DNA of 41,182 nucleotides from an uncultured Alphaproteobacteria bacterium (GTDB lineage Bacteria > Pseudomonadota > Alphaproteobacteria > RF32 > CAG-239): contig CALXWI010000008.1 of the NCBI GenBank assembly GCA_944392325.1, positions 1-41,182 of the forward strand, in the 5' to 3' direction. Numbering within the stretch: position 1 is the stretch's first letter; each line of letters starts with the position of its first letter. Made by a program: the position numbers and the translations under genes. Shown here in pieces: positions 1 to 41,182 of this stretch. Under the pieces are notes generated by a model. It was not told the origin of the DNA and searched no databases. It saw nothing but the letters and a program-made list of their open reading frames with translations.

Positions 1-88
1 AGGGGTACAGGGGTACAGGGGTACAGGGGTACAGGGGTACAGGGGTACAGGGGTACAGGGGTACAGGGGTACAGGGGTACAGGGGGAC
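1..88. repeat. 8-bp tandem repeat array (unit AGGGGTAC)
   Basis: Ten perfect head-to-tail copies of the 8-mer AGGGGTAC occupy 1-80, followed by one imperfect copy (AGGGGGAC, 81-88). The array runs off the left edge of the window, so its full length is unknown. There are no unique spacers, so it is a simple tandem array and not a CRISPR. It lies outside any gene I can support. Confidence 0.95.
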
Positions 89-93
89 GGAAG

Positions 94-182
94 ACTAAAA
101 TCCGGCAATAGATGAGCAACGCGGGTAATTGAAACGCTGAGCAGGATTACTGTGACTGTGCGGGTGAAGCTGCGCCAGCTTC
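94..182 (+). repeat. 89-bp intergenic direct repeat, copy 1
   Basis: This copy matches 393-481 at 87 of 89 positions (offset 299). It ends in a perfect hairpin: GAAGCTG (166-172), loop CGC, CAGCTTC (176-182). Two more hairpins with 3-nt loops follow immediately: TCCGGC/GCCGGA (183-197) and CACAGGCG/CGCCTGTG (200-218). No coding potential is evident. The layout resembles the palindromic intergenic repeats common in proteobacteria. Confidence 0.9.
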
Positions 183-392
183 TCCGGCTGAGCCGGAGGC
201 ACAGGCGTACCGCCTGTGATGGATGGTGGGTTTGATATGGGAATAGTTTATTATGGCGAATTTTATCTAACAGATTTAAGGAACGCAAGGTGTTAGAGAG
301 AGTAAGAGTAACGCAAGGAATTAGAGGCAAAGGAATAACGGGGCTTGAGATACAGGAAAAAAATGGCTGCGAAGAAACCAGAAGACAGAAAA
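183..392. other. Gene-free spacer between the two 89-bp repeat copies
   Basis: After the hairpins at 183-218 I see only purine-rich sequence with loosely repeated phrases such as AACGCAAGG. There is no plausible ORF with a ribosome binding site, no tRNA and no clear promoter. Together with the repeats it makes 1-525 a gene-free block. Confidence 0.6.
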
Positions 393-481
393 ACTAAAAT
401 CCGGCAATAGATGAGCAACGCGGGTAATTGAAACGCAGAGCAGGATTACTGTGACTGTACGGGTGAAGCTGCGCCAGCTTC
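393..481 (+). repeat. 89-bp intergenic direct repeat, copy 2
   Basis: Second copy of the element at 94-182, differing at two positions. It keeps the terminal GAAGCTG-CGC-CAGCTTC hairpin but lacks the two following hairpins seen after copy 1. It lies downstream of malQ, beyond that gene's terminator. Confidence 0.9.
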
Positions 482-525
482 AAGTCGCCCTCTTCTACCC
501 TCAATGGGGATAGGATAAAGTCAGA

Positions 526-558
526 CTAAAAAAACAGCCCCATATTTTATGAGGCTGT
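526..558 (-). terminator. Intrinsic terminator of malQ
   Basis: Read on the minus strand, the arms ACAGCC/GGCTGT (553-558 with 534-539) and CATA/TATG form a stem, and a run of T residues follows at 526-534. It begins five bases past the malQ stop codon. Confidence 0.85.
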
Positions 559-562
559 AATC

Positions 563-3154
563 TTATCTATCTTGGGCAGCTTTTTGGCGGAGAAGTTCAT
601 CCCTCTGGCGGTGCTTATACTCATTATACGCGTCTCTTTGCTGGTTAAAGGTATTCTTTGCCTTTAATTCTCGACGTTCTAAGTATGCACGATATTTATC
701 CGCATAACGCGCTCTGATTATGTTTTCTTGTGAAAACTGCGGTTTCTCGTTCAACTTATCATAAAGTCTATGGTAGCGCTCAAAGTCGATTACCGACTCT
801 TTTTGTTCGCCCATACGATGAAACTCAAAATAATGCCCTTTGCCATCATTGCCATCGGGGCGGTAACGATTGATAATGGAGGTAACTTCTTTGAATATTG
901 GTGCTTTATCTATATGCTCAACTGGAATAACCATCTTTTTACGCCAGCTGGGATAAGCTTTACCTTCATGCATATATACTAATGAGTTATGTTTATTCAT
1001 CGGCATTTCTTGCACTCCGGGGATGTTGCCCATTTCTTTCATTCCAAAAATATCTGAAAAAGGGACTAACATTACGGCTGAGTTACTTTGTCCTAAATAA
1101 TCCATTACGGCCTGAATATATTTATCGGGTATTTTTTCTGCATCTTGACGGGGGGCTGTACTTACCATGCCGCCGACTCTTGCCCAGCATCCCTTTTCTT
1201 CCAGCGCATAATTAAGAGCCTCTCGCTGTGTGGCGTATTGCTCAAACTTATCATTGGCTTGCTGGTCGGTTATCATACCCAATTTGTGTTGCAAATAAAT
1301 ATCTTGTACATTCCACTGACCGACCAACGGCAAAGTATCATGCGTGGAGGTCGCGCAGACCGAGTTTTGCGGATATTCATGCGGGTGGCGCATTGCATTG
1401 GTGCCGTAGCCGGTTTTATAACCCCATTCACGCTCAAAAGGCAAAACGCGATATGATAATATGCCAAAGTCTTCAAGTTTGGGACGAAAACCATCCGGTA
1501 TTAAGCCTAAATCTTCACCGATAACCATTGTCTTATTGCGGTGGCTCTCTAAAGCTACAATCGCCATCAGCTCGTCAGTGTTATAATGGATAAAGGCTCC
1601 TTCTTTTTCTTGTTTGCCTAATGGAATCATATATAAGCGCTGTAGCTGCAAAACGTGGTCAATACGTGTGCAACCAGCATACTTCATATTGGTTTCTAAA
1701 ATACGTCGGTAAGGTTCATAGCCATTAGCGCGGAGTTGAATAGGGTTAAAGCCGAGGACACCCCAATTTTGGCCGTTTTGGCTCAAAACATCTGGTGGAG
1801 CTCCGGCTGAAGCGCGAAGATATAAATCAGGATAACCCCATGCCTCATATCCATTGCAAGAACAACCAACTGAGTTGTCTGTATAAAGCCCTATCTTCAT
1901 ACCTGAGCTACGGCAGGCTTCTTGAACCTGGGCCAATTGGCGTTCACACTGCCACTGTGAGTATTTGTAAAAATTTATCTGGTTGCGGTTTTGGCGCTGA
2001 AAATCTTTGACCGTATTGGAGCGAGAATCGCGATACTCTCGTGGCCATTGACGCCAATTGACAGGAGCTGGGTCTTGTTTGGCCATCATACGGCATAATG
2101 CTCTAAAGGTGGCATAGCGTTCCAAATCTTCTTTGCGGGCGGGGTCATCACAATAGACACAAAACCTTTTATATTCCTCGGTCTTCTTATTGCTGATGAA
2201 GCTATCATAGCAGCGCCATAAAATATCATCAACCAAATTTTGGCTGGTTTCATAATCAACAAATTTGCGACGACGATTGAGCTTGATTTTTTCTTGAAAC
2301 TCCGGACTATGATAATAAGCCTTAATATCGGGATTATTTTTAAACTCATCAATCGCGGTAACATCAAGATACAAATAATTAAAGAACATTCGGCTGTCTG
2401 GACCATAAGGGCTGGCATTTTCGGGCTGGTCATCACGCATGGCGTGCAGCGGATTGACACCCAAAATGCCGGCGCCGTTTTTGCCCAAGATATGGCCCAA
2501 TTGTGCCAAGTCACTAAAATTGCCTATACCTAAGTTGTTCTCGGAAACTTGTTCATACAACTGAACCGGAACTCCCCAGGTCTTTTTGCCGTCTTTAATG
2601 CCTAAGCCGTCATAGCAACGCTCCGGCGCTGATATCAGACGTGAATTATGCACAATCCGACGCCCATCGGCCGGATTGGTAAAAGAAAACTCAACATTGT
2701 GATAGCCCAAGTCAACATCAAAGGGGAACTTAAAACGATACTTTTTATAATTAATACCATTGATGTTGCGGCTGACCTCTTGGCCATTATGATCTCGGTA
2801 AGGTTCAAGCATTCCTACAGGCATAACATCCGAGTATTTTTGCCCTTGCTCATATTGCAATGACCATTCAAGATTATCAACACCTTCAGGCAACGAGATA
2901 AGCAACTCCTCTTTGCGATTTTTGCGCATTACTGAAACCTGATGGACAACATTCAAATATTCATCATCACGCTGAGCATTATAAATCTCACGCACGAGTT
3001 TGGCATTTTGAAAAAAATGCTCCTCACTATTGGAATCAAACTGACGTGGAAGTACTCCCATCGCCTGAAGCAAATATACCTGATTTTCTGTCGACGCTCC
3101 GGATTCAATGCCATACAGCTGCGCCAAATCACGTATTTGCTCTTGTAATGTCAT
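563..3154 (-). CDS. malQ: 4-alpha-glucanotransferase (amylomaltase, GH77)
   Basis: Cytoplasmic enzyme that moves 1,4-alpha-glucan segments between maltodextrins, working with glycogen phosphorylase (GlgP, also in this window). The GH77 catalytic signatures are all present: RIDH (residues 497-500, nucleophile Asp499), GEDLG (546-550, acid/base Glu547) and HDT (605-607, third acid Asp606). An SPYGPDS segment near 248 corresponds to the family's substrate-loop motif. The N-terminus (QEQIRDLAQLYGIE...) resembles the extra domain of long, E. coli-type MalQ. At 863 residues it is longer than E. coli MalQ (about 694); the extra length includes a charged, helical C-terminal tail after about residue 800. 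The start at 3154 has AGGA about ten bases upstream and a good promoter beyond. The gene is single, with its own terminator. The family call is very secure. Confidence 0.96.
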   Translation of the reverse strand: MTLQEQIRDLAQLYGIESGASTENQVYLLQAMGVLPRQFDSNSEEHFFQNAKLVREIYNAQRDDEYLNVVHQVSVMRKNRKEELLISLPEGVDNLEWSLQYEQGQKYSDVMPVGMLEPYRDHNGQEVSRNINGINYKKYRFKFPFDVDLGYHNVEFSFTNPADGRRIVHNSRLISAPERCYDGLGIKDGKKTWGVPVQLYEQVSENNLGIGNFSDLAQLGHILGKNGAGILGVNPLHAMRDDQPENASPYGPDSRMFFNYLYLDVTAIDEFKNNPDIKAYYHSPEFQEKIKLNRRRKFVDYETSQNLVDDILWRCYDSFISNKKTEEYKRFCVYCDDPARKEDLERYATFRALCRMMAKQDPAPVNWRQWPREYRDSRSNTVKDFQRQNRNQINFYKYSQWQCERQLAQVQEACRSSGMKIGLYTDNSVGCSCNGYEAWGYPDLYLRASAGAPPDVLSQNGQNWGVLGFNPIQLRANGYEPYRRILETNMKYAGCTRIDHVLQLQRLYMIPLGKQEKEGAFIHYNTDELMAIVALESHRNKTMVIGEDLGLIPDGFRPKLEDFGILSYRVLPFEREWGYKTGYGTNAMRHPHEYPQNSVCATSTHDTLPLVGQWNVQDIYLQHKLGMITDQQANDKFEQYATQREALNYALEEKGCWARVGGMVSTAPRQDAEKIPDKYIQAVMDYLGQSNSAVMLVPFSDIFGMKEMGNIPGVQEMPMNKHNSLVYMHEGKAYPSWRKKMVIPVEHIDKAPIFKEVTSIINRYRPDGNDGKGHYFEFHRMGEQKESVIDFERYHRLYDKLNEKPQFSQENIIRARYADKYRAYLERRELKAKNTFNQQRDAYNEYKHRQRDELLRQKAAQDR

Positions 3155-3195
3155 AAAGAATATTCCTAAAAAAAATTACCTAATATTATGCTCAG

Positions 3196-3224
3196 ATAAT
3201 AGAGGCGAACTATAAGCAAGTCAA
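3196..3224 (-). promoter_or_regulatory. Predicted sigma-70 promoter of malQ
   Basis: On the minus strand TTGACT (3224-3219) and TATTAT (3201-3196) are separated by 17 nt, each matching five of six consensus positions. The predicted transcript start is about 35 bases upstream of the malQ ATG. Confidence 0.7.
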
Positions 3225-3307
3225 ACGGAAGTGCAAAAATTTTCCACAACTCTTAGAAGCCAAAAAAAATAATGCTCAATTTGCCAATTCCAACGATTTG
3301 TTTTTAG

Positions 3308-3335
3308 TTGATTTTATGTGCAGATATTTTATACT
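3308..3335 (+). promoter_or_regulatory. Predicted promoter of hydE
   Basis: TTGATT (3308-3313) and TATACT (3330-3335) are separated by 16 nt. Transcription would begin near 3342, downstream of the longest possible in-frame start (GTG at 3318). This supports the internal GTG at 3363 as the true hydE start. Confidence 0.55.
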
Positions 3336-3362
3336 AGCGGCGATAAAACAGGAGATTTTAAA

Positions 3363-4283
3363 GTGCATAACTTGATTAGTAAGGCTGTTGAATCGCATAA
3401 TCTCAATGCTGAAGAGTTATTGGAACTGCTGAAAAATGATGCGATTAATCCGGAGCTGTTTGCCTCGGCCGATAAGGTGCGCAAAAAATTTGTCGGAGAT
3501 AAAGTCTTGTTACGCGGGCTAATCGAGTTTTCAAACATATGCCGCAACAACTGTTGTTACTGCGGTCTGCGGCGGGATAACCGCAAACTGGAAAGATACC
3601 GGATGCCACCAGATGAAATTGTCTATCTGGCGACAGATGCCGTTACCAAACAAGGTTTTCAGACAATTGTTCTCCAGTCGGGGGAAGATTTGTGGTTTAG
3701 CCAAGAAATTCTATGTGACATTATTCACCGCATCAAAAAAACCGGTTGTGCTCTAACTTTAAGTATTGGTGAAAAATCGGCAGCTGAATATCAAGCTTAT
3801 CGCGCCGCCGGAGCTGACCGCTTTTTGCTCAGGATTGAAACTTCTGACCCTGCGCTATATGAAAAATATGACCCCGATATGAGTTGGAAAAAACGAGTGC
3901 AATGCCTTTATGACCTTAAAGATGCCGGATTTGAGCTTGGTTGCGGATGCTTGGTGGGGCTTCCGGGGCAGAGTTTGGAGTCTTTGGCGAATGATGTTTT
4001 GTTCTTCAAAAAAATCCGTGCCGATATGATTGGTATCGGCCCTTTAATCGTGCATCCGGACACGCCGCTTAACGGGAACCCCAATGGCTCTTTTACACTA
4101 GCGCTGAAAGTAATGGCCTTAACTCGCTTATTAATGCCGCAAATAAATATTCCGGCGACAACCGCGATGGAGGCGCTGGTGAAAGGCGGGCGCGAAATGG
4201 CGCTAAACTCAGGGGCTAATGTTTATATGCCCAAAGTGACTCCGCTCAACTTGCAAAGTTTGTATCAATTATACCGCAAATAA
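3363..4283 (+). CDS. hydE: [FeFe]-hydrogenase maturase HydE, radical SAM
   Basis: Radical S-adenosylmethionine enzyme acting in assembly of the 2Fe subcluster of the [FeFe]-hydrogenase H-cluster. The radical-SAM cysteines follow the CX3CX2C pattern in the stretch ICRNNCCYCGLRRDN (Cys60, 64, 67 counted from GTG3363). HydE hallmarks follow: LQSGED, LRIETSDP, GLPGQ, GIGPLIVHPDTPL and ATTAME. I chose GTG3363 because GGAG (3351-3354) lies eight bases upstream and the predicted promoter overlaps the longer start. At 306 residues the protein is shorter than typical HydE (about 350): it stops right after the SLYQLY motif and lacks the C-terminal segment that in Thermotoga HydE carries the auxiliary-cluster cysteines. 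No hydF, hydG or hydrogenase gene is in the window. PylB is a related alternative but the motifs favour HydE. Confidence 0.88.
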   Translation: MHNLISKAVESHNLNAEELLELLKNDAINPELFASADKVRKKFVGDKVLLRGLIEFSNICRNNCCYCGLRRDNRKLERYRMPPDEIVYLATDAVTKQGFQTIVLQSGEDLWFSQEILCDIIHRIKKTGCALTLSIGEKSAAEYQAYRAAGADRFLLRIETSDPALYEKYDPDMSWKKRVQCLYDLKDAGFELGCGCLVGLPGQSLESLANDVLFFKKIRADMIGIGPLIVHPDTPLNGNPNGSFTLALKVMALTRLLMPQINIPATTAMEALVKGGREMALNSGANVYMPKVTPLNLQSLYQLYRK

Positions 4284-4285
4284 CC

Positions 4286-4927
4286 TTAGCGGCTGTGCCC
4301 AGCGCTATGGCTTAAATCTTTGCGCTTGGCGATGTTGCTCAAAATCATCAGCGGAGATTTGAGCTGGGTGGTTTGCTTGCCTTTCGGACATTTGATGGCT
4401 TTAATATGGAGGCGGGCGTGGCGGTCTAAGTCCATAGTCGGATCTTTATCAAGCCAATAACCGCTACCATCAAAAAAGCTGGTATCTTGTGCGGCTTCTT
4501 TGCCGAATTTGCAACCGGAATACATAATGTATGGCTCGCCGCTGTTAAGTGCTTTCTGCCAATCTTTCTCGCGCACGGGGGCATCATAGACTATTGGGTC
4601 AAAAACAAGGCGTTCGTTTTTTTGAGAATTTTTATAAATCGGCAAATCAACTGCTAAGGCAACGTGGTAGCCTTGCCAATCTCTGGTTTCAAACCCATTG
4701 GCGTTATCGGCCGGAAACTTGGCCTGAACGTGGTCCGCATCATAGGACTTTAGGCACCAAATCTTTAATGGCAGCATGCCCTGCTCTTTAGCTTTTTTCG
4801 CCAATAGGTGGGCGAAAGCAAAGCAGCATTCGTTGCGATGTGCGTATTCTCCTCGAGGAAAGAGTTCAGCTTTCCACTGCTGAAACATTTGATTATAGTT
4901 ATCGAGTTTTTGCCAATCTAAGTCCAT
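4286..4927 (-). CDS. Protein-glutaminase-like cysteine hydrolase (putative)
   Basis: 213-residue protein with no signal peptide. It shows a Cys-His-Asp arrangement like that of protein glutaminases (protein-glutamine deamidases): NECCFAFAH (Cys34/35), GYHVALAV (His88) and LVFDPIVYDAPV (Asp110), followed by a conserved-looking Trp. The order and spacing resemble the Chryseobacterium enzyme (a CxxxAH block, then YHVA, then IDP). Inference: it may deamidate glutamine side chains in proteins, or be another papain-fold hydrolase. The start at 4927 has AGGAG ten bases upstream; the longer start at 4978 lies inside the predicted -35 box. The gene is convergent with hydE, two bases apart, and has its own promoter, so the two are not one operon. 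Fold is fairly likely, substrate unknown. Confidence 0.6.
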   Translation of the reverse strand: MDLDWQKLDNYNQMFQQWKAELFPRGEYAHRNECCFAFAHLLAKKAKEQGMLPLKIWCLKSYDADHVQAKFPADNANGFETRDWQGYHVALAVDLPIYKNSQKNERLVFDPIVYDAPVREKDWQKALNSGEPYIMYSGCKFGKEAAQDTSFFDGSGYWLDKDPTMDLDRHARLHIKAIKCPKGKQTTQLKSPLMILSNIAKRKDLSHSAGHSR

Positions 4928-4949
4928 TGTTTTGTATCTCCTGATTATA

Positions 4950-4978
4950 ATTATACGACTTATTTGGCTAATAATCAA
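4950..4978 (-). promoter_or_regulatory. Predicted sigma-70 promoter of the protein-glutaminase-like gene
   Basis: On the minus strand TTGATT (4978-4973) and a consensus TATAAT (4955-4950) are separated by 17 nt. The predicted start of transcription is about 15 bases upstream of the ribosome binding site. Confidence 0.75.
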
Positions 4979-5003
4979 TAGTGTAAAAAAATGTAAAAAG
5001 TGT

Positions 5004-5034
5004 AAAAAAATACCGCCGCTTAATAAACGGCGGT
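5004..5034 (-). terminator. Intrinsic terminator downstream of the 273-residue secreted protein gene
   Basis: Minus-strand hairpin ACCGCCG/CGGCGGT (5028-5034 with 5012-5018, 9-nt loop), followed by a T run (forward A run at 5004-5010). Confidence 0.85.
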
Positions 5035-5050
5035 TGCTACCCTCTCCCGA
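5032..5050. repeat. 19-bp intergenic block, copy 1
   Basis: GGTTGCTACCCTCTCCCGA is found here and identically at 6337-6355. In both places it lies between a minus-strand stop codon and that gene's terminator. Here it continues into GAAGCTGGCGCA, whose complement resembles the hairpin arm of the 89-bp repeats at 94 and 393. Confidence 0.8.
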
Positions 5051-5132
5051 GAAGCTGGCGCAGATTGGCTCAGTCGTTTTACTGTGGGCTGACTAGAGTA
5101 TGAAGTAATCTGCATGCATCTTGTTTGATGTT

Positions 5133-5954
5133 TTACCACGAGGTAAGGATAGGACGAGCTATGGCAGAATTTCCGGTACCGTCAATGGCACGGCAATCTT
5201 CAGCATATATATCAACAATATAACCATTATAACCAAAATCTGTTGAAGACCAATACCAATCACCTCCTAGCCGCTTTGCGCCATTTGCTGTTAACAGATT
5301 ATTGAGTTCATCTCTATTGTTGCAAATAACAGTCAACTGTTCTTTTGTCGGTAAATATCCTTTTAAATTGCCGCAGAATATATGGTTTAAACATTTTTCC
5401 CAAGCTTCATCACTTGTCCATGGTTTTCCTACTTGTTTCATGGCTATATAGAAATTCATAGCTGATGTTTTGACACCGACAACAGTATTGTTACAATAAA
5501 ATAAATTTCCTTGAGGGCCATTTAATAAAGCTTGACAACTTCCGTTTTTCCACTCATAGCCGCTTGAACAAGTACAAGCCGTATATTTGCCACCACAGGC
5601 AGAACCGGAACCACCGGAGTACCCCGTGCCGGTGCAGGTATATTTATAGTTCGAATCGCAAGTGCACCCCTGATATTTACCATTACAATCATTGCCTACT
5701 CCTTTTTCACCAGCGCCGGAGCAGGTGTAAGTAAAACCTAATTTATTACACGCAAGGTTAAGACATTCTTCTTCTGAAGTTAGGCAAGCCCACCAATTGC
5801 CAAAAGGACATTTGACTCCCTTCCCTCCGTTGCAAGAAGTTTCAGTATAGCCCAAAGTTTTGCAATCTTGAGTGGCGACGCATTGGGCAAAGGTTAAACA
5901 TGGGATAAAGGGCAGACTTGTCCCTATAAGTAAAAATAGTTTTGTATTAGTCAT
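5133..5954 (-). CDS. Small secreted Cys-rich protein with C-terminal Lcl/DUF1566-like domain
   Basis: 273 residues beginning with a clear signal peptide (MTNTKLFLLIG... ending near LTFAQ). The middle is Cys-rich and includes one copy of the YKYTCTGTG...GGxGSxCxGKYxxCxC...GYEW module that is repeated seven times in the 927-residue protein at 19123. The C-terminal part (from YCNNTVVGVKTSAMNFYIAM, through LPTKEQL and WYWSST, to RPILTSW) resembles the DUF1566/Lcl C-type-lectin-like fold and is a close paralogue of the two such domains in that protein. Role unknown; an extracellular, disulfide-stabilised binding protein is an inference. The ATG at 5954 has AAGG eight bases upstream; the in-frame GTG at 5963 has no room for a ribosome binding site. 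The long leader RNA upstream is listed separately. Confidence 0.85.
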   Translation of the reverse strand: MTNTKLFLLIGTSLPFIPCLTFAQCVATQDCKTLGYTETSCNGGKGVKCPFGNWWACLTSEEECLNLACNKLGFTYTCSGAGEKGVGNDCNGKYQGCTCDSNYKYTCTGTGYSGGSGSACGGKYTACTCSSGYEWKNGSCQALLNGPQGNLFYCNNTVVGVKTSAMNFYIAMKQVGKPWTSDEAWEKCLNHIFCGNLKGYLPTKEQLTVICNNRDELNNLLTANGAKRLGGDWYWSSTDFGYNGYIVDIYAEDCRAIDGTGNSAIARPILTSW

Positions 5955-5980
5955 AACACACACCTTATCTTTTTTATGGT

Positions 5981-6016
5981 TAAAAAGAACGCTCCTCTTT
6001 AAATTTTAGAGGAGCG
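5981..6016 (-). terminator. Terminator-like hairpin at the end of the leader RNA
   Basis: On the minus strand CGCTCCTCT (6016-6008) pairs with AGAGGAGCG (5998-5990) around a 9-nt loop, followed by GTTCTTTTT. It lies between the structured leader and the ribosome binding site of the gene at 5954. It could be the end of a free-standing small RNA or an attenuator controlling read-through into the gene. Confidence 0.7.
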
Positions 6017-6195
6017 GGTGTTAGTCGACTGTATAATCGAACAGCCCCGGACGTTTTCGTGCAGAGCCTTATTAATCGCCGGCACCCGCATAAAATAAGT
6101 GTATGCAAATGCCAGCATATTATTTTTAAGTCGTTATGCCGAACGACCCGATTATAAAGGGCGACTAAACCCTGACGGACAGACTTTGTCCGCTA
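5981..6195 (-). ncRNA. Candidate structured leader RNA or small RNA, class unknown
   Basis: The minus-strand transcript predicted from the promoter at 6202-6230 is about 215 nt and highly foldable. A long-range closing helix pairs GGGTTTAGTCG (6172-6162) with CGACTAACACCC (6027-6016, one bulged C) and continues, after an internal loop, as TATAATCG (6156-6149) with CGATTATA (6039-6032). Inside are hairpins GTCGTT/AACGAC (6147-6130), a two-part stem GCTGGCA/TGCCGGC enclosing GCATA/TATGC, and smaller elements. A further hairpin (GCGGACA...TGTCCGT) precedes the closing helix. The terminator-like hairpin follows. I cannot match it to tmRNA, 6S, SRP, RNase P or the riboswitch consensuses I know. 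Either a cis-regulatory leader of the secreted-protein gene or an independent RNA. Confidence 0.5.
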
Positions 6196-6201
6196 AAAAT
6201 T

Positions 6202-6230
6202 AGTGTAGCATAACTAAGGTTAAAAATCAA
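6202..6230 (-). promoter_or_regulatory. Predicted promoter of the leader RNA and secreted-protein gene
   Basis: On the minus strand TTGATT (6230-6225) and TACACT (6207-6202) are separated by 17 nt, each matching four of six positions. It would start the leader RNA near 6195. Confidence 0.5.
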
Positions 6231-6300
6231 TATACGAAATTTAGATAATCTCGAAATAGGAATTTCTAAGGTGCAAAAGAAGCGAAAAATGTCTCAACAA

Positions 6301-6325
6301 AAGCGCCGCAGAAAATGCGGCGCTT
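6301..6325 (-). terminator. Intrinsic terminator beyond valS
   Basis: Perfect 9-bp stem AAGCGCCGC/GCGGCGCTT (6301-6309 with 6317-6325) around a 7-nt loop. On the minus strand it is followed by TTGTTG rather than an uninterrupted T run. It lies about 115 bases past the valS stop, beyond the palindromic repeats. Confidence 0.65.
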
Positions 6326-6336
6326 TGTTGTATTAA

Positions 6337-6355
6337 GGTTGCTACCCTCTCCCGA
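6337..6355. repeat. 19-bp intergenic block, copy 2
   Basis: Identical to 5032-5050. It runs directly into a small hairpin CGGC-TCA-GCCG (6356-6366) with a 3-nt loop. Confidence 0.8.
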
Positions 6356-6369
6356 CGGCTCAGCCGCCA

Positions 6370-6441
6370 CCCTCTCCCTGCACGGGAGAGGGAAAAGCTT
6401 GAGCTGTACCTGCACGGGCAAGGAAAAGCTTGAGCTGTATT
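6370..6441. repeat. Palindrome and 31-32 bp tandem duplication at the valS 3' end
   Basis: A perfect 9-bp palindrome CCCTCTCCC/GGGAGAGGG (6370-6378 with 6384-6392, loop TGCAC) overlaps the first of two tandem units. Both units begin TGCACGGG and share GGAAAAGCTTGAGCTGTA (units 6379-6410 and 6411-6441). The second unit reaches the last bases of the valS stop codon. Confidence 0.85.
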
Positions 6442-9076
6442 AGAAGTTGGCAATGCGTGCCAAGGCTGCCTCAACTTTCGACTTGCTTTCCAGAGCTTCG
6501 GCCTGACGGCGTTTTTCCTCCTCAACAACGGCTGCAGGTGCTCGCTCCACGAACCCTGGGTTGTTGAGCTTATTGGCGTAGCCGGCTAACCTTTTCTCTA
6601 GTCCGGCTAGCTCTTTTTGCAGTCTTTCCTTCTCCGCGGCAAAGTCAACAACTCCTTTCAACGGCATCAGCAAAGTGCTCTCCTTAAATACATTTTGTAC
6701 CATATCAGGAGTAACTTCTCCGTGGAAAGCTTCAGCTTTTTCCAAACGCGCCAAAGAGCAGATAATCTTGCCAAAGCTTTGCAAGTTATCAATACTTTGG
6801 GTGTTGGCATCTTTTAAGTAGATGATCGGTTTAGCGCCGGCCGGAAGATTCATCTCCGCACGCAGAGAACGTACTGCAGAAATCAAGTCTATCGTCCAGT
6901 CAATACGCTCCATCGCCTTGGTATCAATATTTTCATCTTTAGGCCATGAGGCGTGGATGAGTTTGGTATCGCGCTTGGCTGTATTATTCCACAACTCAGT
7001 TGTAATAAACGGCATAAACGGATGCAGAATTATCAAAATTCTATCCAATACCCACGCAAAAGCAGCACGAGTTTCAGCTTTATCAGCATCATTATCACCA
7101 TAGAGAATCGGCTTAATCATCTCGATATACCAATCGCAGAAAGAACCCCAGACAAACTGGTAAACCGCATTGGCTGCATCTGAAAAACGGTAGCTCTCCA
7201 AATTATCGGTAACTTCTTTGGTGGCCTCGCGGGCTTTGGCGATAATCCACTGGTTGACAGCTAACTTGGCATTATCAGGATTAAACTCGCGATTGGTGAA
7301 GCAATCGTTCATCTCGCCGAATCTGGCGGCATTCCACAATTTGGTCGCAAAGTTACGGTAACCGGTAATGCGCGCCTCTGACAAATTAATATCGCGGCCT
7401 TGGGTCTCCATCGCAGCCATAAAGAAACGCAAAGCATCTGCTCCGTACTTCTCAATCGTATCCAGCGGGTCTATGGTATTGCCTTTGGACTTAGACATCT
7501 TTTGGCCTTTTTCGTCCCTGACTAAGCCATGGATATAGCACTTCTTGAACGGAACCCGTTTCATCATATACATACTCATCATCATCATACGGGCAACCCA
7601 GAAGAAGATGATGTCAAAGGCCGTTATCAGCAATGAAGTCGGGTAAAAAGTTTCAAGATATTCGGTCTTATCCGGCCAGCCTAAGGTTGAAAAAGCCCAC
7701 AGGCCTGATGAAAACCATGTATCCAAGACATCGGTTTCTCGGCGGAGTTCAACATGTTTGCCATAATGTTTATCTGCAGCGGCCTGAGCTTCAGCCTCGG
7801 TTTCTTCACAGAAGATGGTATCGTCAGGGCCGTACCATATCGGCATTTGGTGTCCCCACCACAACTGGCGTGAAATACACCACGGCTGGATATTGCGCAT
7901 CCATTCAAAATAGGTCTTTTCATAAGACTTAGGAACAAACTGCATATCGCCTTCTTCAACCACGCGGATGGCTTCTTTGGCCAAAACCGGAGCATCAACA
8001 AACCATTGGTCGGTCATATAGGGCTCAATAACAACGCCAGAGCGGTCGCCATACGGAATAACCATCGGGTGGTCTTCAATTTTATCCATAAGCCCGAGTT
8101 CGGTCAATTTTTCAATCGTCTTTACTCTGGCCTCTTGCGTGGTCAACCCCGGATAAGGCGTATTTTCATTCATCGTGGCATCTGCGTTCAAAACATTAAC
8201 CAGCGGCAGATTATGGCGCTTACCAACCTCAAAGTCGTTAAAGTCATGGGCTGGTGTAATTTTAACCGCGCCGGTACCTTTTTCAGGGTCAGCATGCTCA
8301 TCGGCAATAATCGGAATAACCTTATCAATAATCGGGATAATGCAGTTTTTGCCTATCAAATGCTTTAATTTCTCATTATCTTTAGAAACTGCAACTGCCG
8401 TATCACCGAACATAGTTTCAGGACGAGTAGTGGCAATATGGATATACTCCCCTTTTTCACCTTCTATGGGGTATTTGTAATAATACATTTTACCAACGGT
8501 CTCTTTTTGGACAACTTCCAAGTCAGAAACGGCCGTGCCAAGTTTGGGGTCCCAGTTAACCAGCTTTTTGGCTTTATAAATCAGACCATCTTTATATAAA
8601 TGAACAAAAATCTTGCGGACAGCGCGGCTCAAGCCTTCATCCATCGTAAAACGTTCGCGGCTCCAATCGCAAGAGGCTCCCAAACGGCGCAGTTGTTTGG
8701 TAATCGTACCGCCGGAATGTTCTTTCCACTTCCAGACGGTTTCGATAAACTTTTCACGGCCTAAATCGTGGCGGCTAATTCCTTCTTTGGCCAGATTACG
8801 CTCAACCACCATTTGGGTAGCAATACCGGCGTGGTCGGTGCCCGGCTGCCACAAAACCTTTTTGCCAAGCATACGGTTATATCTGACCAAAATATCTTGC
8901 AAGGTATTGTTCAAGGCATGGCCCATATGCAGGTAGCCGGTAACGTTCGGCGGCGGGATTACGATAGAGAAAGCATCAGAGTTGGCGCGCATATCGGGCT
9001 TAAAATCGCCGCTGTTTTCCCAATCGGCATAAATTTTTTCTTCAAAATCCTTCGGGTTATAATTCTTCTCAAGCAT
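6440..9076 (-). CDS. valS: Valine--tRNA ligase
   Basis: Class I aminoacyl-tRNA synthetase that charges tRNA-Val. The HIGH motif appears as PPPNVTGYLHMGHAL (HMGH at 50-53) and the KMSKS motif as GQKMSKSKGN (526-530). Editing-domain landmarks (TTRPETMFGDTAVAV) and a C-terminal coiled coil typical of ValRS (KERLQKELAGLEKRL) are present. Length 878 residues, within the normal range. It is the last gene of the conserved alphaproteobacterial run tolC, PopZ/DUF2497, valS. A separate terminator precedes it, so valS is probably transcribed on its own; I found no convincing promoter. A weak GTGGAAG lies upstream of the ATG. Confidence 0.98.
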   Translation of the reverse strand: MLEKNYNPKDFEEKIYADWENSGDFKPDMRANSDAFSIVIPPPNVTGYLHMGHALNNTLQDILVRYNRMLGKKVLWQPGTDHAGIATQMVVERNLAKEGISRHDLGREKFIETVWKWKEHSGGTITKQLRRLGASCDWSRERFTMDEGLSRAVRKIFVHLYKDGLIYKAKKLVNWDPKLGTAVSDLEVVQKETVGKMYYYKYPIEGEKGEYIHIATTRPETMFGDTAVAVSKDNEKLKHLIGKNCIIPIIDKVIPIIADEHADPEKGTGAVKITPAHDFNDFEVGKRHNLPLVNVLNADATMNENTPYPGLTTQEARVKTIEKLTELGLMDKIEDHPMVIPYGDRSGVVIEPYMTDQWFVDAPVLAKEAIRVVEEGDMQFVPKSYEKTYFEWMRNIQPWCISRQLWWGHQMPIWYGPDDTIFCEETEAEAQAAADKHYGKHVELRRETDVLDTWFSSGLWAFSTLGWPDKTEYLETFYPTSLLITAFDIIFFWVARMMMMSMYMMKRVPFKKCYIHGLVRDEKGQKMSKSKGNTIDPLDTIEKYGADALRFFMAAMETQGRDINLSEARITGYRNFATKLWNAARFGEMNDCFTNREFNPDNAKLAVNQWIIAKAREATKEVTDNLESYRFSDAANAVYQFVWGSFCDWYIEMIKPILYGDNDADKAETRAAFAWVLDRILIILHPFMPFITTELWNNTAKRDTKLIHASWPKDENIDTKAMERIDWTIDLISAVRSLRAEMNLPAGAKPIIYLKDANTQSIDNLQSFGKIICSLARLEKAEAFHGEVTPDMVQNVFKESTLLMPLKGVVDFAAEKERLQKELAGLEKRLAGYANKLNNPGFVERAPAAVVEEEKRRQAEALESKSKVEAALARIANF

Positions 9077-9151
9077 ATTTTTCTTCCACTTTAAATTTAA
9101 GTTTTGAGGATAATTGGTTGTTTATTATCATTAAAAACAACATAAGTAAAC

Positions 9152-9190
9152 TAAAAAATGCTCTCAAAAAAACTTAATTGATGAGAGCAT
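9152..9190 (-). terminator. Intrinsic terminator of the popZ-like gene
   Basis: Minus-strand stem ATGCTCTC/GAGAGCAT (9183-9190 with 9158-9165), followed by TTTTTTAG. It separates the tolC-popZ unit from valS. Confidence 0.85.
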
Positions 9191-9225
9191 TATGCGGGAG
9201 GGCGGTTCAGGCAATGCGCTTTTTA

Positions 9226-10248
9226 TTACGAACCGACCTTTGCTATCACTCGTTTGATTTCTTCTTTAACGGCGTCTTCGACCACACGGTTGAGGTTGGC
9301 ATCAACCCAAGCCTTGGCTTGTGCTTTAATCTCAGCGTGCAATACTTGCAAGATATCGGCATCAATATTTTGCAATTTTTGCTCGACTACCGGCTGCAAG
9401 CTGGCACTCAATACCTCTTTAACCAAATCGGCCACGGTCTTAGCCTCAGCACCGATAAGGGTTGCCTCACTACTCGGAGCTACAGATGCAGAAGCCGGAG
9501 CCGCCGGTTTATTGGCATTAAACATTTGAGCAAAATTATCAATAATTGCCTCAGACACGTCTGCCGGTTCATTGGCTGGAGAATCGTTTTTGACTTCAGG
9601 CATGGTTGAGGTTTCAGCTTTGATAGCAGGATAGGGATCTTCCTCAATGGGAAGGTCTTCTGGCTCACTATGGGCAGGTGCGGCAGAATCGACTTCAATA
9701 TCATCAACATCAATAGCTGAGATATTATCAAGGCCTAAGACATCATCCGTAGCTGCTGAAGTATCATCTTCAACATCGGGCAAATTATTGATATTCATTT
9801 CAGGCACAACATCGGGATCGGCGTCGTCATAGACACTAACCGGAGATGTCTCGCCTACCGAATCATCTTCGGTATCAGACAAGATAGAAAAATCATCTGA
9901 TGGGGTGTTTATTTCGTCAGAATCGAAGATGGGTTCAGCATCGACATCAACTATCGTATCATTTTGCAGTTGGTCCGCGATAGCTTGCAAATGCTCGGTT
10001 GCAGGAACATTTTCAGGCTCGACGGCTGCCGGTTCAGCGATTGCAGCCGCTTCAGGGGCAGGTTGGTTTTCAACCACCATAGAGGCAGACAAATCAAAGA
10101 CATCATCTTCTGCGGGAGCCGGAGTTTCAGGCTCTGCATCAGAAGGGGATGATTTACTTTTATTTTCAGTATCGGAAAGAATCCCCTTAATAGAGGATAA
10201 AATTTCTTCCATCGAAAGTTCATCTTGAGTATTAGAATTGTCTGTCAT
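9226..10248 (-). CDS. PopZ/DUF2497-family polar organizing protein
   Basis: 340 residues with the three-part PopZ layout. The short N-terminal helix contains LSMEEILSSIKGILSD (compare the family's PSMEEILASIRRII). A very acidic, Pro/Ala-rich low-complexity linker covers about residues 30-255. The C-terminal helical region (DLVKEVLSASLQPVVEQKL... to WVDANLNRVVEDAVKEEIKRVI) ends in the family's assembly motif. In Caulobacter, PopZ forms the polar matrix that anchors the ParB-centromere complex and regulators. Here the linker is much longer than in Caulobacter PopZ (177 residues in total). The ATG at 10248 is preferred over a TTG at 10263 that abuts the tolC stop codon. It follows tolC by 15 bases, so the two are probably co-transcribed. 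Confidence 0.8.
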   Translation of the reverse strand: MTDNSNTQDELSMEEILSSIKGILSDTENKSKSSPSDAEPETPAPAEDDVFDLSASMVVENQPAPEAAAIAEPAAVEPENVPATEHLQAIADQLQNDTIVDVDAEPIFDSDEINTPSDDFSILSDTEDDSVGETSPVSVYDDADPDVVPEMNINNLPDVEDDTSAATDDVLGLDNISAIDVDDIEVDSAAPAHSEPEDLPIEEDPYPAIKAETSTMPEVKNDSPANEPADVSEAIIDNFAQMFNANKPAAPASASVAPSSEATLIGAEAKTVADLVKEVLSASLQPVVEQKLQNIDADILQVLHAEIKAQAKAWVDANLNRVVEDAVKEEIKRVIAKVGS

Positions 10249-10263
10249 GTCTTTGTTCCACAA

Positions 10264-11631
10264 CTATTTTTCATCAACAGATAAAGACAGCCATTTGCCT
10301 TTGGTTTCTTCATAATACTTATTGGCATCGTAAATATCAACCTTTAATTTCATATCTTTCGCGGTTAATTTACCCATAGCCATAAGCAGGTTCATTGAAG
10401 CCACATAGTAATTACGTTTAGCTTTAACCTCTTCAACCTTAGAGTTTAAGAGTTCTTGATAAGCATTCAAGACATCAAGAATCGTACGGTTGCCGAGGGC
10501 TTCTTCCTTTTGGACGCCGTCCAAAGCTACCTCGTTAGCGCGAATCTGGTCTTTAATGGAATTTAGCTGAGCTTTATTGGAGCTCATATATTCCCATGCG
10601 CTCTTTACATCTGAGCGGACTTGACGTTCAGCCTCAAGAACTTGTTCGCGAGCCTGCCATTTGAGGTATTTGCTTTGGCGGATTTTGGCGCGCGTTTCTC
10701 CGGCTTCATATAAAGGAACCGTCAAATTAAGCCCTAAAGTGACATCATCAGTTGTGTGTTCTCCGATAATGCCGGCAGGATTTTGATTGGTTTTAGCCAC
10801 GCTACCGTCCAAGCTTACACTTGGCAACAAGGCACCGGTTTTAGCTGCGACATCATATTCTTGAGCATCTAAGGCGTGCTGAGCTTGTTTAATGGTATAG
10901 CTATTTACCTTTGCATATTCATAAGCAGACTCAAAATCTTTGGGCAGAAGATCATTTATATCTCCGGGCTCGCTCAAATCTTTAGGTTCGTTACCAATAA
11001 TACGAGCATATTCGGCCTGAGCTGCTTCCAAATCTCCTTCAGAGCTAATACGTTCAGACTTAGCGCTGGAATAGCGGGCACGGGCTTGCGAGACGTCGGT
11101 TCGAGTAACTTCACCGACTTTAAAGCGCTCTAAAGTTTCATCTAATCTTTTTTTGAGGAGTTTTTCGTTATTTTTTTGCAAGTCAACGATTGCCGCATTT
11201 TGAACCACATTCAAGTAAGCGGTAGAAGCATTAAGCAAAATATTTTGCTCTGTATTCATAAGGTTACTTTGCTCGGCTTTGACCTGACTATCGGCAGACT
11301 TAACTGAGTTTACGGTTTGAAAGCCGCTAAATATAGGCTGGCTGATGTTAGCTGAAATACTTTTGGCTGTATTTCCGGATGAGGAAGTATTGCTTTCCAA
11401 ATCATCATTACTATTAACCTCTTGGTAAGTACCGGCCAAATAGATATTGGGACGGTAGCCGGAGCGAGCGATTGCGACATTTTCATCAACCGAACGAGTA
11501 TAGGCTCTTTGCGCCTGCAGCGTTGGGTTATTGTTGTAAGCGGAGCCCATTGCCTCAAAAATTGTTTCAGCCCGAGCCGGAGCCGAAAGCATGGTTGCTA
11601 ACATTAAAACCGATACAAAACTCTTTTTCAT
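10264..11631 (-). CDS. tolC: TolC-family outer-membrane efflux/secretion channel
   Basis: 455 residues. Signal peptide MKKSFVSVLMLATMLSAPARA, then the typical TolC opening ETIFEAMGSAYNNNPTLQAQ and the DENVAIARSGYRPN repeat start. Two long helical hairpin repeats are visible; the second contains PLYEAGETRAKIRQSK and GNRTILDVLNAYQELLNSKVE. Trimeric channel for type I secretion or RND efflux; no inner-membrane partner is encoded nearby. A ribosome binding site GAGGT lies five bases from the ATG. It heads the tolC-popZ transcript. Confidence 0.93.
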   Translation of the reverse strand: MKKSFVSVLMLATMLSAPARAETIFEAMGSAYNNNPTLQAQRAYTRSVDENVAIARSGYRPNIYLAGTYQEVNSNDDLESNTSSSGNTAKSISANISQPIFSGFQTVNSVKSADSQVKAEQSNLMNTEQNILLNASTAYLNVVQNAAIVDLQKNNEKLLKKRLDETLERFKVGEVTRTDVSQARARYSSAKSERISSEGDLEAAQAEYARIIGNEPKDLSEPGDINDLLPKDFESAYEYAKVNSYTIKQAQHALDAQEYDVAAKTGALLPSVSLDGSVAKTNQNPAGIIGEHTTDDVTLGLNLTVPLYEAGETRAKIRQSKYLKWQAREQVLEAERQVRSDVKSAWEYMSSNKAQLNSIKDQIRANEVALDGVQKEEALGNRTILDVLNAYQELLNSKVEEVKAKRNYYVASMNLLMAMGKLTAKDMKLKVDIYDANKYYEETKGKWLSLSVDEK

Positions 11632-11661
11632 ATTTTACCTCAAATTTTCAAATTCTTTAGA

Positions 11662-11690
11662 ATTATATTTAAGTTGCTTGCATTATGCAA
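11662..11690 (-). promoter_or_regulatory. Predicted promoter of tolC
   Basis: On the minus strand a consensus -10 TATAAT (11667-11662) lies 17 nt from a weak -35 TTGCAT (11690-11685). The -10 is the main support. Confidence 0.5.
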
Positions 11691-11819
11691 TGATATTTCT
11701 AAATAAAATGATAATTTTTTACCTCAAGCTAAAAATAATCAAAATTAACCATATTTCAAACAATTCAAATTATGCTTGGGATAAATTTGTATGTTTTAAC
11801 TTTTTTTGGAGAACGTACC

Positions 11820-14357
11820 GTGAAAAAGAAAGATGATAGCACACCGCAGATTATCAATGATATTGATAAAGCTCGTTTAAAGCTCTCAATTGAGCATTAT
11901 ATCAAATATTTTATCGGGAAACGAACCTGCGAAATCAACAAAGAAGAAGCTTTGCAAGCTATTGCTTTGGCGGTACGTGAGTTTGCAATGGATAAGATGT
12001 ATGAGACTATTGCTCGTTACAACAAATATAACAGCAAACGAATCTATTACTTATCAATTGAATATCTTATCGGTCGCTCTTTGGAAAATAACCTCCATAA
12101 CTTGGGGCTGTTTGACATACTGAAAGAAATCAAAATTGAAGGATTGCCTGATATTACGTTAGAAGAAGTTTTTGATGCGGAATATGATCCGGCATTGGGG
12201 AACGGCGGTTTAGGCCGCTTGGCTGCTTGTTATTTGGACTCTATGGCTTCGCTTGGAATCCCTGGTTTCGGATATGGTATAAACTACCAGTTTGGTTTGT
12301 TTAAGCAAAAGTTTGAAAACGGTTATCAGATTGAACAAGCTGATACTTGGCTATGCGAAGACTCTCCTTGGCAGTTTCCTAGACATGACCGTACGGTTAC
12401 GGTACCAATCTATGGTGATGTAGAAGTGATTAAGAATGCCAATGGGCAAGATACGTTTATTTGGATGAATACTCAACATATTTACGGTTTGCCGTTTGAC
12501 TTTCCGATTGTGGGATATAAAGGTAAATCCGTAAACTATTTGCGTTTGTTCTCGGCCAAAACCGATGATGAGTTGGATATTAATATCTTTAATGAAGGCG
12601 GATATATGGAAGCCGTTAAAGATAAAATCGGAACTGAAACAATATCTAAAGTATTATATCCTTCAGATGCAGTAGAATCCGGTAAAGAATTGCGCTTGGT
12701 TCAGCAATACTTCTTTGTATCGTGCGCTGTACAAGATATTATTCGGCGCTTTTTGGAAAAGAGCAATGACTTTCACAAACTGCCTGAGCAAGTTTGTATT
12801 CAGCTTAATGATACGCATCCGGCTCTCGCAATTGTGGAAATGATGCGCTTGCTGATAGATGTATATGGGCAAGAGTGGGACGATGCTTGGGATATTGTTA
12901 CCCATGTGTTTGCTTATACAAACCACACCTTGTTGCCAGAGGCTTTGGAAACTTGGCCGGCCAGAATCTTGGGTAAAATATTGCCGCGCCATTTGCAACT
13001 TATTTATGAAATTAACCGCCGTTTTATTAATTTTGCTAAATCAAAAATCGGTGATGATCATGATAAGCTCAACAAACTGTCAATCGTGGTTGGGGACGGT
13101 GATAATCAGATTATCAGAATGGCAAACTTGTCAATCGTTGGATCGTTCTCGGTTAACGGTGTTGCCAGACTACACTCTGAATTGATTAAGACTTCTTTGG
13201 TGCCGGAGTTTTATGAGCTGTGGCCGGAGAAGTTTACTAATGTTACTAATGGCATTACCCCTCGCAGATGGTTGCTCCATGCCAATACCGCTTTGTCAGA
13301 TTTGATTTCGGATAATATCGGTGAAGCTTGGGTTACTGATTTGAATGAGCTCAAAAAGCTGGAAAAATTGGTTAATAATAAAGAGTTTATTGCTCAATTC
13401 AGCAAAGTTAAGCGTGATAATAAAAAGCGTCTAATTAAGACAATATCTAAGACTTCAGGGATTTTAATCGACCCTGACAGTATGTTTATTGTTCATGCTA
13501 AACGTATTCACGAATATAAACGTCAATTGATGACGATTTTGCAAGTTATCGGAGATTATCTTTCTATCATTAAAGATAATAAAAAGCTCAGCACCCCAAA
13601 AACTTATATCTTTGCGGGTAAAGCGGCTCCGTCTTATAACTTTGCCAAGTTAATCATTAAATTAATCAATAACGTGGCCAGCGTAGTTAATAATGATGCT
13701 CGCGTTAATGATATGCTGAAAGTGATTTTTGTACCGGATTATAAGGTATCTTTGGCTGAGGTTATGATTCCGGCAGCTGATGTAAGCTTGCAAATTTCTA
13801 CGGCAGGGTTTGAGGCTTCCGGTACCGGAAATATGAAGTTTGCACTTAACGGAGCCTTAACGGTCGGAACTCTGGATGGTGCTAATATTGAAATCCGTGA
13901 AGAAGTCGGCGAAGAAAACTTCTATCTCTTTGGCTTGACCGAAGAAGAAATCAAAAAGAAAAGAGCTACATATAATCCACGTGCAATTTATGAAAGCAGT
14001 GACTATATTAAACGCATTATGAATGCGCTTAACTCCAATATGTTTTGCGAAAAAGATTATGTATTGCTGTTTAAGCCGATTTTTGAGGAACTGCTTAACC
14101 GGGACTACTTCTTTGTATTGGCTGATTTGGAAGCTTTCAATGAAACGATGCAAAAGGTGGCTGCTGACTTCCAAGACAAAGATGCTTGGGCTAAAAAAGC
14201 ACTGCTTAATGTGGCTCGAATTGGCAAGTTTTCTTCTGACCGAGCGGTGCTTGAATATGATAAATATATTTGGCACACATTGGATAGCTTCAAAAAGCCT
14301 GTTGATGAGGATAAAACTTCCACTAAGGCTGATAAAAAATCTAAGAAATGCGCCTAA
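11820..14357 (+). CDS. glgP: Glycogen/maltodextrin phosphorylase
   Basis: Pyridoxal-phosphate enzyme that releases glucose 1-phosphate from alpha-1,4-glucans. The PLP-lysine motif EASGTGNMKFALNGALTVG is present, with Lys673 as the Schiff-base residue. Other phosphorylase signatures are LGNGGLGRLAACYLDSMA, QLNDTHPALAIVEMMR, TNHTLLPEALETWP and NVTNGITPRRWL. I place the start at the GTG at 11820 (845 residues), which has GGAG eight bases upstream; the longer in-frame ATG at 11772 has no ribosome binding site. The tail is Lys-rich. With malQ about 8.7 kb away it implies storage or use of glycogen or maltodextrins. No other glg genes are present. Transcribed alone, divergently from tolC. Confidence 0.96.
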   Translation: MKKKDDSTPQIINDIDKARLKLSIEHYIKYFIGKRTCEINKEEALQAIALAVREFAMDKMYETIARYNKYNSKRIYYLSIEYLIGRSLENNLHNLGLFDILKEIKIEGLPDITLEEVFDAEYDPALGNGGLGRLAACYLDSMASLGIPGFGYGINYQFGLFKQKFENGYQIEQADTWLCEDSPWQFPRHDRTVTVPIYGDVEVIKNANGQDTFIWMNTQHIYGLPFDFPIVGYKGKSVNYLRLFSAKTDDELDINIFNEGGYMEAVKDKIGTETISKVLYPSDAVESGKELRLVQQYFFVSCAVQDIIRRFLEKSNDFHKLPEQVCIQLNDTHPALAIVEMMRLLIDVYGQEWDDAWDIVTHVFAYTNHTLLPEALETWPARILGKILPRHLQLIYEINRRFINFAKSKIGDDHDKLNKLSIVVGDGDNQIIRMANLSIVGSFSVNGVARLHSELIKTSLVPEFYELWPEKFTNVTNGITPRRWLLHANTALSDLISDNIGEAWVTDLNELKKLEKLVNNKEFIAQFSKVKRDNKKRLIKTISKTSGILIDPDSMFIVHAKRIHEYKRQLMTILQVIGDYLSIIKDNKKLSTPKTYIFAGKAAPSYNFAKLIIKLINNVASVVNNDARVNDMLKVIFVPDYKVSLAEVMIPAADVSLQISTAGFEASGTGNMKFALNGALTVGTLDGANIEIREEVGEENFYLFGLTEEEIKKKRATYNPRAIYESSDYIKRIMNALNSNMFCEKDYVLLFKPIFEELLNRDYFFVLADLEAFNETMQKVAADFQDKDAWAKKALLNVARIGKFSSDRAVLEYDKYIWHTLDSFKKPVDEDKTSTKADKKSKKCA

Positions 14358-14360
14358 AGA

Positions 14361-14424
14361 AAAACTCCCGCAGTAATCTGTCCCCCGAAAGTTGGACAGA
14401 TCACAGAAAAGCGGGAGTTTTTTT
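14361..14424. terminator. Bidirectional terminator between glgP and the 646-residue orphan gene
   Basis: An 11-bp outer stem AAAACTCCCGC/GCGGGAGTTTT (14361-14371 with 14411-14421) has a T run on the plus strand and also a T-rich tail on the minus strand. It encloses an 8-bp inner stem ATCTGTCC/GGACAGAT (14376-14383 with 14394-14401). It serves the two convergent genes. Confidence 0.85.
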
Positions 14425-14432
14425 GATTGAAG

Positions 14433-16373
14433 CTAACGCCCTTCTCCACCGCGATTGTATTGCTGCGGGTTGCGTGATTGCGACTGTTGTTGCTGTTGAT
14501 TACCGCTGAAACGGAGTGAACGACTGATGGAGGGGAAATACATTTTGCTGACGCCTTTTTGCTCCAGCTCGCCAGATATACGCGATATGGTTTGGTTGGC
14601 GTTATCAATTTCCTCTTTGACCGCATCGTCTTTATCCTTCTTATTGTCATACTCACTGACTTTGGCGGTCAAATCTTTGGCTACTTGTTTTTGCTGTATC
14701 GGCAATATGGCTTGGAACATATCACCCAAATCTTCTTTGGAGAGTTTATTCATTGTCTGCTCTGTATCCAAGGTTTTGCCCTGTTCGGCAAAACGAGCCT
14801 TAATCGCGGATATTTCCTCAGCAGTAAACAGATTGTTTTCAGGGTTCAAAACTTCACCCAAAGTAATTTTACTTGGACTATCGACATCGGCTCCACCGCG
14901 ATAAGCCTCAAAGACTTTCTCAAGAGCATAAGTGGCGCCGATAGCGTTTTCGGCTTTACGAGAACGTTTTTCATCTTCAATCATCTTCTTCAAAACACCA
15001 TCATAGGCTTTTTTGAACGGGGTAAAGTGATAGTTGCCTTCCAGTTCATTAATATAGTCTTCCGTACGGTCGCCGGCAACGCCTTTACCCTGATTACGCA
15101 GGTTGGCGCGCATTTGCTGGGCTAAGCGCCATTTGAAGGTTTGTAACTCCGCATCGGAAAGCTTACCGGCTGCCTCTTTGACCATATCGGCGGCGTGTTT
15201 TTCATTAATACCTATACCAACCGGAATAATACCTAAACGAGCACAGCGGGTACGGAAAGTTCCCGCGTCATCATCAGTTAAATCGCCAAATTTGATATGC
15301 GTATAACCGCGGTCTTTGTGTAAAGAGATGAGCTTATCGGCCAAAGCATTGCTAATGCCTTTGCCGGCCGGCATACTAAAGCCCAGCTCCAAGGCTCCAT
15401 CCGATTTTTCCTTGGCCCAGATAACAAAGGCGTTTTTATTTTTAACCGTACCGTCTTTACCGATGGCGCCATCGGTATCAAAGTTATCAGGGTTTTCAGA
15501 ATCATAAACATACCATTTATCATAACCCTTGCTGGTGGTGTGGAAGAAGCTCAAGCCTTCGCGCTTGCCCATGTTGCGCTGTAAGACATCAAACTCCAAT
15601 TTGTGCTTAAATTCTTTGTAATCATAACTGAACTTGGGAGGCTCTTTGGGCTCCGGAGTATCAATATGAGCAGCTTCATCCGGGCGAATCGGGAATTGTT
15701 GCTCCCCTGCCCCGCTCATAGTAACCGGCTCGCCTCCGTCTCGGCTATAATTATTATCTTCGGCTTGGCGGCGCTCATCCATAGCTTGGGTCAAATTATC
15801 AGCCAAAGCGGCATCTAAGCCTTCAGGCAAGCGAATGTCTTTAATCCCCATCTTTTCAAGCGTGCCGAGCATTTCTTTAAGCTGGTCTTGGCTGATATTG
15901 GTATTATCAAAGGTCAAATGACCATCGCTGATGCGAAAGCTAAACGGGGTAGGTTTCAAATGCTCAACTGCCAAACGGAGGTTGCCTTCCGAATCGACTT
16001 CAAGCTTAGTGTTGGCTCGGTTGCCGGCGGCACTCTGAATATTATGCAAAGCGGTAGATAATTCAGGGGCTTTAAGGTGGGCACCGAGCTGTGTTTCAAG
16101 TGCTGATATGCGGTGCATGGTCTGCTGCTTTTGGGCGGAATTGGCTTTCCACTCTTGCATTAAACGAGCCTTGTTTTCCGGGGTGGCTGAGCCCATCTCG
16201 GTTAAAAGTTCGGTCCCCCTTGCCTGTAAATCTTGGAGCTCGGAGCGCAACGCACGCAGAGGTTCTTCAAGGTTGCGGCGGATGTCTTCTGCGGTAAAGT
16301 CGCCTTCACTCAAAGGCCGTGATGATAATTTATCAAATTCTATTGTACGATTTTGTTCTGCTGCGTCTACCAT
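14433..16373 (-). CDS. Unrecognised 646-residue cytoplasmic protein
   Basis: Not recognised. There is no signal peptide or membrane segment. Residues about 30-110 are strongly helical and likely coiled coil (LEEPLRALRSELQDLQARGTEL). A central block (roughly 265-400) looks globular. Part of it (ISNALADKLISLHKDRGYTHIKFGDLTDDDAGTFRTRCARLGI) has a helix-strand pattern faintly like the LPD7-type domains of large polyvalent proteins; this is a weak guess. The C-terminus is helical and ends in a Gln/Ser/Gly-rich tail (NQQQQQSQSRNPQQ). The gene is single, with a predicted promoter and shared terminators. Lack of any transport or enzyme motif leaves the role open. Confidence 0.75.
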   Translation of the reverse strand: MVDAAEQNRTIEFDKLSSRPLSEGDFTAEDIRRNLEEPLRALRSELQDLQARGTELLTEMGSATPENKARLMQEWKANSAQKQQTMHRISALETQLGAHLKAPELSTALHNIQSAAGNRANTKLEVDSEGNLRLAVEHLKPTPFSFRISDGHLTFDNTNISQDQLKEMLGTLEKMGIKDIRLPEGLDAALADNLTQAMDERRQAEDNNYSRDGGEPVTMSGAGEQQFPIRPDEAAHIDTPEPKEPPKFSYDYKEFKHKLEFDVLQRNMGKREGLSFFHTTSKGYDKWYVYDSENPDNFDTDGAIGKDGTVKNKNAFVIWAKEKSDGALELGFSMPAGKGISNALADKLISLHKDRGYTHIKFGDLTDDDAGTFRTRCARLGIIPVGIGINEKHAADMVKEAAGKLSDAELQTFKWRLAQQMRANLRNQGKGVAGDRTEDYINELEGNYHFTPFKKAYDGVLKKMIEDEKRSRKAENAIGATYALEKVFEAYRGGADVDSPSKITLGEVLNPENNLFTAEEISAIKARFAEQGKTLDTEQTMNKLSKEDLGDMFQAILPIQQKQVAKDLTAKVSEYDNKKDKDDAVKEEIDNANQTISRISGELEQKGVSKMYFPSISRSLRFSGNQQQQQSQSRNPQQYNRGGEGR

Positions 16374-16408
16374 AAATTTTGTCCCGTTTAAGCATTTAAT
16401 TTAGTTTC

Positions 16409-16436
16409 ATTTTAGCATATTTTGACAAAATTTCAA
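16409..16436 (-). promoter_or_regulatory. Predicted promoter of the 646-residue orphan gene
   Basis: On the minus strand TTGAAA (16436-16431) and TAAAAT (16414-16409) are separated by 16 nt; both match five of six positions. Confidence 0.55.
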
Positions 16437-16469
16437 TATTTTTTTATTTTATATACAGCTTTTATCGGC

Positions 16470-16508
16470 AAAAAAATAAGCCTACCACTAAGGCAGGCTT
16501 ATTTTTTA
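16470..16508 (-). terminator. Intrinsic terminator of pgk
   Basis: Stem ATAAGCCT/AGGCTTAT (16476-16483 with 16495-16502) with A/T runs on both sides, so it could act in both directions. It follows the pgk stop codon. Confidence 0.85.
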
Positions 16509-16520
16509 CGCTTTTAAGGC

Positions 16521-17729
16521 TTATTTTTTCAAAACAACGACTCCGGGGAGCTCTTTGCCTTCCATCCATTCAAGGAAAGCGCCGCCAGCTGTCGAAATAT
16601 ATGAAAATTTATCAGCCACACCGGCATTGTCCAAAGCCGATACGGTATCACCACCGCCGGCAACGGTCATCAATTTGCCTTCTTGAGTCAAAATAGCGGC
16701 TTTTTCAGCTACTTTATTGGTAGCGTTGTCAAACGGTTTTAACTCAAATACGCCCAAAGGACCATTCCAGACCAAAGTCTTGCAGCCTTCAAGCTTGTGG
16801 TTGATGGACTCAATAGTTTTAGCGCCGACATCCATCAAAATCCAACCTTCAGCAGGAATTTCACTCAAGCCTACAGTCTTGTGCTCGGCCTCAGCCTTGA
16901 ACTCTTTGGAGACAACAACATCTTCCGGCAAAATGATTTCACAATGGTTGGCCTCAGCGGTCTTCATAATCTCTTTAGCGGTGTCAATCATATCCATCTG
17001 GACCAGAGAGTTGTTTTCATTAACCGTATCAATACCTTTGGCCTTCATAAAGGTATGAGCCATACCGCCGGAGATAACCAGCTTGTCAACTTTTTTAACC
17101 AGATTGTTGAGCAAATCAAGCTTGGTGGAAACCTTTGATCCGCCAACAATTGCCATTAACGGACGTTTGGGGTCGTTCAAACCTTTGGACAAGGCGTTGA
17201 CCTCTTCAGCCATCAGCAAGCCCATGGCTGCCGGACGCAATTTGGCAGCGGCTACCATTGATGCATGGGCGCGGTGTGCGGTCGAAAAAGCATCAGATAC
17301 GTAAACATCAACCGGCTTAACCAGCTCTTCGGCAAACTTTTCATCGCCCTTCTTTTCTTCATTATAAAAGCGCAGATTCTCAAGCAAAATAACCTCGTCA
17401 TTGCGCAGAGAGCGAATGGCGTCTTCAACCTTGGGGCCAATGCAGTCATCTACAAATACAACCTTTAAGCCCAAAGCTTTTTCCAAATCTTTAACAATAT
17501 GGCTCAATGAATTTTTCATATCGCCTTTGCCTTCCGGACGACCAAAGTGTGATACCACAACAACCTTGGCGCCTTTGCTCTTCAACAGTTTAATAGTCGG
17601 AACCGTGCGAACAATACGGGCATCATTGGTAACGTGGAAGTTTTCATCCATCGGAACATTAAGGTCGGCTCTTAACATAACGACCTTACCTGCTAAATTT
17701 CCTAAATCTTCAATTACTTTATATTCCAT
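16521..17729 (-). CDS. pgk: Phosphoglycerate kinase
   Basis: Glycolytic kinase converting 1,3-bisphosphoglycerate and ADP to 3-phosphoglycerate and ATP in the cytosol. Motifs: MLRADLNVPMD (substrate-binding Arg/Asp), SHFGRPEGK, AFSTAHRAHAS, GGSKVSTKLDLL, WNGPLGVFE and the nucleotide-binding GGGDTVSAL near the C-terminus. Length 402 residues, normal for the family. AAGGAAAAGGCA precedes the ATG. It lies downstream of gap on the same strand, with a strong hairpin between them, so transcript levels of the two may differ. Confidence 0.98.
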   Translation of the reverse strand: MEYKVIEDLGNLAGKVVMLRADLNVPMDENFHVTNDARIVRTVPTIKLLKSKGAKVVVVSHFGRPEGKGDMKNSLSHIVKDLEKALGLKVVFVDDCIGPKVEDAIRSLRNDEVILLENLRFYNEEKKGDEKFAEELVKPVDVYVSDAFSTAHRAHASMVAAAKLRPAAMGLLMAEEVNALSKGLNDPKRPLMAIVGGSKVSTKLDLLNNLVKKVDKLVISGGMAHTFMKAKGIDTVNENNSLVQMDMIDTAKEIMKTAEANHCEIILPEDVVVSKEFKAEAEHKTVGLSEIPAEGWILMDVGAKTIESINHKLEGCKTLVWNGPLGVFELKPFDNATNKVAEKAAILTQEGKLMTVAGGGDTVSALDNAGVADKFSYISTAGGAFLEWMEGKELPGVVVLKK

Positions 17730-17750
17730 TGCCTTTTCCTTAAGTTTAAT

Positions 17751-17820
17751 AAAAAAAGACTCCCCGCCTCAGCCATGCCGGACAGCCCAAACCTGACTGC
17801 CGGCAACTCCAAAGCGGGGA
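17751..17820 (-). terminator. Large hairpin terminator between gap and pgk
   Basis: Outer stem TCCCCGC/GCGGGGA (17814-17820 with 17761-17767) with a nested TGCCGG/CCGGCA arm, followed on the minus strand by GTCTTTTTTT. Partial read-through would set the ratio of gap to pgk transcript. Confidence 0.8.
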
Positions 17821-17828
17821 ATATAATA

Positions 17829-18851
<1,023 letters not shown>

Positions 18852-18924
18852 TTATAGTTAGTGTTATGTGCGGAAAACCCCCGCACCGGTCGTTTTTTTT
18901 CAATCCGAGCGTAATTTATCACAT

Positions 18925-18954
18925 TTTATATTTTTTTCAAGTTATATTTTTCAA
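18925..18954 (-). promoter_or_regulatory. Predicted promoter of gap
   Basis: On the minus strand TTGAAA (18954-18949) and TATAAA (18930-18925) are separated by 18 nt, each five of six to consensus. The -35 box lies three bases from the end of the cassette remnant at 18958. Confidence 0.55.
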
Positions 18955-18957
18955 ACG

Positions 18958-19033
18958 GGCGCCGTTTGAGCGGAGAGCCTCCGCGGGCATCAGTCACCGG
19001 TAGAGAGATTGGGGCAGAGAAAGCGCGATGCTC
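18958..19033 (-). pseudogene. Non-coding remnant of the EHRD/TDG N-terminal cassette
   Basis: Read on the minus strand in one frame this stretch encodes EHRAFSAPISLPVTDARGGSPLKR, closely matching the N-terminal modules of the 927-residue protein and the gene at 40935. There is no start codon or signal peptide, and it lies between the 19123 gene's terminator and the gap promoter. Its first half matches module 1 and its second half module 2 of the 927-residue gene. In the 49 bp from 18962, 44 match the copy beginning at 21661. It retains the hairpin GCGGAG-AGC-CTCCGC (18970-18984, forward strand). Confidence 0.8.
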
Positions 19034-19064
19034 GGATTGTGCACACAAATGTTTTGTGCCCTTT

Positions 19065-19101
19065 GAAAAAAAGGCTCACCATTTTGATGAGCCTTTTTTG
19101 T
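19065..19101 (-). terminator. Intrinsic terminator of the secreted-protein operon
   Basis: Stem AAGGCTCA/TGAGCCTT (19071-19078 with 19088-19095), flanked by an A run and a T run, so active on the minus strand and possibly on both. It ends the 21922-19123 transcription unit. Confidence 0.85.
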
Positions 19102-19122
19102 TTGATAAAAAATAGTATGAGG

Positions 19123-21906
19123 TTAAGTACATATACATTTATAATCACAAACAGCTATTACTTCTCCAAATAATCTGTTGGAAATACCTAGATAAGTTAG
19201 TTGTCCTGTTGTGCCATTACTACATCTAGAGGCACATTCTTGCTCGGCTAAAGCGTACGAGCTAAAGGCTCCCCCCTTACATTTTGAAGTGTTAGCTGTA
19301 CAAGGACCAGAGGGTCCACAAACAAAAATATCAGGGGTTAGACTTCCGCCGGAGCTGGATGAAGAGCTGCTAGAAAGACTCTTTTTGCAAGTGCCGGTGT
19401 AGCTATTCCAAGTGTAACCATACATACATTGACAAGCTTTGTATTTTCCGCCGCAAGATGAACCTGAACCACCGGAAATATGCGTCGATGAAGAATAGGT
19501 ACAGGTGTACTTGTAAGAGCTATCACAAGTAGAGCCTCCACCAGATGAACTGGTTGATAATATTGGAATAGAGTAACAGTTATCATGACCAAGATAACTT
19601 TCATATTCATCACCAAATAGCATATTTATATAGTAGTAATAATAGTATCCTGGATTACCATAATATTCAGAAGTCCAATAATAAAATTCGGTCCCTATTT
19701 TGTTTCCATTGACATTATAAAGTATGGAATTTATTGCCGATAAATTATTATAAATGGTGAGCAATTGTTCTTTATTAGGTAATTTTCCTTTTATGTTGTC
19801 ACAAAATACATGATTCTTACAAGCTTGATTTGCACTGGTCCAGTTCATTTCTCCTATATCTTTCATGGCGACATAGAAGTTCATACTGCTGGTTTTGACT
19901 CCAACGACATCATTATTGCAGCAGTAGTAATTGCCATTGGCGCCGTTAGATTTACCTGAGCAAGGAGAGTCTCCGCCTGATGAACTGGTTGACAATATCG
20001 GACGAACGTAGTTGCTATTTTGATCCATTCCACTTTGTATATCACCATCTGACATATATACAATGTAATGCCTATTTGTATACTCATATGAAGATGACCA
20101 ATACCAAAAATAACTTGTTATTTTACTTCCATTATTAGCGGAAAGTAAATTATTTATTGATGATTTATTATTGTAGATGGTTACTAATTGATCTTTAGTC
20201 GGTAATGTTCCTTTGGTATTTCCACAAAAACTATAGTTTTGACTTTGAGTATAAGCATTGTTCCAGTTCATTTCTCCTATATCTTTCATGGCGACATAGA
20301 AGTTCATACTGCTGGTTTTGACTCCCACGACATCATTATTGCAGCAGTAGTAATTGCCATTGGCGCCGTTAGATTTACCATCACAAGGACCACTGCTATT
20401 GGCGGTGCAAGTTCCATATACGCTATTCCAGGTGTAACCGTAGTCGCATTGGCAAGATTTGTACTTACCGTCGCAAGCTGTGCCGGAGCCACCGGTTTGA
20501 TTGGCTCCTGTACAAGTGTATTTATAGGATGTATCGCATTCACTTTCGCATGTACCGGTATAAATATTCCAGGTATAACCTGACATGCATTGGCAAGAAA
20601 TATATTTACCATTACAAGGTGTGCCGGCACCACCGGAAATATGTTTGCTGGAACTATAAGTACAATCATAACGATAATTAGAGCTACAATTTAGTTCACA
20701 TCTATTGGCTGCGCTGTTCCAGGTATAGTCACCCTCACAGCCGCAACGTTGATATTTTCCTCCGCAGGCTGAGCCTTCACCACCAAGAATATGTGTAGAA
20801 GAATTGGGAATACAATCAAATTTATACGTGGAGTCACAATTAATATCACATGTGCCACTAATTGCGTTCCAAATGTATCCGGATTGGCAACTGCAAGAAT
20901 AATATTTGCCGTCGCAAGATGTGCCGTAACCTCCTGAGAAACCTGTGCCAGTACAGTAGTATTTATAAGTGCTGGGGCAAGTACAGGCGTTATTGATGGA
21001 ACTCCAAGTATAAGGCGAAGTACAAGTACAGCGTTGATATTTACTATCGCAAGCTGAACCTTCACCCCCGCTGATGTGGGTGCTGTAGCTTTTGATACAA
21101 TCAAATTTATAAGATGGGTCACAACTAATATCACACGTACCAGTAAATGCATTCCAAGTATAACTACTCATGCAGCGACAAGATTTATATTTGCCATCGC
21201 AGGATGAGCCTTCACCGCCGGAAATGTGACCGGTATAGTCATAAGTACAAGAGTATTTATAGTCTGAGCCACACTGGGCTTTGTATTTGGTTCCACTGCA
21301 ACTGTTGCAGCTGGCCCCCAAAACATAACCTACAGGCAGGCTTGAAGCTGCCGTATATGGATAATCTGAGCAAAGTTTGCAACATTCTTTATACAAACCG
21401 TTACAGGAATCCCCTTTGCCTTGTTGATCATTCCCATTACAACTTTTGTTATAAGCAGAATCGCAAGTGTTTTTACAAGACTTATGGCAATTGCCGGAAT
21501 AAGGACAAATCTCTACGGCTTCCGAACCTCCGGGGCAAGGGGTGCAATCATAGCCTTCTTCTTTACAGCGGTCTTCGTTATCTAAGTTCCAACCTTCATC
21601 ATTCTCTAAACCGGCACAATTTCCCGCATCTGTTATAAAACACACGGACGCAAACAGACTCCGTTTGAGCGGAGAGCCTCCGCTGGCATCGGTTAGCGGT
21701 AGATAGATTGTGCCCAACAAATCGCGATGCTCAAGCTGGGGCGCCACCGAGGCGGTGGAGCCATCAGTCTCCGCCAGAGAGATTGGGGCAGACAAGTCGC
21801 GATGCTCAGATAGAGTTTGCGGCAAGGTGGAAGCTGGGCTCGGAGTACTGATAACCGTGGCAGATAATAGCACTGCTGTAAGGTTGAATTTATGAATACT
21901 TCTCAT
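19123..21906 (-). CDS. Large secreted Cys-rich repeat protein with two Lcl/DUF1566-like domains
   Basis: 927 residues. Signal peptide about 1-26, then two tandem EHRD modules (about 34-57 and 59-82) and an ASVCFITDAGNC motif (87-97). Next comes a Cys-rich head and then seven copies of a roughly 42-residue module (YKxxC, GGxGSxCxGKYxxCxC, GYTWN, TGTC) at about 216-500 and 798-840. Between copies six and seven sit two C-type-lectin-like Lcl/DUF1566-type domains (about 517-641 and 658-784), recognisable by LPTKDQL, WYWSSS and RPILS. A Ser run precedes the last Cys-rich tail. Extracellular and disulfide-rich; binding or adhesion is inference. The ATG has AAGGA eight bases upstream. It follows the 476-residue paralogue by 15 bases (one operon). 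Confidence 0.88.
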   Translation of the reverse strand: MRSIHKFNLTAVLLSATVISTPSPASTLPQTLSEHRDLSAPISLAETDGSTASVAPQLEHRDLLGTIYLPLTDASGGSPLKRSLFASVCFITDAGNCAGLENDEGWNLDNEDRCKEEGYDCTPCPGGSEAVEICPYSGNCHKSCKNTCDSAYNKSCNGNDQQGKGDSCNGLYKECCKLCSDYPYTAASSLPVGYVLGASCNSCSGTKYKAQCGSDYKYSCTYDYTGHISGGEGSSCDGKYKSCRCMSSYTWNAFTGTCDISCDPSYKFDCIKSYSTHISGGEGSACDSKYQRCTCTSPYTWSSINNACTCPSTYKYYCTGTGFSGGYGTSCDGKYYSCSCQSGYIWNAISGTCDINCDSTYKFDCIPNSSTHILGGEGSACGGKYQRCGCEGDYTWNSAANRCELNCSSNYRYDCTYSSSKHISGGAGTPCNGKYISCQCMSGYTWNIYTGTCESECDTSYKYTCTGANQTGGSGTACDGKYKSCQCDYGYTWNSVYGTCTANSSGPCDGKSNGANGNYYCCNNDVVGVKTSSMNFYVAMKDIGEMNWNNAYTQSQNYSFCGNTKGTLPTKDQLVTIYNNKSSINNLLSANNGSKITSYFWYWSSSYEYTNRHYIVYMSDGDIQSGMDQNSNYVRPILSTSSSGGDSPCSGKSNGANGNYYCCNNDVVGVKTSSMNFYVAMKDIGEMNWTSANQACKNHVFCDNIKGKLPNKEQLLTIYNNLSAINSILYNVNGNKIGTEFYYWTSEYYGNPGYYYYYYINMLFGDEYESYLGHDNCYSIPILSTSSSGGGSTCDSSYKYTCTYSSSTHISGGSGSSCGGKYKACQCMYGYTWNSYTGTCKKSLSSSSSSSSGGSLTPDIFVCGPSGPCTANTSKCKGGAFSSYALAEQECASRCSNGTTGQLTYLGISNRLFGEVIAVCDYKCICT
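19840..19956. repeat. 117-bp intragenic repeat, copy 1
   Basis: Identical to 20263-20379 at 116 of 117 positions. It encodes the shared start of the two Lcl-like domains (GKSNGANGNYYCCNNDVVG through KDIGEMNW). Such identity, including synonymous positions, points to recent duplication or gene conversion. Confidence 0.95.
20263..20379. repeat. 117-bp intragenic repeat, copy 2
   Basis: Partner of 19840-19956, offset 423 bp, which is the length of one domain plus linker. The sequence between the copies is diverged. Confidence 0.95.
21645..21807 (-). repeat. Tandem palindromic cassettes (modules 1 and 2) in the 927-residue gene
   Basis: Two related DNA cassettes, each beginning GAGCATCGCGA on the minus strand (ending at forward 21807 and 21732). 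Module 1 carries the hairpin CCACCG-AGG-CGGTGG (21744-21758), module 2 AGCGGAG-AGC-CTCCGCT (21668-21684). Both are translated in frame. Related copies are at 18958-19033 and 41106-41182. Confidence 0.85.
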
Positions 21907-21921
21907 GACTTGAATCCTTAA

Positions 21922-23352
21922 TTATTGCAAAGCCTCAATACCTACTGTGCACCAGCCTCCTACAACACCTGTTTTGAGACCATTAAATACACTGCAATCA
22001 AAGTTTGATAGGCATTCTTCTTTAGTATTAAAATATGCTTTCTTCATACCTATTTCATATTCTGAAACTATTTCTCCCATTAAACATGATGCTCTGTCTG
22101 ATATTATTTGTTGAGAGCGAACATCATAGAGAGCTTGTTCACACTTACATGTTGGTGTATATCTGCCATCGCTAAGTTGACGACAACCATTCAAGTTACA
22201 ATCCTTTCTAGCGATACGCCAATATGAGCACTCATAACAGGTGACTGATTGACAGTTGCTTTGCCCAGAATGTGTTAGTAATATCCCTGGTGAACAATTT
22301 GGCTTATCTATACTATAAGTACCGTAACATCGACATTTTTCGCATTCTCCGTTTACAAGACCATATCCCTCTTGACAATGGATGCCACTACCGGAAGAAG
22401 ATGAAGAACTTCCGCTAGAGCCACTTGATGATGAACCTGAACTACTTGATGATGAAGAGCTGCTTGAGCCTGAACTACTTGATGAAGAACCGCTTGAACT
22501 ACCTGACGAAGAACTTCCGCTAGAACCACTAGATGAACTTGAGGAGCTTGGCTCAGGTGGTTGATTACAACATTGACGGGTGCCGCCGCAACCATCGGAG
22601 CAGGCATAAGTGCCATAGTAGCAGCCGGTTTCATCACTATAAGGGTTACAGCACGCTTGGCAGGAAGAATAAAGCGTCTCACCATTCCATGTACAAGAAA
22701 TTGCCCCGGCCGCAGGCCCACATTCACATCTTTTGAAATTATCAGGGCATTTACAGTTACGATATTTGCCATTACAAGAAGCACCTACGCCCTGTAAAGG
22801 CGGAGGGCAAGCAACCAAGCTTGGGTCACAAATACATTTTTCAAAATAAGTGTGATCATAAGGGCAATAATTGTGTGGAATTTCAAGTTCTTTACAATCT
22901 CTTATGGTCTTTAAATAACCTTCCCAGTCACAACGCTTGGGGTTGTCTACGCACCAGGCATCATTAGGATCACAACCACCAGAGCTTGAAGAACTACTGC
23001 CAGAGCTCCCTGGTGGCGGGCTAATGGGATCTGGAGAATTGCTGCCGTCAAATTCTCGGCCCCGGCACTCACCCGTATCAGTCACAAAGCAGACATTAGC
23101 CACTAAGGTTGATGTTTGTGGCAAATTTAGAGAGAAAAAATGTGGAGATGGGCTTGCGGCAACTAGGTGTGTGTGTGATTTTTGGTTACTCTTTGGTGAA
23201 AGAGTAACTGTATTGCAGATAGATGTAGACGTTGCCGAAGCACCTGTATAATCAAGGAGGCTTGCTCCGTTTAATGATGCAAACGAAGTTTCTGCACCTA
23301 TAATGGTCAAACAGGTTGCAGATAACAGCAGAATAGTTCTGATATTCTTCAT
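21922..23352 (-). CDS. Secreted Cys-rich protein with long Ser/Gly linker
   Basis: 476 residues. Signal peptide MKNIRTILLLSATCLTIIGAETSFA, then a spacer ending in LPQTSTLVANVCFVTDTGEC, the same VCF-TDxGxC motif as in the 927-residue protein, but without an intact EHRD module. Two Cys-rich regions (about 128-265 and 325-476) flank a Ser/Gly-only linker of roughly 55 residues encoded at 22382-22550. Unlike its neighbours it lacks an Lcl-like domain. First gene of the operon with the 927-residue protein. GGGGTGG serves as ribosome binding site. Extracellular location is well supported; the function is unknown. Confidence 0.85.
   Translation of the reverse strand: MKNIRTILLLSATCLTIIGAETSFASLNGASLLDYTGASATSTSICNTVTLSPKSNQKSHTHLVAASPSPHFFSLNLPQTSTLVANVCFVTDTGECRGREFDGSNSPDPISPPPGSSGSSSSSSGGCDPNDAWCVDNPKRCDWEGYLKTIRDCKELEIPHNYCPYDHTYFEKCICDPSLVACPPPLQGVGASCNGKYRNCKCPDNFKRCECGPAAGAISCTWNGETLYSSCQACCNPYSDETGCYYGTYACSDGCGGTRQCCNQPPEPSSSSSSSGSSGSSSSGSSSGSSSSSSGSSSSSSSSSSGSSSSGSSGSSSSSSGSGIHCQEGYGLVNGECEKCRCYGTYSIDKPNCSPGILLTHSGQSNCQSVTCYECSYWRIARKDCNLNGCRQLSDGRYTPTCKCEQALYDVRSQQIISDRASCLMGEIVSEYEIGMKKAYFNTKEECLSNFDCSVFNGLKTGVVGGWCTVGIEALQ
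22382..22550. repeat. Low-complexity Ser/Gly-codon repeat
   Basis: Degenerate trinucleotide repeat encoding only Ser and Gly on the minus strand, using AGT, AGC, TCT and TCA codons in mixed order. It forms a flexible linker inside the 476-residue protein and is a candidate for length variation. Long spurious ORFs rich in Glu/Leu/Pro on the plus strand are its mirror image. Confidence 0.9.
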
Positions 23353-23390
23353 AATACCACCCCTAATTATAGTTTATCTCCACGAATCCT

Positions 23391-23419
23391 ATAATAACAA
23401 AAAAAATAATTCTTGTAAA
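23391..23419 (-). promoter_or_regulatory. Predicted promoter of the secreted-protein operon
   Basis: On the minus strand TTTACA (23419-23414) and TATTAT (23396-23391) are separated by 17 nt. The bases from the -10 onward (TATTATAGGATTCGTGGA) strongly resemble those at the promoter at 40869-40897 (TATGATAAGATTCGTAGGA), which drives another member of the family. Confidence 0.75.
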
Positions 23420-23517
23420 TAGTGTATTTTTGAAAAAATTGAAAATTGTGGCAGAATATATGTCTTTTGCCTCTCTGTGGCTTTTAAAACCGCCTTAATT
23501 TTGATGTTTTACGCGTA

Positions 23518-23557
23518 CAAAAAAATCCCCGAAGCCGCAAACTTCGGGGATTTTTTT
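23518..23557 (-). terminator. Intrinsic terminator of the 862-residue orphan gene
   Basis: 11-bp stem AATCCCCGAAG/CTTCGGGGATT (23524-23534 with 23542-23552) with A and T runs on either side. Its T run overlaps the stop codon of the gene at 23556. Confidence 0.9.
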
Positions 23558-26144
23558 AGTGTACTTTCGCTCCAACCAAATTGGGCGGAATACGATTATG
23601 CTCTCGTCCCGCCGGCGGAAGTTCCGGATAAGGAATTCTGGTGCCTTGGGAGCTTAAAAACAAAGTGTTTGGCGGAATGACATCCTCAAAGCTGCCGTCT
23701 GATTTTTGGACTTGCGGTTTTTCGTAGCAGATGCGCATTCCCTCGCGCAAATCACACTGCGGATAGCGCTTATAGCTGCCATCAGCTCCGGCGACTAAAT
23801 AGGGATTATGGCAATCCAAGCCTTCAATAGTGGTTAAATGTTCAAACTTATGATTATCCGGCTCCCAAGGTTTCCATTGGACGGTAACAACTAAGCGGTT
23901 GCCGCGGTTATAGGAAAGCGGGTCGGGACTTGCTACCGCGTATTTTAACGGGTCGTTGTGGTGTACCGAGTTGTCTTCATCTCCGGCTGGCCATTGCCCC
24001 TTAGCCAGCAAAACCGAGACTAATTTGTGCGGAGATGCCGCATTATTTTTGAACTCATCAGCAACAGCCGCGGCCGTTTTAGAATTATGCTTTTTGAAAT
24101 CTGCCCAATGATAGCGCTTTTTGGCGGCACTGATATCTAATCCTTTGAGGTCTTCAGAGGGGTGATAAAGCTCCATATAGGTCTTAAACAAATAATCATC
24201 CCTATTCCATTTGTATTTGGCTTTTAATGATGGAAGAGATGAGCCGCTAACGCCATAGGCTTGGGAAAAGAGGGTATCATCAATCTTATCATTATCGTAT
24301 TCTTTACTAATGCCGGCTAAAAGTCCTAAGGTTTTATAAGCCTTTTGATATGGGGTGAGCGACAAGGCGGAAGTATCAGCATCTTTGCCGTCCAAGACAT
24401 TGCCGACTAATGGCTCAAAATTAGCATCAGCTCCCAGCAGACGGCGATACTCCTCGCGATTTTGGTTAATATAAAGGCGGTCGCGGGTATCAAACTTGAC
24501 CTCGCCGTGCAGAGAAAAAGCTCTGCCGTCGGCCAGACTTCTCAGCATTGCGGTCAAAGGCTTGGAGCGGATTTGGCGGCGGGTAGAAACCTTAAACTCT
24601 TGGCGGCGGATACGATAGCCCAAAGCTTGGTGCAATTTATCCATCATCTTAGTATCGGGGATTTGATCTTGGCCTAAGCAATGGAGCTCTACACTGCGCA
24701 GTAAAACCAATTTGGCAACGGCCGGCGACAACGTAGTTGAGCAAAAACGCAAGGCCTCAGGAACGCTCAGCTCTTGGTTAAACATACTCTCGGTTAATTG
24801 CCGGTAATAGTTATCGGTGGCATAGTATTTGATAAGTTCGTAGTAATTATTACGAAAATCTTGCCACAAGGTGCCATCAGACTTAACCGCATCTACAACT
24901 TGTTGGCGCGCCTCTAAAAGCTTTTTATCCCCTTTGGGACCAAAGCTCTGACATAAACTCGTAAACTCCTGACGCGAAGTTTGCGCATCTTGGTTATGCC
25001 CTTGGGCCGGAGCCAGCAAGCTCAAACAATCTGCCGGAGAAAGCTTTTGCAAACCCTGTTTGATTAGAGAATCGGCGTCTTTGGCGTTTTGGGCGATTAT
25101 TTTATCAAGCGAAGCTAATTTTTGCTGTTGTTCGGCCTGTGCTGAATTCTGTATTAGCATTTGGTACTTGGCTTGCAGCAAGCTTTGCAGAGCCTGAAGT
25201 TTAGCGGCATCGGCTTGCAAAATATTATATGCCGCAAGCTCGGCTTTGAAAGCATCCTTTTGTTCCGGCGTAAACTTGAGACTACCGATACCTAAAAGTT
25301 CTTTTAATTCCTTTTCCTTGACTTTGGCTTGAGCGGAGGTCTTGTGCGGCTCGGTCGGAGTGAAAGAGAGCTCGCCATTGGCTTGCAGTTTTTTGTAAAT
25401 GGCGGTAACGGTTTTCTCATTTTTTAGGGCCTCGGTTGACATGCCCAGCAAATAGTTTTTGCCGCGGGAATACAACGGCATGCGCAAGGTTTTGCCTTCA
25501 GCAAAGGTCAAAGTAAAAAAGTTGGACTTGCCGTCTTGCTCCAAGCGCAAAGATGATAAACTATCAAGATGTTCGGCGATAAATGCGTCTTCCGCCGTGG
25601 GAGATTTTTTGGAGGACAAACGGCGAGATGCCTCAGAAAGGATAAAAGTTTTGATGTTATCCAGCGCGCTGTCTTGCTTTTTTTGTTTGGCGGCGGACTG
25701 TTTGTCTTGTTTTTGCGATTGGGCGGCCGAACGAAGCAACTTATCAAGAGCTTTAGCATCAAAACTCGGCTGAGCAGTTTTGCTATCCTCCGTTTTAGCC
25801 TGAAGTTGATGTTTTAGCTTTTGGGCTTGTATAATTGTGCTCAAAGATTGCTGCAGGGATTGAGTATCAAGAAAAGCAAAATCATTATCAACCAAGCAAG
25901 ACATAAGCGATGCCGCGCCCTCTTCCGTCGTGCTTAACTGCGATACCGAAAGAGCATTGGTAAGAGAGGTGCGAATCTTATCAGCCAGCGCGGATAAATC
26001 TTTGCGGTTGTCGGCGCTGTAAATAAGGTAAGCATCGATTAAATTTTCCAGCGCATCGGCGTCAGATAAGTTTTTATCTTTGGCCAAGGTGTTAAGGTTG
26101 TGGCTTAGTTGGTAAAAAATTTCCAGTCTATCGTATCCGGGCAT
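23556..26144 (-). CDS. Unrecognised 862-residue cytoplasmic protein
   Basis: Not recognised. No signal peptide or membrane segments. The first half is Gln/Lys/Ala-rich and predicted helical, with probable coiled coils (QAKYQMLIQNSAQAEQQQKLASLDKIIAQ). The second half is more globular, rich in Tyr/Asp/Arg. It ends in a Pro-rich segment (VIPPNTLFLSSQGTRIPYPELPPAGRE). A YHWADFKKH patch and several Trp/His residues stand out, but I see no catalytic motif. It resembles the 646-residue orphan in composition only. Single gene with a strong promoter. Large size without known motifs would fit a structural or effector-like lineage protein, but that is a guess. Confidence 0.75.
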   Translation of the reverse strand: MPGYDRLEIFYQLSHNLNTLAKDKNLSDADALENLIDAYLIYSADNRKDLSALADKIRTSLTNALSVSQLSTTEEGAASLMSCLVDNDFAFLDTQSLQQSLSTIIQAQKLKHQLQAKTEDSKTAQPSFDAKALDKLLRSAAQSQKQDKQSAAKQKKQDSALDNIKTFILSEASRRLSSKKSPTAEDAFIAEHLDSLSSLRLEQDGKSNFFTLTFAEGKTLRMPLYSRGKNYLLGMSTEALKNEKTVTAIYKKLQANGELSFTPTEPHKTSAQAKVKEKELKELLGIGSLKFTPEQKDAFKAELAAYNILQADAAKLQALQSLLQAKYQMLIQNSAQAEQQQKLASLDKIIAQNAKDADSLIKQGLQKLSPADCLSLLAPAQGHNQDAQTSRQEFTSLCQSFGPKGDKKLLEARQQVVDAVKSDGTLWQDFRNNYYELIKYYATDNYYRQLTESMFNQELSVPEALRFCSTTLSPAVAKLVLLRSVELHCLGQDQIPDTKMMDKLHQALGYRIRRQEFKVSTRRQIRSKPLTAMLRSLADGRAFSLHGEVKFDTRDRLYINQNREEYRRLLGADANFEPLVGNVLDGKDADTSALSLTPYQKAYKTLGLLAGISKEYDNDKIDDTLFSQAYGVSGSSLPSLKAKYKWNRDDYLFKTYMELYHPSEDLKGLDISAAKKRYHWADFKKHNSKTAAAVADEFKNNAASPHKLVSVLLAKGQWPAGDEDNSVHHNDPLKYAVASPDPLSYNRGNRLVVTVQWKPWEPDNHKFEHLTTIEGLDCHNPYLVAGADGSYKRYPQCDLREGMRICYEKPQVQKSDGSFEDVIPPNTLFLSSQGTRIPYPELPPAGREHNRIPPNLVGAKVH

Positions 26145-26182
26145 AGTGGCATCTTTCTGTTGCTAATAATTATCTTAGTATT

Positions 26183-26211
26183 ATTATACAAAATAATTAA
26201 AAAATTGACAA
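26183..26211 (-). promoter_or_regulatory. Predicted strong promoter of the 862-residue orphan gene
   Basis: On the minus strand TTGTCA (26211-26206, five of six) and consensus TATAAT (26188-26183) are separated by 17 nt. It is divergent from the promoter at 26235. Confidence 0.8.
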
Positions 26212-26234
26212 TAATATTTAATTAAATAATTTTC

Positions 26235-26263
26235 TTGATTTTGTCTAAAAAATATGCTATAAA
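26235..26263 (+). promoter_or_regulatory. Predicted promoter of the 120-residue orphan gene
   Basis: TTGATT (26235-26240) and TATAAA (26258-26263) are separated by 17 nt. Transcription would start about 26270, leaving a leader of under 20 nt before the ATG at 26287. Confidence 0.65.
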
Positions 26264-26286
26264 GGTGGGTGTTAATTTATTATTCT

Positions 26287-26649
26287 ATGGAAAATTGTGT
26301 TTTTATGAGCCTTGGGTTTTGGGCGCAGCGCTTTCACATCGACGAAAGCAAGTTGAAATGGGGAATTGCCGTATCAAATGTTGAAGGGGAAGCTGAAATT
26401 ACCTTTCCGGTAGTAATGGTACAAGGATCATCGGTGATGATTGATATTCAACGAGATTCTTTGCTGACTTGTAAGACTGCATTTGGAAGGACTTTTACTT
26501 GCCTTGAAGCTAGTATGGCTGAGCTACAAGACCGCTATGTGTTTACATCAGGCTCAAAAATGGTGGCAGTGACCAAAAAGAAACTTTATTCCCTTTATGA
26601 GAATAAAGTGTTTGACCTGCTCGAAACTGAAGAAAAGGTATTGTCTTAG
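26287..26649 (+). CDS. Unrecognised small protein (120 residues)
   Basis: Not recognised. A compact alpha/beta-looking protein (SKLKWGIAVSNVEGEAEITFPVVMVQGSSVMIDIQRDSL) with no signal peptide or membrane helix. The longer GTG start at 26269 would lie at the predicted transcription start, so I use the ATG at 26287; an ATG at 26305 is also possible. Neither has a clear Shine-Dalgarno, so the mRNA may be read with a very short leader. The stop codon sits in the loop of the terminator. Confidence 0.6.
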   Translation: MENCVFMSLGFWAQRFHIDESKLKWGIAVSNVEGEAEITFPVVMVQGSSVMIDIQRDSLLTCKTAFGRTFTCLEASMAELQDRYVFTSGSKMVAVTKKKLYSLYENKVFDLLETEEKVLS

Positions 26650-26662
26650 GACAATACCTTTT
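26633..26662 (+). terminator. 13-bp hairpin terminator with the stop codon in its loop
   Basis: AAAAGGTATTGTC (26633-26645) pairs perfectly with GACAATACCTTTT (26650-26662); the 4-nt loop TTAG contains part of the TAG stop codon (26647-26649). T-rich sequence follows. Confidence 0.75.
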
Positions 26663-26691
26663 GTCTTTTGTGAAAAGCTTGGTTTATGTGT

Positions 26692-26720
26692 TTGACTTTG
26701 CCGGAAGACTTGCTTAACAT
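26692..26720 (+). promoter_or_regulatory. Predicted promoter of the GNAT gene
   Basis: TTGACT (26692-26697) and TAACAT (26715-26720) are separated by 17 nt, 36 bases before the ATG at 26756. Confidence 0.55.
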
Positions 26721-26755
26721 AGCAGAAAAGTTAATTATTGAGATTGAGAAAGAGT

Positions 26756-27190
26756 ATGCTGGTTAAAATAAAAGCGGAAAAGTCAGACTTTAATCGCAAG
26801 TTTTTGCAAAACCGCCTAAATGAAGATTTGCGGAATAAAAACCAAGCTCTATATGAGGCTAAGCTAAAAAGCAAAGGGAATGTTATTTCATTCTATGCTT
26901 ATGCCGATGATGAGATTATCGGTGGTGTCGTCGGGGTAGTAGAACCTACATCTTGGGTAAAGCTGGAGGCAATTTTTATTGCTGAGAAATATCGGCATTT
27001 AGACCTTGGAATACGTTTGATTGAGCAACTTAGCAAGGCAGCTAGCAAAAAATCGTGCATAGGGTTGATGGCTGAGGTGTTGGATTTTCAAAATCTGCAA
27101 TTTTTTGAGAAGGTAGGGTTCACTACCTTTGGAAAGTTGGATAACTGTCCGCCGCAGCATTGTGTATATTATATGAAAAAAGTGCTGTAA
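26756..27190 (+). CDS. GNAT-family N-acetyltransferase
   Basis: 144 residues with the GNAT core. Strands around ISFYAYADDEIIGGVVGVVE lead into VKLEAIFIAEKYRHLDLGIRLIEQL, which corresponds to motif A. There the usual R/QxxGxG pyrophosphate loop is degenerate (RHLDLG). EVLDFQNLQFFEKVGFTTFG is motif B. Acetyl-CoA-dependent acyl transfer is likely; the acceptor cannot be told. ATG26756 is preferred over the in-frame TTG at 26738. Single gene with promoter and terminator. Confidence 0.8.
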   Translation: MLVKIKAEKSDFNRKFLQNRLNEDLRNKNQALYEAKLKSKGNVISFYAYADDEIIGGVVGVVEPTSWVKLEAIFIAEKYRHLDLGIRLIEQLSKAASKKSCIGLMAEVLDFQNLQFFEKVGFTTFGKLDNCPPQHCVYYMKKVL

Positions 27191-27211
27191 AAATTACAGC
27201 ACTTTTTTTTG
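27175..27211 (+). terminator. Intrinsic terminator of the GNAT gene
   Basis: Stem AGTGCTGTAA/TTACAGCACT (27181-27190 with 27194-27203) with a 3-nt loop and a T8 run. It overlaps the stop codon. Confidence 0.9.
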
Positions 27212-27227
27212 TGACTTAAGCCTGCCC

Positions 27228-27812
27228 CTAAGATTTGAGCTTGGCAATTTTTTGCGCAATGGCTTGGCAGAGTTCGCCGACCAAGGCACTTTGGGCTTTG
27301 GCGTAATCAGTATAAGTATCACCAAGAGGACGTTTCAATATACTGCGCTCGGTGCTCAAGACTTTGCCGTTGTTGTCAGTGATAACCCACCAGGCATCAA
27401 GGACTGCCTCTTTATCCCAAGTGCCGTCCATACGGTTAATTTCGACACTAACCACAAAGTTGAAATCTTGTTGGTTATACATTTGCGGCTTGACCATAGA
27501 ATTGGGCAAATAAAGTGCCAAATCATCGGCGATAATGCGTTGCAGCAATCCGGACAGCGGAGCGCTCCAACGATTAAACTCTGAAATATTGAGTGAGACA
27601 TTATCTTCATCTAAGGTAACAATTTGCGCCCGTGAAAGGTAATTAGGGACATTGACTTCATCGATACCGATATTCAACTTGCGAGTTGATACTGCTTGAG
27701 TGGCATCTGATGACTGCGAGCTTAAGGTATAAAACTCAGAGTTGGGGGTTTTGCCAAAGCCTATGCAGCCGCTTAAAGCTATAAAGGCACAAAATATTAG
27801 TATTTTTCTCAT
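27228..27812 (-). CDS. ABC-type transport auxiliary lipoprotein
   Basis: 194 residues. Lipoprotein signal MRKILIFCAFIALSGC with lipobox LSGC, then the opening FYTLSS typical of the ABC-transport auxiliary/PqiC-like family, and a long C-terminal helix. The start overlaps the end of the MCE gene by four bases (ATGA), so translation is probably coupled. Fourth gene of the Mla-type operon. The family acts as an outer- or inner-membrane-anchored periplasmic partner of MCE transporters. Confidence 0.85.
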   Translation of the reverse strand: MRKILIFCAFIALSGCIGFGKTPNSEFYTLSSQSSDATQAVSTRKLNIGIDEVNVPNYLSRAQIVTLDEDNVSLNISEFNRWSAPLSGLLQRIIADDLALYLPNSMVKPQMYNQQDFNFVVSVEINRMDGTWDKEAVLDAWWVITDNNGKVLSTERSILKRPLGDTYTDYAKAQSALVGELCQAIAQKIAKLKS

Positions 27813-28594
27813 TTTTTCTTTCCTTTTAACAAAGCATCGGGATGGCGTTCAATATAATCAGACAAGTTGCCGAAAGACTGGGCGGCATTGCTGATATTCT
27901 TGGCGGCCTGATTGAGGTTCTTAATCGTCTCATTAGTAACGCGGCGGTTTTCTTGCAAAATGGCATTAGTGGTGGCCGCGGTATCTATCAGCTTGGGCAT
28001 TAAAACCGGAAGGTCTTTATTTAAGGTGGCAAAAGTGCCGTTAATGTTATCTACCGCTTGTTTTATCGGCAGTTTAGAAAAGTCTTGCGATATCATTCCC
28101 ATCGGGGAAAGAATGGTCGGGATTTCCATATAATCTCCATCGGAGGCCTCATATTTGAGGTTGAGAGGAGAGTCTGGCTGCATCGTGAGTTCAATAAAAA
28201 GCTGACCGGTAATATAATTCTGCACACCGAGGCGCGCGCGGAGACCTTTCTTGATTAACTCGCTAAGGAGTTCTTGTTTACCGCGAAGTGTCTTATCTCG
28301 GGAAATAATGCGTTGCTCTGGATTAAACTGGACATAGACCGGAATACGAAAATTGAGGTCATTAGTATTAGCCACCAACTCGATGCGAGAGACTTGACCG
28401 ATTTCTACGCCTTTAAACATTACCGAAGAGCCAACGTTTAGACCGCGCAAAGATTCATCAAAATACATGACTATGATGTTTTTATTATTCTTAAAAATAA
28501 CATTACGAAGCGAGATTAATAAAATTAGAGCAAAGATACCTATGCCTATCGCCATAAACAGGCCTATCATTTTATTATTAGGTTTTTTAGCCAT
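27809..28594 (-). CDS. mlaD: MCE/MlaD-family phospholipid transport protein
   Basis: 261 residues. One N-terminal membrane helix (MIGLFMAIGIGIFALILLISL), then a single MCE domain (YFDESLRGLNVGSSVMFKGVEIGQVSRIEL) and a helical tail ending near YIERHPDALLKGKKK. In Mla systems this protein forms a hexameric ring in the periplasm that shuttles phospholipids. I choose ATG28594 (AGAGGTG nine bases upstream) over GTG28606. It overlaps the ATPase gene's end by eight bases. Confidence 0.9.
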   Translation of the reverse strand: MAKKPNNKMIGLFMAIGIGIFALILLISLRNVIFKNNKNIIVMYFDESLRGLNVGSSVMFKGVEIGQVSRIELVANTNDLNFRIPVYVQFNPEQRIISRDKTLRGKQELLSELIKKGLRARLGVQNYITGQLFIELTMQPDSPLNLKYEASDGDYMEIPTILSPMGMISQDFSKLPIKQAVDNINGTFATLNKDLPVLMPKLIDTAATTNAILQENRRVTNETIKNLNQAAKNISNAAQSFGNLSDYIERHPDALLKGKKK

Positions 28595-29351
28595 GTTCTT
28601 TTTCACCTCTGGTTAAAAAGTTGTATACAATGTCGTTGGGTGGATTTTTTAAGAGTTCTTTGGGGTCACCCTGCCCTTTGATACTTTTGGAACCACTATC
28701 CAAAAAGATGGAGTTGTTGCCTACGGCAAAAATAGATGCCAGCTCATGCGTGACAATCACAAAGGTTGTTCCCAAGCTTTTGTTGATGTCTAAAATCAAA
28801 TCGTCCAATAATTTAGAGCTGATGGGGTCTAGGCCGGCGGAGGGCTCATCACAATACAAGATCTCTGGGTCTAGAGCTAAGGCTCGTGCCAAACCGGCAC
28901 GTTTCTTCATACCGCCACTAATCTCAGATGGATAAAAATCTTCAAAGCCAGCTAAGCCGACCAATGATAGCTTGAGGGAAACCAGCTCTTTGATAAGTTT
29001 GTCGGAGTAATCGGTATATTGTTGGAGCGGAAGCGCTATATTCTCAGCCAAAGTCATAGAACTGAACAAAGCTCCGCTTTGATATAAGATGCCGCAATGA
29101 CGCATTAAATCTTTTTTTTGCTCAGCTGAGGCTGAGGCAAAGTTTAATCCATCAATCAGAATTTTGCCTGACTTGGGGGCTTTGAGGCCGGTCAAAACAT
29201 GCAGTAACGTACTTTTGCCGCAACCGCTACCACCCATAACAATAAAGATATCTCCCTTATTGACGGTGAAGCTGATGTTTTTCATCAAGACATAATCATC
29301 ATAACCGATGGTGAGGTTTTGGACATCTATTTGGGAGGTGTTTTTTATCAT
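28587..29351 (-). CDS. mlaF: ABC transporter ATP-binding protein, MlaF type
   Basis: 254 residues. Walker A GGSGCGKST (40-48), signature SGGMKKRAGLARALA (146 on), Walker B ILYCDEPSAGLDP (Asp169, Glu170) and the switch His in VTHEL. The KKRAGLARA variant is typical of Mla-type ATPases. Cytosolic motor of the retrograde or anterograde phospholipid transporter. It overlaps mlaE by four bases. Confidence 0.93.
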   Translation of the reverse strand: MIKNTSQIDVQNLTIGYDDYVLMKNISFTVNKGDIFIVMGGSGCGKSTLLHVLTGLKAPKSGKILIDGLNFASASAEQKKDLMRHCGILYQSGALFSSMTLAENIALPLQQYTDYSDKLIKELVSLKLSLVGLAGFEDFYPSEISGGMKKRAGLARALALDPEILYCDEPSAGLDPISSKLLDDLILDINKSLGTTFVIVTHELASIFAVGNNSIFLDSGSKSIKGQGDPKELLKNPPNDIVYNFLTRGEKEHG

Positions 29352-30460
29352 AATCCCATCTCCTCAAAAATTACGGTTAGAAGGCCGGTAACCAAAATCA
29401 TCCATACGATGGAGCTGACTACAGCTTTGGTGGTGGCAACGCCGACGCTGTCAGCATTGCGGCCGCAGTTGATGCCGTAGTAACACCCGCAGATGGAAAT
29501 GACGAAACCATAAACAAAGCCATGGAAAATACCGACTAAGAAGTTATGCAGTTTTAAGGCTGAATAAGTATATTTCCAATATTCTTCAACCGGAATATCG
29601 AGCATAAAGACACCTACCGCGGCGCCGCCCAAAATGCCCATGAAATCAGACAGCATAGTTAATATCGGCATGGTGATAATTAAGCTGCTGATACGGGGCA
29701 GAACCAAAAAATCGGTTGCAGGTATTCCCATAGTGCGCAGAGCATCGATTTCCTCATTGACCTGCATGGTACCAATGGTGGCGGCATAAGAGGCTCCGGT
29801 ACGTCCTGACATGATAATGCCGGTCATAATGGCACCCATAATGCGCGTCATTCCAATAGCAACCAAACTAGCAACATAGATTTCAACACCGAACATACGT
29901 AGCTGTATGGCTCCGACGAAGGCCAAAATCAAACCGACCATAAAGCTTACGATGGAAACGATACCAAGCGCTTTGTAGCTACAATCTTCCAATGCGAATA
30001 AGAAATCTACCGGTCGAAAGACGGCCTTGCCGACAAACATTCGCCCCAATGAAATAAAAGTCTGCTTGATAAAATCAATGCCTTTATGAAAAGCATTCCA
30101 ACGGCTTACCCCCCAGCTGCCCAAAGCCTCAAGCCATGGCTGAGAGATATCATCATGCGGAGGGGGATTGCGGTTGACGCTGAAAGCTAAATTAACCAAG
30201 CGCTTTAGGCTTTCAGGAAAGCCTATCATTTGCTCCGTAACCGACTTTTGACGTGCGGTCTTAATCAGCTCGCAAATAATTACAACCAGTGTCGAATCCC
30301 ATTGTTGTAAGTTGTGGCAATCAAGATTAAGCGTGGTGACTTTAGCCCCAGAAAAAGCGTTATACAAAGCCGACTTGGCGGTATCATCAGTATAATTTAC
30401 AAAATCACCGCAGAAATTGACGGTCATGGTTTGTTGGGATATGTGATGTGTCAGCTCCAT
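29348..30460 (-). CDS. mlaE: MlaE-type permease with N-terminal STAS-like domain
   Basis: 370 residues. Residues about 1-100 resemble a STAS domain (LTHHISQQTMTVNFCGDF... LNLDCHNLQQWDSTLVVIICELI). The MlaE membrane domain follows, with the family signature EEIDALRTMGIPATDFLVLPR and five or more hydrophobic helices. The fused STAS domain replaces a separate MlaB, as in many alphaproteobacteria. ATG30460 has AGGGAG five bases upstream. First gene of mlaE-mlaF-mlaD-lipoprotein; no MlaC is present. Confidence 0.92.
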   Translation of the reverse strand: MELTHHISQQTMTVNFCGDFVNYTDDTAKSALYNAFSGAKVTTLNLDCHNLQQWDSTLVVIICELIKTARQKSVTEQMIGFPESLKRLVNLAFSVNRNPPPHDDISQPWLEALGSWGVSRWNAFHKGIDFIKQTFISLGRMFVGKAVFRPVDFLFALEDCSYKALGIVSIVSFMVGLILAFVGAIQLRMFGVEIYVASLVAIGMTRIMGAIMTGIIMSGRTGASYAATIGTMQVNEEIDALRTMGIPATDFLVLPRISSLIITMPILTMLSDFMGILGGAAVGVFMLDIPVEEYWKYTYSALKLHNFLVGIFHGFVYGFVISICGCYYGINCGRNADSVGVATTKAVVSSIVWMILVTGLLTVIFEEMGL

Positions 30461-30574
30461 ATTGGCTCCCTGTGGCAATATACACGGATAATATAACAGA
30501 TTATATATCTATCCGCGTTTTTATTTTCAATAAACATACTAAAACATACATTTATTAATAAACTTTAACCGTAC

Positions 30575-30607
30575 AAAAAAATCTGCAACTTTTGTTGCAG
30601 ATTTTTG
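30575..30607 (-). terminator. Intrinsic terminator of the nfeD-SPFH operon
   Basis: Stem ATCTGCAAC/GTTGCAGAT (30581-30589 with 30594-30602), loop TTTT, with T runs on both strands. Confidence 0.9.
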
Positions 30608-30631
30608 CACCGATGATTACTTTAAAATGTC

Positions 30632-31609
30632 TTAGTTCTTTTTAGTGTCAAACATTTGTTTGATACCATCCAAAGAACTCAAGATGCCGGTAGCCTCATA
30701 GGGCATATAGACAATCTTGTTATTTTCGCCTTCGGTAATATTGCTCAGAGTTTCAAGGTACTTCATCGCAATAAGGTATTTATCGGGCTGGCCGTTTTTG
30801 GCAATGGCATCGGTAACCTGACGAATCGCCTCAGCCTCGGCTTGGGCGGTTTTGATACGCGCGGCGGCCTCGCCTTCAGCTTTAAGAATCGAGGATTGTT
30901 TTTCACCTTCGGCCTTGTTGATTTCAGCTTCTTTTTGACCTTCAGCCTTCAAAATGGCTGACTTTTTAAGCCCCTCGGCTTCAAGAATCGCCGCACGACG
31001 TTCGCGCTCGGCTTTCATTTGTTTTTCCATAGCTTGTTGAATGTCTGCCGGCGGAATAATGTCTTGCAGCTCAACTCGATTGACTTTGACGCCCCATTTG
31101 TTGGTGGCTTCATCTAAAATGGCGCGAAGCTCGTGGTTGATTTTATCACGAGAGACCAAGGTTTCATCCAAATCAATAGCGCCAACCAGATTACGCAAGG
31201 TGGTTTGGGTCAGTTTTTCTATGGCTTCAGGGAGATTTTGAATCTCATAAACCGCACTCTTGGCATTGACAATTTGGAAGTATAACAGCGCATTGATGCT
31301 GATGGTAACGTTGTCTTTGGTGATTACATTTTGACGCGGGAAATCATACACGGCCTCACGCAGATCTATTTTGAGTTTTTCTTTAATATAAGAGTAGCTT
31401 TCGCCATTGGCGCCGCGGGTGGTAACTTTCCACGCAATACGGCGAGGGGACTCCCATATCGGAAAAATAAAGTTTAAACCGGGGGAGAGCTCGCGCTCAA
31501 ATTTGCCCAGACGTTCAACAATCACCGACTCTGCCTGCTGGACGATAATCAAGCCTTTTACGACATAGACGATGACCGCCAAAATCAATATCCATTCAAA
31601 TGTCATCAT
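30632..31609 (-). CDS. SPFH/band-7 (stomatin/QmcA-like) membrane protein
   Basis: 325 residues. One N-terminal membrane helix (WILILAVIVYVVKGLIIV), an SPFH domain (QQAESVIVERLGKFERELSPGLNFIFP... VELQDIIPP) and a repetitive coiled coil of AEG-rich units (KAEGQKEAEINKAEGEK). These proteins oligomerise into membrane microdomain scaffolds and are commonly paired with NfeD, as here. The first of two adjacent ATG codons has AAAGGA seven to eight bases upstream; the gene follows nfeD by five bases. Confidence 0.93.
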   Translation of the reverse strand: MMTFEWILILAVIVYVVKGLIIVQQAESVIVERLGKFERELSPGLNFIFPIWESPRRIAWKVTTRGANGESYSYIKEKLKIDLREAVYDFPRQNVITKDNVTISINALLYFQIVNAKSAVYEIQNLPEAIEKLTQTTLRNLVGAIDLDETLVSRDKINHELRAILDEATNKWGVKVNRVELQDIIPPADIQQAMEKQMKAERERRAAILEAEGLKKSAILKAEGQKEAEINKAEGEKQSSILKAEGEAAARIKTAQAEAEAIRQVTDAIAKNGQPDKYLIAMKYLETLSNITEGENNKIVYMPYEATGILSSLDGIKQMFDTKKN

Positions 31610-31614
31610 TGGTA

Positions 31615-32058
31615 TTATTCCTTTCTTACAAACAGAACTAAATCTTCGTTCTTTTCAATTATAACGTATTCTCCTTTGGTAATAGAACTGCCGTCAATGC
31701 TTTTGGCATTCCAACGCTCATCAAAAACGCTTACGACGCCGCCGTCGCCGGTGATATCTTCAATGACTTTGGCGCGGGTGCCAACATAACGCCCCATGCC
31801 GGTAACCGAAGCGCTCGCCTGCCCTTTTTTGACCATAAGCGGGCGGAAAAACACCAAGCAAACCAAAGATAAAATTACCCAAATTATCGACAAGGTTTCC
31901 CAGTCAGGAAAATATATTGATATAACTGCGGTGATAAAACTCGCTATTGCCAGATTGAGAAAAAACATTGCCGGCGTGAGCATTTCCAATATCACCAAAA
32001 GAATCCCGCTGATGGCAAAAATTTGCCAATAAGGCAGAGAGCTTAAATATACAAACAT
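31615..32058 (-). CDS. NfeD-family membrane protein
   Basis: 147 residues. Three to four hydrophobic segments in the first 80 residues (IFAISGILLVILEMLTPAMFFLNLAIASFITAVISIYF and IIWVILSLVCLVFF), then the C-terminal OB-fold (GRYVGTRAKVIEDITGDGGVVSVFDERWNAKSIDGSSITKGEYVIIE). Partner of the SPFH protein directly downstream; this pair is a conserved operon. Short NfeD form without a ClpP-like protease domain. Confidence 0.92.
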   Translation of the reverse strand: MFVYLSSLPYWQIFAISGILLVILEMLTPAMFFLNLAIASFITAVISIYFPDWETLSIIWVILSLVCLVFFRPLMVKKGQASASVTGMGRYVGTRAKVIEDITGDGGVVSVFDERWNAKSIDGSSITKGEYVIIEKNEDLVLFVRKE

Positions 32059-32199
32059 TCTATTATCCTTAATATTTTGTGGTTGGATATGATGAGCTTA
32101 ACAAGCATTAGTTTAGTCTGCAAAAGATTTATAATCTTAATCCACATTTTAGCGATATGTATTATACATACGCTGATGTCCGGAAAAAGTTTTTTCAAC

Positions 32200-32228
32200 T
32201 TGACTTTTGGCGTAATCTGCTCTGTTAT
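32200..32228 (+). promoter_or_regulatory. Predicted promoter of the opgG-opgH operon
   Basis: TTGACT (32200-32205) and TGTTAT (32223-32228) are separated by 17 nt, about 58 bases before the opgG ATG. Confidence 0.5.
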
Positions 32229-32286
32229 CATAAAAAGAATTGTAGATAGGTGTGCCTTGACTCAGAATCTGAAGGAAAGTTATATT

Positions 32287-33846
32287 ATGCGCAAAATCTT
32301 GGATTGTATTATTGTTGTGGCAATCATTGCAGCTGCCGGATATGTGTTCTACCTCAAAAAAATGAATACCAAAGCTCCGGAGCCGGCGATTAATCCGGCG
32401 GAAGTTTTTAGCATTGAGGTACTTAAAAGCAAAGCGGAAAAGCTTTCCGAATCCGCGTATATGGAACAGCCGACGAATCTGCCTGATGAGGTCAAAAATT
32501 TGTCGTATGACCAGCATCGGGATATTCGCTTCAAACGAGAAGAAGGTCCTTGGTACAAACAGCGCAAGCCTTTTGAGATTCAGTTCTTCCATTTAGGGTC
32601 GTTATTCCAATCTCCGGTGTTGATTAATGAAATTGTGGACGGCAAAGTGGTGCCGCTAAATTATAAGCCGGAGTATTTTGATTTCGGTAAAAACCATATT
32701 TCACCAGAGGCGCTGAAAAACTTGGGTTTTGCAGGTTTTCGTCTGCATGCAAAATTAAACTCACCGACTTATTATGATGAATTGGTGGCGTTTTTAGGGG
32801 CAAGTTATTTTAGGGCTTTGGCCAAAGGGCAGAAATACGGCCTCTCAGCGCGGGGATTGGCTATTGATACGGCCTTGCAATCGGGCGAGGAGTTTCCGGT
32901 ATTTAAAGAATTTTGGATTGAGCGCCCTACCCCAAAAAGCAAAAACATTAAAATTTATGCCTTGTTGGACAGCAAAAGTGTGGCCGGAGCATATAAGTTT
33001 GTGTTAACTCCGGGGAGCAATACCACTATGGATGTGGAGGCTTATTTATACCCCCGCAAGGCAATTACAAAGCTCGGCGTGGCGCCGCTGACATCAATGT
33101 ATTTGTTTGGGGAAAATACCAAAAACCGCTTTGATGACCATCGCCCTGAAGTTCATGACAGCGACGGCTTGCTCATCCATAACGGAAATGATGAATGGTT
33201 ATGGCGGCCGCTGGATAATTCAAGATATTTGCGAATCAGCTCTTTTGAAGATTTTAATCCCAAAGGTTTCGGCTTAATGCAACGCGACCACAATCCTTGG
33301 CATTATTTGGACTTTGAGGCTGAATACGAAAAGCGCCCAAGCGTATGGGTTCAACCCTTGGAAGACTGGGGGAAAGGCGTGGTACAATTGGTGGAAATTC
33401 CTTCTATCCAAGAAATACATGACAATATTGTCGCCTATTGGATTCCGGATGAAAAAATTGAACCGGGGAAAGAATATGTTTTCAAATACCGCCTCAATTG
33501 GTGTCAGCAAGTGCCCGAAGATAACGGGTTGGCCAAAATCAGAGATACTTATACCGGAATCGGCGGCGTGTCTGGGATGCTTGAGACCGAGAAAAGAAAG
33601 TTCGTTATCAATTTTGACAAGCAAAAAGGTATTAAAAAAGCTATTGAGGACAAACGCGTAACGGCGGAAGTTTCAACCTCCGAAGGCAAGATTAAAGGGA
33701 TTCATCTAATGTATAATCCTTTGACCAAAGGGGCTACCATATATACTGATTTTGTTCCGAACGGAAAGACTGCCGAATTACGCGCCGTATTGAAACGCGA
33801 CGGAAAAAATGCCTCTGAGGTATGGAGTTATCAATGGTTGCCGTAA
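32287..33846 (+). CDS. opgG: Glucan biosynthesis protein G (periplasmic)
   Basis: 519 residues, close to E. coli OpgG/MdoG (about 511). Needed to make osmoregulated periplasmic glucans, probably by branching or releasing the chain made by OpgH. Instead of an ordinary cleavable signal, the N-terminus has one hydrophobic stretch (CIIVVAIIAAAGYVFYL), either a signal peptide or an anchor. Family landmarks: YDQHRDIRFKREEGPWY, FEIQFFHLGSLF, FAGFRLHAKLN, GASYFRALAKGQKYGLSARGLAID and EDWGKGVVQLVEIP. ATG32287 has AAGGAAA eight bases upstream; a longer in-frame start at 32077 has no support. The downstream gene starts inside its last codons. Confidence 0.95.
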   Translation: MRKILDCIIVVAIIAAAGYVFYLKKMNTKAPEPAINPAEVFSIEVLKSKAEKLSESAYMEQPTNLPDEVKNLSYDQHRDIRFKREEGPWYKQRKPFEIQFFHLGSLFQSPVLINEIVDGKVVPLNYKPEYFDFGKNHISPEALKNLGFAGFRLHAKLNSPTYYDELVAFLGASYFRALAKGQKYGLSARGLAIDTALQSGEEFPVFKEFWIERPTPKSKNIKIYALLDSKSVAGAYKFVLTPGSNTTMDVEAYLYPRKAITKLGVAPLTSMYLFGENTKNRFDDHRPEVHDSDGLLIHNGNDEWLWRPLDNSRYLRISSFEDFNPKGFGLMQRDHNPWHYLDFEAEYEKRPSVWVQPLEDWGKGVVQLVEIPSIQEIHDNIVAYWIPDEKIEPGKEYVFKYRLNWCQQVPEDNGLAKIRDTYTGIGGVSGMLETEKRKFVINFDKQKGIKKAIEDKRVTAEVSTSEGKIKGIHLMYNPLTKGATIYTDFVPNGKTAELRAVLKRDGKNASEVWSYQWLP

Positions 33847-34268
33847 ATATTCAGAGTGTTGATGATATTATTGCCGCTTATTTGAAATACCTTAAGTTTT
33901 CAGACAAGCAGGCGCGTAAACTGGCCGCAATACTCAAAGGGCAATTGGTAAACCAAGATAATATTGTGGATGCCTTGGACGGGTTGTTAGTCAAACCGGC
34001 AAAAAAAGTTTTGAGCGGATACATATTAACCGATGCCCAAGCCGTGGCGTTATACAAATTTTGCTTTTTGCAAGCCGGAGGTGCTAAAAAATGGGGGGCA
34101 ATGCTGTTTGATGAAAACAGCTCGGCTGCATTTGCAGAGGCGCTACGCAAAGAAATTATAATCAATGCTCCGGTATACACAATTTCACATATGGAAGCGC
34201 AAAAAATTGAGCCGGTATTGGGGCACGGCTTTTGGCACAACTGGTGGCATCATCATAAAAACGGATAG
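33834..34268 (+). CDS. Unrecognised 144-residue protein between opgG and opgH
   Basis: Not recognised. The ATG at 33834 lies within the last codons of opgG (13-bp overlap) with GGAG six bases upstream, and the stop is four bases before opgH, so it is translationally coupled to both. No signal peptide or membrane helix. Mostly helical (VDDIIAAYLKYLKFSDKQARKLAAILKGQL). A Trp/His-rich end GHGFWHNWWHHHKNG looks suited to metal or membrane contact. Context suggests a role in periplasmic glucan synthesis, for example regulating OpgH from the cytosol, but this is inference. Confidence 0.8.
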   Translation: MVAVNIQSVDDIIAAYLKYLKFSDKQARKLAAILKGQLVNQDNIVDALDGLLVKPAKKVLSGYILTDAQAVALYKFCFLQAGGAKKWGAMLFDENSSAAFAEALRKEIIINAPVYTISHMEAQKIEPVLGHGFWHNWWHHHKNG

Positions 34269-34272
34269 AATC

Positions 34273-36297
34273 ATGGCTAATTATAATCCTTGCTTTAGTG
34301 AACGAGATGTTTTTCGTCGGAGGTTGGCGGTGTTTGGCTTGATGGCGATTAGCACCGTGTTGGCATCAATGAAGTGGATTACCGTATTGCCGACAGATGT
34401 ATCTATATTCACTAAGCTGCTGTTGATAGTTTTGTTTATTTTGACTTTTGCATGGATTGCATTGTTTTTTTGGTCGTCGATATTCGGGTTTTGGACCCTG
34501 CTCCGCCACAAAAAAGTTCCGGGCATAATCTGGCCTGCCCCCAATGCCCCGCTTAACTCCAAAACCGCAATCCTAATGCCGGTGTATAATGAAGGTACGG
34601 CCGAGGTAATGGGAAACCTTTTAGCCATTGCCAAAGAAATTGAGCTCACCGACCAAGCCGACAAGTTTGATATGTTTGTATTGAGTGATACGACTGACCC
34701 TAAGGTTTGGGTGGAAGAAGAATATTTGTGGATGCAGGCAAAGAAACTAATCTCCCCAAAAATCAATTTATATTATCGGCGTCGAGCCCAAAATGTGGCC
34801 CGCAAAAGCGGTAATATTGAAGATTTTTGCAACAAATGGGGGGCTGGATATGACTATATGGTAATTCTGGATGCTGACAGTTTGATGCAGGCAGACACGC
34901 TAATCCAGATGGTACGCTTGATGGAAAAGAATCCGCAGACCGGAATTATTCAGGCGCCGCCGATGATGATTAATGCCAGATCTTTATTCTCCAGAATCCA
35001 GCAGTTTGCCGGCAGAGTATATGGCCCTATTGTATCAGCCGGATTAGCTTATTGGCAAGTGGGCGACAGCAACTACTGGGGGCATAATGCCATCATCAGA
35101 GTTAAGGCTTTTATGGCTTGTTGCGGGTTGCCGGTGCTGCCGGGGAAAGCTCCTTTCGGAGGGCATATTTTGAGCCACGATTTTGTGGAAGCCGCCCTTA
35201 TTCGCCGCGGCGGCTGGCAGGCATGGTTGTTGCCGGAGCTGAAAGGCAGCTTTGAAGAATGCCCTCCGACGATTATTGATTTTGCGGCTCGTGACCGCCG
35301 TTGGTGTCAGGGAAATTTGCAGCATATTAAGGTGTTGATGTCTAAGCATTTGCACCACATCAGCCGAATCCATTTTACGATTGGCATTATGTCTTATTTA
35401 TCATCGCCGATTTGGCTATGCTTTTTATTAGCCGGATTGGCCATTGCCTTGGGACGAGAGTTCTTTCCGCCTATATATTTTACGGAGAGCCGCTCGCTGT
35501 TTCCGAACTGGCCGGTATTTGATAAAATCGGGACCATTGCCTTATTTATTATCTCGATGTTTATGCTGATATTCCCAAAGTTTTTGGGCCTGATTATTTA
35601 TAAGTTAGACAACAAGCAAAGCAAGCGCGCATTCATCAGCACGTTATGCGAGATAGTGCTAAGTGCTTTATTGGCGCCGATTATGATGATGTTCCAAAGC
35701 AAGTTTGTGGCAGAAATAATCAGCGGAAAAGCGGTGAGCTGGAATACGCAAAACCGCGGTGGCGACGGAACATCGTGGAAAGAGGCGTGGCATAGGCACA
35801 AGTGGCACACCATTTTGGGGATTATTACCACGATTGTAGTCGCCAAATATGCAACCGAGCTATTTTGGTGGATGCTGCCGATTACCTTGGGATTGATGTT
35901 ATCTATTCCGCTGTCGGTAATAACCTCAAGAGTGGCGGTGGGAGGCTGGGCTCAAAAGCATAATCTGTTCAAAATTCCGGAGGAAGAAAACCCACCCCTA
36001 TTGGCGCTAAGCAGCCAACACTTGGCGGCGGCGCTGCACTCCTTGCTGCCGGAGACACGCGGTGTATTATTACTGTTAAATCAGCCGGAGATGAATGCTC
36101 TGCACCAGTTTATGCTACCCGTCAACGGGCCGGCGCCGGAGTTTGGCAAACAGGTGGAAGAGCAGGCTCAGATTAAATTAGAAAATTATATTAACCACAA
36201 AATTGAGCCGGATTTCAGCAAAGAAGAAGAGCTTTACCTGCTGTATACGCCGGAGGTGCTTAACCATGCGGCGGTGTTGTCAGTTCTGACCAAATAG
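34273..36297 (+). CDS. opgH: Membrane glucosyltransferase for periplasmic glucans
   Basis: 674 residues; GT2-family enzyme that uses UDP-glucose to build the linear glucan backbone across the inner membrane. Motifs in order: two N-terminal membrane helices, TAILMPVYNEG (nucleotide-binding), LSDTTDPKVW, ILDADSLM (DxD-like), ILSHDFVEAALIRRGGW (catalytic Asp region) and RDRRWCQGNLQH (the Q/RxxRW acceptor motif), then several C-terminal membrane helices. E. coli OpgH is longer at both ends (847 residues). ATG34273 is used since the protein there begins with the family-like MANYNPCFSERDVFRRR; its ribosome binding site is weak, so coupling to the preceding gene is likely. The 3' end overlaps the convergent Nudix gene by 38 bp. 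Confidence 0.95.
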   Translation: MANYNPCFSERDVFRRRLAVFGLMAISTVLASMKWITVLPTDVSIFTKLLLIVLFILTFAWIALFFWSSIFGFWTLLRHKKVPGIIWPAPNAPLNSKTAILMPVYNEGTAEVMGNLLAIAKEIELTDQADKFDMFVLSDTTDPKVWVEEEYLWMQAKKLISPKINLYYRRRAQNVARKSGNIEDFCNKWGAGYDYMVILDADSLMQADTLIQMVRLMEKNPQTGIIQAPPMMINARSLFSRIQQFAGRVYGPIVSAGLAYWQVGDSNYWGHNAIIRVKAFMACCGLPVLPGKAPFGGHILSHDFVEAALIRRGGWQAWLLPELKGSFEECPPTIIDFAARDRRWCQGNLQHIKVLMSKHLHHISRIHFTIGIMSYLSSPIWLCFLLAGLAIALGREFFPPIYFTESRSLFPNWPVFDKIGTIALFIISMFMLIFPKFLGLIIYKLDNKQSKRAFISTLCEIVLSALLAPIMMMFQSKFVAEIISGKAVSWNTQNRGGDGTSWKEAWHRHKWHTILGIITTIVVAKYATELFWWMLPITLGLMLSIPLSVITSRVAVGGWAQKHNLFKIPEEENPPLLALSSQHLAAALHSLLPETRGVLLLLNQPEMNALHQFMLPVNGPAPEFGKQVEEQAQIKLENYINHKIEPDFSKEEELYLLYTPEVLNHAAVLSVLTK

Positions 36298-36685
36298 ATG
36301 CGTAATCAGCTTGCAAAGCGGCAACAATAGGTTTATCAGCCGGAGCGAAGGTGTAACCACTCAGTTCTGCTGCACTCACCCATTTGACTTGTTCGTGAGA
36401 ATCGAGAAAAGAAATATCTTCATCCAGAGAGGTGCATAAATAGGCCTGCAAGTCGATTTCTCCTTGGGGGTAAGTATAGCGGCTATGCATAAAAAAGCGT
36501 TTTATATCTACACGCAAGCGGAGCTCCTCCCAGAGCTCGCGGTGCAGGCATTGCTCTAAGGTTTCACCTTCTTCTAATTTGCCACCGGGGAACTCCCACA
36601 GATATTCTTGATTTTTGCCGTGTTTGCGCTGAGCGATTAAAATTTTATCATTATGAAAAATGATGCCGGCGAGGACGGTTTTCAT
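36260..36685 (-). CDS. mutT: MutT-type Nudix hydrolase (8-oxo-dGTP diphosphatase-like)
   Basis: 141 residues. Nudix box from Gly35 to Glu54: GKLEEGETLEQCLHRELWEE, matching GX5EX7REUXEE, but the usual final Gly is Arg56. The opening VLAGIIFHNDKILIAQRKHGK and LWEFPGGK fit MutT, which removes oxidised GTP from the nucleotide pool. AAAGGAT lies seven bases from the ATG. The coding sequence overlaps the 3' end of opgH convergently. Confidence 0.87.
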   Translation of the reverse strand: MKTVLAGIIFHNDKILIAQRKHGKNQEYLWEFPGGKLEEGETLEQCLHRELWEELRLRVDIKRFFMHSRYTYPQGEIDLQAYLCTSLDEDISFLDSHEQVKWVSAAELSGYTFAPADKPIVAALQADYASIWSELTTPPHG

Positions 36686-36705
36686 TGTTGTTATCCTTTA
36701 TTGCT

Positions 36706-36747
36706 AGAAAAAAACAACTCCTCAGGCAGCCCCGCCCAAGGAGTTGT
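36706..36747 (-). terminator. Intrinsic terminator of the flaF-like gene
   Basis: Stem ACAACTCCT/AGGAGTTGT (36714-36722 with 36739-36747), followed on the minus strand by TTTTTTT. Confidence 0.9.
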
Positions 36748-36768
36748 AAGTTAAGTCACAACCAAAGC

Positions 36769-37437
36769 TTATTCGGCATTTTGGCGGCTGGTCATCAAGC
36801 CTTCAGAAATTTGAAGGTTGGTCATAATCATCGTGTCCAGAGTTTTGGCATTGATGTTATGAACATTGCGGCCAACTTCCATTGTTTTTTTAGAAACAAA
36901 ATCAGCCAATTTAATCAAATTAGATTTAGTTTCTGGCGGAAGTTTGCTCTTTTCTGAAGAAGCCAAAGTTTTGATGTAAACCCAGAGTTTCATATTATTA
37001 TCAAGGGCGCTGACCAAATCAGAGCTATTGTTATTTTCTTTAGCTGAAGAAAGGTCAATGGCGCACTTTAGCAAAGAGAAAGCTTCTTCACGAGCCAGAT
37101 TATTTTTAACAGACTCGACCAAGCCTTCCGAAATTTGCATATTGATGTTTACTAATGTGTCAAAGTCGCTTTTGCTCATATTGACACCTTTGCTCAAGGT
37201 CAAACGCTCTACATATTTAGATAATTTGAGCAGGTTGTTTTTGATGTCTTCCGGAAGCAAATTCTTTGCATTTTTCAGGGTGGTCTCTATTTCTACCCAC
37301 ATTTTAAGATTGCTGTCTAATGCTTTGATTTTATCTACATTATTGCCAATGGAGGCTTGAGATAATGAAACAGCCTGATTAAGCAAAATGGCAGCTTCTT
37401 TTTCTGCATTACCGACTTCGTCTATTTTCTTTGTCAT
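36769..37437 (-). CDS. flaF: FlaF-like flagellar regulator with two tandem FlaF domains
   Basis: 222 residues made of two homologous halves (about 15-108 and 119-217). Each shows the FlaF pattern: LL-A--L, then ALDxNxKxWVxI, LPxxxKxNLxKLxxxV, and a final NxQISEGL. FlaF in alphaproteobacteria is normally a single domain of about 115-130 residues that helps flagellin translation and secretion together with FlbT. Here the two halves have diverged but keep the NLQISEGL/NMQISEGL ending. No flbT or flagellin is in the window. AAGGAAG lies eight bases from the ATG. Adjacent to, but separated by terminators from, the flg genes. Confidence 0.75.
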   Translation of the reverse strand: MTKKIDEVGNAEKEAAILLNQAVSLSQASIGNNVDKIKALDSNLKMWVEIETTLKNAKNLLPEDIKNNLLKLSKYVERLTLSKGVNMSKSDFDTLVNINMQISEGLVESVKNNLAREEAFSLLKCAIDLSSAKENNNSSDLVSALDNNMKLWVYIKTLASSEKSKLPPETKSNLIKLADFVSKKTMEVGRNVHNINAKTLDTMIMTNLQISEGLMTSRQNAE

Positions 37438-37579
37438 ATTATATGCTTCCTTTATATTTGGTTGATTTATAACATTGTGGTTATTAACCCGAAACCATAA
37501 TTACATAAATAAACTTATAAATGATTAATGCAATCAATATATTTAATTATTCACAGACGTAAATTATGGTTGTCAGCAC

Positions 37580-37631
37580 CTCAAAAGAAAGAGCCTGCTT
37601 ATGAGTATTAGGGGAAAAAATAAGCAGGCTC
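37580..37631 (-). terminator. Intrinsic terminator of the flg operon
   Basis: 11-bp stem GAGCCTGCTTA/TAAGCAGGCTC (37591-37601 with 37621-37631), followed on the minus strand by TTTCTTTTG. It closes the flgF-flgG-flgA-flgH transcript. Confidence 0.8.
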
Positions 37632-37642
37632 GTCTATTTAAT

Positions 37643-37673
37643 ATAAGAAAAAAATGGGGAGTTTTTTTCTTAT
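37643..37673. other. A/T-rich 12-bp hairpin
   Basis: ATAAGAAAAAAA (37643-37654) pairs with TTTTTTTCTTAT (37662-37673) around TGGGGAG. It lies between flgH and the operon terminator. It could stabilise the 3' end of the transcript. Confidence 0.55.
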
Positions 37674-37707
37674 GATGACATAATAATAAGGGGAAATTTG
37701 TAGTAGC

Positions 37708-38460
37708 CTAGAACGGTGATAAGATATCGATTAACTGGCGTCCGTAACGAGGCTCTTGAACATCAGAGATAACACCCTTGCCGCCGTAAGAGACTCTGAG
37801 CTCGGCAATCTTGCTAGAATCGATGGTATTATCGGAGGTGATATCAGCACGGCGGATAATGCCTCTGACAGTTAATTGACGGAGTTCATAGTTAACACGA
37901 ATCTCTTGTGAACCTTCTATGACCAGATTGCCATTGGGTAAAACTTGAGTAACAATACCGGCCATGGTCATATTAATATTTTCAGAACGGTCGATTTTGC
38001 CCTCGCCGGTAACATCGTGGTCGGAAGTAACGTTGACTAAGTTAGATGCATCTACGGCATCAGGCAAATAGTCTTTGGCGTAGCTCTCATAACCAAAGAA
38101 GCTGGCGACGTTAACGGTATCGCTGTTAGTATCACGCAGCTGCTCGGTCTTATTTTTCATCGTAGCGGCATCTTTGGCGGAAATATTAACCGTGATAATA
38201 TCGCCAACTTTAGAGGCTCTTAAATCCTTAAAGAAGCCGGAGGAACCTTTCTTCCATAAAGAATTGGGGCTAGAAGTTTGGGCTACGGGTTGCGGCATCG
38301 GCATTGATACCGGCTGGTAGTTGGGTTGCTCGACCGGATTTTCTATCGGGGCGAGTTCAGGCTCCTTACCAATGGTGGTTAAGCGAGACCAGGTGTTGCA
38401 ACCGGTTAACATACTGCTGATGAGCAATCCCATTAAAATATTTTTATAAGTATTATTCAT
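37708..38460 (-). CDS. flgH: Flagellar L-ring protein FlgH
   Basis: 250 residues. Lipoprotein signal MNNTYKNILMGLLISSMLTGC with lipobox LTGC. FlgH motifs: FKDLRASKVGDIITVNI, GNLVIEGSQEIRVNYELRQLTVRGIIRRADI and YGGKGVISDVQEPRYGRQLIDILSPF. It forms the outer-membrane ring around the flagellar rod. AAGGGGGAG precedes the ATG. Last gene of the flgF-G-A-H operon. Confidence 0.96.
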   Translation of the reverse strand: MNNTYKNILMGLLISSMLTGCNTWSRLTTIGKEPELAPIENPVEQPNYQPVSMPMPQPVAQTSSPNSLWKKGSSGFFKDLRASKVGDIITVNISAKDAATMKNKTEQLRDTNSDTVNVASFFGYESYAKDYLPDAVDASNLVNVTSDHDVTGEGKIDRSENINMTMAGIVTQVLPNGNLVIEGSQEIRVNYELRQLTVRGIIRRADITSDNTIDSSKIAELRVSYGGKGVISDVQEPRYGRQLIDILSPF

Positions 38461-38474
38461 TTGCTTACTCCCCC

Positions 38475-39185
38475 TTACTGTATTTCGATTTGGACGGTTT
38501 CACTATCAATAACTGTGCCAAAGATTGCTTTTTTACTTTTCGGGTTCTGTAATTCAATTCTGTCATTTTTACTGCCGTCTTCTTGGGCTTGCGCTCTGGT
38601 AGTTATTTGCATTTTTGCGGTTTGATAGATGGCGGTTACATAGTCGCCTTTTTTAATTAAAATTTTATCTCCAACTTCACTATTCATTATCAGTTTGCCG
38701 GATTTGAGCATACGCTTGGCCTCTTTATTTATAAGCTTGTCTTTAGAGGTAATATTGACGTCTTTAATGCGATTGCGGCGAACCATGACTTTTTTTAAGT
38801 CGGCATCAGAGATAATCTCACCTTTATTGATATTGCGCGCCGGAACAAAAACACCATCCAGCAGGTAATATTTGCCTATCAGCTCTGAGTGGCCGATGTT
38901 TTGTCCTTCGCTGAAGACATCAATAGTGCAGGTAAACTTGTTGTTGACTTCATCATATTTTAAGCCGAAAACCATTATTTTGAAATCGGAATCTTGAGGT
39001 AAGGCAAAGGTGGTGGACCCGCCAAAAAACTCAATATCCATATCAGCATCAACACCTTCGTCCATAAAGGCCTCTCGGACGGCCTCAGTTACATCATCAG
39101 TAGTAACCGACAGAGCCGCATTAGCTCCTGATGCAGAGAATATGCCCAGCAAGGAAATGATAAATATGTAAAACAACTTAGTCAT
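38475..39185 (-). CDS. flgA: Flagellar P-ring assembly chaperone FlgA
   Basis: 236 residues. Signal peptide MTKLFYIFIISLLGIFSASGANA. SAF-like domain region LLDGVFVPARNINKGEIISDADLKKVMVRRNRI and the C-terminal KGDYVTAIYQTAKMQITTRAQAQEDGSKNDRIELQNPKSKK match FlgA. It acts in the periplasm to help FlgI assemble. The ATG at 39185 (AGG eight bases upstream) is preferred over a TTG at 39200. Between flgG and flgH, the usual alphaproteobacterial order. Confidence 0.93.
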   Translation of the reverse strand: MTKLFYIFIISLLGIFSASGANAALSVTTDDVTEAVREAFMDEGVDADMDIEFFGGSTTFALPQDSDFKIMVFGLKYDEVNNKFTCTIDVFSEGQNIGHSELIGKYYLLDGVFVPARNINKGEIISDADLKKVMVRRNRIKDVNITSKDKLINKEAKRMLKSGKLIMNSEVGDKILIKKGDYVTAIYQTAKMQITTRAQAQEDGSKNDRIELQNPKSKKAIFGTVIDSETVQIEIQ

Positions 39186-39202
39186 TAATTGTGCCTGCAA
39201 TA

Positions 39203-39991
39203 TTACTTCATCTGGTTAATGGTGGACAACATTTGGTCAGAGGTGGTGATAATCTTGGAGTTCATTTCATAAGCTCTTTGGGCGGAAACAAGCTCAGTAA
39301 TCTCGGATACCGGATTGACGTTAGAGGTTTCAAGGTAGCCGGCCTGAATGGAGCCAAAGCCTTCGGTATCTGGGTTGTCGATTACCGGAGCACCGGACGC
39401 TTCAGTTTCAAGGAACAAGTTTTGCCCCATGGCTTCAAGTCCGGATTCGTTTACAAAAGTGGCGATTTCTAACTGGCCGATATTGACTTCATCAACTTGG
39501 CCGTCTTGTTTAATCCAAACCTCACCGGCGGCGTTAACATAAATTTCGGTAGCGTCTTCAGGAACGGTAATTTCAGGCTGAACGACGTAGCCATCGTGGG
39601 TAACAATAACGCCATCACCATTACGCTGAAAAGCGCCGTCACGAGTGTAGGCTGTGCCCTTGCCTTCCGGCAACTCAACCTGGAAATAACCGCGACCCTT
39701 GATTGCTAAGTCAAGCGGGTTGCCGGTATTGGTCAGGCTGCCGCCGTCGACAATTCGATAAATGGCTGCGGTCTTGACACCGGTACCTAACTGGACACCG
39801 GCAGGAACAATGGTTTCTCCGGCGGTAGAAGATGAGCCGGGACGAACAATGTTTTGGTACAAAAGGTCATTGAACTCGGCACGGCGCTTGGTATAGGCGG
39901 TGGTGTTCATATTAGCGATGTTGTTGGAAATTACATCTACGTTGGTCTGCTGAGCCAGCATTCCGGTTGCACCGATATTTAAAGATCTCAT
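39203..39991 (-). CDS. flgG: Flagellar distal rod protein FlgG
   Basis: 262 residues, standard length. N-terminus MRSLNIGATGMLAQQTNVDVISNNIANMNT and C-terminus SNVNPVSEITELVSAQRAYEMNSKIITTSDQMLSTINQMK are the rod/hook-family coiled-coil ends. Builds the distal rod of the flagellar basal body. AAGGGGAA precedes the ATG. Confidence 0.97.
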   Translation of the reverse strand: MRSLNIGATGMLAQQTNVDVISNNIANMNTTAYTKRRAEFNDLLYQNIVRPGSSSTAGETIVPAGVQLGTGVKTAAIYRIVDGGSLTNTGNPLDLAIKGRGYFQVELPEGKGTAYTRDGAFQRNGDGVIVTHDGYVVQPEITVPEDATEIYVNAAGEVWIKQDGQVDEVNIGQLEIATFVNESGLEAMGQNLFLETEASGAPVIDNPDTEGFGSIQAGYLETSNVNPVSEITELVSAQRAYEMNSKIITTSDQMLSTINQMK

Positions 39992-40010
39992 GGTTTATTC
40001 CCCTTATAGT

Positions 40011-40757
40011 TTAAGCTAACTGTGAGTAAGCTTGAATAGTGTTGGACAAGCGCTCATGTTCTTCATCTATCATTTGTTGGACATATTCGTATGAACGCTG
40101 GACTTTAATCATTTTAGTCATTTCCGAAATCGGATCGACATTGGATTTTTCAATTGATTTATGAATAACGCGATAATCGCCATCGTTGAGTGTCATAGCG
40201 TTGCCATCAGTATTACTGAACAAAGTATCGGCAACTTTCAAGAGCTTTTGATTGTCAGCAAAGCTCGCAATACGGATGCGGCCCAAGCTACCATTTTCGG
40301 TCATGACCTCGCCGCTTTCGGTAATGTTGATTTCACTCTCACCTGGGGCGATAAAAAACGGCATACCATTCTCAGAAAGCAAGTAATTGCCCTCAGGGGT
40401 AACAATTGCGCCATTCTCATTCAAGGTGAACTGGCCTTTGCGGGTATACATTTCACCATCTGGAGTTTCAACGGCAAAAAAGGCATCGCCTTGGATGGCG
40501 GCATCAAGTGCATTGCCGGTAGAGCTAATCATGCCCTCGGCAAAGTTTTTATAGACACCGAAATCTTGAGTGAAAGACAGCGGGTTGCCTACCATATCAG
40601 AGGCTCCGCCTTCAGTCTCGGCCAAATAAGTGGTGAACACGGCGTCTCCCCCTTTGTAGCCGGCAGTGTTCATATTGGCCATATTATTGGAAATGATATC
40701 CATTTGTTTCCATAAGGCCATTTGGCGCGATAAAGCTATGTAATTGGTATTATCCAT
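40011..40757 (-). CDS. flgF: Flagellar proximal rod protein FlgF
   Basis: 248 residues. Rod-family N-terminus (YIALSRQMALWKQMDIISNNMANMNTAGYK) and C-terminus (SNVDPISEMTKMIKVQRSYEYVQQMIDEEHERLSNTI). The ATG at 40757 has GGGGAAAA upstream; the 40772 start would disrupt that site. First gene of the flg operon, downstream of a sigma-54 promoter. Confidence 0.96.
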   Translation of the reverse strand: MDNTNYIALSRQMALWKQMDIISNNMANMNTAGYKGGDAVFTTYLAETEGGASDMVGNPLSFTQDFGVYKNFAEGMISSTGNALDAAIQGDAFFAVETPDGEMYTRKGQFTLNENGAIVTPEGNYLLSENGMPFFIAPGESEINITESGEVMTENGSLGRIRIASFADNQKLLKVADTLFSNTDGNAMTLNDGDYRVIHKSIEKSNVDPISEMTKMIKVQRSYEYVQQMIDEEHERLSNTIQAYSQLA

Positions 40758-40808
40758 ATTTATTTTCCCCAATCTAAAAAGGATAATTTTTCCTGTTGCT
40801 ATTCATAA

Positions 40809-40824
40809 TGCAAAAAGCGTGCCA
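40809..40824 (-). promoter_or_regulatory. Sigma-54 (RpoN) promoter of the flgF operon
   Basis: On the minus strand TGGCACGCTTTTTGCA is a complete match to the -24/-12 consensus TGGCACRNNNNTTGCW. The transcript would start about 40798, 40 bases upstream of flgF. In Caulobacter comparable rod and ring genes are sigma-54 dependent. Confidence 0.85.
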
Positions 40825-40868
40825 AAAAAAATGATGGCATTATTTTAGTCTGCAATTTAAAATATATA

Positions 40869-40897
40869 TTTACAACTATTGAAATGTCTGCTATGAT
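40869..40897 (+). promoter_or_regulatory. Predicted promoter of the secreted-protein gene at 40935
   Basis: TTTACA (40869-40874) and TATGAT (40892-40897) are separated by 17 nt, each five of six. The bases following the -10 (AAGATTCGTAGGA) resemble the operon promoter at 23391-23419. Divergent from the flgF sigma-54 promoter. Confidence 0.75.
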
Positions 40898-40934
40898 AAG
40901 ATTCGTAGGAAAGAAGTTTATTAAAGGAGATATT

Positions 40935-41182
40935 ATGATGAAAATACGTAATACTTTACTGATATCCATATCATATCTGAGCTTAAGCTCTTTAGCTTTG
41001 GCTGGTTCCCCTCAGGTTGAGAATGAGTTTATCTTCACACACAACACACACCTTGATTCTCAGCCGCAACTTCTTTCCTCACCTATTTTGCCACAAACAC
41101 CATCCGAGCATCGCGATTTCTCTGCCCCAATCTCGCTGGCACTAACTGATGGCTCCACCGCCTCGGTGGCCTCCGTGTGTTT
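40935..41182 (+). CDS. Secreted Cys-rich family protein, N-terminal part only
   Basis: Open to the window edge; 82 residues visible. Signal peptide MMKIRNTLLISISYLSLSSLALA, a spacer, then LPQTPSEHRDFSAPISLALTDGSTASVASVCF. That is the same EHRD module and VCF motif as in the 927-residue protein, in one copy. AAAGGAGA (40923-40930) fits either ATG40935 or ATG40938. By analogy the missing part should be Cys-rich with GGxGSxCxGKY modules. Opposite strand to its relatives. Confidence 0.85.
   Translation, partial: MMKIRNTLLISISYLSLSSLALAGSPQVENEFIFTHNTHLDSQPQLLSSPILPQTPSEHRDFSAPISLALTDGSTASVASVC
41106..41182 (+). repeat. Palindromic EHRD cassette, plus-strand copy
   Basis: DNA closely matching module 1 at 21734-21807 (inverted orientation in the window), with the hairpin CCACCG-CCT-CGGTGG at 41155-41169. 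Translated in frame in the partial gene. The copy continues to the window edge. Confidence 0.85.

Follow-up and report, generated by a model that had tools for sequence, protein, structure and literature searches.

Judged by its sequence and by comparison with related genomes, the leader that precedes a secreted Cys-rich protein gene in the DNA analysed here (a stretch of 41,182 nt from an uncultured alphaproteobacterium, referred to below as the window) is one copy of a multicopy, order-wide class of pseudoknotted leader RNAs that was previously uncatalogued. The label of riboswitch or attenuator, under which the region had been put forward in a preliminary description, would fit this candidate leader: one of the features by which a riboswitch is recognized, a conserved structured core with covarying helices in 5' leaders, was found. 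The RNA would therefore be of a known kind, cis-regulatory and riboswitch-like, and would represent a new class, the unusual feature of which is a set of hypervariable codes that are complementary to each other within the same molecule.

Architecture of the leader

The genome from which the window originates (G000, 1.53 Mb) yielded 46 parsed leader copies, of which 14 were assigned to type A, 10 to type B, four to type C and 18 to type E; the copy in the window is of type A. It is located on the minus strand at approximately 6194-5955, upstream of the secreted Cys-rich gene. The predicted fold energy of positions 5975-6195 was -88.3 kcal/mol, compared to -53.4 +/- 4.7 kcal/mol for shuffled sequences (z = -7.4), and none of 200 shuffles reached an equal value. 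Both segments of the long-range helix that had been proposed earlier, 6172-6162 with 6027-6016 (11 bp, one bulge) and 6156-6149 with 6039-6032 (8 bp), are present in this fold, and so are the proposed internal hairpins and the terminator-like structure before the SD, a GC-rich hairpin with a T-run at 6015-5982. A promoter, at most implied in the preliminary description, became evident from the comparison of copies and is conserved across them with the consensus TTGATT-N17-TAnAnT; based on its position, transcription is expected to start near 6195. The gene probably starts at the ATG at 5954 behind the SD GGTGT (5964-5960) rather than at the GTG at 5963 given in the list of open reading frames. 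The following features were assigned:

6202-6230, minus strand: sigma70-type promoter, TTGATT (6230-6225), 17-nt spacer, TG-extended -10 box TACACT (6207-6202)
6175-6193, minus strand: P0, 5'-terminal hairpin of the RNA, based on the fold and on compensated changes in other copies
6159-6172, minus strand: H1, hairpin GGG-UUUAGUCG-CCC, the loop of which is V1 (V1 core 6168-6162)
6149-6156, minus strand: V2, hypervariable partner of V2', based on the fold and on copy comparison
6129-6148, minus strand: P3 hairpin, the loop GGCAU (6140-6136) of which can pair with AUGCU (6118-6114)
6077-6117, minus strand: P4, long core hairpin, based on the fold and on other copies
6045-6076, minus strand: P5, with the conserved internal-loop motif UUAAUAAGGCUC..CACGAAAACG (AAUAAG..GAAUAAG in other types)
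6029-6044, minus strand: H2, hairpin CUGU-V2'-ACAG, with V2' at 6039-6032
6021-6027, minus strand: V1', partner of V1 (6168-6162), based on the fold and on other copies
6016-6022, minus strand: anti-SD AACACCC, pairing with GGG 6172-6170 (closed form) or with the SD GGUGU (masked form)
5982-6015, minus strand: intrinsic-terminator-like hairpin (GCUCCUCU/AGAGGAGC) and U-run, with at least four T after the hairpin in nearly all copies
5960-5964, minus strand: SD segment GGTGT, complement of the anti-SD ACACC
5133-5954, minus strand: secreted Cys-rich protein gene with probable start ATG 5954 and signal peptide MTNTKLFLLIGTSLPF.., belonging to a set of about 70 paralogs

From the copies, the order of elements reads 5'-P0-(H1a V1 H1b)-V2-(P3, P4, P5)-(H2a V2' H2b)-V1'-antiSD-(terminator)-SD-ATG. 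V1, the loop of H1, pairs with V1' directly behind H2, while V2', the loop of H2, pairs with V2 directly behind H1; together, V1:V1' and V2:V2' form two interlocked pseudoknots, and the conserved core comprises two to three hairpins. The GGG..CCC stem of H1 is retained in nearly all copies of types A, B and C and encloses a variable loop, and the P3 loop and its partner differ between types in a matched way, with GCAU/AUGC in type A and GGUA/UACC in type B. A further complementarity, present in all types, links the terminator's U-run to an A-run that immediately precedes the SD (5989-5968 in the window), with the pair TTCTTTTT..AAAAAGAA in type A and TTGTTTT..AAAACAA in types B and E, a compensated change between types; these segments would form a second small hairpin in the read-through mRNA. 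Additionally, an interspersed repeat with ACCCTCTCCC blocks flanks the gene on both sides (5037-5110 and 6340-6430).

Distribution and genomic context

Promoter, core, terminator and SD are common to the aligned copies. At the DNA level, a search of 37 relatives returned 21 matches in the own genome, comprising full copies and copies with the first 78 nt in common and nothing further, as well as 20 matches in G006, 16 in G010 and almost none elsewhere. Type E, the third large leader type, was found in the upstream regions of paralogs and has the same architecture without evident sequence similarity. A model built on type E (R1) identified the RNA in 77 of the 101 genomes of the family, representing 14 of its 16 genera, and a model built on type A (R2) in 74 of these 101 genomes and in 108 of the 153 genomes of the order. 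The highest copy numbers were 61 (G052) and 78 (G102). In a class-wide sample of 289 genomes, the architecture occurred outside the family only in f74 (two genomes, E ~5e-8) and, more weakly, in one genome of f69, so that a third family probably carries the RNA. A core pattern matched exclusively metagenome-assembled genomes or assemblies titled Alphaproteobacteria, proteobacterium, Rhodospirillaceae, Azospirillum sp. CAG:239, Pseudomonadota or 'bacterium', and many of these matches come from gut or rumen.

Nearly always, a gene follows the leader, separated from it by terminator and SD, and this holds across many gene contexts. About 70 matches to the secreted Cys-rich N-terminal domain were found in the own genome, a very large paralog family for a genome of this size, and some of these paralogs lack a leader. 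Several of the latter (L055, L072, L085, L087, L088, L090-L092 and L096) have another upstream block in common, consisting of a TATAAT-like promoter and GTGAAGATAAATGTTGATACAGGTGTTATTATGCAAAAA. A conserved palindrome of CRP/FNR-like form, TTGATGATTACATCAA, lies immediately before the -35 box of type E leaders (e.g., L052 and L093), which suggests a putative transcriptional control common to type E genes. In other genera, and where the leader occurs as a single copy, it precedes genes for small proteins with an HTH domain (HTH_3/HTH_31; about 75-95 aa), for lipoproteins, among them one with a PEGA domain, or for an outer-membrane barrel, and the large expansion in G052 is associated with LRR_5 or pilin-like secreted proteins. 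The theme of the downstream genes is thus the cell surface along with small regulators.

The leader type at a given locus can differ between species, as at the apparently same locus L037 in G000 (type B) and L222 in G006 (type E), where V2 is nearly equal (GTATTGTA and CTATTGTA). At three loci of G006 (L028, L046 and L048), the leaders end after P4 and are joined to another promoter (TTGAAA..TATACT) and another SD, and these genes seem to have escaped the leader. The exchange of types and the numerous family copies with their turnover might point to a mobile or recombination element, such as an attC-like site, a retron or DGR RNA or a MITE, rather than to a regulatory RNA. However, promoter, terminator and SD are matched to the gene, and the RNA precedes unrelated single-copy genes across the order. 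Furthermore, no reverse transcriptase (PF00078), as would be needed for a DGR or retron RNA, is present in G000, which is 91% complete, and two core patterns gave no match among the IMG/VR viral contigs, which also argues against a phage element. A simple dispersed DNA repeat is ruled out by the position before genes and by the helices that are maintained through compensation. We therefore disfavour a mobile element and consider it highly improbable.

Known RNA families

The preliminary description had failed to assign the leader to a class. In agreement with this, a covariance search against Rfam 15 at the gathering cut-off gave no match in the window or in sets of 13 and 20 relative loci, except for a single tRNA outside the element; the T-box model was likewise without match at this score in the window and the relative loci. 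A lax search of positions 5900-6440 returned nothing over the RNA core apart from one snoR639 match at 14.6 bits. No description of the leader RNA was found in literature searches. A type III toxin-antitoxin system was rejected, since the downstream genes encode no ToxN-like toxin and their Pfam matches are HTH, LRR_5, PEGA, OMP_b-brl or none.

Compensatory changes in the code helices

Compensatory changes in the two segments of the closing helix had been named beforehand as the support to look for, and they were found in both. Among the 18 type E copies (set A4), V2 shows double changes at seven of seven pairs with 99.2% of the cells paired, and the covariation was 0.460, compared to 0.111 +/- 0.014 for shuffles and 0.03-0.07 for slid versions. 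In 40 model-aligned copies from G052, a member of another genus (set A7), all seven pairs of V1 and all seven of V2 have undergone double changes, 99.6-100% of the V1/V2 cells are paired, and the covariation reached 0.921 (shuffles, 0.249 +/- 0.014; slid versions, at most 0.16). For the 23 type A copies (set A1) the value was 0.264 versus 0.132 +/- 0.007 for shuffles, with double changes at six of seven V1 pairs. In a set of 69 copies, drawn from three genomes together with a few relatives, V1:V1' comprises 6-8 bp in all copies except one (5 bp), and V2:V2' comprises 6-9 bp in all of these 69 except one, which has a single mismatch.

A putative switch at the SD

Between types, the SD changes along with the anti-SD (AACACCC/GGGTGTT, AACATCC/GGATGTT and AGCTCC/GGAGCT). 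In addition, among copies in which all 7 nt match, the anti-SD-adjacent base of V1' pairs with the base beside the SD in 39 of 43 cases (31 of them Watson-Crick) against 23.4 expected, and none of 20,000 permutations, which ignore the relatedness of copies, was as high (p<5e-5). In type E, this V1'-SD covariation is weak (p=0.03). As the V1' base pairs with V1 and also covaries with the SD-adjacent base, the masked helix would extend into V1' in competition with V1:V1'. For the copy in the window, nested folding with pseudoknots ignored gave energies of -91.2 with the SD free and -90.2 with the anti-SD:SD helix; in this calculation the two forms are predicted to be nearly balanced and the copy would be 'poised'.

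We consider it probable that the leader is a cis-acting switch that exposes the SD when V1:V1' forms and masks it when anti-SD:SD forms, the intrinsic terminator being a second gate. In the closed form, the double-pseudoknot domain would hold V1' and the anti-SD, leaving the SD of the read-through mRNA open, whereas release of V1' would allow anti-SD:SD pairing, 5-8 bp in the host's genus, to mask the SD. The terminator between anti-SD and SD would limit read-through, so that the majority of transcripts would probably stop at a length of about 200 nt. The balance might be tipped by a candidate trigger such as a protein, a second RNA or a ligand that binds to the AAUAAG core, while the hypervariable V1/V2 codes may keep the folding of every copy its own. 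Because V1:V1' and anti-SD:SD overlap in V1' by just 1-3 nt, they may not fully exclude each other. The SD match in genus g30 is reduced to a generic GGAG:CUCC, and masking can thus not be the whole mechanism there; G052 has a GGAG:CUCC match only, so that the terminator would probably be the main gate in this genome.

Some tandem promoter-RNA-terminator units without an ORF between them (L135, L138 and L173) fit poorly to a purely cis-acting role. They speak for a stand-alone small RNA acting in trans, where a strong promoter and an unconditional terminator produce an abundant 200-nt RNA, the gene is expressed from rare read-through, and the RNA acts, for example, by base pairing between its anti-SD and SDs in the mRNAs of siblings or by titration of a protein. 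The occurrence of the terminator in nearly all copies and the equal anti-SD and SD of same-type siblings point in the same direction. In contrast, a gene with a matched SD is nearly always located directly behind the RNA, and the covariation of V1' with its own SD is a signature of action in cis. We regard such a trans-acting RNA as unlikely.

Variability of the codes

The sequences of V1 and V2 are hypervariable, but nearly all copies, near-identical tandem duplicates among them, preserve self-complementarity. Type E copies differ from each other at 0.63 of the V2 sites in the own genome and at 0.61 in G006, while the differences amount to 0.25-0.30 in the terminator, about 0.19 in P0, 0.15-0.18 in the first 90 nt of the coding sequence and 0.07-0.09 in the promoter. 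Seven copies have flanks and terminators that are almost identical but V2/V2' segments that all differ. Tandem units (L135, L138, L173 and L309/L316) are 91-96.5% identical outside V2 but agree in V2 at only two to four of six or seven letters, and remain self-complementary despite this divergence.

These data bear on the possibility of a metabolite riboswitch that governs a surface-protein regulon, comparable to multicopy c-di-GMP riboswitches, in which pairing alone matters and the variability of V1 and V2 is neutral drift. The conserved core with its conserved internal loop, the two-state design and the many targets with one theme, the cell surface, are in favour of it, and the P4 stem in G052 varies freely as well. 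However, drift should affect the terminator and P0 too; both are structure-only stems and nevertheless vary less than V2, so that neutral compensatory drift alone fits poorly, as it does with the seven copies and with the tandem duplicates, which differ at about half of V2. Thus, while such a riboswitch is a reasonable possibility, we incline against it in this form.

To account for the excess variation of V2, diversifying selection or a paired mutational process appears to be needed. It might tentatively be speculated, as a rather doubtful proposition, that V1/V1' and V2/V2' are RNA barcodes under diversifying selection, orthogonal intramolecular codes which prevent cross-pairing of terminated leaders and nascent mRNAs among the dozens of siblings present in a cell and permit independent switching of each surface-protein gene. 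The free variation of the P4 stem in G052 argues against this. No two copies within one genome have both exact codes equal, and all 11 pairs with the same V2 differ in V1; this strict uniqueness was rejected as evidence of avoidance, as independence predicts just about one pair with both codes equal (estimated from the counts). Locus-specific codes between species were similarly rejected: one clear orthologous pair (L033/L006) kept type and codes, while other loci had swapped the leader type.

Relation to other systems and implications

Regulons of the c-di-GMP-I/II (GEMM) riboswitches also comprise many copies per genome located before genes for extracellular and envelope functions. The leader RNA resembles them in being multicopy, in preceding envelope genes and in combining a core with a putative expression platform, but differs by the lack of an Rfam match, by two interlocked pseudoknots and hypervariable code helices, and in being known here from Alphaproteobacteria only. 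Orthogonal kissing loops occur in ColE1 RNAI/RNAII and hok/sok-type families, where the complement resides in an antisense partner; the leader RNA shares with these the short hypervariable complementary segments that differ among sibling copies, but has both halves in one transcript and no antisense partner. In type III toxin-antitoxin systems (ToxI), a promoter, a pseudoknotted RNA and a terminator are followed by a gene, an order also seen here; however, the leader RNA has no short tandem repeat unit, and the downstream products are secreted, lipo- or HTH proteins instead of a ToxN-like nuclease. In translational riboswitches of the preQ1 type, which are reviewed in PMC11625349, the pseudoknot adjoins the SD/anti-SD, and on and off states arise from competing pairing. 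The leader RNA likewise has a pseudoknot beside the anti-SD and putatively competing pairings; it differs by its much larger size, by the terminator that separates anti-SD from SD, and by the lack of a sequence match.

If our interpretation is correct, poorly studied but widespread gut bacteria would gain a common class of regulatory RNA, present in as many as 78 copies per genome of about 1.5 Mb, and this class would reveal how large families of secreted and surface proteins are controlled in these organisms. Since V1 and V2 change fast and always in a compensated manner among near-identical copies, it becomes testable how the many sibling structured RNAs of one cell avoid mispairing. Should the codes indeed serve as barcodes, the leaders would constitute a new kind of self-addressed regulatory RNA family.
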